From: Tridacna crocea
Taxonomy: Eukaryota; Mollusca; Bivalvia; Cardiida; Cardiidae
Assembly: GCA_943736015.1 (NCBI GenBank)
Contig: OX031065.1
Span: 53,732,992-53,796,991, forward strand
Reading direction: 5' to 3'
DNA length: 64,000 nt
A program made the translations under genes and the position numbers. Below are positions 1 through 64,000 of this stretch, piece by piece (position 1 is the stretch's first letter; every line of letters starts with the position of its first letter). The notes beneath the pieces are model-generated. The model searched no databases and had not been told where the DNA came from. It saw nothing but the letters and a program-made list of their open reading frames with translations.

Positions 1-285
1 TACCCACCCCATTGTTCTCGAAATATAATGCCATAGTTCTCGGCATTGTTTTAAGAATTCTTTCCTAATGTCTGTGGGTAGTCACGCATGCACGATTCCA
101 TTGTTTTTGGGCATCACAGGCATCGAAGCCTCTGAGACACCGTGGTATGGCGTCATCCGAGATTGGTAGTGGAATTCCGGTCATTGTATACCCATTGTTC
201 TCCGGAATACTATCCCATTACTCTTGGAACAATACCAGTATTTTTCTTGGGAATCACACCCTCGTAGGCACTCTGCCCATCCGTG
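1..285 (+). repeat. family F arm fragment
   Basis: Same sequence as the outer part of the right arm of the 3 kb foldback element (about 10570-10890), same orientation, diverged. It includes the repeated phrases CCCATTGTTCTC and AGTCACGC. Cut by the window start. Confidence 0.75.
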
Positions 286-545
286 AACACATTGTGGCCA
301 AGAAAGGTTGCCCAGAATTAGCAATAATTATTAAACATGTATTGTTCGTCACAATGCTTTTTCGATTCGTCTCTACATCCAAGTTTTGTTTCGGTGTCTA
401 TGAACTAGAGCTGAAGTTGATTTTCATGATGTATTTAAGATATTTAAAATTCTAGAAATTCCAAAATTTAATCTTTTTATACACGCTTAAAAAGAGAAAA
501 AAACTTCATAGTACATAGGGAAAAGCCATTCTTAAAACTTTATTG

Positions 546-569
546 CGGCGCCGCTTAAGCGGCGGCGCT
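546..569. repeat. perfect GC-rich palindrome
   Basis: GCGGCGCCGC, then TTAA, then GCGGCGGCGC: a compact GC hairpin in AT-rich DNA next to the family E copy. Confidence 0.6.
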
Positions 570-1000
570 ATATTACTTGTACGGTCAGGTGGCAAGGGAC
601 GAACAAGTTTCCAAGTCCCTTGCCACCTGACCGTACAACGAATTTATTATACTGCAAAGTTATAACTTTTCAAAGCGTATTAGGCAAACTTTTTCTGTTT
701 TATAGTTTTACGAATCGAGAATGCTGACGAAATAGAAATTCCCTTCTGAGTGCCCCAATTCAATGAAAACAGTTACTGACGTCACTGGGAACTGACGTCA
801 CAAAAACGTGCAGTTTGGTGCATAAACGTGAAGTCTGGTGATTGATCGACGCCGTCATTTTGGATGTTGTTTTGCACGTGTAGTGACGTTTACGGGGCGC
901 TCAAAAGGGAAGCTGGCTGTACGTGGTTTTTGCCGGGGTACATGATATATGTTCCCGGCATGTTAACCAATCAGATCACGAGAAATTTATTTATAATAAT
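570..1000 (+). mobile_element. family E repeat, copy 1
   Basis: Starts with the palindrome GTACGGTCAGGTGGCA..TGCCACCTGACCGTAC (580-637) and runs through TGACGTCA-rich sequence to GTTCCCGGCATGTTAACC and AATCAGATCACG. An open frame at 864-1055 is part of the repeat, not a gene: it recurs at 28573. The TTAA near 964 is the empty site for the MITE found in copy 3. Confidence 0.75.
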
Positions 1001-1049
1001 ATTATTATTTATAACAATATTATTATTCGCATTTGAAAAGCGCCTGTGT

Positions 1050-2660
1050 AGGTAGCCATATTGTTTACTTGGTTCAGTTGGTTTTGTTTTTAGCTTGTGA
1101 AAAATACGGTACTTTCGAGCCCGTACCAACCTTTTTTTTTTTCTATTTGGACTGATTATTTTTTTTAGACATGTAAAATACCGTTCTTTCATTGCCAGAT
1201 CGATAAAAACCAGATCGTATCTCAGAGGGCCCAGAGTTTTTACGTATTCAGAGTTATATCAAAATTTAATTGCTTCGCATTAAGAAACAAGGAAATAATT
1301 TGAAGCATTTGTACCACGACTATATAAGAAGGCTAAGTATAAATGTTAGAATGGAAATGGACTAGGTTTGATATGATATGTTTAAGTGTTAACGTATACA
1401 ATAAAGAGACCTGACTTTTTTTCTATTTTTTCATCCATTTGTTTCCCTTTTATGCTAACTTTGAAATAAAGGCCATTTTATTTGTTATCATATTCTGTTA
1501 AATTTCTTGTCATAAACATATTATTGGCGTAAAGGTCATGCAAATTGTCATTATTCCCATGGCAATCCTTTTATTGCTCAGATTATATTGCTTTTGCTTT
1601 CTGCTTGCATACCTTCATTGCTATATTCTTCTTTAACTCAATTACATTGTATTCTAGAGATATATCAACGGTGTAAATTTATAACTTCCTGTTTTTAGTT
1701 TTTCTTCTGATATTGTACACATTTAACAGAGATAGAAGCTTTTTTTTAAATATTTCAGCTGGCCAGTTATCGTTCGCCTTGTTTTATAGATGATGAGTGA
1801 CTTTCTTTATATCTGCTATGGGCAGAAGGCGCATGGGTATTGTTTGTTTTTTACCTCTTTCTATAGAGCACGTATTTTAAGATACTTGACGTATGCCAAA
1901 AAGAAAATGCCTACTGCATTATACTTAGACTATTCTTAGTTCCACCTTATCCCATATTTATATATCAGCATATTTGTGTTATTGTGCATGAACAGATGAC
2001 CATTCTGGTTTTTTTTTGTTTGTATCACGATCATAGGTTAATTGTTATTTCCAGGATATTGTTTCCCAAACTGAAAATGACAGATTTCGTTTTACTGTGC
2101 TATTCATAGAGATTAGGCCTATGTCATCAGCTAATTTCCTTTGCTGACACAACTTATAGATGGGATGAATTATAATGGTGAGGTGTAATGTTTGTCATGG
2201 AATCTATTTAGTATCACTAAGATCATAGTTGATGATTTTGTATGCTGTCGATACGTTTTTGGGTACCAGCTATTCTACGCTCACAAACATGATCCAAGGC
2301 AGTTCTGTCAGTGCTTTGATTTAGACAAAATTGCTTCTATTTCTATAAAACAGCTGTTTTTACTATTTATATGAGTGTATAATCCTCCCTTGCTCGCCAG
2401 GTGGCAGACTTTGCCAAAGTGCTAAGGAGACCTTTGGATTTTAGAAAAAAATAGTGGTGAAAATTCTCCCCTGGGGAAGCTATTGGTGGTTCAAGGTCTG
2501 GTAAAGGTCTTGTAAAGGTCGTATCTCAACTACATGTCATTTATTTTATCATTACTACTTGTTTGTTAAGATGACAGAAATGTTTGTATGATGTAATAAA
2601 AATTACGTCGTGTAATAATATAACTCTTTATCGCAGATGACAAAATTTTAGATTGATCCT
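1050..2660. other. AT-rich DNA, no gene recognised
   Basis: Read on both strands; only short frames rich in Phe, Ile and Lys. No repeat family of this window was recognised apart from short T-runs. Confidence 0.5.
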
Positions 2661-2666
2661 TAACCC

Positions 2667-2896
2667 TTAACCCTTTCCCAAACAAGCCCTTGTTTTTACG
2701 TGTCTGCAGTACAAGTCTCTTGAAAACACTGAGGGAAAAAGAGAAATTGCTCGTAACGAGCAATTTCTCCTTTTCCCACAGTGTTTTCTGCCCATTCGGA
2801 TAATTTTTTTTGCCATTGTTATGAAAGTTAAAATTGTCGTCTGTAAACTCTTTTGGTTTGGAAGAGTCTAAAATTTGTCGTTTGGGAAAGGGTTAA
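2667..2896. mobile_element. family A MITE (piggyBac-like), reference copy
   Basis: Family description: TTAA at both ends; terminal inverted repeats CCCTTTACCAAAC or CCCTTTCCCAAAC; about 225 bp; a central palindrome around GGGAAAAGGAGAAAATGCTG / CAGCATTTTCTCCTTTTCCC; no coding. TTAA duplication and CCC-starting ends are piggyBac hallmarks. This copy has the tip variant GAAATTGCTCGTAACGAGC. Confidence 0.85.
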
Positions 2897-3076
2897 CCTG
2901 CTAAATAAATGAAATATTCAAGCCGATAGTAAAAACTCGAATAATGCTTTTTTAAACTTATATTTCACAAATTTCTCCTTATCGGACAGTGTGGATCAAA
3001 GATCAGACTGTACATTAATTTGACCAGTAATGTCCGCAAAAGGTCAGTGGGCCGAGGTTAGCAGCCTGAGGGTTAA
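2893..3076. mobile_element. family B MITE, copy 1
   Basis: Family description: TTAA ends, terminal CCTGCT/AGCAGCCTGAGG-type repeats, central palindrome GATCAAAGATCAGACTGCAC..., about 200 bp. This copy shares its left TTAA (2893-2896) with the preceding family A copy. Confidence 0.75.
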
Positions 3077-3116
3077 CGAAAGTGTTAGCAGGCTACTCAT
3101 TCAATGATAGGATTCT

Positions 3117-3342
3117 ACCCATTACCACACAATCCCTACTTTTTACGACCCTGGGGAAGAAGCCTTTAGAAAACATTGTGGGAAAAAGAGAAAATGCTGG
3201 TAACCAGCATTTTTTATTCTTTTCCCATAATATTTTCTACTCTTCACAAAACAAATTTCAAATTTTCAGTCAGTTTTAGTTTCTGGTCTGTAACTGCTTT
3301 CGATTTGGACAAACCTAAAATATTGTCGATTAGTAATGAGTA
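3117..3342. mobile_element. family A MITE
   Basis: CCATTACCACACAATCCC start; TTAA ends lost; palindrome present but the right arm is mutated (TTTTTATTC). Confidence 0.75.
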
Positions 3343-3829
3343 AAAAGGTTAGAAAACGTGGCAGATAGAGGAAATATTAGTCGCCAGTATTTTTCCTTTT
3401 TCTATCACTGTTTTAAAAAGCATTGTAGGTTGTGGTCGTAAAACTATATACTATTTTTGTTAAAGGGGAGATGTTTTAGGAGTGTGAGAATCATTATCAT
3501 TCAATAGATATGCAGCAATTACCGATATAAATGGAGAACTATTAATGTACATTTAGCTTCAGCCATAATAATCTGTACCTAGTGTTGTGGAAAGGGAGTT
3601 TGATGCATCTAAAAGAAACTATCAACTCACGGTACCTAGACTGTACAGTCCGCGCAGGCAAAAGTCCCAACAGCCTGAAATGAGTCCAACTACTTAGTGT
3701 TAGTTAACTTTCTGCATTTCAAAGAACCAGTTTACCCCCTGTTTCAGTTTCGATTGTTGGACAAATGGATTATATTATATTTCATGTGTCTATTTTTAAG
3801 AATGCCACGGGTAAAGAAATATCGTAATT

Positions 3830-4136
3830 TAAGCTGGGGGAAATTATTTCCCCGTTACAGTGAATTTTTTCCTCCTGCGCAAAATCTGGATCTACTTTTT
3901 TTGTTCTACTTGAGATCACTAGTTTAAAAAGTGGCATTCGTTGACAAAATAATCAGAGGAAATTTAAAATATAATTTATTTCATCTGCTTGTGGTTAATT
4001 TGGGGAAATATTTGCTTCAAAACGGAAAGGTCCGCGAAAATAACTCGTGCCTTACGGCACTCGTTATTTTCGCATACTTTTCCCTTTTTCGGCAAATATT
4101 TCCCCATATTACCCACAAACTGATGAAAGAAACTTT
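3830..4136. mobile_element. foldback repeat
   Basis: Long imperfect palindrome centred near 4050: GGGGAAATATTTGC / GCAAATATTTCCCC outside, GCGAAAATAACTCGTGCC / GGCACTCGTTATTTTCGC inside. Confidence 0.65.
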
Positions 4137-4490
4137 ATTCTAACATGACACGCGACTTTGGCTCTATAAACACAGTGCAAGGAAAACGTGGTAAAATCTG
4201 CGACAATCCATGTAGAGTGACGTCATTTAATGAGTGAGTTATTCAATGGAACATAATCTTCATCCGCTTTTTACTCTTAGTTTGAACTTGTTTTTCTTTC
4301 ATTAAGAATTGGCCAGGTTAGAATCGAAATAATCTTCTTTCTATCGTGGTATATCGTTCAATAAACCACGTTGTGAGTTATGAGGCGCAACTCGGGCTAT
4401 CGCCCTCGTGAATTATTTATTGTGCCTCATAACTCACAACTGTGGTTTATTGAACGATATACCACGATAGAAAGAAGATTATTTTTTAAT
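4137..4490 (+). mobile_element. family D palindromic element, copy 1
   Basis: Starts TTCTAACATGACACGCGAC; the right half is a large hairpin (CTTTCTATCGTGGTATATCG ... CGATATACCACGATAGAAAG) with GTGAGTTATGAGGC arms. Four copies occur in the window. Confidence 0.75.
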
Positions 4491-4667
4491 TTATGGACCA
4501 ATAGTTAGTGATGACCTGCATGGTGCAATGCTTCACGGAAGTGTATTAAATCCCCTTTTGTTCATATATATCTAAATGTGATCCATCACGCAAAAGTCGA
4601 CCATCTAGGTATTATGTACATCAATTAGATGAAAACTCAAAACAGATCAACGATGGTGCAGATCAGT

Positions 4668-4896
4668 TTAACCCTTTACCAAACGATGAGATTTTAGACT
4701 GGTCTACATTCAAAGCACTCAGAGACGTCAAAATATACAAAACTCAAAAGTTGAAATTTGTTTCCAGCAGGATAGAAAACATTGTGTGAAAAGTAGAAAA
4801 TGCTGGTTACCAGCATTTTCTCCTTTTCCCACAATGTTTTCAAAAGACTTATATCTCAGGGTCGTAAAAACCGGGGATTGTTTGGTAAATGGTTAA
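4668..4896. mobile_element. family A MITE
   Basis: Both TTAA ends intact; central palindrome intact. Confidence 0.85.
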
Positions 4897-4964
4897 GCTG
4901 ATAATTCAAAAATGAATGTATAACAGGGTGCAATGACCACTTTTCACATAGGAAATACCATTAA

Positions 4965-5040
4965 AGCGAAAAGTGTCAACCCTGGTCAGCCTGCGCAATT
5001 GGCGCATTCTGACCAGGGTTGACACTTTTCGCAGTTCCCA
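4965..5040. repeat. family L palindrome
   Basis: GCGAAAAGTGTCAACCCTGG ... CCAGGGTTGACACTTTTCGC around GTCAGCCTGCGCAATTGGCG; near-perfect hairpin upstream of the broken lectin exon. Confidence 0.7.
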
Positions 5041-5300
5041 GAAGGTCCCTTTTGGCGTGATGGGTCACATATGTCTAAAAATATCATGTGTCACTTTTAG
5101 GTCATACCGTCTGAAATCAGTATGGAGGATGCAGAATTTGCACTATAGTCCACGATTGCGGAGTGAATTTCTAATAATACTGAATACGTATTTAGTTATT
5201 ATAACCCAGTGTATTGAAATAACGATTATTCAGTGTATTTTTTTATGTTTTTGTCAACTTTATTCAAATATTTGTACAAATCAAGTAGATTTATTTCTAG

Positions 5301-5389
5301 GAAGACCCGCTTGTCCGACAGCTTGGCGTTTTTACAATGGTTCGTGATATTTCTTCAGCCGAGATCTACATAGGTGGACAGATGCTCTG
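5301..5389 (+). pseudogene. lectin exon with nonsense codon
   Basis: 89 nt between acceptor ag at 5299-5300 and donor gt at 5390-5391, phase 1 to phase 0. It reads CPTAWRFYNGS, stop, YFFSRDLHRWTDAL. The W..AL end is normal for this position of the fold. Confidence 0.75.
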
Positions 5390-5483
5390 GTATCACTCTT
5401 ATCATATCACTAGATATTGCAACAGTTCATACCATTTTTTGTGCAGAAACATTATGTTAAAACCTTGCATAGCTGTAGTCGAA

Positions 5484-6402
5484 TAACAATGTCAGAGGTA
5501 AAAATGTCAGAGGTAAAATACCAGAGGTAAAAATGTCAGAGTTAAAGTGGTAAATATGCCAGAGGTAATAATGTCATAGGTAAAAATGCCAGATGTATTA
5601 AGTATTACGAACATGGAGGGAAAAGGTTAGCTCAGTAGCAGATTTGAAATATATAGAAATTACCTCTTTAAATAGCAAAAAGCATTTGCCTCTGACCTCA
5701 CACCAGATATATTTTACATCAAACCATAGCATCTTCAATTGATAATAGATATTTGTTTAAACTGTTGTAAAATAAATGAGGAAACAAAGGGAGAAATTGC
5801 TTATTATGAGCACATTATTTGAGCAACTTCTTGTTTACAGTGTTCTTCAAATTTCATCTGCTGCTGGACAAAAAAATACAGTTGTGTAAATTATAAACAT
5901 GTAAATAAACCGTGGCAAAAGAATAACCCTTTCTTTTGTCACACTGTGTGAGGATTTCTAAATAAATGGCAGTTGTTGGATATAACATTTACATTCACTT
6001 CATTGCTTTTCCATATATGTTTTCTAATCAAAATTGAATTCTCCTAAGTATAGTATTCCTTTTAAAACAGAGCAATCCTAAAAAAGACATCAATGAACAA
6101 GTATCCTAGATAACAATATACGATCTTAGCTCAAACATTCCTTCTTTTTGCCCATAAACCAAGCTTGATTGTGACGGAATGCTTTTTCAAATGATTCAGA
6201 AGCCAGAAATAAGTGTGTTCCGACCAGGTTGAACGACTGAGCTAACCGGAATTACTACTGCTTTTTTTCCCATTGATATATGCATGTGCTATTGTTAATA
6301 CATCTGGCATTGTTACCTATGACATCATTACACCTCTGACATTTTTACCTCTGGCATTTTAGTACATGGCATTTTTACCTCTGACATTTTACCTACATTC
6401 TT
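5484..6402. mobile_element. element with tandem-repeat inverted ends (GGTAAAAATGTCAGA type)
   Basis: Left end 5484-5600 has about seven units of GGTAAAAATGCCAGA or similar; right end 6295-6402 has the same units reverse-complemented, finishing TTTTACCTACATTCTTG. No transposase frame between. Same architecture as 18418-21045. Confidence 0.7.
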
Positions 6403-6461
6403 GAATACAAGTGCAGTCTTATCTGGGATTTATGTCATCCGCTTGTTAAGTCAAGCATATT

Positions 6462-6590
6462 GTAGGGTTACTTCAAAAACGTCGTATTCACAGCCTGAAA
6501 CAATCGTAGTTACGACGTTTTTGAAGTAAACCTGACGCTACAACAAACTGTAGTTACGAGTTTTTTTTTTAAGTAAACCGACGATATGAG
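6462..6590. repeat. family C palindrome
   Basis: GTTACTTCAAAAACGTCGTA ... GTAGTTACGACGTTTTTGAA, followed by a third partial arm. Family shared with 25484-25566. Confidence 0.7.
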
Positions 6591-6624
6591 ATAGATATCT
6601 TTCTGAGTTTCGATTGGTTCTATA

Positions 6625-6848
6625 TTAACCTTTTACCACATGATAAAAAAATTAAACTTTTCCTAAAATAACGTTTGCAGACGGCAATTCAAATTTGGCT
6701 CGAATGATAGAGTTTGTCCTTGATATAGTAGAAAACATTGTAGGGAAGAAGGAGTTGCTGGCTACCAGCATTTACTCCTTTTCCTACAATGGTCTAAAAT
6801 GGCTTCTGTTGCAGGGTCGATAAAACTGATTGTGTGGTAAAGGGTTAA
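6625..6848. mobile_element. family A MITE upstream of lectin exon
   Basis: Both TTAA ends intact. It lies 23 bp upstream of lectin exon 6872-6953, close to where the branch point would be. Confidence 0.83.
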
Positions 6849-6871
6849 ACTTAATATCATTTTATTCCCAG

Positions 6872-6953
6872 GTTATGTGCAGGATTTTAAGGGGATATTT
6901 GGTGGAGATTAACAATGGCCCAGAAGACGATTTTATACGATATAATATGAAAG
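6872..6953 (+). CDS. C-type lectin exon (LVEIN segment)
   Basis: 82 nt, acceptor tttattcccag, donor gtaagc. It encodes [15 protein letters not shown] then [10 protein letters not shown], the second cysteine and helix-2 region of the domain. The same length and phase occur in the lectin exon at 32997-33078. Confidence 0.88.
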
Positions 6954-7014
6954 GTAAGCCCTGGAAAAGAATGGAGAATGAAGGTAGGCGGAAAATTGAC
7001 GAAACTTTCTCTAT

Positions 7015-7147
7015 TGATGGATGGATGGATGGATGGATGGATGGATGGTTGGTTGGATGGACGGATGGATGGATGGAGGAGGGACGGATGGATGGAGCGA
7101 GGGACGGATGGGCGGATAAATGGATGAATAAATGGATGAATAAATAA
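7015..7147 (+). repeat. ATGG microsatellite
   Basis: Pure (GGAT)n at 7015-7048, then interrupted units ending with ATGAATAA variants, in the lectin intron. It creates spurious open frames on both strands. Confidence 0.9.
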
Positions 7148-7308
7148 ACGGACGGCCGCAAGGTTAGGAAGGGATATTGGGACGATACATCAAGTCATAA
7201 ATTCACATGGGTTTCCCTATACAAAGTCAAACAATAGAATTAAGCCGTTTTCCGAAATTATTACTGTAAAATAAATAATCAATGTTACCACCATTTCTTC
7301 TGTCTCAG

Positions 7309-7535
7309 GAACCTTTGCATGGATTGGGCTTGCCGACATCGAGGCAGAGGGAGAATATATGTGGATGACGTCAATGAAAAGGATGTCTTATCATAACTGG
7401 TTCATTGGAGAACCGAAAAGCATCACTTCAACTTACAACTGTATCACTATTAGATTGCATACGTTGGGAAATGGTTGGGGCGACGACTCCTGCGATTTCA
7501 AGCATAACTATGTTTGTGAAAGGAGGCCGGGGTAA
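7309..7535 (+). CDS. C-type lectin terminal exon
   Basis: 227 nt from acceptor tgtctcag to TAA at 7533-7535. It holds the WIGL motif, GEPK, an NC cysteine, GNGWGDDSC and the final YVCE cysteine. The binding-loop triplet departs from the canonical sugar-binding forms. Confidence 0.9.
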
Positions 7536-7561
7536 ATGCAGTAGAACCATGTTCTGAGAAA

Positions 7562-7805
7562 TGGTGGTTTAATGCATCTGCGAAAAGTATCGACCCAGGT
7601 CAGCCTGCGCAGTCCGCGCAGGCTGACCTGAACCGAAACTTTTTGCTACTGGTAAATTTTCTGCATGTTCATGGACCAGTGTTTGACAGTCAGTTATTAG
7701 ACTTGATGGACTTCGTGAATCCATAGTAATGTGATCCTTTGTTTTTTAAAATGGTCCCGGGGGATATGTCAAAAGCTCGCTTTTGCCAGAGCATGGCTCA
7801 GTTCT
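7562..7805. repeat. family L repeat after lectin terminal exon
   Basis: ATCTGCGAAAAGTATCGACC and the hairpin AGGTCAGCCTGCGCAG / CGCAGGCTGACCT, ending GAGCATGGCTCAG. It begins 27 bp after the lectin stop codon. Confidence 0.7.
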
Positions 7806-8899
7806 ATTCAGATATATGTGGAGGTCAAAAGATGTCTCTTTAAGTGGATAGTATGTGTCTCGTAATGTGACTGATATTCTGTAAAAAAGTAGACTAATGT
7901 CAGGTTGTCAGCACAAGTAGTATATAACAATCGGATGATCAGAGTGCCTACGAGGGTGCGATGCCTGCCATGCCCAAAACCAATGGGGGTATTGTTCCAA
8001 GAATAATGGAACCATTCACGCGTGACTGCCCAAGGATAATGGGATAGCATTCCGGAGAACAATGGGTATACAATGACCTGAAATTCCACTACCAATCCTG
8101 GATGACGTCATACCACGGTGTCTGCGAGGCTGCGGTGACTGTGATGCCCCAAAACAATGGAATCGTGCACGCGTGACTGCCCACAGACAGTAGGAAAGAA
8201 TTCTTAAAACAATGCCGAGAACTATGGCAATATATTCCGAGAACAATGGGGTGGGTATAGTATGTCTGTCTAGAAACAGTAAAATCATACCACAAGACTG
8301 CCTGCTGTCGTGTGATTCATACGAGAAAACAAAGGGATTATTATTTCGAAAACAATGGCCTAAGTATCTCATATATGCCTAGAAACAGTGACGTTATACG
8401 GCAAGACAGCCAGCTTCCCCCGTGACTCCTACCAGAAAGCAATAGGATTTAAATCTGAGAATGATGGGGTAAGTACCTTATGACTGCCTGGAGCCCCGTG
8501 ACTCATACTATGGAACAATAGGATCATAATTTCGAGATCAATAGGAAAGGTATCGTTTATCTTCCACGCCTTAATAATGTCATATCACCGAAAAATGTGG
8601 ACCGTAGGTTTGCTACCATAACGTCTGTGATACGAATTTCAGTAATGTTGAAAGCAGCGTAAAACGCCATTCAGTCATTTTCTCCTCGTGCCATATCGTT
8701 TCACAGTTGAAAACACACCTGAATGACTTAATCCCAAACGCACAGACAATGAGTTTTCGAACAAACCCTGAGGCTGGTGGTATGGAAATGGGTATTACAA
8801 AATAGTCTCGGAGAATAAGGTAAATCATGTGTCTAAGCTCAAATTGCATTCCATTAGGTGTGTTCTTGTCATGTACTTTCTAAATCCTCACACGAGGTA

Positions 8900-9542
8900 C
8901 TTTTCATGAGGTGCTTTCTGTACAGTCTGTGATCATAGTGCTTTCGCTACAGTCTGCATATTTCAGGGTGTTTTCGCTGCAGTTCGCATTTATGGTGCTG
9001 TCGCTGCAGTTTGCATTTATGGTGCTGTCGCTGCGTTTATGGCGCTTTCGCTGCAGTTCGCGTTTATGGCGCTTTCGCTGCAGTACGCGTTTATGGTGTT
9101 GTCGCTGCAGTCCGCATTTATGATGCCTTTGATGCAGTTCACGTTTATGATGCCTACAATGCAGTTCGCGTTTATGGTGCAGTCGTTGCAGTTTGTGTTT
9201 ATGGTGCTGTCACTGCTGTCTGCGGTAAAGGTGCTGTTGTTGCAGTCCACATGTATGGTGACGTTGCTGCAGTTCGCGTTTGTCATGCCGTCGTCGCATT
9301 TCGCGTTTATGGTGATGTTGCTGCTGTTCGTGTTTATGGTGCTTTCTCTTCAGTTAGCATTTATTGTGCTGCCGCTGCAGTCCGCCTTTATGGTGCCGTT
9401 GCTACAGTTGGCATTTACTGTTACAGTTGACATTTATGGTGCTTTCTCCTCAGTTCACATATATGGTACTGTCGCTGCAGTCCGCATTTATGGTGCTGTC
9501 GCTGCAGTCCGCATTTATGGTGCCTTCCATGCAGTTCGCTTA
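8900..9542 (+). repeat. 27-bp tandem satellite
   Basis: Roughly 23 diverged units of CATTTATGGTGCTGTCGCTG plus CAGTTTG. The unit is 9 codons long, so several long open frames on both strands are by-products. It sits in the spacer of the foldback element. Confidence 0.9.
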
Positions 9543-10214
9543 AGAACTCCAGGAAAGCATGGACAGGTGCATTGGCCATTGGGATATAACTGAAATAACA
9601 TTGTTAAACGCCACCAAGTTTATTTAGTCCTTAATCTTACCTGGTCATTTCATACCGAGTACACAATAGAATATGATCTAGTCAGTCAATAGGCCTGTAC
9701 AGAATCGAAATCGATACTTCATCCATGAGCCAGATGATATAGTTTTAACCTTCGTAGTGGATTGATATGTCGCATATTCTTGTAAGACATCCGTCTAGTG
9801 ATATGTACGAACAGTCCACTTTTCAAGAACTAGGTTTCTTTCCAGGTTCTACAGATGTATGTCTTATTCCGTAAAAGGATGCTGCTACCTTATTTACCCA
9901 TATTCTCCAAGACTATTGTGTAATACCCATCTCCGTGCCACCAACCTCAGGGTTTGTTCGAAAACTCAATGTCCGTGCATTTCGTATTAAGTCATTCGGT
10001 GTGTTTTCAATTGTAAAACAATATGGCACGAGTAGAAAATGACTGAATGGCGTTTAGTGACGCATTCAACATTTTTGAATTCATATCACAGACGTTATGG
10101 TAGCAAACCTATGGTCCACATTTTTCGGTGGTATGACATTATTAAGGTGTGGTAGGCAAACGATATCTATCCTATTGATCTTGAAATTATGATCCTATTG
10201 TTCCGTGATATGAG

Positions 10215-10600
10215 TCACGGGGCTGCAAGCAGTCATACCATACTTACCCCATTATTTTCATATTTTTTCCTATTGCTTTCTGGTAGGAGTGACGGGGAAA
10301 GCTGGTAGTCTTGCGGTATGACGTCACTGTTTCTAGGCAGATATACGATACTTATGCCATTGTTTTCGAAATAATAATCCCTTTGTATTCTCGCAAGAAT
10401 CACGGGGGAAGCTGGCAGTCTTGCCATATAACGTCACTGTTTTTAGGCAGATATACAATACTTATGCCATTGTTCTCAAAATAATAATCCGTTTGTTTTC
10501 TCGTACGAATCACGGTACTGCAGGGAGTCTTGTGGTATGATTTTACTGTTTCCAGGCAGACATACTATACCCATCCCCATTGTTCTCAGAATATAATCCC
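10215..10600 (+). repeat. ~122-bp subrepeats in foldback arm
   Basis: Three to four tandem units, each with CTGGCAGTCTTGC, TGACGTCACTGTTT, TAGGCAGATATACGATAC and CCATTGTTTTCGAAATAATA. The left arm holds fewer units, so the arms differ in length here. Confidence 0.7.
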
Positions 10601-11084
10601 ATAGGCATTGTTTTAAGAACTCTTTCCTACTGTCTGTGGGCAGTCACGCGTGCACGATTCCATTGTTTTGGGGCATCACAGTCATCGCAGCCTCGCAGAC
10701 ACCGTGGTGTGACGTTATCCAGGATTGGTAGTGGAATTTCCGGTCATTGTATACCCATTGTTCTCCGGAATACTATCCCATCGTTCTTGGGCAGTCACGC
10801 GTGAATGGTTCCATTGTTCTTGGAACAATACCCCCATTGCTCTTGGACATCGCAGACATCGTACCCTCGCAGGCACTCTGTCCATCCGATTGTTATATAC
10901 TACTCATGCAGGCTGAAAATGGTCTGCTCAAATTAAGACCATCGTGTTTAATTCTTTATATCTAATCGTTTATTCATTTATAGTTAAGGAAACTTCTAAT
11001 GTCAAAGTCTTGTTTTCATCACTATTCATGGGCTACAACTAATGAGGCTATTCAAAAATTCGAGTCGCGTCTCTGATATGGGGG

Positions 11085-12250
11085 GTCAAGTTTTGACATA
11101 AATTGATGTTCTTGTCATTATCATTTGAGATTTTGCCAGTAAGACCGTTGGCGCGGGAGGGGGGTCGTCTGTCACTTTAATTGGAGGTCTTGTAACTATA
11201 TTCTGGGGAATTTGTAAATAAAATTGGAAATTCTGTCACTTTGACTAGAGATTTTGTAACTGAATTTGGGGGATTTTGTCCCAGAATTGGAGATTCTGAC
11301 ACTTAGATTGAAGATCTTGTAACTAAGGATTTGGAGATCTTATAACTGAATTTATGGGGATTTTGACACGATTATTACTGAGTTTGTCAGTAGTATGGGA
11401 GATTTGGGGATTCTATCTCTTTGATTGGGGATTTTATAACTGAATTTGGTTGATTTTGTCACCTAAATTGGGGGTTCTGTCAGTTTGATAGGAGATCTTA
11501 TAACTGAATTTGGGGAAATTGTCACAAAGTTTAGGAGTCAGTCACTTTGATTGGAGATCTTGTAAATAAATTTGAGGGATTTTATCGGTAAAATTTGGGA
11601 TTCTGTCACTTTGGTAGGAGATCTTGTTACTGAATTTAGAGGAACTGACATTAAAATTGTGCATTTTAATTGCAGATTTTATTACTAAATTTGGGGGATT
11701 TTGTAACTGAAAGTGGGGTTTTAGTCACTTTGATTGGAGATCTTGTAACTGAATCAGTGTAGATGTAATTTCTGCACTAAAATTGGAGATTCTGTCATTT
11801 TGATTGGAGATCTTGAAACAATATCGGAGGATTTTGTTAATAAAACACACACTTTGTCACAAAGATTTAGAATTTAGTCACTTTGATCGAAGACCTTGTA
11901 ATTGAATTTGGGTAATTTTGTCACTAAAATTGGAGATTCTGTCATTTTGGTTGGAGATGTTGTAACCATAGTGGAGGATTTTGTTACTAAAACAAGTGAT
12001 TTTGTCACTAAAATTTGGGACTTAGTCACTTTGATTGGAGATCTTGTAACTGAATTGGGGTAATTTTGTCACTAAAATTGGAGATTCTGTCATTTTGATT
12101 GGAGATGTTGTAACCATATTGGAGGATTTTGTTAGTAAAATTTGGGATTCTGTCACTTTGATTGGACATCTTGTAACAGAATTTTGGGGATTTGGTCAGG
12201 GGATATTGTCATTAACATCCAGGATTCTGTCATTTAAAATGCGGTTAGTA
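11085..12250 (+). repeat. ~64-bp minisatellite array
   Basis: About 18 diverged units of GGAGATCTTGTAACTGAATT, TGGGGGATTTTGTCACTAAA, ATTGGAGATTCTGTCACTTT, GATT. No gene recognised in it. Confidence 0.85.
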
Positions 12251-12356
12251 TTCTTGTTGATTCATTTACCAACGTTGACAAAATGTCATTAAGGATCAAA
12301 TAATGATAATTCGTGAAACTGATGAGAACGAACTTTTGTGATCCAAATACAGTGTC

Positions 12357-12592
12357 CTGTGTGAGTCAGTAGTAAAGTATAGGACTCGTAGCCTGGAGGC
12401 CCTGCGCTCGAGCCTCGCTAGATCCATGGCTTTTTTTATGGAAGAGCTCTTGGATAAGATACTCAGAGTCCCAGCCTTGTACTGGTGAAAACCTATGACG
12501 TACATTATTATGTGAGCTGTCGCCGTGATATGACTGAAATAACGTTGAAAGCGGCGTCAAACATCATTCAGTCTATTAATTAATCAATCAAT
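12357..12592 (+). mobile_element. tRNA-derived SINE, bivalve core type
   Basis: A tRNA-like head (GTGAGTCAGTAG ... GCGCTCGAGCCTCGC) is followed by the core GTGAGCTGTCGCCGTGATAT, GACTGAAATAACGTTGAAAG and a (TCAA)n-like tail at 12580-12590. This core is common in mollusc genomes by recall. Confidence 0.7.
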
Positions 12593-12599
12593 AGAGAGA

Positions 12600-13760
12600 A
12601 TGCTGGCGTTTTCTCCCTTTTCCATCGTAGTTTTTTTTTAAAAAGTATCTTTGGGGATTAGATCTATCCACAAAATAACTTAAACTAAACTTTCAAACCA
12701 ACTGATTTTAATTATTCTAAATTTACTTTTTTGGGGGAAAATATATATTGTCGAACAGTGTCGATCCAAGATTAGACTGCGCATCATGTGCAAACAACTG
12801 TGCAAATCTTGAAGCAAATTTATATAAAAGCGTTGTTAATCGTTCTTTTTTTTATCTCTTCATATCAAAGCAAATTAACACTAGCTTTATACTTTTATAT
12901 GTTACTCTCTTGTTGCAGGTACGATGTAATCGCTTCATGAAGTTGCAGTCGTTTGTAAATGTCATCCGATTTCCAAAGTTCACGTTTGGGAATAAAACCA
13001 TTACAAATATTTTTTTATAGTCTTGTCGACAAAATGGTATCCAAGTAAAAAGTTCCTGTAAACATTTCAATGAGATCTCTGCACGGTCTTAAAGATCTAC
13101 AATCATTTCTTAAGAATTTTGAGGGGCAAGTCAACTGAACAGTTCATTGAAATGTCTATACGGATCTTAAACGATCATTTCCGAAAAGTGTCATAGGGCT
13201 GCGGCAATGTTCTGTTATATGTTCTGCTATGTTCTGATCTTTACTCTGTTGTTCATAAAACCATCTGGTGATATGATAATGATTTTGAGCCTGTGCTACA
13301 GAATTCTCGCGAGAAAGAAGACTTTTGTTTAAACATTTTTAGGAAAGGAGAAAATGCATTTCACGAGCATTTCCTCGTTTTCTCACGGTGTTTTATACCC
13401 TTTTGAATTAAAGGAACAATCATTTTAATCACGTAGATTTTTTTCTATTAATTAACTTGGACAAGTTGAAATTCTTGTTGACTTGTACAGAATTAAATTT
13501 GATGATGTGACAACTTCTGAAACCAGACAAAGTGGGAGTGTCGAGCGCCAAATTCATATCTATCTCGTATATGGAACAGTAATAAAGACAAATATGTCTA
13601 GGTACTCCAAAAATCTCTCACAAAATTTCCAGAGAACGTGTTTATATGATATCAAATAGCGGACCATTCATTTAACCCTAGGGATGCGAAATAAACGCAA
13701 CACGGTTCGTATTCACCATCCATTCTTAAGAATGTACTCGGTCAAAATCTCCAGCATTTT
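12600..13760. other. no gene recognised; degenerate repeats
   Basis: Contains a partial family B arm near 12760-12800 and a decayed family A palindrome at 13325-13400 (GGAAAGGAGAAAATGC / GAGCATTTCCTCGTTTTC). The frames here are short. Confidence 0.5.
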
Positions 13761-13776
13761 CTAAATCTGAAATTCT

Positions 13777-14140
13777 AACATGACACACGAATTCGGCTCT
13801 ATAAACATAGTGCAAGGAAAGCGACAATCTCTGCAGAGTGACCTCAATCTATAACCAGTGACGTCATTCAATGAGTGGGTCATTCAATCGAACATAATCT
13901 TCATCTGTGTGTTTACTCCAAGTTTCAGTTTGTTTTCCTTTCATTAAGAATTTGCCAAGTTAATATCGAAATAATCTTCTTTCTATCGTGGTTTATTGTT
14001 CAATAAACCATGTTCTGAGTTATGATACGCAATAAATAAACCACTCGGTCTATCGCCCTCGTGGATTATTTATTGTGCCTCATAACTCACAAATGTGGTT
14101 TATTTAACGATACACACGACAGGAAGAATATTATTTCTTA
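13777..14140 (+). mobile_element. family D element, copy 2
   Basis: TAACATGACACACGAATTCG start and the full CTTTCTATCGTGG hairpin; directly followed by copy 3 in the same orientation. Confidence 0.75.
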
Positions 14141-14142
14141 AT

Positions 14143-14532
14143 TATAACATGACATACGAATTCGGCTCTATAAACACAGTACAATGAAAGTGTGGTAAAA
14201 TCGGCGACAATCCATGTAGAGTGACGTCATTCTATATCGAGTGACGTCACTCAATGAGTGGGTTATTCAATGGAACATTATCTTCATCCGCATTTTTACT
14301 GTAAATTTGAATCTGTTTTCCTTTCATTAAGAATTGGCCACATGTTAGAATCGAAATAATCTTCTTTCTATCGTGGTTTATCGTTCAATAAACCACATCG
14401 TGAGTTATGAGGCAAAATGAATAAGCCACTCGGGCTATAGCCCTCGTATTGAGCCTCATAACTCACAATTGTGGTTTATTGAACGATACACCACGATAAG
14501 AAGTTCTAAGATTATTTCTTAAGTAACACAAT
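14143..14532 (+). mobile_element. family D element, copy 3
   Basis: TAACATGACATACGAATTCG start; it has an extra GTGACGTCA pair and a slightly shortened right hairpin arm. Confidence 0.75.
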
Positions 14533-14598
14533 TTCTGATTGGCTTTGTTTAGCCAAATAAGAAGTCTTACTTTCATATTGAGATTTAGGTCAATAAAG

Positions 14599-14803
14599 TT
14601 AACCCTTATCCTGCTAGACAAGTGGAATGAAATTTGCTAGCCGATATTTAAAAAAAAATTCAAAGGTAGATCTACATGTACTTTCTAATAACCGAATCAG
14701 AAACTGTAGATCAAAGATCAGACGGCACGTTTTGTGCGGTCTGATCTAGATCTATACTGTTTGCAAAAGGTCATTTAGTCTTACTCAGCAGCCGTAGGGT
14801 TAA
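14599..14803. mobile_element. family B MITE
   Basis: Both TTAA ends intact; palindrome GATCAGACGGCACG / CGGTCTGATC at 14716-14746. Confidence 0.8.
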
Positions 14804-15904
14804 GAGTGGTTGGTGAATACAGAACCCCGGGTGTTTTAGAGGCAGCCATATTGTTTACTTGTCCTCCAGTCGTTTCGTAATCAGATCATTTCGAACCTAG
14901 GCAATCTGGTACAATTTTTGTCATTTCGTACCCATCTATATTGTTTAGTTTGATATTTTCGTACCAACTTTGGTTATTTCTTACCCAGGCTATTTAGAAA
15001 ATCTTGACAGCATCCGTCTTTTAACCTGAAAATAATGGGCCGTAGGCTCACTAAATCATCGGTAATCAAAGCGTTGAGAACGCTGAAGTGGTATTTGTTG
15101 AGGAAACCCATTGTGTGGAATTAATAGTTTGAAAGAAACAGAGGCATATTGTTTAAATATTAGCTTAAAAGTCAACCCATTTAGCAAATGAATACCTTTT
15201 CGGTTGAAGGGAGAGTACTCATGACAAAGTTTGGTTTATTTTTGTATAAGTGGTCTCCCTTTGATCATTAGGAGGAAGCAGGAGTAACGCCCCTTGACAG
15301 TAGAATGCATGACGAATAAAGAGAAAAATCCTGTTGCTATATCGAACAAAATTAGGTTTGTTCCTTAAAACTATAATTTTGAAATATATCTAGCCTTTTA
15401 CATTTCATTTCCAACATTACAATCAATTACCTTGATCTATAAATATTCATGAGCAATCAAATGGAGTAGCGAGCAATCATAGGACGAACAAGCCATGGAA
15501 CGAATTGATTTTGGAACGAAAAAGCCCAGGGTCAGTATGCAAAGTTGTATCATTTCGCCAATAAAAACCAATGAGCGAGAGAAGCTACCTAAAAAAGAGT
15601 GTATTTCCAATCAAAAATAAGTTTCTCAACTATCGATGGCCTTGCCCAATGTATTTTAATATGCCATTCAAAATAACATATCTGAGTGCCACCGAAAAAC
15701 TCATTTGCCTGAGAAAAAATGAGTTTAACTGGATTTATTTCCTTCGGCTTTGCACAAAATAAGATACATGGTTATCAAAATTCAATCTTGAACTCATAGT
15801 GGTATTGTCTTCGGCAAATACCACAAAAACTGTGTAACATCGACGTGGTCGTAAAGGTTATTCGGCTAAACTCGGTATCGTCCGTCTTTTAATGTGAGAG
15901 CTAG

Positions 15905-16046
15905 GGAGCGTTAGCCCTCAGGAAGAAGCCCTTTGAAATTAATGGATATCAGTATTTTTTTTCTTTTCCCACAAAGTTTTCTACCTTTTAGAAAGGCAAA
16001 CTCTATCACTAGAGAAATATTTATTTTCTTGTCTGCATCTAGTTAA
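15905..16046. mobile_element. family A MITE fragment
   Basis: Left part decayed; the right end shares TTAA 16043-16046 with the next copy. Confidence 0.6.
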
Positions 16047-16262
16047 CTCTTTACCAGACGACAAAATTTTGACGTTGTCCAAATTGAAAGCATTTGCAGA
16101 CAACAATTCAAATTTGATTCAAATAATAAAATTTGACCCTGATAGGGTAGAAAACACTGTGGGAAAAGGAGAAAATGCTGGTTACCAGCACTTTCTCCTT
16201 TTCTCACAGTATTTCCTGACAGCTTCTTCCTCAGGGTTGTTAAAAGTCGTCATTGTGCAAGA
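16043..16262. mobile_element. family A MITE
   Basis: Left TTAA intact and shared with the fragment before it; the right end has lost TTAA (TGTGCAAGATTT). Confidence 0.8.
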
Positions 16263-16526
16263 TTTTGCTAGGATGTATTTTCGCCCTATGCTTAATTTTT
16301 ATAACAACGCATTCAAACTCTCCTGAAGAGATCTCCATCTTATCTGTCTGTTGTCTATAAACGTGAAAATTTGGCAACTATATAGAGCCAGAATTTATTG
16401 TTATTTGCGATTGCAAATTGATAAGAAAACAGGTCTTTAATCTGACTGAATATAATAATTCATATAATACTGTGTGTATGAAGCACAGGATTGCAAAAGG
16501 GGCACTTTGATTTGACTTAAGGTTAA

Positions 16527-16559
<33 letters not shown>

Positions 16560-16668
16560 CAGAAACAGAGACAGAGAGAGACAGAGACAGAGAGAGAGAA
16601 ATAAGAAAAAGAAGAAGAAGAAGAAGAAGAAGGAGGAGGAGGAGGAGGAGGAGGAGGAAGAGAGAAGT
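16527..16668 (+). repeat. purine microsatellite
   Basis: (GA)n, then GACAGA variants, (GAA)n and (GGA)n on one strand: about 140 nt of pure purine apart from the ACA/C units. Possible triplex-forming tract. Confidence 0.9.
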
Positions 16669-16693
16669 AACAGAAAGCTTTTAAGCTGATTGG

Positions 16694-16904
16694 CCGGTGT
16701 AATGCAGAGAAATGACCCTCCCCTACAAAATGACCTGGGTCATTATTCCACGTGGAGAAATGACCCCAGAAGTCATTTCACTACGTAGAGGTATGACCCG
16801 GATCATAATTTTACGTAGATAAATGGCCCTCTCTACGTAGAGAAAAGACCAGGGTCATTTTGTAGCGGAAGGTAATTTTTCTGCTTTACACCGGACATAT
16901 TCGT
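16694..16904. mobile_element. family H palindromic MITE, copy 1
   Basis: Ends CCGGTGTAATGCAGAGAAAT and TTTCTGCTTTACACCGG. The inside alternates ATGACC..GGTCAT palindromes with CTACGTAG palindromes four times. Confidence 0.75.
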
Positions 16905-17087
16905 ATAAACTCTTACTGTGGATCAAAGTTCAGACAGTCAATGAGTCAAGCCATTAAGATAATTGATATGTGAAAAGTGAATCATCACGTTGTTTCAGAC
17001 CATTCTGGTGCAGGTGATCATAGTACATGGCCTTTTTGTACTTGATTCAGTATACTTTTTGCACTTGATTCAGTATACTTGGTCTAC

Positions 17088-17312
17088 TTGGTCCCAAACG
17101 ACAAACTTTTGGACTAGACCAAATTGAAAGCATTTGCAGACGGCCATTCAACTCTTGCTGAAAAGATGATTTCTGTCTATGATAGGGTAGAAAACATCGT
17201 GGGAAAAGGAGAAAATGCTGGTTACCAGCATTTTCTCCTTTTCCCACAATGTTTTCAAAAGGCTACTCTTCTAGACCCGTAAAAACCAGGGATTGTTTGG
17301 GAAAGGGTTAAG
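17088..17312. mobile_element. family A MITE
   Basis: Right TTAA intact (17309-17312); left end GGTCCCAAACGAC without TTAA; palindrome perfect. Confidence 0.82.
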
Positions 17313-17487
17313 AGGTTCCGGACTCGATCTGCAACAGGGGTACTGGCTTTTTTTCCTTGGGTAAAAAACGCCAAAGAATCCCAGCCTTTAACTGTTGAAA
17401 TTTCCACACATATAATTAGGTGAGATGTCGCCGCGTATGACTGAATTAACGTCTGTAGCTCCAAACATTATTCATTGATGAATACTG
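17313..17487 (+). mobile_element. SINE copy abutting a MITE
   Basis: B-box-like head fragment (TTCCGGACTCGATCTGC), then GTGAGATGTCGCCGCGTATG and ACTGAATTAACG. 5' truncated at the MITE end. Confidence 0.6.
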
Positions 17488-18817
17488 GACAAGAACAAGC
17501 CTGGGACGAATAGAGCCATTCTTTCGGTATAAAAAGCACTGACAAGAGTAACTTGAAATGTTCGTTTTTTTAGGAAGAAAGAGCTGTCAGTATACACCAT
17601 ACTTTATTAGGTCCCAACGACAAATTGTCTACAAACTCACCTGTCGCCATTGTAAAAAGCAACACGTGGTAAAGTTCTATCTGTCTGTGAACATCTGAAT
17701 ATCACCTTAAATGAAAACCACAGCTTTTCATCCCCAACTTTCAGCTGCAGGTCGAGCAAGAGTTACTCTCCTTGGAACTTATCGATTATCTGGTCCGAAA
17801 GGATTTCCGATAACGGCCTGTCATATAGGATTCAGAAGGGAAAATTTTTTGATCGACTAAAACACAATTTTCTTCTAAAATGATTAAAATCTATAACGTC
17901 GTGAAGTATTCTGTAATATCTCTACTTTACTTCAATATAATTTTAATTCCTGTAGCAAAATGGGAAGTTGCGTCCATTTTGATTTAAAGTTACTGACCCA
18001 TTCTCCTTCTTATTTCTATATAAAGGTTGAAGAAATTTGCTCTTGCGCCGTTTTTGACGCTAAATAACATAAAAATGAATTGCAAGCAAAAAATCTATAA
18101 CGTCTTGAAGTATTCTATGTTTTGTTGTGATTATGATCAAAGTATTCGTCTACATTTGTGAAATTGAGATCTTGCGTCCATTTTAGTTTAAAAACGACAC
18201 TATCGTTAATTTTTGTATAAAAAATGCAGTATCGAGCAAAGTGAGATTTTAAGACTGGGTGAAAAGATTTAGCAACGGATAAAGGGAAGATAAGAACTGA
18301 TGACATGATAACCTTGTCTGTATTGTTTTGTTAAACCTGGATCCTGTTTTTACACATTGTCCAAATATATATAATGATTGTATTTATCATTTTTATACAT
18401 GTGTATACGGTGTGCGGTAAAAAAGCCAGAGGTAAAAAAGCCATAGGTAAAAAGGCCATAGGTAAAAAAGCCAGAAGTAAAACGGTAAAAAGGCCATAGG
18501 AAATAAGGCCATAGGTAAAAAAGCCAGAGCTAATTTTAGTATGTATGGTTTATTAAGAAAAAAAGAGCTAATTTAGTAGTATATGATTTAGAAGTATTTT
18601 GGGAAAAGGAGAAGCCAATTTTTCCTTTTCACACAATGTTTTATATCCTATCTTGATGTGTTGTATGCAGATTATTTCAATATGTCAGAGTCTGAAATTA
18701 GTTGTTTGATTAGGGGAACTTCTCCAGTCTTCAGCTACTGACTTTTGAAAACATTTAAGGAAAAGGAGAAACTGCCAATAACAAACAAATTTTCCTTTTC
18801 ACACATTTCCTTATATT

Positions 18818-20311
18818 AAGTTTTTTATCATTCTATTTGCTTCTTTTCGCAGATGATATTGTATTATTTACTACCAATCCTGCCACACTTCAAGCCCAAA
18901 TAAACAATTTATGTAGATATTCCAATGAATGGGGATTAAAGATAAACATATCTAAAACAAAATTCTGTGTTTTTCGGTCGGTTAATGAGCCCATTTATGC
19001 AGATATAACAATCAATGGAGAGACCATTGAACAAGTTGATAACTTTATTTATCTAGGAGTTAATTTTCATTACAATGGAAAGATGAATTCAGCTGTTACA
19101 ACGTTACATGACCAAGCTCTTAAAGCATATTACAATCTGTTGACCTTATTCGATAAAATTAATCTTGATATCAAATGTAAACTGTCTCTTTTCGATTCGA
19201 TGATTGTTCCTATTATTCTATATGGTTCTGAAGTTTGGGGAATTTATAATTTTAAGACTGTCGAAAAGCTGCACTTACGATTTTGTAGAAAAATACTTGG
19301 GGTGAGTCAGCAGACCCCAAACTATGCAATCTACGGAGAGCTTGGGCGTTTTCCTTTATACATTCTAGCGAAAGAGAGATCGATTGGTTTTTATCTTAAG
19401 TTACTAAAAAACCCAGATTCATTACTTTTTAAATCATTCCATGATCAAATACTTAGTAATGTTAAACACGGATGGGCTTATAAAATGAAAAAAACTATTG
19501 ATTTCTTAGGCTTTAACTATCTGAACCATCCATATGTTATTAATAATAATACGAACATCATACCTTTGCTCACATTATTACGAAACCGCTTAAGAGACCA
19601 TTTCGTTCAAGACTGGTTTGGTTACATTAATATTACTCCAAAATTAGATTATTTCAGCAGATTTAAAACAGAATTTAAATTTGAAAATTACCTTCAAAAC
19701 ATCCAAAACGAAAATCTCAGAAAAAATTTCACAAGGTTGAGACTTAGTTCACACTCTTTAGAAATCGAATTAGGTAGACGTAATAGGGTCGATAGAAATA
19801 ACCGTATCTGTAAACTTTGTCCTTTGATAACTGTAGAATCTGAATTCCATTTCTTACTATGTTGTCCAAAATATGATGAATTACGCAAAAAATACATTGG
19901 TAGAGTCCAGTGGCCCTCTCTGCATATGTTCTATAATTTGATGTCTTCTAGTAATAAAACTTCTCAAATAAGAATAGCCCGATATATATCTAGTGCACTT
20001 TTATTAAGGGAGGAATCCTTGAAACAGCAAATACTATACCCATAATTTCTGTCTCATGTGCCTAAATTTCAGTCCCATTAGCTTGAAATACCTTATGTCA
20101 CTTGTGTTATTGTTTTTTTTGTTTTTTTTGTCATACACTTATATAGTTTATTTTGTGTTTGTTTTCCCATTCAGAAATATCTTTGGCTTATCCTGTCTAA
20201 CATGTGTCTGTATTGTATTTTTCATATCAGTCTTTGCCATACCTTTTTTTGTAAATGGTCAAAGGCAACATGTATTGCCGATAACCAATAAAATGTATGT
20301 ATGTATGTATA
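18818..20311 (+). mobile_element. 5'-truncated non-LTR retrotransposon (LINE)
   Basis: The open frame at about 18837-20045 begins at the catalytic FADD box of a reverse transcriptase (residues 4-7), followed by thumb-like sequence (IYLGVNFHYNGK, ILYGSEVWG, IYGELGRFPLYI). Near the C terminus a C-x2-C...H...CP pattern (CKLCP, FHFLLCCPKY) is typical of LINE ORF2 ends. The palm upstream of FADD and the endonuclease are absent, so the copy was truncated at insertion. The 3' end has AATAAA followed by a (TATG)n tail at about 20290-20310. The insertion lies inside a larger inverted-repeat element whose ends are at 18418 and 21045. The clade was not assigned. The long uninterrupted frame suggests a fairly recent insertion. 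Confidence 0.88.
18837..20045 (+). CDS. reverse transcriptase fragment (C-terminal part)
   Basis: 402 codons without a stop. The true protein start is missing: the frame opens at a TTG just before the FADD active-site box, and upstream sequence in frame is short and not convincingly LINE. It cannot be functional because the N-terminal fingers, most of the palm and the endonuclease are gone. The cysteine/histidine cluster near residues 335-360 is the putative nucleic-acid-binding tail. Confidence 0.85.
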   Translation: MLLFADDIVLFTTNPATLQAQINNLCRYSNEWGLKINISKTKFCVFRSVNEPIYADITINGETIEQVDNFIYLGVNFHYNGKMNSAVTTLHDQALKAYYNLLTLFDKINLDIKCKLSLFDSMIVPIILYGSEVWGIYNFKTVEKLHLRFCRKILGVSQQTPNYAIYGELGRFPLYILAKERSIGFYLKLLKNPDSLLFKSFHDQILSNVKHGWAYKMKKTIDFLGFNYLNHPYVINNNTNIIPLLTLLRNRLRDHFVQDWFGYINITPKLDYFSRFKTEFKFENYLQNIQNENLRKNFTRLRLSSHSLEIELGRRNRVDRNNRICKLCPLITVESEFHFLLCCPKYDELRKKYIGRVQWPSLHMFYNLMSSSNKTSQIRIARYISSALLLREESLKQQILYP

Positions 20312-21454
20312 TTAATGTGGTGTATACAGATTTTTTCAATATTCAAGCTTTTTCTAAATTCCCAAACTGCTCAAAGGAAGCAATTTCCTACAATGTTTGC
20401 AATCATTGCATACCATTATCTTATACTTCAAAGTTTCCATGGAACAATCTTTCAATACAAGAAACAAACTAATTGCAAACAAGTGCAAACTGTCATTTCA
20501 CAAGTCCAAGTTTTAATCATAATTATGCGATTGGTCAATAACAGTTTGAAATAATACTGTTAAATTATATAATAGGGCATTTCCTGCACCTATTATTGGT
20601 TTCAATTAATTTATCAAGAAGTACTTGTAGATAGATAAACAAATATTACTTCTCTTAAATACAAATTATCTTGTTACCCATCCTTTTTGATAATATAAAA
20701 ATAAATCTTTATTTAGATACCATAGATGCGTTACATGGTAAATTCTTTTAATTTACATAATAAATGTAAAAAATTATGCACAAATATAAATGTTAGAATT
20801 AATGCACAAATCATCACAAATCATTTTCATTAAATATTTATATATATCAATATTATATTTAAAATATTTGGTATTTTCTTAATAAATCATGTATTCATGT
20901 ACTAAATTAGCTCTGGCTTTTTTACCTATGGCCTTATTACCTATGGCTTTTTTACCGTTTTACTTCTGGCTTTTTTACCTATGGCTTTTTTACCTATGGC
21001 CTTTTTACCTATGGCTTTTTTACCTCTGGCTTTTTTACCTACATTCGTGTATACGTGTATATTATTTGCATCAGTGAAAACTTTTAAGAGATTTGTAAAA
21101 ACCATTATTTTCCCAGTATCGTCTTTTTTAATTCTTTTTGGAAAATAATTTCAATTTAGTTAGCATAAATTTCTTTAAATTGCATTTTTATTTATTTCTT
21201 TTTTTTTTTTATTTCTAAAGAAGATTGAATTTGTTGTACTATTGGATCATTATAGTAATTATGCAGTCAATAGACCAGTAACAAACTGTACAAAAAAAGC
21301 AGTCTGATCCTGGGCCGAATCGGTTTTATTTTATGTGTCGAAATTCTTTTGGCTTAAAAAAATTGACGTATCAATATCAATATGTGACTAAAATCAGCAG
21401 AAAACAATTTGCGTTTTGAGAGTATTGATGTGACCCGTACAGCTTACTCCCGAA

Positions 21455-21660
21455 TTTCAACGGTCCTGCATAAAACCTTTTGAAAACATTGTGAGAAAAG
21501 GAGAAATACCAATATCCAGTATTGATTCCTTTTCCTACAATGTTTTCTACTCTTTTAAAGTGAAGAATATCAATTTAGCTACATTTGATTTATTTTCTGA
21601 AATTGCCTTTTTTCTAAGTTGGTGAAGTCAAAAAGTTCTCCATATGGGAAAAGGTTTTAA
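21455..21660. mobile_element. family A MITE, decayed
   Basis: The GTGAGAAAAGGAGAAATACC / TCCTTTTCCTACAATG palindrome survives; right end ATGGGAAAAGGTTTTAA. Confidence 0.65.
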
Positions 21661-21669
21661 ATTATTGAC

Positions 21670-23490
21670 TTTTGAAAACACATGAGAGGGAGAAAATACA
21701 TGTGATCAGATTGAAAATAGCGAGGAAATTTGAATATGTGAGCTGTCGCCATAAAATACTTTTGAAAATGCATTAATCATCACACATTTGCAAGTAAAGA
21801 GCTGAAGAGAGAAGACGGCAAATTGGACTTCCTTATACAAGATCTTGTTAAACTTGACTTTAAATCCTTATAAATAATCTCATAAAAAAATTATGATCTT
21901 AGTTTAAACATTTAGTTTTAATTTATTCAATATACTAACATCTTTCATTTACAACAACATGTATTGCGAAAAGGATTGAAACGAAAGCATCAAAGCTTAT
22001 ATAGTTCATCTCCCTAAAGAAGTCTGATTTTTTTCCTGATACATGTACTTTCTTTCCGATTACCCCGTATAAATGTATCAATGTATACCATTACGTAACA
22101 CCAATCAAGATACCCGATAGGCGTCTTATCTAACAGTGAGACTCGGTCATCATCGGAGAACTCCGGCACAATGCAAACGATCAGGGAAAAAGAAAGAAAA
22201 TACGATAGTTGCTTTAAAAAGGTGTAAAAAGGGCTAAAAATGTATTTTCTAAATGACTGAAAACTACGCCATATTAAAGAACAATAAATAAGCTTTCTGT
22301 CTTCCCTGAAGATAATTTTGATTTTCCAACAATATTGTGCAGGCTGATTTATGTTTACCGTGTGCTCACAAAACCACTGACTTCTTCTAAAAAATGACGA
22401 AATTATTTTAATAAAGAACTGACCTATTGAACATAAAGGTTAAAAAATATAACTTGTATATGGTTGGTTTGTTTATGATAGATCAGACAATACCTGTGTG
22501 GGCTGATCTACCACCACACTTTCCCCAGCCTAATATACATTTACGTACATGTATTTGTGACGATGCTATGCAAAACAATTACAATAAAATGCCGTCTGTT
22601 GACTATGTAATAGCTCTATGCAACAGGTTGGAAAATTAATGTTTTCAAAAACATTGTAACAAGAGAAGCCTCTTCATAATATCCATAACTTTGTTAGCTA
22701 TAGAAGCTATTCAGAAATATATCAAACCGAAGTATTTTTACTATTGTTCCATTTTTGTTGATAAATCAATAAAAATATCAGAGATTGAATTCAAAATTAT
22801 GATGAAAAAACCAGAGATAAAATTCCAAAGATGCAGTAAACATATGTGCTGTTACATTTCGAGCGTTCGTGTCGCGCTCCTCCCCCGGATTTAGTCTCAT
22901 CATAAGAAACTTGTACTGCGGATATTTTTCTTTTTTTTTTTAACTCTTCAGGGACTGGCAATGTATGACTGTCCCAATATTTAAAGCAGTTGTAGACAAC
23001 ACAATAAATATGGCTCAAATTATTCAATTTGTATCAATTAAGGCATGACAACATTGCTTGAAAAAGAGCAAATGCTGGTCAAAAGCATTTCTATAGCTGA
23101 CCATAATTTTTCAAACGCGTGCTTTGAGGTAGATCAAATTGCAAGACCTGAAAGGAAAACAAATCCTACAAATTTTGGTACCCCAGTAATTTACAACCCC
23201 AGATATCCCGCAGAGTTGTTTTCCAATAAATTGAAACCCTCTACACTCGAAGCGCGAAATTCGGGTTATAAGTGCAAAGGGTTTGCAGAGATCGCCAGTC
23301 AATATATAATTCCGTATGTGATCGATTTCACGGTCAAAAGGGATCAAACTCTCATAATTTAATTGGCTTACATAGCGGTCAAATAACAGTTACCGGGTTT
23401 GATTTGCATGATAAAGTTGGCCATGTTCGAAAACACCCAAACTATGTTTGCCACATATTTGTATAAAGACAGCGAAGGTTCGTTTGTAAG
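21670..23490. other. no gene recognised
   Basis: AT-rich. Contains a 3' SINE scrap (GTGAGCTGTCGCC, 21740), a ~130 bp sequence at 21900-22020 repeated at 25036-25155 (AAGGATTGAAACGAAAGCAT), and a decayed MITE arm near 23045. Two frames near 23045-23466 are short and unconvincing. Confidence 0.5.
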
Positions 23491-23504
23491 CAACAGGCTT
23501 TAAA

Positions 23505-24335
23505 GGTGGCCCTTCAGATTCTGAGACGACAATTTTTACAATTGTACAAAAAATTCATCCTTATACTCCAAAAGCCTTATAATTTTCTATCATAAACCGC
23601 GAAAGTCGAAAACCGTCCGACAACATGAGAAATTAGAGATTCTCTAAGGCCCAGGTCGACACCGACGGGAAACACGATCTATTTTTACAAAAAAAAAACT
23701 CGCTCATTTATATACCGAAAATACACAGACGAAGCTTCAGACATAGCGTCCGAAGAAAGAAGAAATTATACAAAACAATTACATGTTTGTTACGTTATGG
23801 AATATAGGTGTGAATAGTCACATACAGATTACATAACATTCCCACAAAGCTTTTAAATTAGTTCACCTGAGCACAATGCTTTTCAAAAATTGTTCGCGAA
23901 ATTTTGATAGGTCAAGAAACATGGATCTGGTGAATGGGGGCTACTTGCACCATACAGAAATTAAGGAACTCCTAAAAATTCTTCTTTTCTGAAACTGCTG
24001 GTCAGATTTTCAAAGAACTTTTACGGGTGACCTTTTGAAAATTGCTTGGCAAAATAATGATTTTGTTCCCAGTGTTTCAATACCTAAAAAAATGGCTATG
24101 GTCCTAGCAAAAATTCAGGTGAGCGATCCAGGGCCATCTTGGCCCTCTTGTTTTTATTTTTGGCGCGAAATCTAAAAAATAGCTTAAGACGCTACGTAGC
24201 CTTTTAAGGGAATACCGTCAAAAAAGGTTGGGTTTTTTTTGTAATTTCATGAGTCTTAATTATTGATGAGTTGCATTGTTTTCTAATATAAATTTCAGTG
24301 ATATATATTTTTTTAATTTGGTTCGATGTTAAAAA
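23505..24335 (+). repeat. dispersed repeat (family G), copy 1
   Basis: Reverse-complement relative of 45540-46080: GGTGGCCCTTCAGATTCTGA, TTATACTCCAAAAGCCTTAT, ACGCTACGTAGCCTTTTAAG. Interrupted by another repeat at 23862-24151. Confidence 0.7.
23862..24151 (+). mobile_element. nested repeat inside family G
   Basis: Runs from TTAGTTCACCTGAGCACAAT to AGGTGAGCGATCCAGGGCCA, CTTGGCCCTCTTG. The CACCTGAGC / CAGGTGAGC ends are inverted. It is absent from the other family G copy at 45.5-46.1 kb. Confidence 0.65.
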
Positions 24336-24350
24336 TCTAAATACCCACCT

Positions 24351-24581
24351 TTAACCCTTTCCCAAACAATCCCTGGTTTTTTTAAGATGCTGGGAAAGGC
24401 GGCTTTTGAAAACACTGTAGGAAAACAAGAAAATGCTGGTAACCAGCATTTTCCCCTTTTCCCACGGTGTTTTCTACCCCTTTTTAAACAAAAATCATCA
24501 TTGGCATTACATTTGATTTGTGGTATACAAACGCTTACAATTTGGTCTAGTCCAAAATTTTGTTGTTTGGGAAAGAGTTAA
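24351..24581. mobile_element. family A MITE
   Basis: Both TTAA ends intact; CCCTTTCCCAAACAA left end. Confidence 0.85.
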
Positions 24582-24589
24582 AAGAGAAC

Positions 24590-25330
24590 AAGAGAGTCAT
24601 GATGGCGCTCTTTCGCCCCGCGGCCAATTAGCCACGCACATCGTTGGTCAAAGACATTCTGTTAGCAGCTTGATGGAAATGATATTTCATACGGAAAATA
24701 AGTATGACCCTGCCCCCCCCCCCCCCTCCACGAAGAGTTTTCTTCCCCGAAGAGTTTTCTTCCCCCTGTGCCTCATTTTAAATGTTCATCATATCTGAAA
24801 CAGTTACTGAAAACCGAACATTTCATTTTTATACACAATGCAAACGATATTACTTTGCAGTATGCTAATCAAAGGCGAAAACTGGTATATATATCCGGTT
24901 ATAAGTTAATTTCATTTGGTCATTTACCTTGTTATGAACTAAAATTAAACGAAGCACATGTTTTCTGGTAAAAAGTTATGCGAATCAGATGCTTGCAGTT
25001 TCCTTGGCTCACAGACGGCCATTCATCTAGTTGAATATTAATGTTTTAATTTAAACATATTTTATTCAATATATTGACATTTACATTTACAATACAAGAA
25101 ATGATGTGAAAAGGATTGGAACGAAAGCATATTGCTTATATAGTTCCTCTCCCTAAACTGAAACACGTGATATTCCAATAATATCAAATGTCAAAAAAGA
25201 AAAGAATTTATTACAAAAGAACAGATAATAGGATTATAAACAAAAGGGCTTCGTTATCTGAAAAATTAAAAAGAAAAAAGGAAAAGTGATATTAATGTAT
25301 TAGTGTATTAATGTTTTGGTAGGTATATCT
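24590..25330. other. no gene recognised
   Basis: Holds a C-run (about 24713-24727) and the second copy of the 130 bp repeat (25036-25155). Confidence 0.5.
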
Positions 25331-25332
25331 GT

Positions 25333-25627
25333 TTAACGCCTTGGCTGCTGATCCCGACTCCCAGACCTTTTCCTGACATTGTAGATCAAACATCAGACTG
25401 CACAAAACATGCTGTCTGATCTTTGATCTACTCTGTTCAATATGGTATATTCTTTCCGGTGAAATCAATTTTTGAAAACCCAATATAGTTAGTTTACTTC
25501 AAAAACCTCGTAACTACAGCTTGTTTCAAGCTGTAGTTACGAGGTTTTTGAAGTAAACCGACGATGTTTGAGATGTTACCAAAGTGAAAATTTTCTTATC
25601 CTGTAAATTAAGCAGTATAAGAGTTAA
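25333..25627. mobile_element. family B MITE with nested family C palindrome
   Basis: TTAA at both ends (25333-25336, 25624-25627) and the GATCAAACATCAGACTGCAC palindrome. The near-perfect hairpin ACTTCAAAAACCTCGTAACT ... AGTTACGAGGTTTTTGAAGT at 25496-25556 lies in its right half. Confidence 0.75.
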
Positions 25628-25645
25628 CTGGTCTGTTTAAAAAGA

Positions 25646-25652
25646 TATAAAA
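25646..25652 (+). promoter_or_regulatory. possible TATA box of lectin gene
   Basis: TATAAAA lies 105 bp before the signal-peptide ATG and 19 bp after the end of a family B repeat. Its position suits a promoter, but nothing else confirms it. Confidence 0.35.
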
Positions 25653-25756
25653 CTTTGACATACCTTTATGTGAGGTCAAAGAGAGTTCTAATTGCTTATC
25701 AAGATAATACTCGTAATCCATCGTTACAATTATAGGGTCAAAGACCAAAAAGTTCC

Positions 25757-25814
25757 ATGAAAATGTTTAACCTGAGGAAAATCATACTGACTACACTGGC
25801 CATTTACGTTACAG
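25757..25814 (+). CDS. lectin exon 1, signal peptide
   Basis: ATG at 25757 opens a 19-codon segment with a basic start and a hydrophobic core (IILTTLAIYV), ending in phase 1 at donor gtaagc. A second in-frame ATG two codons later is an alternative start. Confidence 0.8.
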
Positions 25815-28800
25815 GTAAGCAACACAGTCATGTGAGTGTGTGATTATTTTTGTTAGTCGCTGCTGCCAACAGTGTTTCGTTCATACTGAATCCTGCGGGG
25901 ATAATGCAAAGATTTTTAAGTGCACATCAAACTCCCTAACCATGGAGGAATCCCCCTAAGCTGTCAAATGCATAAGTGAGCCGTGCTCTTGCTAAATTTG
26001 GCTTAATTCATCATCACAGAGTATCGACCCAGGTCAGCCTGCGCAATCCGCAGAGGCTAGTCTAAGTCCGATCTTTTCGCAATCGGTAAATTGCCTGTAT
26101 GTCCTACAACCAGTCCATCCTGTGAATAAGTCGGTTGCTAAAAATTGGCTATTATAGATCCACAATTGTTCGATGCCACGTTTGGTATAATGAAATGCAT
26201 GAATTCAGTTTAGACGAATTTATTTTTCATCAATTGAGGAACAAGCTCTTACAATTTATACTAATCTCTCTGTGTATACTATTCAAAGTTTGCTAAGCAA
26301 CAAGATTTCCTAGCATCATAGCAGACTCTGCATTCTGTTTTTTTGTGTGATGTTTTAACATTCAAAATCATTTAAAGGTGTAATGAGGTCTCCAGTACAC
26401 ACATTGCCCTGTATGATAGGCAAATTCTTCGTGCAAGTCTTGCAAATGCAGATACCCTCAATTTTTATAGTGTTTTGGTAATCTGCATACATGTACCAAA
26501 TATGTGTATACACCCTTTATTCTTCAGTTTCTTTTGAAAGGTTGGACGTTTCTAACATTAACCCTTTTCCCAAACAATCCCTGGTTTTTACAAACTAGAT
26601 AGTGTTTTCTACCTTAGACAAATTTCAATTTTTGAATTACCTATATTTTGTTGTCTGCAAATGCTTTCAATTTGGACAAGTCTAAAAAAATTTGTCGTTT
26701 GGTAAAGGATAAATTTGGCAAATTCGAATGTCATAAGACATTTATCAGATGGAGGCATATAGAGGGCATTTGGAATGCTGGAACAATGGGCTCTTTATCG
26801 TGAAGTTAGTGGGGCACTTGGTGTGTACTAAACTGCTATCACCAGAGCCTGGATGAGGTATCACCCATCAGGCGACATGGTGTATGCAGGAAAGGGGCTA
26901 ACTCTGCACCTGCTAACGATATTTGGTCATTCATGCTCGTAGAAACCGCTTTGCCACTGCATCTAAAAATGTTCCTACGGTCAGAGTTTTTCTCAAACCG
27001 TACGCACACGATGGTAACTGGCCTCCGATTAAAAAGACAGTGTATTCGTATCCCACATCTCCAAACACTGTCCACAAACGTTTGCTTGGGCGATGGACCT
27101 TGTTAGTTGGAGAAGAATGGACTGGCGATCTGTCCTCGTTATAGATCTGTCCCGATACTACTTGGACTACAGGGATATACGTGGTGGAGTGTGGAGAAGG
27201 CCAGGTTAGAGGTCTCATGTAGCCACATTGATAAACATGACTGGTATAAGACTGGTGTTATGCGGAGAGATGAACCTCTTCTAAAAAATGACCCGGATCA
27301 TTATTCTACGTAGAGAAATGACCCCAGAAGTCATTTCACTACGTAGAGGAATGACCCGGGTCATTACTCTACATAAAGAAATGACCCATAGGTCATTTTG
27401 TAGGGGAGAGTCATTTCTCTGCATTACATCTGCTCTATCATAGTATGGGGGCAGGATAAGCTGCGATGAACATACTGACCTGGTTGTGCCCGATCGAAGT
27501 ATTGACTATGCAGAGGTATCAAGATGTAATTCTCGACACTTAGGAAAGATTATAGTTCATGCTGGTGCTGTTGGCGATGGGTTCATTCTAATAGACGACA
27601 ATGGTCGTCCTTACATAGCCTATGTTGTTCAATAATACTTGCAAAGGAAGGGTATCCAGTGTATGGATTGGCCGTCCCGTTTCCCCTGAAATGTAGAATG
27701 AGTTACAGACCCGCACTTCAGCCACAAAGCATTCAGAAACTTGGTACTTTCCTTTTTGAGGAATGGAATTCTATTCCAAAAATGGTTATCCGAAGCCTAA
27801 TGTGTCACATACTCGTTAATAGGCCCATAACAAGTTTATCTCAAGCTTTTATCGCAATAAAATCTGGGATTTTATTTTTACTCGTTTTGGAAAACTACCA
27901 TTTTAGTGACTTTCCAATTAAAATGAAAATAAAATCTAATCAGTGCATAATGTTTAAAAATCTTTATATTTATACAATAATAGATAAAGCACAATACACG
28001 TGTTAAACCACAAAAAAAAAACGTTCTAAAATTCATTCACAACCTAAGATATGGCCAAAAGTAGTTTTGGTGCTTAGTAAACTTTGAGTATGATATAAAC
28101 TCGACCTTTTTCGTTGGCTGATGATACAACTCGTTGAAATTCGGAACATTTTTTTTATCGTAAAGGCTTTAAAAAGCAAGCAGTTGGTACAGATCCAAGA
28201 TCTGACATATTAGTTGTACGGTCAGGTGGCAGGGGACTTGGAAACTTGTTCACGTCTTTGATTAATCATGTCGTCCCGAGCCGAAGGCGAGGTGGCGACA
28301 TGATTCACCACAGCCGTGAACAAGTTTCCAAGTCCCCTGCCACCTAATCTACAACGAATTTATTTTGCTTAAACTTTTACCATTTCAAAGGGCGTTAAGC
28401 GAAATTTTCCTGTTCTATAATTTCGCGAATCCAATACGCTGACGAAATAGAAATTCCCTTCATTGTGCCCCAATTCAATGAAAACTGACGTCACTGGAAA
28501 CTGACGTCACTAAAACGTTCAGTTTGGCGCATAAATGTGCAGTCTGGTGATCGATCGACGCCGCCATTTTAGATGATGCATTGCACGTGTAGTGATGTTT
28601 ACGGGGCACTCAAAAGGGAAACTGGTTTTACGTGGTTTTTGCCAGGGAACGTGATATTATGTTCCCGGCATGTTAACCAATCAGATCACGTGAAATTTCT
28701 TTGCAGTATAATAATATGTTACGTGCAATCTGGTCTTAATCTATTCCCTCCTCAAGAGCCTCCGTTTACGCCGAAGATGAAACGTCACCATATCGGAGCT

Positions 28801-31800
28801 TATCGGACAACTAAAACTTAAGATCATACAACGCGTCTGTCGAGTCTAAGTTTGATAGATCTAGCGCTCTCTACAAAAGAGAAAAAAAATCTATTGAGTG
28901 GCACTTTGCAGCCTAAGGGTTTATCCTTAATCTCCCACAAAAATGAAATGAAACTTTAAAGTTGATGATAAAAAACACACATGTTGCTATTTCAAATTTA
29001 TTTTGGGGTAAATGTTTTCTTATCAAATAGAGTACATCCAAGATCAGACAGCACGTTCTATAATCTTCAGTTCTTGATCTACACTGTCTACTAAAGGTCG
29101 TTATGTTGTCCCTCGCAGCTAAAAGGGTTAAATTACCTCACGAAAACAAAAACAGTTCTATGAATAGAAGAATTCTTGATATGGGAGTGCAGTCTGTCGA
29201 TAATAAACATCCATTTTGCACATCATTAATTCGTTCACAGATAAATATTAGCCCAGAGTTGAGTTAGTATATTTCAGTGCAATTCTTGACATACTATTTC
29301 ATGTTATGGTGAAAACCCCTCTCGTGTTAAAACAACATTCTGTTGTTGTTGTTTTTCTTTTTACCATTTCCCCGTCCTGTATTCTCTATATGTTCACTTC
29401 TTCGATTTTGTGTATTTGTGATTGTTAAACTAATATTTATAAATGTCTTTTACTGTCAAAAGAGTCTACTGTGCTAAAAATACCTGCAATTTTATTTATC
29501 TTCTTTTTTTTTCATTTTCATCTTGAGAGTGCTTGTGCGAAAATGGGCAAGCTACTAGTATTTTTTGTTTAGATAGTATACTGTAAGTGCCTTCTTTGTA
29601 TAACAGAATCTGATACTAGTAAGCAGAATAAAACAAACCTCGAAAATAGCTAAGGTTTTCATTAAGAGCTGTAATTACTATGCAACTTGTTACGGGAGAC
29701 CACTCCTTCCTGCATGGCATACTCCCGATTTAAATACAATACCTGGCCACTGCGTCAGGGAGATATCTCTTTGGCTCAGTGGTTAGGGTATTGGCTTTGC
29801 GTCCGGGAGTTCGGAGTTCGAATCCCGCTCCGATCCTTATTTCTGCCATGCATTTATTCATTTGTTTCTTTGTTACGGACTTCGTTCGTAAGATGGGGGC
29901 TCGTCCGAGATTGGCCATTGAGCCATTAGTCCCATTTGTTGTCCAAAATCGGACTTCCTGCCTAATAAGGCTTTGAGTCATCAATAAATGATGACTTTAA
30001 GAGGGGGTGTGTTATGGGAGACCACTCCTTCCGGCATGGCATACTCCCGATTTAAATACAATACCTGGCTACTGTGTCAGGGAGATATCTCTTTGGCTCA
30101 GTGGTTAGGGTATTGGCTTTGCGTCCGGGAGTTCGGAGTTCGAATCCCGCTCCGATCCTTATTTCTGCCATGCATTTATTCATTTGTTTCTTTGTTACGG
30201 ACTTCGTTCGTAAGAAACTGTACATGTACGTACGCACGTTGTTACAATAATTCATGTCTGTGTATATTTGCAGACGGGGCGACATGTCCAAACAATTGGT
30301 CAGCGCATGATGACACGTGTTATTTCTTCAGTCGAGATGTCGAAAGCTGGCCTGGTTCCGTGGTAAACTTTTCAAATGACACAATCTTTTTTGCACTTTT
30401 GAATCTTGTGTAGATGGGTCTCTTTTATCAATTTCCTTGATAACGTAGGCCCAGAACGGCTAGATTTGTTCTGGTTTTGTTTTGTTCTGCAAAGCATATC
30501 TTAAGAAAAGTAATCAAACTATTAACACACTAGCAACTAAGTAGCCCTTGAAAAGAGAAAACTTGCTGGATACAAACAAGACTGAAATAAATATCAAATC
30601 TGATTATTAAGCATGTTCCAGTTAGATCTAGTCCAGTCAATTTTTTATTAAGTTCGATCCGCTTTGATCTGATGACTTTACCCAAGGCTCTTATCTATTT
30701 ACTTGTCAGAGTAGAGACACCATAACAAGACTGCTTATCAACAGTACATGTACATGCTATAAAGCTGTCTGACAAAGTTCCAGTCGCTGGTAAATATGCA
30801 GGTCCCAAACGTAGAAACAAAGTTTCTGGGTTTGCAGAAAAGATTTTTTTTGTATTTTTCATGCCATTTTTGTAGCATTTGTCGAAGACAAAACCACTAT
30901 GAGTTCAATAATGAATGTTTAATAGTGAGTTTTGAGGAATATGTATCGTTTTTTTTTTTTTTTTGCAAACTGGAATTAAATGAACCCAATTAAATTTAAT
31001 TTTTCTCAGGCAAATAAGTTTTTCGATAGCACTCAGATACATGTATATAATTGGAAATGGCGCATTGAAATAAAATGCATTAGGTCATCGATTGTGGAAA
31101 TACTTCTTTTTGATTGAAATAAATTACCCCCTCATGACCTTCTTTTGGCGCAATGAAATATACACATTTTTTTTGTCTTTGTCTACAGACCACTTTAGTT
31201 CTTGTGGCTTGTTCGTTCCAAAACTAATTCGTCCTTGGGCTTGTTCGTTCCATGATGGCAACCTACTCCATTTGATTGTGCATGAATATTTACAGGTCGA
31301 AAAATTTATTGTTATAGTAGATCTCTGAAAACCAAAGTTTTCAGTAAAAAACTTAATTCGATATATTTACATCATTTTTCTCCCTACCAATCATGCATCC
31401 TACAACGGACGTTTTCTCTGATTCTTACAGAATGATCAAAAGTAGACTACCAATACACAAATGATGCAAAGTATGACATCAGTACTTTCACTCTAAATAA
31501 AAAGATGTATGAATTTGCCAATTTTTAAATTAAAAATTGAATTATATTTTTTTTCTCCAAATGATTATTTTCACACAATGTCTTCTGTGATAAATGCCAC
31601 TTCAGCGTTTTCAAAGCTTTGATTTTTGTTTGTTTTAGGTACTGCTATACGTATGTGAATGATATCCATAGCTTTATAGTTGGCTACAAAAATTAAAGCA
31701 TAACTGATTTGTGGCTGTGAAATAAGTAAAAGCCATCAAGAATAGAGCTAAATACCATTCTCTGATTCCCATTGATATTGATAATGGTCCGGTGGCCCTC

Positions 31801-34664
31801 TCCAGCGTTACAAGATTTCAGTTTGGTTTAAAATACTCATTTGTATCAATTTTTAAAATCTCGAATTTTGCAGCCTATCATGGCTTACAGAATATTTGTG
31901 TCTCAGCGTGGTATTCGTGTCAGCTCCCTAAACATTCAGTCGACCTCCTACAACAGCTGAAAAAGACAATCCACTGAAACGTGTTTACAAAAGTGTTCAT
32001 ACCATAGCCTTTTACTAAACAAGTGGACAGTAAAGATATTGGTCAAGTGGCACGTTCTTTGCAATATTGTTTTCGTCTATGCCTTCCGCAAACGCCCATA
32101 AAGCGTCAATGAAAGTAAAGTATTCATATATCAATTATATTTAAGAAATAATCTTCATTCTATCGTGGTATATCGTTGAATAAACCACAGTTGTGAGTTA
32201 TGAGGCACAATAAATAATCCACGAGGGCGATAGCCCGAATGGGTTATTTATTGTGCCTCATAACTCACGATGTGGTTTATTAAACGATAAACCACGACAG
32301 AAAGAAGATTATTTCGATTCTAACATTGCCAATTCTCAGTGAAAGGAAAACAAGTTCAAACTTAGAGTAAAATTGCGGATGAAGATAATGTTCCGTTGAA
32401 TAACTCACTCATTGAATGACCTCACTCGATATAGGATGACGTCACTCTACATGGATTGTCGCAGATTTTACCACGTTTTCCTTGCACTGTGTTATAGGGC
32501 CAAAGTCGCGTGTCATGTTAGAATCATATATATACTACCATGACACTGGACTTTCTGCCTCATGCAATATGCAGCTGTAACAAATATTTCAAATATACGA
32601 AGTTATACATGTGATAAACAAGATCCGAATTGCCGTTTGATAAATCTCATATCTGTGTGGTCTACTCGTAAGTTGACACGGTTTGCTGACATATATAAGA
32701 TTTCATTCGACTTTCATAGACTAATTTTTGAACAAGTTAGGTTTCATATTAATAACTTTAGACGAATTCTCTTCAAGATATTAAAAGTACATGTATTCCC
32801 AACAATATCCATCTCGTGCCAAAGACCGGTCCTTCTTGGCACGAGATTTGATGAACACAATACCTCTGATGCCTCAATCACTCTATCCTTGACAATCAAA
32901 CACCATCCACAACTTTCGCCCACAAAGAAAAGGTTTTCAGACGATATAATTAAGTAACAGGTGGTCCTTTGACTCTCAGTTCATCATTTTTTTCAGGTTA
33001 TGTGTCAGACAATGGGTGCAAATCTAGTGGAAATTGAAAACTTCTCCGAAGATAATTTCATAAGACAAAATATTAGAGGTTTGTACGATTTACACGAACT
33101 TATTAATACTAGTTATAATTGGATATCAAAATTCTGATGTTTTAACTCTTTACCAAACGACAAAATTCTAGACGTGTCTAACTTTGAAAGCACTTTCAGA
33201 TGACAAAATAAATTGGACTTAAAATTTGAAATTTGTTTTGGGAATGGTAAAAAAATGCGGGAAAAGGAAAAAATGCTGGTTACCAGCATTTTTTCCTTTT
33301 CCCACATTTTTTTTTTTTAAGTTTCTGTCTTGTAGTCTTGAAAACCTAGGATTGTTTAGAAAAGAGTTAATTAATAATAATGCTTGATTGCTGAAAGAGA
33401 CAGGGACACACACGAAGAGTTTTGTTGATGTTGATCCAAACATTGTGGCTATTTACATGTTGATGCAAACATTGTGGCTACTTACATTTTGATGTTGATG
33501 GAAACATTGTGGCTATTTACATGTTGATGCAAACATTGTGGCTATTTACATTTTGATGTTGATGCAAACATTATGGCTATTTACACTGAATTAATGCGTG
33601 GTGCTTTTATACTTTACAAAAAAAATACGAGTTTGAAAGACTTACTTGAGAAGGAATCCAAAAAGCAAATGGAAAAAAACTATTGGAAAATAGCAAAATC
33701 TCCTATTCTTACACTGTTTTTGATCCTTCCACAGACAAATTCCATCATCGAGCCGATTTTTAGTTGTCGTTAGTAAATTATGTAGTTGATATGGATCAGT
33801 TTAGAATTGTGTCATCTCGTAAATACTTGGGGAGAGGGTAAGGGAATACGGTATGTCTTGCGACTATGGAAAATTGTCATTACATTTGTTTAAAAATGGC
33901 ATTTTATTTACGTTTCATTTAATAAAAAAAGGAAGACTTCATATTTTTAGACTATGGAAAATTGTCATTATATTTATTTAGAAATGACACTTTATTTACG
34001 TTTCATTTAATAAAAAAAAGAAGACTTCAGATTTCTAGACTACGGAAAAGTGTCATTATGTTTATTTAGAAATGGAATATTATTTACGTTTCATTCAATA
34101 AAAAAAAAAAGACTTCAGATTTCTAGACTACGGAAAAGTGTAAATATATTTATTTAGAAATGGAATATTATTTACGTTTCATTCAATAAAAAAAAGAAGA
34201 CTTCAGATTTCTCGACTATGGAAAATTGTCATTATATTTATTTAGAAATGGCATTTTATTTACGTTTCATTCAATAAAAAAAAAGAAGACTTCAGATTTC
34301 TAGACTATGGAAAAGTGTTATTATATTTATTTAAAAATGGCATTTTATTTACGTTTCATTCACTAAAAAAACAAAAAAAGACTTCAGATTTCTACAATCA
34401 CATAGAAGTTGATGGTCATGATTCGCTACTGCAGGACCCTATGCTTGGATTGGCCTTACTGACGTAGAAGAGGAAGGGCAGTTTAAATGGATGACCTCAC
34501 ATACTGACCTGACCGACTACAGCCATTGGTCACCGGGTGAACCAAACAGTGCGAATTCCAATGAAAACTGTGTAATAATAAGGTCACAGAGCAAGGGCAA
34601 TGGTTGGGATGACGATTCCTGTTACAAAACCCATAACTACGTCTGCGAAAAGAAGTTGGAGTAA
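25757..34664 (+). CDS. secreted C-type lectin, complete four-exon gene
   Basis: Exons 25757-25814, 30274-30362, 32997-33078 and 34435-34664 join in frame to 459 nt, 152 aa. Exon 1 gives a signal peptide (MKMFNLRKIILTTLAIYVTG). The rest is one C-type lectin domain: CPNNW and TCYFF, the MCQTMG...LVEIEN helix, WIGLTD, GEPNS, ENC, GNGWDDDSC and YVCEK, with six cysteines of the long form. EPN predicts mannose/GlcNAc-type Ca2+-dependent binding; WDD replaces the usual WND. A secreted recognition role, as in bivalve mucosal or haemolymph immunity, is inferred from the family. Intron 1 holds a broken Tc1 transposase, a miniature LTR element and other repeats; intron 3 starts with a MITE and ends with an 88-bp tandem repeat. 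The paralogue at 5.3-7.5 kb is decayed. No poly(A) signal was assigned. Confidence 0.9.
26014..26150. repeat. family L repeat
   Basis: AGTATCGACCCAGGTCAGCC then TGCGCAATCCGCAGAGG, in lectin intron 1. Confidence 0.65.
26558..26712. mobile_element. family A MITE, central palindrome deleted
   Basis: Ends intact (TTAACCCTTTTCCCAAACAA ... GTTTGGTAAAGGATAAA), but the interior jumps from the left arm straight to GTGTTTTCTACC. Confidence 0.8.
26715..27640 (+). pseudogene. Tc1-like (IS630/Tc1/mariner) transposase pseudogene
   Basis: Pieces of a Tc1-family transposase appear in order but in shifting frames: an N-terminal HTH segment (GTMGSL..REVSGALGVY, AITRAWMRYH; 26765-26865), RYLVIHARRNRFATAS (about 26918-26965), DWRSVLVIDLSRYYLDY and GGVWRRPG (27120-27205), a VWG-type motif (about 27440) and ILIDDNGRPYIAYVVQ (27585-27635). 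The first catalytic Asp survives (GAT 27144-27146) but the usual DES is DLS; the second Asp is GAC 27597-27599. Stops and frameshifts break it throughout. A family H palindromic element (27252-27432) is inserted between the first-Asp and VWG segments. It lies in lectin intron 1 and is not part of the lectin. Confidence 0.85.
27252..27432. mobile_element. family H MITE inside Tc1 pseudogene
   Basis: CTGGTGTTATGCGGAGAGAT start, alternating ATGACC/GGTCAT and CTACGTAGAG palindromes, TTTCTCTGCATTACATCTG end. It splits the transposase remnant. Confidence 0.78.
27645..28190. other. no gene recognised
   Basis: AT-rich with one 115-codon frame lacking any recognisable motif. Confidence 0.4.
28206..28705 (+). 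mobile_element. family E repeat, copy 2
   Basis: Palindrome GTACGGTCAGGTGGCAGGGG with long arms enclosing CATGTCGTCCCGAGCCGAAG, then the same body as copy 1, to CGGCATGTTAACCAATCAGA. Confidence 0.75.
28927..29131. mobile_element. family B MITE
   Basis: TTAA ends; ATCCAAGATCAGACAGCACG palindrome; right end CTCGCAGCTAAAAGGGTTAA. Confidence 0.65.
29688..29893 (+). repeat. 5' LTR of TRIM element
   Basis: Starts TGTTACGGGAG, contains a Pol III-like A box (29772-29782, TGGCTCAGTGG) and B box (29815-29825, AGTTCGAATCC), and ends CGTTCGTAAGA abutting the primer-binding site. Confidence 0.87.
29772..29825 (+). promoter_or_regulatory. tRNA-like A and B boxes in LTR
   Basis: The A and B boxes are spaced as in a tRNA gene. 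The flanking arms do not fold into a full cloverleaf (poor T-stem and acceptor pairing), so it is a tRNA-derived promoter, not a tRNA gene. Confidence 0.65.
29894..29911 (+). promoter_or_regulatory. primer-binding site, tRNA-Pro type
   Basis: TGGGGGCTCGTCCGAGAT, contiguous with the LTR. It differs at one base from the classic proline-tRNA site TGGGGGCTCGTCCGGGAT. Confidence 0.8.
30010..30215 (+). repeat. 3' LTR of TRIM element
   Basis: Identical in length to the 5' copy; A box 30094-30104, B box 30137-30147. It follows the purine tract and ends 58 bp before lectin exon 2. Confidence 0.87.
30274..30362 (+). CDS. lectin exon 2
   Basis: 89 nt, acceptor ttgcag, donor gtaaac. It reads DGATCPNNWSAHDDTCYFF then SRDVESWPGSV. 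It starts 58 bp after the 3' LTR of the miniature retroelement. Confidence 0.88.
30370..32130. other. lectin intron 2, mostly unassigned
   Basis: Includes a repeat at 31190-31290 (CTTGTTCGTTCCATGATGGC, TACTCCATTTGATTGTGCAT), whose inverted relative is at 15430-15520. No exon-like frame. Confidence 0.5.
32138..32526 (-). mobile_element. family D element, copy 4
   Basis: Reverse orientation to the other copies; it ends GCGTGTCATGTTAGAATC. In lectin intron 2. Confidence 0.75.
32875..32996 (+). repeat. duplicated intron-3'-end segment
   Basis: CAATCACTCTATCC ... CTTTGACTCTCAGTTCATCA and the pyrimidine tract directly before lectin exon 3. Nearly the same sequence lies inside a MITE at 36204-36326. 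Confidence 0.8.
32997..33078 (+). CDS. lectin exon 3
   Basis: 82 nt, acceptor tttttttcag, reading VMCQTMGANLVEIENF then SEDNFIRQNIR. The ~120 bp just upstream recur inside a MITE at 36204-36326. Confidence 0.88.
33142..33370. mobile_element. family A MITE just after lectin exon 3
   Basis: Both TTAA ends intact; starts 64 bp after the donor site. Confidence 0.85.
33426..33584 (+). repeat. short tandem repeat
   Basis: Five alternating ~30-36 bp units of GATGTTGATGCAAACATTGT, GGCTATTTACAT. Confidence 0.85.
33853..34396 (+). repeat. ~88-bp tandem repeat before lectin exon 4
   Basis: Six units of GACTTCAGATTTCTAGACTA, TGGAAAATTGTCATTATATT, TATTTAGAAATGGCATTTTA, TTTACGTTTCATTCAATAAA, ending 38 bp before the exon. 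Each unit carries an AATAAA. Confidence 0.9.
34435..34664 (+). CDS. lectin exon 4, terminal
   Basis: 230 nt from acceptor ctactgcag to TAA at 34662-34664. It contains WIGLTDVEEEGQFKW, the EPN triplet, WDDDSC and the last cysteine in YVCEKK. Confidence 0.92.
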
Positions 34665-34669
34665 AATCA

Positions 34670-35340
34670 CTTTTAATATTCGTACAACAGTAAACGAATG
34701 TGTCTGTGTGTATACTGGAATCAGCCTGCATGCTATGTATAGATTACTGTCCCCGAATGCGATTTTAGTTTTTGACAGGTCGCATGCGGGTACGGAGACA
34801 ATCTCAAAAAATAAGAGAAAAATCTCCACACAAGTTGTGGGCACGTTTAAGCTCTCATCTTTAAAAAAAAAAGATGACAACCTAGTATTTGTACGTAGTT
34901 GTTGTTTGTGTTTTCAATACTCTGTTCTTCGAAATACAAAACTTTTCAATCTAAATGCTAAGCTAAAAAAAAACATAATTCACGGTTTAATCGAGCTAAT
35001 AATGACGTTTCCAAAAACAGACACAAAATGGCATCCAAAGGCAGTAAATGTTTTTTGGACTACCGAGTCATGTTTTTGTGTCACGAACTCTTCCTCAGTA
35101 CTGTTGTTTATAAAAAACTTTTTTTTTTCAGAACTGTTGGCCGAAATTCGTAGATGTGCTTGGCACAATTTTCTGATATCTGTTTGGAATTGCTGAAAAG
35201 CTATCTTCTCTTGAACTTATCTTGTACTGAATGCACTTGATTGTTTGATCATCCGACTTGTGTCATAACGCTGTGCAACAAGAATAGTACACAATGGCGG
35301 CTCTTTACGTGAACATTATTGTTGACAAAGGGTGTTGATA
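34670..35340. other. lectin 3' flank, no gene recognised
   Basis: A 198-codon frame overlapping the terminal lectin exon in another frame has no recognisable motif and is taken as chance. Confidence 0.45.
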
Positions 35341-35354
35341 GGTACACTGTAGTC

Positions 35355-35550
35355 AGAGCTCCGGATAAGAGGGAGAGATGGTAATCTAAATTCATTATTC
35401 ATCTTCTAAACTCTATGTTGTGGGTACTCATTAGAATCGTCTCAATGCGACGATTCTAATGAGTACCAATAACATAGGATTTAGTGGAGGGCTATCAGTA
35501 TTTTCAATTTTGAAATCAAAATCACTCCCTCTATCTGGAGCTCTGCTGTA
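35355..35550. mobile_element. family J palindromic element, copy 1
   Basis: CAGAGCTCCGGATAAGAGGG ... CCCTCTATCTGGAGCTCTG ends; centre GGTACTCATTAGAATCGTC / GACGATTCTAATGAGTACC. Confidence 0.75.
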
Positions 35551-36064
35551 GTGATATATCCCTGTTTACTTCATGCTTTCCGGTAGGATATTGAGAAATA
35601 GCAGTGAAGATATTTTTCGACCTTACACTGGTACCACCTGTGAAAATACCGATTTTCACGTTCTTGTTGCCTACGTAAATTGCGCGTGCCTAACAACCAG
35701 ATGGGAAGTATGACGTCATATACCTTACATTTCTCGCGCTTGACGTAACTTTGCTATGCAGGAGGGGTGCGCCACGGGGAATAAGGGAAAAGAACTGTAC
35801 TGAATTTTGATAAAGCTCCTCCCAGAAAGGGCAGTTCGGTGTGAATTTGGTTGTTAATTACATTTGCAGGGTCGCTGAAATAGTGGGCTGACTACTTATT
35901 GGTGAAAAATGGCTGTACTGAGAGTTTCTTTTTTCTTTATCACTGTATATCACTCTATCCGATTATGATATGTTATGCTTTGTTTACACATTTTCTTGAA
36001 AAGTAAAAATACACTCTAATTTGTCCATATTTTGTCTTTGTAGAGTCAGTTGGATGTATGATGT

Positions 36065-36414
36065 TTAACCCTTTACCAAACAACAAAATTTTAGAACGGT
36101 CCAAAATGAAAGCATTTGCAGATGACAAAATAAACGTTACTCAAAAGTTGAAATTTGTTTCCAGCAGGGTAGAAAACATTGTGGGAAAAGGAGAAATGCT
36201 GGTCAATCACTCTATCCCTGACAATCAAACACCATCCACAACTTTCGTCCACAAAGAAAAGGTTGTCAGACAGTATAATTAAGTAACAGGGGGTCCTTTG
36301 ACTCTCAGCTCATCGTTTTTTTTTTTAGCAGCATTTTCTTCTTTTCTCAAAATGTTTTCAAAAGGCTTTCCTCTCAGGGTCGTAAAAACCAGGGATTGTT
36401 TGGGGAAGGGTTAA
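36065..36414. mobile_element. family A MITE interrupted by a copied intron end
   Basis: TTAA at both ends. The palindrome is split at its tip by 36204-36326, which matches the DNA before lectin exon 3. Confidence 0.82.
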
Positions 36415-36474
36415 CATAGTCTTTCAGTTATAATGCGGCGGCAAGCGCAACTATCCATGCCTTCTTAGAGTTTT

Positions 36475-36687
36475 ATTTTTCTTACAAGTACTCAGTAAAT
36501 TATTCTATCCAAACCACTAGCTGCTTTCCCAAAGAACCATCGTCGAAGCAATTGTCAGCGATGAGAGAGGACCGAATGACTATCATCAATCCTCGAGAAA
36601 GGATAATTGGCCGTGCCGGGGATCGGATCCGCAACCATCTGCTCTCAGTTCCTACACGCTACCGACTGAGCTACCGCGCCTCTGCTT
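36475..36687 (-). mobile_element. tRNA-derived SINE
   Basis: A box TAGCTCAGTCGG (36673-36662) and B box GGATCCGATCC (36630-36620) on the minus strand, then a body with AAGCAGCTAGTGGTTTGG, shared with 57340-57622. Confidence 0.75.
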
Positions 36688-36788
36688 TTCAGCAAGCACC
36701 TACAAGCTAGTAACTAGAAATGTGAAACCGACATGACAAAGGTCAGAGCCATGGTATAGTCAAAACCCAAACAAGGACACACGACATT

Positions 36789-37019
36789 CTTTACTCTGTA
36801 CCAAACGACAAAAATTTTAGTCTGGTCCAAATTGAAAGCACTTGCAGACGATAAAATAAACTTAACACAAAAATTGAAATTTATTTCCAGCAGGGTAAAA
36901 AACATTGTGGGAAAAGGAGAAAATGCTGGTTACCAGCATTTTCTCCTTTTCCCACAATGTTTTCAAAAGCTTTCTCCTTCTGGGGTGTTAAAAGTCGTCA
37001 TTGTGTGGTGAAGGGTTTA
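36789..37019. mobile_element. family A MITE
   Basis: Perfect central palindrome; ends TTTACTCTGTACC and GGTGAAGGGTTTA, TTAA lost. Confidence 0.82.
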
Positions 37020-37197
37020 TACATATACGCACTGCAATCTTGACCATTAAGCTTGCAAGACGTATCGAAAGCACTTGCAGAAGACAAATAAGGCTCAATG
37101 ATGGAAATTGTGGTGGAATGAGATAGAGTAAAAGAAATTGCTGGTAAGCTTTACTGGAAAAGTCGCTGAAAATATCATGGAATTTTTATTTAATGGC

Positions 37198-37423
37198 TTA
37201 ACTCATTACCAAACGACAATTTTTAGGCTTCGCAAAATCGAAGCATTTGCAGGCGACAAATAAAAGTGACTGAAAATTTGAAATTTGTTATATGAATGGT
37301 AGAAAAAATTGTGGGAATAGGAGAAAATGCTGGTTACCAGCATTTTCTCCTTTTCCCACAATGTTTTTGAAAGGCTTCTTTCTCAGGGTCATCAAAAGTA
37401 GGAATTGTGTGGTAATGGGTTAA
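37198..37423. mobile_element. family A MITE
   Basis: TTAA both ends; terminal variant CTCATTACC / GGTAATGGG. Confidence 0.85.
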
Positions 37424-38205
37424 AGTCACTTATGCCATATTATTTTGACAAAGTATACTGCAGTGTAATATACTGTAAGTTATATGTATATAGACAGTAT
37501 CTAAGTTTCTACAGAACAAGTACAAACAATATAGTTTCTTTGTTCTATATATATTTTTTCACAATGACATTATAGATACAGCTTTATAATTTACAAAGTA
37601 TACTACAAACAGGCAAATAAAAACAAATGAATCTGTTCCAATCATTAAACCAACAAATCATCTTATTTCAATAGATAACAGGCACAATTCAAAGAGTACC
37701 ACATCAAAAAGGCTTTTGTGACTCAAACAAGCCTACTGGTCAAATTTTACAATAACTTTGCTTCTATGTATATCAGAACAACAAAAAAAAGAATATCTAA
37801 CAATTTCTGGAAGATCAAAATAGATCTCCATCAAAGAGAGTGATGTGGACAGGGCTTTATATTTTGAAGGGGGGGGGGGGGGGGGGGCCTCAAGAATACA
37901 AGACACAAGTTTGTCAATAAATTCAAGAGATAATGAAAACAATTTATATCTATAAACACTCTCATCTACCTTAATTTCCAAATCTTGATATACAACAACA
38001 GCTGAATTTATTCCATAAAAGGAGCTTCTTTTCAAACAGTATTTTCTTGGTTTTTTGACCCCAACAATAAAATAGTAATTCAATGCCTTTCTAATCCTAC
38101 CAGTAACTCTTCCAACAGCCTTTCCATAGTTATATGATGCGAAAATTAACTATGTACATATACTATTGTTGAGTATTGAGCTCTATCAATGTCTTCACAA
38201 TAATC

Positions 38206-38421
38206 AACTTTACCACACAATCCCAACTTTTAGTGAAAGAAAGCTTTTGAAAACATTGGAGGAAAAGTAGAATATGCTGGTAACCAGCATTTTCTCCTTT
38301 TCCCACAATGTTTACTACTCTGTCCATATCAAATTTCAATTTAAGATTCACATTATTTTGTCATCTGCAAGTGCTTACAATATGGATCGGTCCAAAATTT
38401 TGTCACTTGGTAAAGAATTAA
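38206..38421. mobile_element. family A MITE
   Basis: Right TTAA intact; left end CAACTTTACCACAC. Confidence 0.82.
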
Positions 38422-38665
38422 GCAAAGGACAGTGCTTTTAGTAAGTCAGTGTTACAAGGGAACAAACTCCTTTCTCAAATAATTGTTGATAATTTAAGTT
38501 TACCAGTAATGCTTATCATTCTTGAATGATTCAGGAAATTTTTTCATCTACTCTGTCTTTCAAGCGCCTTCATTTTTTTTTTTTTAAATTCTGAAAAATG
38601 AAGTTGTACATGTTTGTCATCATTACCTCCTGCTTGTAGTGTCTTCTTTAGCCAATGACTACATA

Positions 38666-38894
38666 TTAACTCTTTACCAAATGACAAAATTTTAGACTGG
38701 TCCAAATTGAAAGCATTTGCAGACGACAAAATAAAAGTGACTGAAAAATTGAAATATGTTTTGGGAAGGGGAGAAAACATTGTGGGAAAAGGAGAAAATG
38801 CTGGTTACCAGCATTTTCTCCTTTTCCCTCAATGTTTTCAGAAGGCTTCTTTTTCAGGGTCCTTAAAAGTCGGGATTGTGTGGTAAAGAGTTAA
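38666..38894. mobile_element. family A MITE
   Basis: TTAA both ends; palindrome intact; 3' of the CHMP4 stop codon. Confidence 0.85.
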
Positions 38895-39077
38895 TGTTTT
38901 CAAACTGCTTTCAAAAACAAGTTTCTGAAGAAAGGATAACACTAAATCATTAAAAACCTGGAAGTGGGAACAATCAAAACTATGCAAAATGGGAAAGTTG
39001 ATTTTACACAAGATTTTCAAAAGATGTGACCTTTAGAGCCCTAAAAGGCCCCTTGGAACAGAATTAGCACATGCACT

Positions 39078-39083
39078 TTTATT
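39078..39083 (-). terminator. possible poly(A) signal of CHMP4
   Basis: AATAAA on the minus strand, 110 bp beyond the stop codon. It is the only canonical hexamer noted close to the stop. Confidence 0.45.
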
Positions 39084-39192
39084 CTGAAATCACAAACCAG
39101 AGATAGTCATAGAAAGAAGTGGTTAGTTTCCCGTACTTTAGCAGGTCTTTTAGCTTTTTATACACATATCACAAACATCACAGCGTCTCATA

Positions 39193-39251
39193 TTAACTTG
39201 CCCAGGCCTCCAGTTGTGCAAGCTCATCATCTTCATCTGTTTGTGCAACAA
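39193..39251 (-). CDS. CHMP4: CHMP4 exon 5
   Basis: 59 nt, acceptor tatttccag, ending DELAQLEAWAS and TAA at 39195-39193. The short exon carries the ALIX-binding helix. Confidence 0.93.
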
Positions 39252-42200
39252 CTGGAAATAAAGAATAAAACAGATTCAGGAAACTCTTTACAACACAACA
39301 AAATTATACACACATCCAAATTCCAAGTATTTGAAGATGACGAATTCAACATGAAATGAACAATGAAATTTGTCTCTGATCGAGTTTGTAAACATTGTGG
39401 AATAAGGAGAAAATGCTGGTTACTAGCATTTTCTCCTTTTTTCCACTTTGTTTTCAAAAGAGTTCATCTTCAGAAGTTGAGATTGTGTGGTAAGGGTATA
39501 ATTCAATACTGATGCTATACTGGATGACGTACATGTATGACACCAGATGCCTACTTCACAATCATTAGGGCATACAAATGTTCATGTTGAAACAAATTAC
39601 AGGTACAATAATCTTGAAGCCGGAAAAAGACTGCTATTAACTCTGCTGCTAAGCGCCACTTTCTAACCTTATGAAAGCATTGTAGATCAAGATCAGATTG
39701 CACAGAATGTGTAGCCTAATCTTGGATCTACAGTGTCCAATCATAAGGATATATTTTTCCAACCAAAACGACTTTGAAATACTAGCAATATTTGAAATTT
39801 TTACTATTGGTTGGGGAAACTTTCAATAAAGTTATTTGACAGATTAACCCATTACCACACAATCCCTACTTTTGACACCCCTAAGAAAGAAGCCTTTGGA
39901 AAACATTGTGGGAAAAGGAGAAAATGCTGGTAACCAGCATTTTCTCCTTTTCCCACAATGTCTTCTACCCTTCACAAAACAAATTTTAACTTTTCAGTCA
40001 CTTTTATTTTGTCGTCTGCATTTACTTTCTAATTGGACAAGCCTAAAATATTTTTTTGGGGGAGTTTTTACGTCAAGATTTCATAGGTACTTTTCTGAGA
40101 GATTTTGGGCTGGTCGTTCCAAAAATTCCCATGTGATTTAATGCTTAATTTGGTCTGCAAAGACATCTTTCTGTTGCATTTGGAGAGTATGCAAGATCTG
40201 AGAAGATGAGACAATTTGATCTCTGATCATCATCAGGTTATATTTTGTGATTAATCATGGAGGAACCGCTTTGACATGGCAGCAACTTAGTCTTTTTCCC
40301 TCACTGAAAATATACGAGTACGTGTACATGTAAAGGACATCAGCGTTATAATAGAGTCAGTGCTGTAGCCCAGTTCGTTCTAATGGGGTTCCATTGTATA
40401 TGATCTTTATGACTCAATGATTGAAATGTTTCAGTCATAATTTGGAAATTAGGCTTTAAAACTGAAGTGCAGTTTACATCTGTGTTAAACCATTTTCAAA
40501 TACAGAAACTAAATGTATCATTTATTTAGTCGAAGGACCAATTACAGTTCAGTCTGTTAGTGTATTTACCTTTTTTCTTAGCAGGTTCAGCATTAGGTAC
40601 AGCAGGTAAGTTGTCTGCAAGGGGATCAACATTCAATAACCTTTCATCTAATTCTTCCTGTTCCAACTCTTCTAGTTCTGCCTCAAGGTCTTCCTATATA
40701 GGAAAATGATATACATTGTACAGGCACTTAGAATAGTTTTGCACTCTCCCATCGATATGAGTCATGCTCAAGACTGGACCTTAGACATACAGGACATTGA
40801 CAAAAAGCAAAAAGTTTCCACCCTAGTCAGCCTGTACTGACTGTGCAAGCTGATCTGAATTGATACTTGTCGCAAATGTATGAAACTCCTTTTTCACAGA
40901 GCATGGCTCATACATAAATAATACTATAGTGGTCTAAACAATTTGAATACTGGAATATCTCTCTCCTGAATTTTGTATTGCTGACAGTTGTAAGAATTGT
41001 CTCTCACCTCATTACCAAACAACAATATTTTAGGCTTGTCTAAATCAAAAGCATTTGTAGATGACAAAATAAAAGTGATTGAAAATTTGAAATATGTTTT
41101 GTGAAGCATTGAAAACACTGGGAAAAGGAGAAAATGCTGGCTACCAGCATTTTCTCCTTTTCCCACAATGTTTTCTACTGGCTTCTTTCTCAGGGTTGTC
41201 AAAAGTAGGGACTGTGTGTTAATGGGTTATCAGCATTTTCTCCTTTTCCCACAATGTTTTCCAAAGCTTTCTCTGTCAGGGGCATTAAAAGTCGTCACTG
41301 TGTGGTAAAGGATTAAAGATGAAGTCTCATCAGTCATGTAACATTTTAAGACATTTACCTCTGCAGCCAGTTTAGATCCCTTTATCTCTTGCTCTCTCTC
41401 ACTACATGTATCTGTCTCTCACTCTCAATCTGCTCAGTCTGTCCCTCTCTCAATCTCTCTGCACGTTCTATATGGCCTTATTCTAAATGCTGTACCTTAA
41501 AAACTAGAGCTGTCACTGAATGTGACTAAATACCCCAGCCAGGACTTTGACAGAAAAAAGGGTTAAGTTCAAGGGGAGATAATTCCTCAAGCAAGAAGAG
41601 TTGACACTTGAAAATTGGCTTGCAAATCTTTAATATATGATCAGTATATGTGCAAAGTTTCAATAAAATTGCAGGAAAACTGTAGGAGGAGTTTTCGACA
41701 CAAAATTATTTGTATTTTGTACACAGACAGACACAATGACAGAGACAGATGGACACACCGACAGACAGGCTTATTCCAGTATATCCCTGAAAATATTAGG
41801 TTTGCGGGGGTATAAAAAAGTAAAAAAAAAAAAAAGGTTTACAGGTATGTACTTACATCATCAAATTCTGTATTAAAACCAACTGGGTTTGAAATGGCGT
41901 CACTGATTTCATTAGCAATATCTTGTTGCTCGGCTACATCTTCCATCAGTTCATGTACTTTGTCAACATCCCTGTTGAAATAAACATAAAATGAGTCATG
42001 CTATGTGACAAGGAGGTTGAACGCATCTGTAAAAAGTATTGGCCTGTGTCAGCTTAAATCATTATACTGTAAAGGAAGTTCTCGTGATCTGATTGGTTAA
42101 CTCTTTACCACACGAGAAAATTTTAGACTGGTCCAAATTGAAAGCATTTGCAGACGACAAAATAAAGGTGACTGAAAAATAGAAATTTGTTCTGGAAAGG

Positions 42201-45200
42201 GTAGAAAAGACTGTGGGAAAATGAGAAAATGCTGGTTACCAGCATTTTCTCCTTTTCTCACAGTGTTTTCAAAAGGCTTCATTCTCAGGGGCGTCAAAAG
42301 TAGGGATTGAGTGGTAATGGGTTAACGTGCCGGGAACATATACATCATGTTCCTTGGCAAAAACCAGGTAAAGCCAGTTTTCCTTTTGAGTGCCCGCAAG
42401 CATCATTAAACATGCATCACAAAATCCTAAGTGGCGGCGTCGATTGATCACCAGACTGCATGTTTATGCACCAAACTGCACATTTTAGTAATGTCAGCTT
42501 CCAGTGATGTCAATTTTCATTGAATTGGGGCACTCAGAAGGGAATTTCTATTTCGTCAGCATACTCGATTTGTCAGATTATAAAACGGGAAATTTTCACT
42601 TAACATGCTTTGAAAGGATGGCCTTTAGCTCGGAGCGACATGATTCACCACAGCCGTAAACAAGTTTCAAAGTCCCCTGCCACCTGACCATACAACTAAT
42701 AAAGTCCACCCATGCCGAAATAAGTTGAAGGTTTTTGTTTTTTCACAATTGTTCTACATCTCAAAGTACTTTCTAGGTCAGTAGTCCGTTAGTTTTTATG
42801 CCCTTTCTAAATCTATATTTATGTGTTGACTCAAGAGCTCCTGATACAGGGAGTGACTTTGATTTCAACATTGAAAATATTAATAATTCTCCTCTAAACC
42901 CTGTTTTGGGTGCTCATTACAACTGTCTCATCAAGAAGATTCTAACGAGTACCCACAAACTAGGGTTTCAAAGAGAATTAATGGATTTAAAAAACCATCA
43001 CTCCCTCTTTTTTGGGGCTCTGTTGACTTACCTGGTATACCAACCATAAAGCATCATCCAGATGCAATACCCTGAGGAAGAAGCCTTTAGAAAACATTGT
43101 GGGAAAAGGAGAAAATGCTGGTAACCAGCATTTTCTCCTTTTCCCACAAGGTTTTCTACCCTTCACTAAACAAATTTCAAATTTTCAGTCACTTTTATTT
43201 TGTTGTTTGCAAATATTTTTAATTTGGACAAACCTAAAATTTTGTCCTTTGGTAATGGGTTTATGAACCACCTTTTGCATGCTCTGGCAATCCCTGGTTT
43301 TTACGACCCTGAGACAGAAACATTTTCCCACAATGTTTTCTAGCCTGCTGGAAACAAATTTCAATTTTTGAGTTGCTTTTATTTTTTTGTTTTGTGAGTG
43401 CTTTGAATTTGGACCAGTATAAAATTTTGTCGTTTGGTAAAGTGTTAATGCATCTCCATGATAAATGACACCAGGCATGTCATCACATCACTATGGATCT
43501 ATATTAATCACTTTCATTCAAAATCGGCTGAATCATGAGGTAGACAGGTCCTTGGACATACAGAGAATTGACAAGCGACAACAAGTCTTTGTCGAGGTCA
43601 GCCTTTTCACAGAGAATGGCTCAATTTTAAGTATTTGTAGAGAAAAAAATAATGAAAATATCCGTATTAGAAAGTCTAGGAAATCACTGTGGGAAAAATC
43701 GAAAAGTTTTGTCTAGACTTATCTCTCTTGATTCTGCTTCCTGAGAACTCAACTACACCACTACTCACGCCAAATGTGTGGGCCATTGAAAAATCCCTAA
43801 GTTGCCACCCACTCCTGGGTATCAAACTCAGGACATTATAGTTACGAGGCCGACGCTCGACCTCACAGCCATGGACACCACAAATTTCTGTTGGACCCCC
43901 AGACTTTAGGAATCGGGGTAAAAAATGACCCTATAAATTTGCATCCGGCAAAAACAATTTAGTATCAAGCTTTTCCTTTTTTCCCACAATGCCTTCTACT
44001 ATTTCACCAACAAGTTTCATAAATTGTCCAATTTCTGCTATCTACAAATACTTTCTATGATGTGATGCACAAAATTATTCTAAAATCTCGTTGCCTGGTA
44101 AACATAGAGCATTTCTTACATGTTGTTGTGAGCTTTTTTGAGAGCTTTGGCTGCAGATCCCATAGCTTTAAGGACTTCTGTATTGGTACTAGCATTCTCA
44201 AGGCATTCTCTTTGAAATTCAATGGTTGATAGGGTTCCATCTATCTGTTGAAGCTGCTTCTCATATCGCTTCTTTCTTTTCAATGCTTGAAGGGCAACTG
44301 AAATGAGAATTACTTATACATGAATTTTTGTACTAACATCAATAGGTTTACTGAGATGGATTATATGCACTGGGTCCAAAGTTTCAGTTTTATTACTCAA
44401 TTCATTTCTGTAAATTATAATTAACACAATGTTTTTCACGAGCCATGCATTCAAGCTTGGGAAGTTTGTGAATGGGTTTCCTATTACAGCCCTTGCTGAA
44501 TTGTGGAATAGCAAATAATAATAGTATGGTTAAATTTTGCCTTTGGTTAGTTCAGTTTAAATACACACTCTCACATCTCTTCCTTAGTCTCAATAATGAG
44601 ACACTTCAGTGTTTTTTTTTCATACCTGGACATGTATTGTGCACCGTATCAGCTCAATTCCATCATAAATTTTCCACTTGCAAAGATAGAGCGCTACAGT
44701 AACTTCCTGTTTTGTTGGTTTAATCTGTATTGCAGTGAAAAGCATCTGACTTTTAGTAATAAACATGATCAAAGACAAATTGATAAATCTTTTATTACAT
44801 AAAGAGCTTATTGAGGTCCTTTTAGCAAGTAAATCTCAGAAAAAAAAAAACTGCCAAAATTCATCATGCGTGGTAGCCATTTTGTGTGTATTCAGGAAGG
44901 TAAACAACTCGAATAAAAGATGAAATCAGAAATGCACGTTTTTTTCTATATTCAGCGTTTAAACTGAATATATTTGTAGCCTCCAGTGTCAGTATTCTGT
45001 GATGATAAGGAAACAACTTGATGATATTAAGAATTGAGACCAGAATATGAGCTAGAAATTACTTGCCTTCATAAAACAATCATTTCTGGTCACTTTCATA
45101 TGAAAAGAATAACTAAGATAACTATTTTCATGTTCAATGTGCATAAATAAAGAACAAACCGTTGGCCTTCTTGTGCAAACATGGTGTGACCTACTTCCAG

Positions 45201-47766
45201 TGGCTCAGTACTATTTACAGCATAAAGTCGATGATCTTTGCATTTTTTGAAAGGAAGTGTCTATCGGCACGACGGTCGTGCCGATAAGGTCCCTTATACG
45301 CACGACGGTCATGCCAATATGGTCCCTTATTCGCACGACAGTCGTGCCGATAAGGTCTGGTATTCGCACGACCGTTGTTGGCCTTCATCAAGAGCGTGTA
45401 AATCAGAGCCCTAGGGTCGAAATTATTGCCAAGGGTTTATATAGTGAAATCTTCTTGTTACTATTAATTTAGCCTTATCTTAGGCCTAAGGGGTCTTATG
45501 TTTTACAGGTAGGTATTTAGAATTTTCACATCACACCAAATTAAAAAAATATATATATATCATTGAAATTTGTGTGAAAAAAACAATACAACTCATCAAT
45601 AATTAAGGATCATAAAATTACAAAAAAAAAATGTTGATAGTATTCCCTTAAAAGGCTACGTAGCCTCTTTTAAAGCTATTTTTAGATTTCACGCCAAAAA
45701 TCAATAAAGCATTGTGGGAATGATAAGTGACTGGCACGTGACTAATAACACTTAAATTCCATTACATAACAAACATGTAATAATTATTTTCCATAATGTC
45801 TTCTTCGGAAGGATGTTTGAAACTTTGTGTGTGTTTTCCTGTATTTAAATGAGAGAATTGATAATCTAAAAATAGAACGTGTCTCCTGTTGGTGTCAACC
45901 TGATTGGTAATAAATCTCTAATTTCTTATATTATCGTATGGTTTTCGACTACTTGGGTTTTATGAATGCAAATTAAAAGGCTTTGGGAGTATAAGGATGA
46001 TTTTTTTGCATTTTTGTAAAATTTTCGTCCCAAAATCTGAAGGGCCACCTCTAAACCATTCCGAAGTATTATAATGTTTTGTGTGAAGGGATCTTATGTA
46101 GGCCTATCAGCCAGTGGAGCGATATGTACAGGAGTGTTGAGGAACAAATCTAGTAAAGGAAGAAACATTTGAGTTTCATTGTAGAGGAGGAGGAGGAACT
46201 TGGAGAAAAAAAAAAGATCCCGGCCCCAGTCAAAGTAGGGGGGAAATTAGCCGGATCACCTACCCTCAATGGTCACAACTATCCGCACAATCGGTGATAT
46301 CTTTAGAATTTTGAGAAAAAAAGTAACTGGATCGAAGGGCCGCCGAAAATGAAAAAAAAAAGATGGCTTTGTAATATGGTAAACAAAATTTCCGGTACCT
46401 AAACCCTATCCCCCCTTTAAATAAAGTGAATATTTTTTTCCCAAACGCAATAGTTAAAGCACTGTCAGTAGTCCATTTTCTGTCGTGCGGATAGTGGTTC
46501 GACTGTTGTGCGAATAAGAATGGTTATCGGCACGACCGTCGTGCCGATAACCTCCATTATATGCACGACCGTCGTGCGGATAGCCTCGGCCTTTTTGAAC
46601 AGTAACAATACTTATCATCAAGAAAAAAGAAGTAGATTACTCTAACATACGATAAATAGTTTATTTTCTGGTGTATTTGTCTCAAATTTAGGGGATGAGA
46701 CATTCGAATATTGGTAAGGGTTACGAGCAGAAATACCGTGTGGTATCATCAAAATGTGCTCTACAAGATGTACACAAAAATCAAGGTTCAAGGACACTCG
46801 CGGAATGACTCTTGACCATATTTCAAACAAAGGATTATCAAATACCCAAACAAAAGAAATTAGGAGAGTTCAAACTTGCCCACAGCATCTGTGGGGAGGT
46901 TTCAACTGAAATTCTGTACCCAAAGGCGACAAGTCAAAAAGTTACATCGCCTTTGGGGACACATCTTCGCGAGCCAAGGATACTAACTCCACTTTGTTCG
47001 TTACGTACCTTGGCTGCTCGCCTCTTTAAAAATCGAAACTCCCGCTGCGCCACCTATCGAATATCACAAGTTGCGTAACCTTTGCTGATGTTATTTCTGA
47101 CCAATCAAGATGCTCGTAAAAAATTTGTTGGGCAATGCATCAAATATGGCTGCGCTTTCGGAATCATCAGATCAGAAACAAGACGAACAGACATATGATA
47201 ATCCGCAATCATTTGGCTGTAGAACTCCTCCTAATACTTCACATAATTGATCGTAAACTATGTAAAACTTATTAAATATCGATCGTCTACTCTTGTTTGG
47301 CAAATTTTCGTCACAGACACGACAACTTTCGTTTTTGATAGGCGCCGCCATTGTTGTTTTCTGTTTCGCGAAAGATTTCTTATTACGAATGGTTTGATTG
47401 GACGCGATGGATTTTGATCGCATCCAATGAAATGGCGCAGCGGGAGCTTCGATTTTTAAAGAGGCGAGCGGCCAAGGGTACTACCTTAGTATCCTTGACT
47501 TGCGAAGATGTTGGGGACAGAGATCTGTACTAATCTCTTCCTGAATTTTTTTGTTTTATTGGGTGATTACCTCTTTTATTTTTTGTCCCGTTTTTCTTTG
47601 CGGTCGCTAGCTCTGAGTCTACTTTCTTCTCTAAGAAGTCTGATTTTTTCATCAACATTTCCTCAATTTCCCTCAAACGTTGGATAGCTTCTTGGGGTGT
47701 TGGCTCCTTTTCCCCTTTTTTGCCTGATCCGAAAACCCTCTGGAAGAAACTTTTGTTGTCACCCAT
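39193..47766 (-). CDS. CHMP4: CHMP4, charged multivesicular body protein 4 (ESCRT-III, Snf7)
   Basis: Five exons on the minus strand (47766-47571, 44297-44120, 41971-41857, 40693-40570, 39251-39193) join in frame to 672 nt, 223 aa, the usual CHMP4 length. The start is followed by a basic N terminus and PTPQEAIQRLREIEEML, then TKNKR, LQALKRKKRYEKQL and TLSTIEFQRECLENA (helices 1-2), DVDKVHELMEDVAEQQ, AISNPVGFNTEFDD and an acidic Glu-rich tail. The C-terminal LAQLEAW fits the amphipathic helix that binds the ALIX Bro1 domain. CHMP4 is the main filament-forming subunit of ESCRT-III in endosomal sorting, cytokinetic abscission and membrane repair. All splice sites are GT/AG and phases match. The introns are loaded with MITEs but every coding exon is clean, so the gene looks functional. 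The A/B/C subtype of vertebrates does not apply. Confidence 0.97.
39280..39500. mobile_element. family A MITE in CHMP4 intron 4
   Basis: Diverged ends (CTCTTTACAACAC / GTGTGGTAAGGG); palindrome GGAGAAAATGCTGG / CTAGCATTTTCTCC present. Confidence 0.72.
39637..39847. mobile_element. family B MITE in CHMP4 intron 4
   Basis: TTAA 39637-39640 and 39844-39847; the right one is shared with the next family A copy. Confidence 0.75.
39844..40060. mobile_element. family A MITE in CHMP4 intron 4
   Basis: Left TTAA intact; the right end fades after TTGGACAAGCCTAAAATA. Confidence 0.78.
40570..40693 (-). CDS. CHMP4: CHMP4 exon 4
   Basis: 124 nt, acceptor cctatatag, donor gtaaat. It encodes the acidic EDLEAELEELEQEELDERLL and the linker to PAKKK. 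Confidence 0.94.
40790..40915. repeat. family L repeat in CHMP4 intron 3
   Basis: AAGTTTCCACCCTAGTCAGC ... AGAGCATGGCTC. Confidence 0.6.
41004..41230. mobile_element. family A MITE in CHMP4 intron 3
   Basis: Ends CTCATTACCAAACAAC and TTAATGGGTTA; followed directly by a half copy. Confidence 0.8.
41229..41315. mobile_element. family A half copy
   Basis: Only one arm: ATCAGCATTTTCTCCTTTTC to GTGTGGTAAAGGATTAA, apparently truncated at the palindrome tip. Confidence 0.72.
41495..41818. repeat. dispersed bivalve-type repeat in CHMP4 intron 3
   Basis: ACTAGAGCTGTCACTGAATG, then ATACCCCAGCC, a GACAGACA-rich stretch and GCGGGGGTATAAAA. It resembles a repeat often met in bivalve genomes (recall, not searched). 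Confidence 0.5.
41857..41971 (-). CDS. CHMP4: CHMP4 exon 3
   Basis: 115 nt, acceptor tttcaacag, donor gtaagt. It encodes DVDKVHELMEDVAEQQDIAN to FNTEFDD. Confidence 0.95.
42058..42705 (-). mobile_element. family E repeat, copy 3, split by a MITE
   Basis: Reverse orientation. Family E sequence stops at TCTGATTGGTTAA (42100), resumes at TTAACGTGCCGGGAACATA (42322) and runs to the GTATGGTCAGGTGGCAGGGG palindrome arm. Confidence 0.8.
42097..42325. mobile_element. family A MITE nested in family E at TTAA
   Basis: TTAA 42097-42100 and 42322-42325. The uninterrupted site ATTGGTTAACATGCCGGG exists (as complement) in family E copies at about 960 and 28675, so the element inserted at and duplicated TTAA. 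Confidence 0.92.
42835..43025. mobile_element. family J element, copy 2, CHMP4 intron 2
   Basis: CAAGAGCTCCTGATACAGGG start and GGGTGCTCATTACAAC ... TTCTAACGAGTACCC centre; more diverged than copy 1. Confidence 0.65.
43072..43262. mobile_element. family A MITE, left end missing
   Basis: Begins at CCCTGAGGAAGAAGCC; palindrome intact; right end TTTGGTAATGGGTTTA. Confidence 0.78.
43283..43447. mobile_element. family A MITE, palindrome deleted
   Basis: CAATCCCTGGTTTTTACGAC to GAAACATTTTCCCACAATG: one palindrome arm is gone; right end GTAAAGTGTTAA. Confidence 0.75.
43535..43640. repeat. family L fragment
   Basis: GACAAGCGACAACAAGTCTT, GTCGAGGTCAGCC, AGAGAATGGCTCA. Confidence 0.45.
43750..43890 (-). 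mobile_element. tRNA-derived SINE head
   Basis: Minus-strand A box TGGCTGTGAGG (43871-43861) and B box GAGTTTGATACCC (43829-43817). A different tRNA head from the SINE at 36.6 kb. Confidence 0.65.
43966..44102. mobile_element. family A fragment next to CHMP4 exon 2
   Basis: Right half only (CTTTTCCTTTTTTCCCACAA ... CGTTGCCTGGTAAA), ending 18 bp from the exon boundary. Confidence 0.65.
44120..44297 (-). CDS. CHMP4: CHMP4 exon 2
   Basis: 178 nt, acceptor atttcag, donor gtaaga. It encodes ALQALKRKKRYEKQLQQIDG to KKAHNN, the basic helix 1/2 core. Confidence 0.95.
45256..46588. mobile_element. element with ends made of GCACGAC palindromes
   Basis: Left end 45256-45376 has four units around GCACGACGGTCGTGC spaced by ATAAGGTCCCTTAT; right end 46482-46588 has four similar units. 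The interior includes a family G copy. In CHMP4 intron 1; no transposase seen. Confidence 0.6.
45540..46080 (-). repeat. dispersed repeat (family G), copy 2
   Basis: Complement of 23505-24335 without the nested insertion: CTTAAAAGGCTACGTAGCCT, AAAGGCTTTGGGAGTATAAG, CCCAAAATCTGAAGGGCCAC. Confidence 0.7.
46960..47510. mobile_element. inverted-repeat element around the zinc-finger-like frame
   Basis: Left arm 46960-47052 and right arm 47432-47510 are imperfect reverse complements: ACATCTTCGC..CAAGGATAC, then GCTCGCCTCTTTAAAAATCG and CCCGCTGCGCCA. The enclosed DNA is the zinc-finger-like frame. Related sequence (catcttcgcaagccaagg) recurs at 63922-63940. Confidence 0.6.
47172..47351 (-). CDS. 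small zinc-finger-like reading frame (ZAD-like N terminus) in CHMP4 intron 1
   Basis: From an internal ATG at 47351 the frame reads MAAPIKNESCRVCDENLPNK, then SRRSIF, QLCEVLGG and GLSYVCSSCF before TGA. Two C-x2-C pairs about 45 residues apart, with SRRSIF and VLG between, resemble the N-terminal zinc-associated region of invertebrate proteins of the type CRVC...SRRSIF...VCxxC. The frame can be extended upstream to 47423. It ends right after the last CxxC, where relatives continue, so it is a truncated gene or a lone exon with no clear donor. It lies between ~80 bp inverted repeats, so it is probably cargo or a gene fragment of a mobile element rather than part of CHMP4. Confidence 0.5.
   Translation of the reverse strand: MAAPIKNESCRVCDENLPNKSRRSIFNKFYIVYDQLCEVLGGVLQPNDCGLSYVCSSCF
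47571..47766 (-). CDS. CHMP4: CHMP4 exon 1
   Basis: 196 nt from ATG (47766) to donor gtaatc, encoding the first 65 codons (MGDNKSFFQRVFGSGKKGEK to TKNKR). Confidence 0.95.
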
Positions 47767-47769
47767 GTT

Positions 47770-47960
47770 TCTTCCTGTTTATCCCCACAAGTATCAATAT
47801 CACAAGTGTCAATAAAATGCGTTTACAGTTGTGTATCTAGTTTTTTTTTTTCCCTGTCAAAATAGGGAATTTCCAAATTCTTCTAAAACAACCCAAGCAG
47901 TGAAATCCAAGTACAATTCGATTGGATTAAATAAATAGGACTTCCGATGCTGGTATCCGG
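47770..47960 (-). promoter_or_regulatory. CHMP4 upstream region
   Basis: The promoter is expected here. An ETS-like CGGAAGT (minus strand, 47946-47940) lies 175 bp before the ATG; no TATA box was seen. The assignment rests on position only. Confidence 0.3.
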
Positions 47961-48019
47961 CTTTTTGCTAAAGAATTGCTTGCAGCCGGTAGCAAGAAAG
48001 AGAAAGCGAAACAAAAAGT

Positions 48020-48460
48020 TGCGATTTGTATAACACACAAATCTATATTTAGGTTTTGACTAAACCCTGAGTTGTTCGCTTCAACACAGTCATATGATTT
48101 TTAGTCGTATTCTGTTAAGTGTTAAAACAAACCTTTATCTGTTTAACCAATTTTAGGATCGACAAAAAAAAAAGGACAGAATTACCCGAAAGATTAAAAA
48201 CAATCAGGGAACAGAAAACATTGGCAGGATCTGTTTTATGCGTAAATTTTGACTTGCTCATTTTTGGATATAGCATTATTATTTTGCAGGAATGTTCCTC
48301 AGATAGAGGTCTACAGAATTCCCTAAAAAAAAAGATCCGTCAAAAAACATGGCTTTTATGGGAGACTGATTTTCCTTTCATGGTATAAAGTAAAATCTTT
48401 GAAAAATTTCTTCTCTCAAACTTGTTTTGATTTCATTGTTGTATTGCAGGTTAGTTCCTA
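48020..48460. other. no gene recognised
   Basis: One 89-codon frame without motif; possible CHMP4 promoter side. Confidence 0.4.
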
Positions 48461-48465
48461 TGGCA

Positions 48466-49851
48466 GGGTTCCCTCTGGCTGCTTTTTTTCTTGCGCCATC
48501 ACTTTCGCCAAATGAGAAAAGTTTGCGCCAAATTGAAATAATTGGAGCCAGTTGGTGCCAATCTTGAAATCAATCAATCAATATCTTTATTCAAGTATTT
48601 AGGCCTCTGGCCCATATACACTTACAAAATATTCAATTTTTGTATAATAAGTGACATCCTCATTATAAATGAAAACAGAGTTTAGTTTACTTTTTGTTTG
48701 CTTATCATCAATTGAGTAAGTATTTGTAACATGACTGACAGTTGGAACAGATCTAGATCAGAAGACACAGATATGCAGTCCTATCTAGGTCTGTTCAAAC
48801 TGTCAATGAGAATTTTACTCCATGAAAAAACACAATCACAAAGGATTGGTCAATAAGTTACCACTGCATGGTTGTGTCAGGAGCAATAATATAAACAAGA
48901 AAACATTTGTTTTTATCTGATTTGATTACTTGTATCTATGTTGAATGTGTGAATATATTCCAATATTCCAAAACTTAGTTTTGTTAACGCTGAAAAATCA
49001 TTATGTATTAAGTTTAAGTACCAGTAGATCTGTCATTAAAATTTGAAAAACCACTGTGACAAAAGCAGAAATAGGTCATTGATAACCATTTCATCTGTTG
49101 TAACAAAATTTTTTAAAGAGAGACTTTTATGAAACAGATAGAGGTCTAAATGGTACAAATCAAACAACAAAGTCAACATGAGAAAAAATGTTACAAAAGT
49201 AGAAATTGTTCATTTAGAGAAATTTCTAGATCTAGAAAAAATGTTCATGAGAGAACTTTTTACATTTTGAAACATTCTTAAGTTAAAATGTTAAAAACCA
49301 AACCAGTTTTTCGAAAGGTGGGCGATTAATGCAGGAAAACGACATATAAAACTTCAAGGACGACGATAACATGACCGTCCGGGTTTTAGTCACTGCCGAC
49401 GCGGTCGGCATTTCGGAAACCGCGGTATATTAATTTAACACAGAATATATCGATTCTACTGCAGTTATGATTAATTTTGATATTGAGAAATATTCACGAT
49501 TTATATGGGACTCTGGTCTTCGATACTTTAACTTTCTTACAGTTTTCCCAAATTAACTGACGCTAGCCGGAAGTTAGTTATCGGAAGTGTACGTATATTC
49601 GGATAGTTTGGTGTAAATTTGTTACCGATCTGTAAAGTAACGTGCATTAGTTTATCCCTGCTAACTTGACCTTATCGATGAATTAGCGGTCATTCATCCA
49701 TGCAATGCGTTGAAAGGGACCAATATCACAATGTACGGCACCCCGATAGGAGAAATATCGGCGCCAGTCATTTTCGCCAATCAGCATTTTCTTGCGCCAG
49801 TTTTAAAAATCTATCGCAAATGGCGCCAAATGCGAAGCCCAGCGGGAACCC
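48466..49851. mobile_element. ~1.4 kb TIR element
   Basis: Ends GGGTTCCCTCTGGC and GCCCAGCGGGAACCC are inverted; subterminal GCGCCA(A) motifs cluster at both ends. The interior holds a LINE 3' tail, a GATC palindrome (48745-48800) and no transposase frame. Confidence 0.6.
48566..48660 (-). mobile_element. 3' tail of a non-LTR element
   Basis: On the minus strand GGGCCAGAGGCCTAAATACT, TGAATAAAGATAT and (TGAT)n: a hairpin, poly(A)-signal-like hexamer and tetranucleotide tail typical of LINE or SINE 3' ends. Confidence 0.6.
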
Positions 49852-49864
49852 TGTATGGTGGTAA

Positions 49865-50079
49865 GTCTTTACCATACAATCCTGACTTTTAACTACCCTA
49901 AAGAAGAAGTTTTTGGAAAACACTCTTGGAAAAGGAGAAAATGCTGGTAATCAGCATTTTCTCCTTTTCCCTCAGTGTTTTCTACTCTTTCAAAGAGAGA
50001 AATCATCATTTCATCAATGTTTCTGCAAATGCTTTCAGTTTGGTCACATCCCAAATTTTGTCGTTTGGTAAAGAGTTAA
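49865..50079. mobile_element. family A MITE
   Basis: Right TTAA intact; left GTCTTTACCATACAATCC. Confidence 0.82.
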
Positions 50080-50481
50080 AGATGGTTGCTTTGCATAATC
50101 TATAATCCTTTTAATATAAAACAAGAGAACCTCTGCACTTTTATTAATTCTGGTAAAGGTTTGTTGACCTACTGGTGACTTAGTACAAAGAGGGACAGGG
50201 CTTTACTGTTATGTGTGATATGGCATTTTGTTATCCTATCAAACTGATCCTAAAACTTCAATGAAATAATTGCCACAATACATATTTTCTATATTTTGAT
50301 GTTTCCCCACCTAAAATGGTTTGTAACAAGACCCTCTTTAACTATAACCAGAAGACAGAATTTTTATAACTGGTCATAATTGAAAGATGTTGCAGACAAC
50401 ATAATAAATCTTCAAATTAGTAAAATTTGTATCAAAAAGGGTAGAAATTATTGTGTAAAACTAAGAAAATGCATGTCACTA

Positions 50482-50690
50482 TTATTTCTTCTCAGAGAAT
50501 TTATGATAGTCATTACAACAGGATACATTCCTATCTTGCTTCTGAATAACCTGTGTATGATGGCCTAGATGATTATGTGGGAAAGCAGCCAATGACTTAG
50601 GAACACCATAGTGAGAGGTGCTGGAATAAAAAAGCTGGGAGAGCATGTATAGGTGAAGTGGTTGCAGCTGTGATATCATTGACAGTACTT
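50482..50690 (+). mobile_element. SINE body, headless
   Basis: TAGTCATTACAACAGGATAC ... GTGGGAAAGCAGCCAATGAC ... GTGAAGTGGTTGCAG, the body shared by three other SINEs here. Confidence 0.65.
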
Positions 50691-50697
50691 TATTGTA

Positions 50698-50926
50698 TTA
50701 ACCCTTTACCCCATAAGGCATTTCTATGGTATCTCTAATTGACCCTAAATAACAGCAATGATGAAGCCCTTTCTTATGTGTATATGACACCTTTTGATAG
50801 TGTAGAAAACATTGTGGCAAAAGGTGAAATTGCTCGTCACGAGCAATTTCACCTTTTGCCACAATGTGTTCCAAAGTCTCCTTCAAGCAATGCATAGAAA
50901 TGAGTATCTATGGAGTAAAGGGTTAA
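50698..50926. mobile_element. TTAA MITE, variant related to family A
   Basis: TTAACCCTTTACCCCATA ... TGGAGTAAAGGGTTAA with perfect arms GGCAAAAGGTGAAATTGCTC / GAGCAATTTCACCTTTTGCC. Internal flanks differ from the main family. Confidence 0.82.
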
Positions 50927-51136
50927 ATCTTAGGCTGTTAAGTGCAACTCAAGGACCTTTTACAGACAGTGCTGATCAAGATCAGATTGCACAGAACATA
51001 TAGTCTGATCTTTGATCTACACTGTCCAATAAGGGGATGTCTAATCCTGAAAAAGATACCTTTGAAATAGCCAAATTTTGGTTTTTACTATCAGTTTGAA
51101 GGTTTTATCTCAGTTACATAGTAGGATAAGGGTTAA
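50923..51136. mobile_element. family B MITE
   Basis: Shares TTAA 50923-50926 with the preceding element; right TTAA 51133-51136; palindrome AAGATCAGATTGCACAG. Confidence 0.78.
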
Positions 51137-52239
51137 ATTCTTAACCAACAAATCTACCAAACTATAAAAGTTTTGTAGTCTTTGGTTTTAAATAGCATCT
51201 GCAGATGTTATCTACTGTTTGATCAAAAGTTTCTCAAAAGAAGGACTTTGCGAGGGATATGAAATCGTTGTGGCAGGAGGAAAATTGCTTGTAACCAACA
51301 GTTTTCCTCAAGATTCCCAACATGTTTTCCAAAAGCCTAAGTAGTGTCCCTAAATATCCGGACTGTCACGTGAAGGGTTAAATTGCATGAGAATTATTCG
51401 ATAAAAAAAAAATGTATAAAAAATATAATCATAATTATACAAGCATACTATTGATTTAAAGCTACGGCGTAGTCTACATAATTATGTGTAAATATAATTT
51501 TCCTTGATTCACATACGACGAAAAAAATGGATAAATAGTCATTTTTCTCAATTAGATACAGTTTATTTACGATATCAAATTATATCCTTTACCAATCGAC
51601 CCAATAAATGAAGCCTATAGACCCGTAATGCAAAACTATTGCAGTTGGGATTTTTTGAAAAAAATTGTGGTCTAGGGGAGAAAACTCGTACTGCCTAAGA
51701 GTAAGAGAAAACCAAGAGTAATCTCCCTTATAATGATCTGCACACCCCCCCCCTTTTCATCATTTCTCCTAGACGCTTGACGGATCAAAGTACTACACAC
51801 AACACTGAGGAAAAGGTGACATGCATGTATCGGTTTTAATCTGTTTTTAATGAAGATTTTTATTAATTTTAACAAGAGAGTTTCATTGACATTGATTTCG
51901 ATACAATAACGCTAGAATCTAATTTTTAAGAAAGAACATTTCCTGCTTTATTTCTTGAAATTCGAATGGAATCATCGAGGAAGGTTTGAATCCTGGAGAA
52001 TCGCCATTTGCAAAGTTATGAGATTTGCTGACGGCAATCAGTATCATACTCCATAGAATGTATGATCTGATTTTCTGTTTACATAGTCCGCTTGTTTTGT
52101 TGAACCTTTGTAGTGTTAAAATCTCTACAAGATAGATTTAATGGACTGTAGAGTCTATATATTTAAACCAGCGAAAGAGGTCCACATGTAGGCGCGAAAA
52201 AACTTCATTGAAGCGCCATATACAATAATAGTTGTCTTT

Positions 52240-52312
52240 GCATCCAGTGTAGATTAAGATCAGACTGCACAGAACGTTCAGTCTGGTCTTGATCTACACT
52301 GTCCGCTTTGCT
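52240..52312. repeat. GATC palindrome, family B core
   Basis: AGTGTAGATTAAGATCAGAC ... GTCTTGATCTACACT, matching 60845-60908 in the duplicate. Confidence 0.7.
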
Positions 52313-53690
52313 TAGACATTCTTCACAAAAGCAACCTTGATAATGTAACCGTTTGGGAGAAGATTCTAGACTGAACATTTCTGTTGGGTTTATTTGACGC
52401 CCGAGATACTTGTCAGTATAGGGGACAGCTCTAGGGCTCAATTTTGAATCTACCTCATATTTCTACAAACCAGAAGTTTTGTTTGGAACTAGTTTATAAG
52501 ATAACGTTTTAATATTAAGCGGTATCTGTCGACATTGTCCGTAAATGAAAAAATATTTTTGTTGGTAAGTGTGCGATTAGTTATCATTGTGATATCATAT
52601 ACTCTCTAATTTGCTTTATTAATATCTGTTACCTCAGATATATGTTACCAAATGATGCATTGTTATTCTAGTGAAATCTTACCTTAATTTCAAATTCAAA
52701 TATTGGCGTTATAAATTGTCATGAAATAAAAGGAGACTACATACCGCCTGTTTTGACAAATAATATGTCTTACTGAATTATTTTCTGTCGGGTGGCATGC
52801 CGTTTTTAGAATAATTAAAATTAACAATTTTACCATACGAACTTATTCAAAGTCGTTACAGCGACATGAAAAATCATCGCTTGTCAAACCGATCGTCTCT
52901 ACAGACGTTACCGTGTTTATTCGTCCTCGGTTTTACGCTTGCTCTTTGCTGGCATTTTTTGTAAGGTGCACAGGCATATAAGGACCACAGGCATGAGGAG
53001 GAGGTTCCATGTCCCGCCTACTGCTTTTACCATTCAGGTACTGTAGTCGCAGTCATTTAGCACTACCGGAAAAAGCCAAAGCGAGGCTTTGGGCGGAGCC
53101 TGTCTCTTGTAGGCCTATCTTCAAATGGAACGACGTGAAGCAGTCAGAAATAAGCCCTTTCCCTTCAATAAGGGAGGCAACTCTGACATTACTAATAACA
53201 AAATTTTGTACGAGTTGTCTCCCATTGACCATTGGTAGTTCATCATTCTATCGCAATGGCCTTAAATTGTGAAAGAAAATCAGTTTAGAAAAAAAAAAAA
53301 TCCAAGCACAAGCGCAGGTAAAATGGGATAAATAAGCGAAGGAAGGGAGCAAGAAAGTAAGTAAAGCAATGGACAAAAAATACATGATAATTTTTTAACA
53401 AATTTCAGTTGAAACGACATGAAGGAACCGGAAATAAACAAACACAAGGAGACGAGATAGTTTTCCTCGATTTCTTGTGATTTGACGGGTGCTTCTTGTT
53501 GTTAGTCGTACATTTCATAATCTAACACAAAAAATCGTGAGTATCTTCATATATAAACCGTAAAACAATCCACAAAATACTTGAATCATTGATGAGTTTT
53601 AGTTTCACAGTGTCCGGGTTGTACATATATTCGGATAAAAGTTTGGCTTTGGAGAAGAAGCGTAAAAGTTCTGTTCTTAAAACACTTCAT

Positions 53691-53917
53691 TTAACCCTTC
53701 CCAAACAACCCCTGGTTTTTACGGGTCAGGAAGAGAAGCCTTTTGAAAACATTATGGGAAAAGGAGAAAATGCTGGTAACCAGCATTTTCTCCTTTTCCC
53801 ACAATGTTTTCTACCCTATCATACAGAAAAATCATCTTTTTAGCAATTATTATTTGTCATCTGCAAGATGCTTTGAATTTGGTCTGGTCCAAAATTTGCC
53901 GTTTGGGAAAGGGTTAA
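53691..53917. mobile_element. family A MITE
   Basis: TTAA both ends; CCCTTCCCAAACAACCCC left end; palindrome perfect. Confidence 0.85.
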
Positions 53918-53968
53918 GTTTTGAAAAATAAGTAACACAAAAAATGGAGGAAAAGTTTGGTAAACATT

Positions 53969-54200
53969 TTAACTATTTAGAAGATGACAAACTTTAGGCC
54001 TGCATCAAATTGAGAGCAATTTAGCAGACGACAAATCTAAAAGTTGGTCAAAAGATGACTTCTGTCCTTGATAGGATAGGAAAAATGAAATGATAGGAAA
54101 AACCAGAAAATGCTGGATAATAGTATTTCATCCTATTTCTATAGTGGTTTCAAAAGAATATAGAGTTCTCAAGGATATATTTTGAAGCTGGGGACTGTGT
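53969..54200. mobile_element. family A MITE, decayed
   Basis: ACTATTTAGAAGATGACAAA to GGGGACTGTGTACC; palindrome degraded. Confidence 0.55.
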
Positions 54201-54744
54201 ACCTTCAGTCCGACTCTGAAGGCTTGCTCCGATGCTATTGTTGTTATTTAGTCTCTGCTGTGGAGACCAAATAACAAAAATAGCATTGGAGGAGCAAGCA
54301 TGCAACCACTAGGCTTTCTATATATACCTGTAGACGGAAGGATTTCCCAGGTGTCATTTTGTAATTGGGTTTCAGAGAGAGAAATATTTAAAGAAATGGC
54401 ATCGAAGCTCCCCTTTGGATCGAATGTAGGCTTTGTACATAGATCCTTTTCTTTTTGACCAACAAATCTAAAGTCAGTTCTATAACATGATATCAAACCA
54501 TACTGTCAGACTGAAGAAAATATTTTGTATGTTTTGTTTTGGCCACAGGGTTCTGAAGCATTGTCAGCCCATGGATACATGTAGACGATTTCTGTATGTG
54601 TAAAATACAATGTAGTTGGAATGATGAAATCTGTCACAAAAAGGGTAGAAAAACCTTGTTGGAAAAGGAGAAAATGCCATTTATTATGGTGGTGTGAAAA
54701 CAATGAATGACTTCAAAAACGATGACTTGTTGCGTACAAGATAC

Positions 54745-54968
54745 TTAACCCATTACCACACAGTCCCTACTTTTGACGAGAAAGAAGCCTTTAGAAAACA
54801 TTGTGGGAAAAGGAGAAAATGCTGATAATCATTACCAGCATTTTCTCCTTTTCCCACCATGTTTTCTACCCCTCACAAAACAAATTTCAAATTTATGTCA
54901 CTTTTATCTTGTCGTCTTCAAATGCTTTCGATTTGGACAAGCATAATACATTGTCGTATAGTAATAAA
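54745..54968. mobile_element. family A MITE
   Basis: Left TTAA intact; palindrome tip expanded to GCTGATAATCATTACCAGC. Confidence 0.8.
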
Positions 54969-55352
54969 TAGAAACATTGAAATTCTTTTATGGGTCAAAA
55001 TGAAGTAAGATAATGAAAAGTAACCTGGCAAGCAATTACCTTTTATCATCACCATTGTTTTGTTTTGTTGAAAAGCAGTATATCTATTGGGTTATTGGGT
55101 GATGCTCAGTGCTCGTAAATAATGGTTTCATAAATGTTCAAGAAAATATGGCGGCAAGGACCTGCCAATAAGCGTGTGAATATTTTTTACAAATCGCAAA
55201 TTAAAATCTATTTGTTCTATCTGAGTATGTACAAAGAAGTAGGTCAAATGCCAGTGCATTCAGCTACCTTCCAAAAAAAACCTCTACCTCATGGGTGTTT
55301 TTTTTACTGATACAGTGTGTGAAAGGTTTGAAAATTTCTTTTTTCATTTCAG

Positions 55353-55528
55353 ATTTTCAGTACAGAATTGCTTGGGGAGTTAATGGTTGTCCTGTAATTT
55401 TTGCAGCACTTAAACTTCACGAACGTTCAATAAGAAACATGTGGAATTCTGAAGAAACAGAATTCAGATGTCTACCATATTACAGAGCCATTGAGAAGTC
55501 ATTTATAAAGAAACAGAACCAGTTAGTG
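55353..55528 (+). CDS. candidate exon of an unrecognised protein
   Basis: A good acceptor (ttttttcatttcag) is followed by an open frame in phase 1 reading DFQYRIAWGVNGCPVIFAAL, KLHERSIRNMWNSEE and FRCLPYYRAIEKSF, up to a plausible donor gtatgt at 55529; without splicing it ends at TGA 55565-55567. Composition (Trp, Cys, Tyr, charged residues) looks like real coding DNA, unlike the AT-rich surroundings, and it lies outside every repeat family seen here. I do not recognise the family and found no companion exon nearby, so the rest of the gene may be outside the window or hidden in long introns. Confidence 0.45.
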
Positions 55529-55603
55529 GTATGTCCCTCTCATAAGAAGATAACTACCATGTGTTGAAACTCAGTATTTTGATTCTGTAACAAAAGAACA
55601 AAA

Positions 55604-55837
55604 TGCCTAACCCTTTACCAACAATCCCTGGTTTGTACGACCCTGAGATAGAAGCCTTTTGAACACATTATGGGAAAAGGAGAAAAGGCTGGTTACCAGC
55701 ATTTTCTCCTTTTCCCACTATGTTTTCTACCCTGCTGGAAACATATTTTAATTTTTCAATTAGGTTTTTTTTTTTGTTGTCTGCAAGTGCTTTCAGTTTG
55801 GACCAGTCTAAAATTTTGTCGTTTGGAATAGGGTTAA
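55604..55837. mobile_element. family A MITE
   Basis: Right TTAA intact, left mutated to CTAA; it follows the unassigned exon by about 75 bp. Confidence 0.82.
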
Positions 55838-55870
55838 CTCATGATAACTGAGACTACAAAATTGTCCAGG

Positions 55871-56096
55871 TTAACCCTTTAACACAAAATGCTGACTTTT
55901 GATCCTCCTGGAAAAGAAGCCTTTGGAAAACATGGGAAAAGGAGAAAATACTGGTAACCACATATTTTCTCCTTTTCCCACAATGTTTTCTACCCTATCA
56001 AAGAAAATTTGCACAATTGTAGCCACTTTGAAATTATCATCTGCCAATGCTTTCAATTTGGACAAAGGTTAAATTTTTTTTGTCTGGTAAAGGGTC
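55871..56096. mobile_element. family A MITE
   Basis: Left TTAA intact, right end GGTAAAGGGTCAA; separated from the previous copy by about 35 bp. Confidence 0.8.
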
Positions 56097-56279
56097 AAAA
56101 GGTTTTGCATTCTGTAAATTACATAAAGCTTAAGTTATGAGATTCATGATTTTAAAAAGCAGAAAACACTGATGGAAAAGGAGGAAACGCTGGTATCTAA
56201 GGTTTTTCTCCTTTTCATCGTTCAATATTTTCAAATCTCAAAACATGAAGCTAAATTCAAACTGTCCTCTTCAACTGCT

Positions 56280-56504
56280 TTAACCCTATACCAAGCCATC
56301 CAGACTTTTAACAATTCTGATAAAGAAGGCTTCTGAAAACGTGGGAAAAGAAGAAAATGCTGGTAACCAGCATGTTCTCTTTTCCCACAGTGTTTCCTAC
56401 CCTGCTGAAAACAAATTTCAATTTTTGAGTTTTGTTTATTTTGTTATCTGCAAATACTTTCAGTTTGGACAAGTCTAGAATTTTGTCCTTTGGTGAAGAA
56501 TTAA
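56280..56504. mobile_element. family A MITE
   Basis: TTAA both ends; arms slightly uneven. Confidence 0.82.
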
Positions 56505-56525
56505 TTTATGGATGACTGACATGGA

Positions 56526-56754
56526 TTAATTCTTTACCACACAGTGCCGACTTTTGATGACCCTGAGAAAGAAAACCTTTAAAAACCTTGTGGGAAAAGG
56601 AGAAAATGCCAGTAACCAGCATTTTCTCCTTTTCCCACAATGTTTTCTACCCTTTCCAAATGAAATTTCAGTATTTGAGTCATGCTTATTATGTCATCTG
56701 CAAATGCTTTCAAGTTGGACTAGTCCAAAATTTTGTCATCTGGTAAAGAGTTAA
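56526..56754. mobile_element. family A MITE
   Basis: TTAA both ends; only 21 bp after the previous copy. Confidence 0.85.
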
Positions 56755-56883
56755 GATATATTGCAAATTAACAATTTGTGGCTAAAGGAATATTTGAGTT
56801 GGGAAAAGGCAAATAATGACTGAAAGGAAAACAGGAAAAGTATAAGAGTAGGTATTCACTGAGGTTAATACCGCTAGTCTCTT

Positions 56884-57227
56884 TTAGCTCTTTACAATGA
56901 AAAAAAAATAAAGGATGGTCAAAACTGAAAGCATTTGCAGAAGACAAATCACATGGTGCACAGAGTAGAAAAGTTTTCTATGAAAGGATAGAAAACATTG
57001 TGGGAAAATGAGAGAATGCTTCCTTTTAGACCAGTACATATTGAAATCATTTGCAGACAACAAATTTAATGTCAACAAAATTTTGAGATATGTCTTGGAA
57101 TGGATAGAAAAGATTGTGAGAAAAGCAGAAAATGCTAATTACCAGCGTTTCTCTCCCTTTTCCTCGTTATTTTCTAAAGCCTTCATCCTCAGGGTTAATA
57201 TAACAGGGGATTATGTGGTAAAAATTG
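56884..57227. mobile_element. composite of two family A copies
   Basis: A left half (56884-57018) runs into a second near-complete decayed copy (57028-57227). Confidence 0.6.
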
Positions 57228-57339
57228 AATACCTGCTGGTACAATTGATTGTTTTGATTGTATGGTGTTTAGAGCCACTTTCAGTATTATTTCAGTTATG
57301 TCACAATGGCTAGTTCACCTATCCATGCTTTTTTGGAGT

Positions 57340-57622
57340 CTCTTTTATCAGTACTCCACATAGTTTTCTTTTCCAAACCACTGGCTGCTTTCCCACATAA
57401 CCATTGTCAAGACGATAGCCAGTGTTGGGAGCATAATGAGGGTAAACTGAAATGGCAGTACAATAAATCACCTGACCATTTTAGTTCGACTGAATAATGA
57501 TTCCTGTGGCAATGACTATCAGCAATCCCCTAAAAGAAATTGGTCGAGCCAGGGATCAAGCCCACGACCTTTTGTTCCCAAGTCCTGTGTGCTACCAAGT
57601 GAGCTACCAGGGCTTGGCTTCC
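57340..57622 (-). mobile_element. tRNA-derived SINE
   Basis: Minus-strand A box TAGCTCACTTGG (57606-57595), B box GGCTTGATCCC (57562-57552), body with AAGCAGCCAGTGGTTTGG. Most complete copy of this SINE here. Confidence 0.75.
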
Positions 57623-57845
57623 CTTAGGTATAAAGCTTTTAAAAAGGTTACGGAAAAAGAGGAAAATGTAGATGACCTACATATTGTTTTTCCCCAAGTT
57701 TTTTTTTTAACACCTCAAAACAGTAACCATCCCTTGACCTATATTTGTCAGTTGCAAATGCTTTCAGTATATTTTGTTTGTAAAAGTATTAGCTTCAGGT
57801 ACAGGAAATAGTGAGAAGTGAGAATGTAAACACTGATTTAAATTT

Positions 57846-58074
57846 TTAAATCTTTACCAAACTATATAATTTTAGACTTGTCCAAAACGAAAGCTTTTGC
57901 AGACAAGAAAATAAATGTAATACAAAAATTGAAACTTGTTTTCAGCAGGGTAGCAAACATTGTGGGAAAAGGAGAAAATACTGGTTATCAGCATTTTCTC
58001 CTTTTCCCATAACGTTTTAAAACTGCTTCTTTCACAGGGTTGTTAAAAGTTGGGATTTTGTGGTAAAGGTTTAA
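57846..58074. mobile_element. family A MITE
   Basis: TCTTTACCAAACTATATAAT start, GTGGTAAAGGTTTAAA end. Confidence 0.8.
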
Positions 58075-58119
58075 ACAGGAATATGAATTTACTGACTTCA
58101 CTTTGTTAAATGCTAATTC

Positions 58120-58347
58120 TTAACCCTTTACTGTACAATCCCTGGTTTTTATGACCCTGAGGGAGGAACCTTTTGAAAACATTGTGGGAGAAGGAGAAAA
58201 TGCTGATAACCAGCATTTTCTCCTTTTCCCACGATGTTTTCTACCCTGCTGGAAGCACATTTCAAATTTCTAGTTACAGTTATATTGTCGTCTGCAAGTG
58301 CTTTCAATTTTGACCAGTCTAAATATTTTGTCATTGGTACAGAGTTC
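58120..58347. mobile_element. family A MITE
   Basis: Left TTAA intact; right end GTCATTGGTACAGAGTTCA. Confidence 0.82.
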
Positions 58348-58611
58348 AGAAATACACTCAGTATATTTTTGTTAAATACATGCATATATATTTATGCACA
58401 GAACTGCATTGTGAAATAAATAAGGTTTATTTGATGAATTTCTATTTTTTTATCTTGTCATTCCTTTTACCCCATTTCACACAATCCTGAGTTTTAACAA
58501 TCCCAAATACAGAAGGCTTTTGAAGACACTGTAGGCTTTCTAAAACATTGTAGGAAAAGAAAAAAAATGTTGGTAACTAGACGGGATGTCATTGAAGAAA
58601 AAGAAGGCTTT

Positions 58612-58838
58612 TTAACCTTTTACAACTCAATAATGTCTTTTAACACCCTTGAGGAAGAAGCCTTTTGAAAGCACTGTGGGAAAAGGAGAAAATATTGGTA
58701 ACCAGCATTTCCTCTTTTTCCCACAGTGTTTTCTACCTATCAGGATCAAATTTCATTATTTAAGTCGCATTTAAATTGTTGTCTGCAAATACTTTCAAGT
58801 TGGACAAGGTCAAAACTTTGTCGTCTGGTAAAGAGTCA
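58612..58838. mobile_element. family A MITE
   Basis: TTAACCTTTTACAACTCAAT start; TGGTAAAGAGTCAAAA end. Confidence 0.78.
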
Positions 58839-58845
58839 AAATATT

Positions 58846-59030
58846 GGAGATTTTTGGAAACATTGTGGGAAAAGAAGAAAATGCTGGTGACCAGAAGAGA
58901 AGTCTTTCAGAGAAAGAGATGGCTTTTGAAAACATTGTTGGAAAAGAAGAAAATGCTTGTGACCAGAAAAGGAAAAGTCTTCTGAGAAAAAGATGGCTTT
59001 TGAAAACATTGTGGGAAAAGACGAAAATGC
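58846..59030 (+). repeat. tandem triplication of one MITE arm
   Basis: Three ~67 bp units of GAAAACATTGTGGGAAAAGA, AGAAAATGCTGGTGACCAGA, each followed by AGAAAGAGATGGCTTTTG-like spacer; no opposing arm, so no hairpin. Confidence 0.75.
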
Positions 59031-59290
59031 TCTGTAGCTCAGCTGGTAACAATATTTGAGCGAGCATGTGGCTGGTACAAAATTCCAGCTTGCCAATTTC
59101 TGTCAGAATTTATAATAGTCATTGCAACAGGATACATTCCTATCTTGCTTCTGAATAATCTGTGTATGATGCCCTGGATGGTTATGTGGGAAAGCAGCCA
59201 ATGACTTAGGAACACCATAGTGAGAAGTGCTGGAAAAGAAATGCTGGGAGAAAATGTATAGGTGAAGTGGTTGCACATGTGGTATCATTG
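59031..59290 (+). mobile_element. tRNA-derived SINE
   Basis: A box TAGCTCAGCTGG (59035-59046), decayed B box, then the body GTCATTGCAACAGGATACAT. It starts exactly at the end of the triplicated MITE arm. Confidence 0.7.
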
Positions 59291-62090
59291 AAAATATTTG
59301 AATAGTATCAACTCTTAGGCTGTTAAGTGCAACTCAAGGACCTTTTACAGACAGTGTTGATCAAGATCAGATTGCACAGAACATGTTGTCTGATCTTTGA
59401 TCTACAATGTCCAATAAGAGTATGTCTAATCCTGAAAATAAAATACCTTTGAAATAGCCAAATTTTGGTTTTTACTATCTAATTGAATTTTTCATCTCAG
59501 TTACTTAGATCTAGTAGGATAAGGGTTGAATTTTAAACGAACAAATCTACCAGACTATGAAAGTTCTGTACTATTTAGTATTAATAACATTTACAGATAG
59601 TGTTTGATCAAAAGTTTCTCAAAAGAAGGACTTTGAGAAGGATATGAAATTAATGTGGCAAAAGGAAAATAGCATGTAACCAGCAGTTTTCCTCAAGATT
59701 CTCATTATGTTTTCCAAAAGCCTAAACAGTGTCCCTAAATATCAGGACTGTCTTGTAAAGGGTTAAATTGCATGACAATTATTTGATTATAATGTATAAG
59801 AAAGAGTCATATACAAGCATACTGTTTGACAAAATTTTTCATTGATTTAAATAAGCCACTGTGTAGTCTACATAATTATGTGCAAATATGATTTTCCTTG
59901 ATTCATATATGACAAAAAAATAGACAAATAACCATTTTGCTCAATAAGATACAGTTTAATTACGATATCGAATTGTATCTTTTATCAATCAACCCAATAA
60001 ATGATGTCCATAGACTCGTACTGCAAAACTATCGCAGCTGGGATTTTTTAAAAAAAAAATATGGTCCAGGGGAGAAAACTCGTACTGCCTAAGAGTAAGA
60101 GTAAAACAAGAGTAGCCTCCCTTATAATGATCCGTCCTTCATCATTTCTCCTAGACGCTTGACGGATCAAAGTACTAAACACAACACTAGGGAAAAGGTG
60201 ACATGCATATAACGTTTTTAATCTGTTTTTGATGAAGATTTCAATTAATTTTAACAAAAGAGTGTCATTGATATTGATTTTAATACAAAACACTAAAATC
60301 TAAGTTTTAAATAAAATTATTTCCTGCTTTTTCGACTTGAAATTCGAATGGGATCACCGAGAAAGGTTTTAATCTTTGATAATCGCCATTTACAAAGGTA
60401 TGAGGTTTGCGGACGGCATAGTTTAAAATGACGCTTCACAGAATGTACGATCTGATTCCGAGTCTACACAGTTTACTTGTTTCGTAAACCTTTCTGTGCA
60501 AAATAAAGAATTCAAATTCCAGCGGACGGCTCTAAATACATGTACATTCTATTGAAACTTACAAAGATTTTGTTTGTATAGGCTTGACTACACCAGCGGA
60601 TGACATAGATCAAAGATCAGACTGCACGGTCTGTGCACTCTGATCTTGATCTATGACGTCCACGAAAGTCTCTGCTTTCGCCTATGGCGCCGAAAGGGTT
60701 AAGCTTATTTGGATAGAGTTAAAATCTTTATCAGATATAGTTCCGGTAACCTGTTTGCTCAAATCGAAGACAGAGGTTCGATGTCTAAGGCCTGCACGAA
60801 AAAACTGAAACCTCTAAGCGCCATATACTATAATATTTGCCTTTGAGGTCCGTGTGGATCATTATCAGACTGCACAGAACGCGCAGTCTGATCTTTAGTC
60901 TACATCGTTCACTTTCCTCAGACTTTCTGGACAATTTCACGCGACTTTAAAACCTTAATTTATATTTATTTGTTTGGATAGCCTTTTTTAGACTGAAGTT
61001 ATCTCTTGTTTATTTGGCGCTCTATGGGTTTGTAACGGGGGCGGTTTGATATCCATTGGGATTAATTTCACTGACTAAACATTATCTTCCTACCGTGATA
61101 AGCCAACCTATGTTTTGAATTTGAGCTATAAAATGATCTTCCATATTAAGTGATATATGTCGATATCGTCATTGAATGAAAGCATAGTTTTGTTTGTAAG
61201 TTTGCGTTAAGTAATCATAGTGGTTATCATTAACTCAGAATTAATTTCATTTACTGAACATCTATTACCTCAATGATATCTGTTACCAAATGTTGCATTT
61301 TTACTGTAGCGTGATCTTACATTGAATCCCAAACTCAGATATTGGCGCTTATAATTAACATGAAATAAACGGGAGACTACCTGCCGCCTGTTAAGAAAAA
61401 TAATAAGTTTGACCTTTTTTTTCTTTTTTGTGGCATGTCGTTTTTAGAACCGTTAAAATTAACAATTTGACCTTATGAACTGATTGAAATTCGATCGTTA
61501 CACCTAGATGAAAAATTACCGTTAGTTAAACGGATCGACTCTACAGACGTAACCATGTTTATTCGTCCTCGGTTTTATGCTTGCTATTGGCTTGCATTTT
61601 TTGTAAGGTGCACAGGCATATAAGGACCAGAGACAGGAAGAGGCGGTTCCATGTCCCGCCTTCTGCACATACTATGCGCATACTTTAGCCGCAGTAATTA
61701 AGCACCTCCGAAAGTAGCCAAACGATGTTTTGGGCGGAGTCTTTGTTGAAGGCGTACCATTCAATGGTATGCACGTACTCACGACGTGAAGCAGTTTGAA
61801 ATAAGCCCTTTCCTCTCCAATAAAGGAGGCAACTGTAGCATTACTAATTACAAAATTTTGTACGAGTTGTTTCCCTTCAACCTTTAGTCGTTCATCATTC
61901 TCTTGCAAGACCCTTGTATTTCGAATGAATATCAGCCCGGAACAAAAAGCTAAGCAAAATTGCAGATAAAATTGACGAAAATAAGCGATAGTAGCAACAA
62001 ATTAAACAAATTTGGGAGAAAAAGCAACTTAAATTGGTGTTACAAACAAAAATTGATGCGAAAGGAACAAACCGGAAATAGCAAATAATT
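59101..62090 (+). repeat. segmental duplication, copy 2
   Basis: Partner of 50478-53440. Carries an extra GATC palindrome block at about 60600-60705 (GATCAAAGATCAGACTGCAC) that copy 1 lacks, and lacks the TTAA element of copy 1. Confidence 0.82.
59307..59530. mobile_element. family B MITE
   Basis: Same insertion as 50923-51136 in the duplicate; TTAA ends mutated (ATCAAC, GTTGAA). Confidence 0.7.
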
Positions 62091-62099
62091 AAGCTTGGT

Positions 62100-63230
62100 A
62101 GAAATTTTCATTGATTATATCTCAATTCATTACGTTATACCAATTAGTTCAATTGTATTTATTTACAAATCAGTGTATAAAGGGGGGCGGTGTTGTTACT
62201 TAAGTTTCATTTCAACATACATTTTAATTTGAAGGTAGAGTAAACATAAGGTGTTATTTATGTTTCGATTACTTTGACTGAAATGAATCTACCATCTCTA
62301 TTTGGACTATACGAATCTTTAAATTGATAAATTATACTGTATTTTTCACCTGACGTAGCTTTTGAATATAGGTACCTGTTTTCATCATTTTGCCCAAGAG
62401 CAATGAATTAATAGTGTGGGGGCGCTGTTCAAATAAGTGAATGTTTCAAGAAATCTTGTTTTAAATGAAGAGATATTTAGCCAATAACCAGGAGGAAAGT
62501 CTGGTATTTCTGAGTACCTTGAACTTATCCCTTTTGCATGTAGCCCTTATAAAGTTATCTACAATGTCAGCGTTTTATCACCTGTTCCATTATCCTTCTG
62601 TGTGTATATTGTCTGCTTAACTCTGTGTTCTATATTGTCTGCTTTTTATTCCCACCCCTTGGGTTGTTCGGATTGATAATGCACCAGTATATCTAAAGAG
62701 TTAAGTGTTTTTATTTTACTTTTTCACAGGATTGTTTACATTTCTTAGTCCAAACTCTTGGTTTTTGGCTTTTCCTGTAATTTGGAGTGAATTTTCTATA
62801 AAACTTGAAAATACCAAGTTTTTGTTGACAATACCAAGTGTTTTGTTGTAGGTCTAGGAACATGCACTATGAATTCCATCTTCCTTTTACAGGGATAAAT
62901 GAAATCCTTATTTACCCGAAAATCAAAATATTCAACTTCATCTTGAAGTAAAAAACACTTTTCTTTCCTAACTGAATTTAATATTTATTAGGGCTTGTCT
63001 TTTCAACACTGACTCATCATTATCATTTTGACTTGTAATACTAGTGATATAATATTCTACACAAAGCACAGAATCCAATATTTTCAGCACCATGATCATT
63101 AACTTTGTTGGAATATTGCAGGTGAAAGTCCATATGTGTACATGTACGTGGATTTTATGTGTATGTATGGGTGTGTGTGTGAGAGAGTTTGTAAAACCTA
63201 CCAAACGGGCAACTTTTTAAGAATACACAT
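62100..63230. other. no gene recognised
   Basis: AT-rich DNA, a short (TG)n near 63165-63182, no repeat family of the window recognised. Confidence 0.45.
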
Positions 63231-63920
63231 CAACCAACCGGGGACCACCTACCAAACGGGGACGTCCACGTTTGGTTTTTAGTATAAATTCGTATTCCAG
63301 ACCCTCTCATTATCAACATGTATAAAATTTAATTAGTAATCTGACACGTTCCCCGACATTGGACTGTTAGAAGCACACACACATTATACACAAATTTAAG
63401 GAATGGAGAAAATCTTATTTTTTTACAATGTGATTAGGTTTTTTTTCATACCTCCATGAAAAAAAATAAAATTCTCTTCATTCCTTACAATCTAATATTG
63501 CAGACAACATTTTCCCCACAGAAATAATTCAAACTCCATTCATTTTCTTTAGTTTCAAATCTAATGTTGCAGTTTTTAAAGTTCCTTCCACTCATATTTG
63601 TATGGCGCAGGAATATAACAAGGAAGCAGTTTTCAGATCCCCAATACTAAAAATTAACCAATAGAATGAAAGTAAAGGAGCAAAGCAGTGGGTAGGACCC
63701 GCAAAAGTAACCTTCTACAAAAGTAGTTCCAAGGTGATTTTTTTTTTTCATGGAGCTATGAAAAAAAAAAATCCAGCCAATCAGAACTCACCAATGTTCA
63801 TGAAAACAACTGATATTAAATTATTCTGATATGATGATATGTGTGTATCTGTTGGAATGCAGGTCCCCGTTTGTGCTGTAAAAATCCATACACTTTTTCA
63901 ATGCAGGTCCCCGTTTGTGC
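63225..63920. mobile_element. possible inverted-repeat element
   Basis: CCGGGGACC and CAAACGGGGACG (63237-63268) oppose GCAGGTCCCCGTTTGTGC at 63861-63878 and 63903-63920. Two TTTCAT..ATGAAA hairpins (63440-63470, 63740-63770) lie inside. Weakly supported. Confidence 0.4.
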
Positions 63921-64000
63921 ATCTTCGCAAGCCAAGGCTGACGATTCACTACGCTACTCTACCCTTGGCGGATCGAGCTTGATTTTTACATTCCCCCCGA
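63921..64000 (+). repeat. promoter-like repeat arm cut by window end
   Basis: CATCTTCGCAAGCCAAGG then CCTTGGCGGATCGAGCTTG: related to the arms flanking the zinc-finger-like frame at 46960-47510. Confidence 0.5.

Follow-up and report, generated by a model that had tools for sequence, protein, structure and literature searches.

TRIMs whose LTRs contain a tRNA-like sequence were named Helenus (TRIMp3) by Kojima in 2024 and are described from fungi, animals and one plant (PMC10886601). For bivalves that paper reports 51 families from five orders, with Pteriomorphia hosts in its Table 1; it gives target-site duplications (TSDs) of 4 bp for animals, names tRNA-Pro among the bivalve primers and considers Gypsy elements the likely helpers in animals. 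It also proposes that Helenus originated by insertion of a SINE, and it calls transcription by RNA polymerase III (Pol III) unvalidated. Helenus is mentioned as well in one sentence of a 2026 meeting report (PMC12859917). The first-pass annotation of the locus studied here had taken it for a new animal analogue of the plant element Cassandra; since tRNA-bearing TRIMs were published in 2024 as Helenus, this central claim of novelty was already in print (PMC10886601).

The window, i.e. the whole stretch of 64,000 nucleotides that was analysed, is C10:53732992-53796991 of a 1.05-Gb genome. It contains one element of this kind (L001 in our numbering of loci), in which two direct repeats, 98% identical to each other, delimit 528 bp (29688-30215; Table 1); no other copy was found inside the window by blastn. 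All the anatomical parts that had been claimed, namely the 206-bp LTRs, the primer-binding site (PBS), the purine tract, the AACT duplication, the 116-bp interior and the A and B boxes, were confirmed, and its picture of a TRIM with tRNA-type promoter boxes in the LTRs is right as to structure. The spacing from A to B box within an LTR is presumably close to that of a tRNA gene, and the 18-base PBS is putatively complementary to the 3′ end of tRNA-Pro. Among the 30 loci L001-L030 this site reads TGGGGGCTCGTCCGGGAT in 28 and has an A at position 15 in 2, the window copy being one of the latter. The element has the makeup of a TRIM: it is shorter than 1 kb, has two LTRs, a PBS and a polypurine tract (PPT), is flanked by a TSD and lacks coding capacity, the sole frame of at least 110 aa that touches it (29988-30413, 141 aa from stop to stop) crossing the 3′ LTR into the flank.

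Table 1. Features of the window copy and its immediate flanks, in window positions
Feature	Position	Strand	Remark
5′ target-site duplication AACT	29684..29687	.	
5′ LTR, 206 bp	29688..29893	+	first letters TGTTA, last GTAAGA
TATA-like TTTAAATA in U3, LTR 42-49	29729..29736	+	predicted tRNA-type start lies ~29 bp further downstream; role and start position putative
A box TGGCTCAGTGGT, 5′ LTR, LTR 85-96	29772..29783	+	
B box AGTTCGAATCC, 5′ LTR, LTR 128-138	29815..29825	+	
Putative PBS TGGGGGCTCGTCCGAGAT, tRNA-Pro type	29894..29911	+	abuts the 5′ LTR
Interior, 116 bp	29894..30009	+	without TTTT; single AATAAA at 29983
Polypurine tract AGAGGGGGTG	30000..30009	+	
3′ LTR, 206 bp	30010..30215	+	differs from the 5′ LTR at 4 sites
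A box, 3′ LTR	30094..30105	+	
B box, 3′ LTR	30137..30147	+	
3′ target-site duplication AACT	30216..30219	.	
Nearest downstream TTTT, in host DNA	30369..30372	+	where a Pol III RNA reading through the element would be expected to stop; putative role

In our view the element is a non-autonomous LTR retrotransposon that was active recently and belongs to the published Helenus kind, its LTRs carrying a tRNA-like Pol III promoter, and we put the probability of this reading, predicted Pol III transcription included, at about 85%. The window copy matches the structural features tested of Helenus as described in PMC10886601, the assignment being made by description and not by family sequence. A and B boxes of tRNA-like sequence lie within each of its LTRs and are also seen in other copies. 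No 5S rRNA-derived promoter of the Cassandra sort was detected in the LTRs: no Rfam family reached its gathering score in the window, and the boxes are of tRNA type. A functional tRNA was considered and dropped, because neither ARAGORN (0 genes) nor Rfam (0 hits reaching the gathering score) recognised the tRNA-like part, and the predicted fold of this part was no better than that of shuffled sequences (z 0.77); what is present are therefore promoter-like boxes, not a tRNA. An imperfect palindrome (29742-29787, with 27-nt arms that are 78% complementary) lies just before and over the A box of the 5′ LTR, so that the predicted start is preceded by a stretch resembling an A box in inverted orientation.

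The element is far from being a sole locus. An exact pattern spanning B box to PBS had 1,919 matches in the genome, a few of those listed belonging to the related family described below, and 0 in the reversed control. The first genome search returned at least 41 full-length matches, all of them 98-99% identical except the window copy itself, and the haplotype of the window copy is present twice at LTR spacing in 1,093 places. Two samples of copies were studied: the 41 best-matching ones, among them the window copy as well as L003 and L004, which overlap, and a set of 46 full-length copies extracted from 50 loci taken in order along C1 (passing over C1:8781514, which is L041) and picked by an exact B box and PBS in the 5′ LTR, a choice that brings a bias. 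Outside the 46 remained L042, L049, L051, L060 and L072, which gave no element by the full-length criteria, L058 and L062, which repeat L057 and L061, and an extra unit in L063 beyond the gap limit; array members were counted singly, so that L061, L074 and L089 are represented twice each. The short duplications expected by the first-pass annotation around dispersed copies are there: exact duplications of 4 bp, the length given for Helenus in animals, flank 35 of the 41 best copies, and exact duplications are also present in 36 of the 46 copies of the C1 set, while a 5-bp duplication match was seen by eye at L034. The two LTRs are identical in 23/41 best copies and without substitutions in 12/46 copies of the C1 set, in which the LTR divergence has a median of 1.45% and a maximum of 6.5%. 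At several loci tandem arrays of the type LTR-interior-LTR-interior-LTR occur, and a single duplication bounds the whole array at L003/L004 (TCAG), L061 (CCGT) and L089 (ATTG). For one LTR subfamily, a 32-base piece matched the genome 2,248 times; among the roughly 100 of these listed, 12 that by eye have neither a partner nor a PBS among the matches listed may be solo LTRs. The element is thus a genuine, young representative, present in high copy number (well over a thousand), of the published kind. The 5′ LTR region of L042 (1321-1578) has direct and inverted LTR matches flanking a perfect palindrome, ACTGAGCCAAAGAGATATCTCTTTGGCTCAGT, such as a strand switch would leave.

The steps beyond the anatomy, including a full-length Pol III RNA and its rescue by a partner LTR element, we infer from the sequence. 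Pol III would start near LTR 71 of the 5′ LTR, cross the rest of this LTR, the T4-free interior and the 3′ LTR, and would stop at the first T-run of the flanking host DNA; at L001-L030, array members included, the next T4 lies 5 to 748 bp past the end of the match. The RNA would have R-U5 at its 5′ end and U3-R-U5 followed by a host tail at its 3′ end. Minus-strand DNA would be begun from a tRNA-Pro primer at the PBS, the strong-stop product would transfer to the R-U5 of the 3′ LTR whatever the 3′ tail, the second strand would be primed from the purine tract, and completion and integration would be performed by the enzymes of an autonomous LTR element, a Gypsy element according to PMC10886601. 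Because the strong-stop transfer would be indifferent to the tail, the element would need no terminator of its own, and an internal terminator would be harmful. Neither AATAAA nor ATTAAA occurs inside either LTR of the window copy, the only one being interior, upstream of the 3′ LTR, and the lack of AATAAA in the LTRs fits Pol III read-through. As to the autonomous partner, the tRNA-Pro-type PBS of the element was found nowhere outside the element group in the window and loci L001-L091. A tentative proposal, against which we would sooner bet than on it, is that Helenus-type elements carry no terminator of their own: Pol III would have to traverse the entire element, TTTT would be selected out of every transmitted copy unless hidden in a tRNA anticodon loop, and the RNA would end in host DNA. 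In the main text of PMC10886601 neither 'TTTT' nor 'poly-T' appears, and the two occurrences of 'terminat' belong to a passage on Cassandra; TTTT avoidance was not found discussed in that main text and is the only fresh point here. Among the papers listed from the PMC open-licence library, none dealt with T4 in TRIMs, Helenus included.

That the 528 bp contain no TTTT, the next one downstream starting at 30369, had been noted by the first-pass annotation and was confirmed by a count on the + strand, although TTT occurs 8 times per LTR. This absence could be due to chance combined with shared descent, the copies stemming from few recent sources so that many of them count once, an explanation to which we give close to an even chance. 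Dinucleotide shuffles of the 322-bp unit had a mean of 4.8 TTTT and a P(0) of 0.0105 (P=0.0255 for the LTR by itself and P=0.40 for the interior), and counting runs of T4 or more gave P=0.009; with plain base shuffles the mean was 3.4 and P(0) was 0.0675. Given these values, and given that 18 of 1,197 overlapping 528-bp segments of the window are likewise without TTTT, the absence is unusual but not overwhelming. In the copies, TTTT is found in 0/41 of the best and in 3/46 of the C1 set; in these three it is located in the 3′ LTR or the interior, never in the 5′ LTR and never in both LTRs, and therefore looks post-insertional. That TTTT is present in both LTRs of none of the 46 copies speaks against chance and descent, and so does the GGYYTTG site between the boxes, at which the same haplotype occurs twice at LTR spacing in 1,093 places as CT and in 169 as TC, versus 3 places at 2 loci as TT, the haplotype that makes TTTT (a CC haplotype is also present in the C1 sample).

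Counts of variants, on the other hand, agree with chance and descent. T4-making variants number 0/52 in the 41 best copies (1.65 expected), 2/117 among singletons (4.1 expected) and 2/42 among shared variants in the context of the window copy (1.5 expected), the last two counts leaving out L004 and the copies that are not 528 bp long (L016-L018); none of these tests for T4 avoidance is significant. One of the two shared T4-making variants, the C-to-T change at LTR 108, occurs in copies as GGTCTTG, where because of the neighbouring C no TTTT is formed; the other is a C-to-T change by which the 3′ LTRs of L073 and L077 read CTTTTT, so that TTTT is indeed made, in one LTR at each locus. A C-to-T change that makes T5 at LTR 82 is found in 28 places, never as a pair at LTR spacing, versus 35 places and one pair for the change two bases upstream that makes no T4, a comparison which does not discriminate and in which both counts include copies of the related family. 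At C1:42773354, one of the roughly 100 B-box-to-PBS matches listed, a T5 was seen by eye in U5.

A related, older family that does contain TTTT is represented by L060:1514-1731, L003:872-1402, L088:1101-1300 and L051. Its U3, both boxes, PBS and interior are like those of the family of the window copy, but its LTR measures 218 bp (L060) or 227 bp (L003) instead of 206 bp, and its A and B boxes are ~62 apart instead of 42, the stretch between them being longer and quite different. A search with the L060 LTR gave 4,808 first-look candidates, the family of the window copy probably among them; 42 other places are 80-86% identical to this LTR among the matches listed. Both LTRs of L003 contain CTTTTAATC, and with it TTTT, and an exact pattern of two such motifs, set apart by an LTR-like distance, matches at 7 places distributed over 5 contigs, including that of L003, the only one read. 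It follows that the related family moved with TTTT, which speaks for chance and descent. TTTT is found at 3 positions in the L060 LTR, and also in L088 and in L072, which is old and contains a nested insert; the L003 unit has one T-run versus 2.9 expected (P=0.12). The motif resembles, as we see it, the anticodon loop of tRNA-Lys(UUU), and real tRNA-Lys(UUU) genes have TTTT in the anticodon loop and are still transcribed. Universal avoidance of T4 is rejected: what had been claimed of the window copy extends to its family in the copies read and is not a rule, the LTRs of L003 both having TTTT. T4 avoidance is thus a moderately supported property of the family of the window copy, not a law.

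Transcription by Pol II instead of Pol III would make the element an ordinary TRIM, driven by Pol II from the TATA-like box, whose tRNA-like part would be the relic of a SINE captured in the LTR and would have no role in transcription. Pol II may indeed transcribe the element, because TTTAAATA at LTR 42-49 is placed ~29 bp before LTR 71, the predicted start. The same letters recur in the related L060, L072 and L088, in one stretch of L051 and in one LTR of L003, but they are altered or absent in L049, in the other stretch of L051 and in the second LTR of L003. The origin by SINE insertion proposed for Helenus would suit a relic (PMC10886601); against it, boxes A and B persist in the related family despite a different intervening arm. 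The scarcity of TTTT amid so many TTT also tells against Pol II, as does the position of the sole AATAAA, where cleavage would lose R. All this considered, we judge Pol II transcription of a plain TRIM unlikely. Among the sampled copies, variant states of the 3′ LTR common to at least 2 loci number 1 in the 23 A/B-box sites, versus 8 in the 31 sites between the boxes (p=0.06) and versus 23 in the 183 other sites together (p=0.49); no significant extra conservation of the boxes over the rest of the LTR was found, which counts against the preferred Pol III reading. A tRNA-derived SINE or a tandem repeat in place of an LTR element, to which the tRNA-like boxes and the tandem arrays might point, is for practical purposes ruled out by the PBS, the PPT, the two LTRs and the 4-bp duplications that enclose the whole.

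Less than 60 bp downstream of the element, the + strand of the window reads at 30274-30368 as the start of a C-type lectin domain, behind a splice-acceptor-like TTTGCAG; because of this exon-like start, the window copy probably sits in an intron of a lectin gene. With 30261-30368 as query the best PDB match was CLEC12A (E=1.3e-5), and Pfam found nothing in a 32-residue piece of the lectin-like stretch. Elsewhere in the window, a 428-residue open frame at 18759-20045 includes the C-terminal portion of a reverse transcriptase (Pfam RVT_1, E=1.4e-9), which from its appearance alone would be of non-LTR type, and two long tandem arrays are present, at 33862-34394 (period 88, 6.0 copies, 91% match) and at 11675-12157 (period 148, 3.2 copies, 80% match). 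In the same assembly COX1 lies at C31:26516-27850 with 3 in-frame TGA, on a contig of >27.8 kb, which is large for an animal mitochondrion, if it is mitochondrial.

A Helenus-type element with predicted Pol III transcription, our preferred reading, can be compared with three described systems. To Helenus as set out in PMC10886601 it is alike in being a non-coding TRIM whose LTRs each have a tRNA-like sequence with an A and a B box, in having a PBS, a PPT and a 4-bp TSD, and also in forming tandem arrays, there in a zebrafish family. With biv-TRIM (PMC6934838) it shares the status of a bivalve TRIM with tandem forms, a likeness of description and not of sequence; unlike in our element, a canonical PBS could not be identified in biv-TRIM, and 'polymerase III' occurs 0 times in the main text of that paper. 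The many young copies, a large proportion of them with identical LTRs, offer material with which to test the use of Pol III that PMC10886601 calls unvalidated, and the idea that the element has no terminator is worth a proper test. Should T4 avoidance hold over families, it would provide a sequence-only test by which LTR elements driven by Pol III could be told from those driven by Pol II, and would show how an LTR element can make copies of itself when its RNA stops in host DNA. Cassandra of plants (PMC7215508, PMC10853983) is similar in that its LTRs contain a small-RNA gene's Pol III promoter, in its tandem arrays and in being non-coding; if the no-terminator design is true, it would be a 3′-end design unlike that of Cassandra, whose LTRs keep a terminator.
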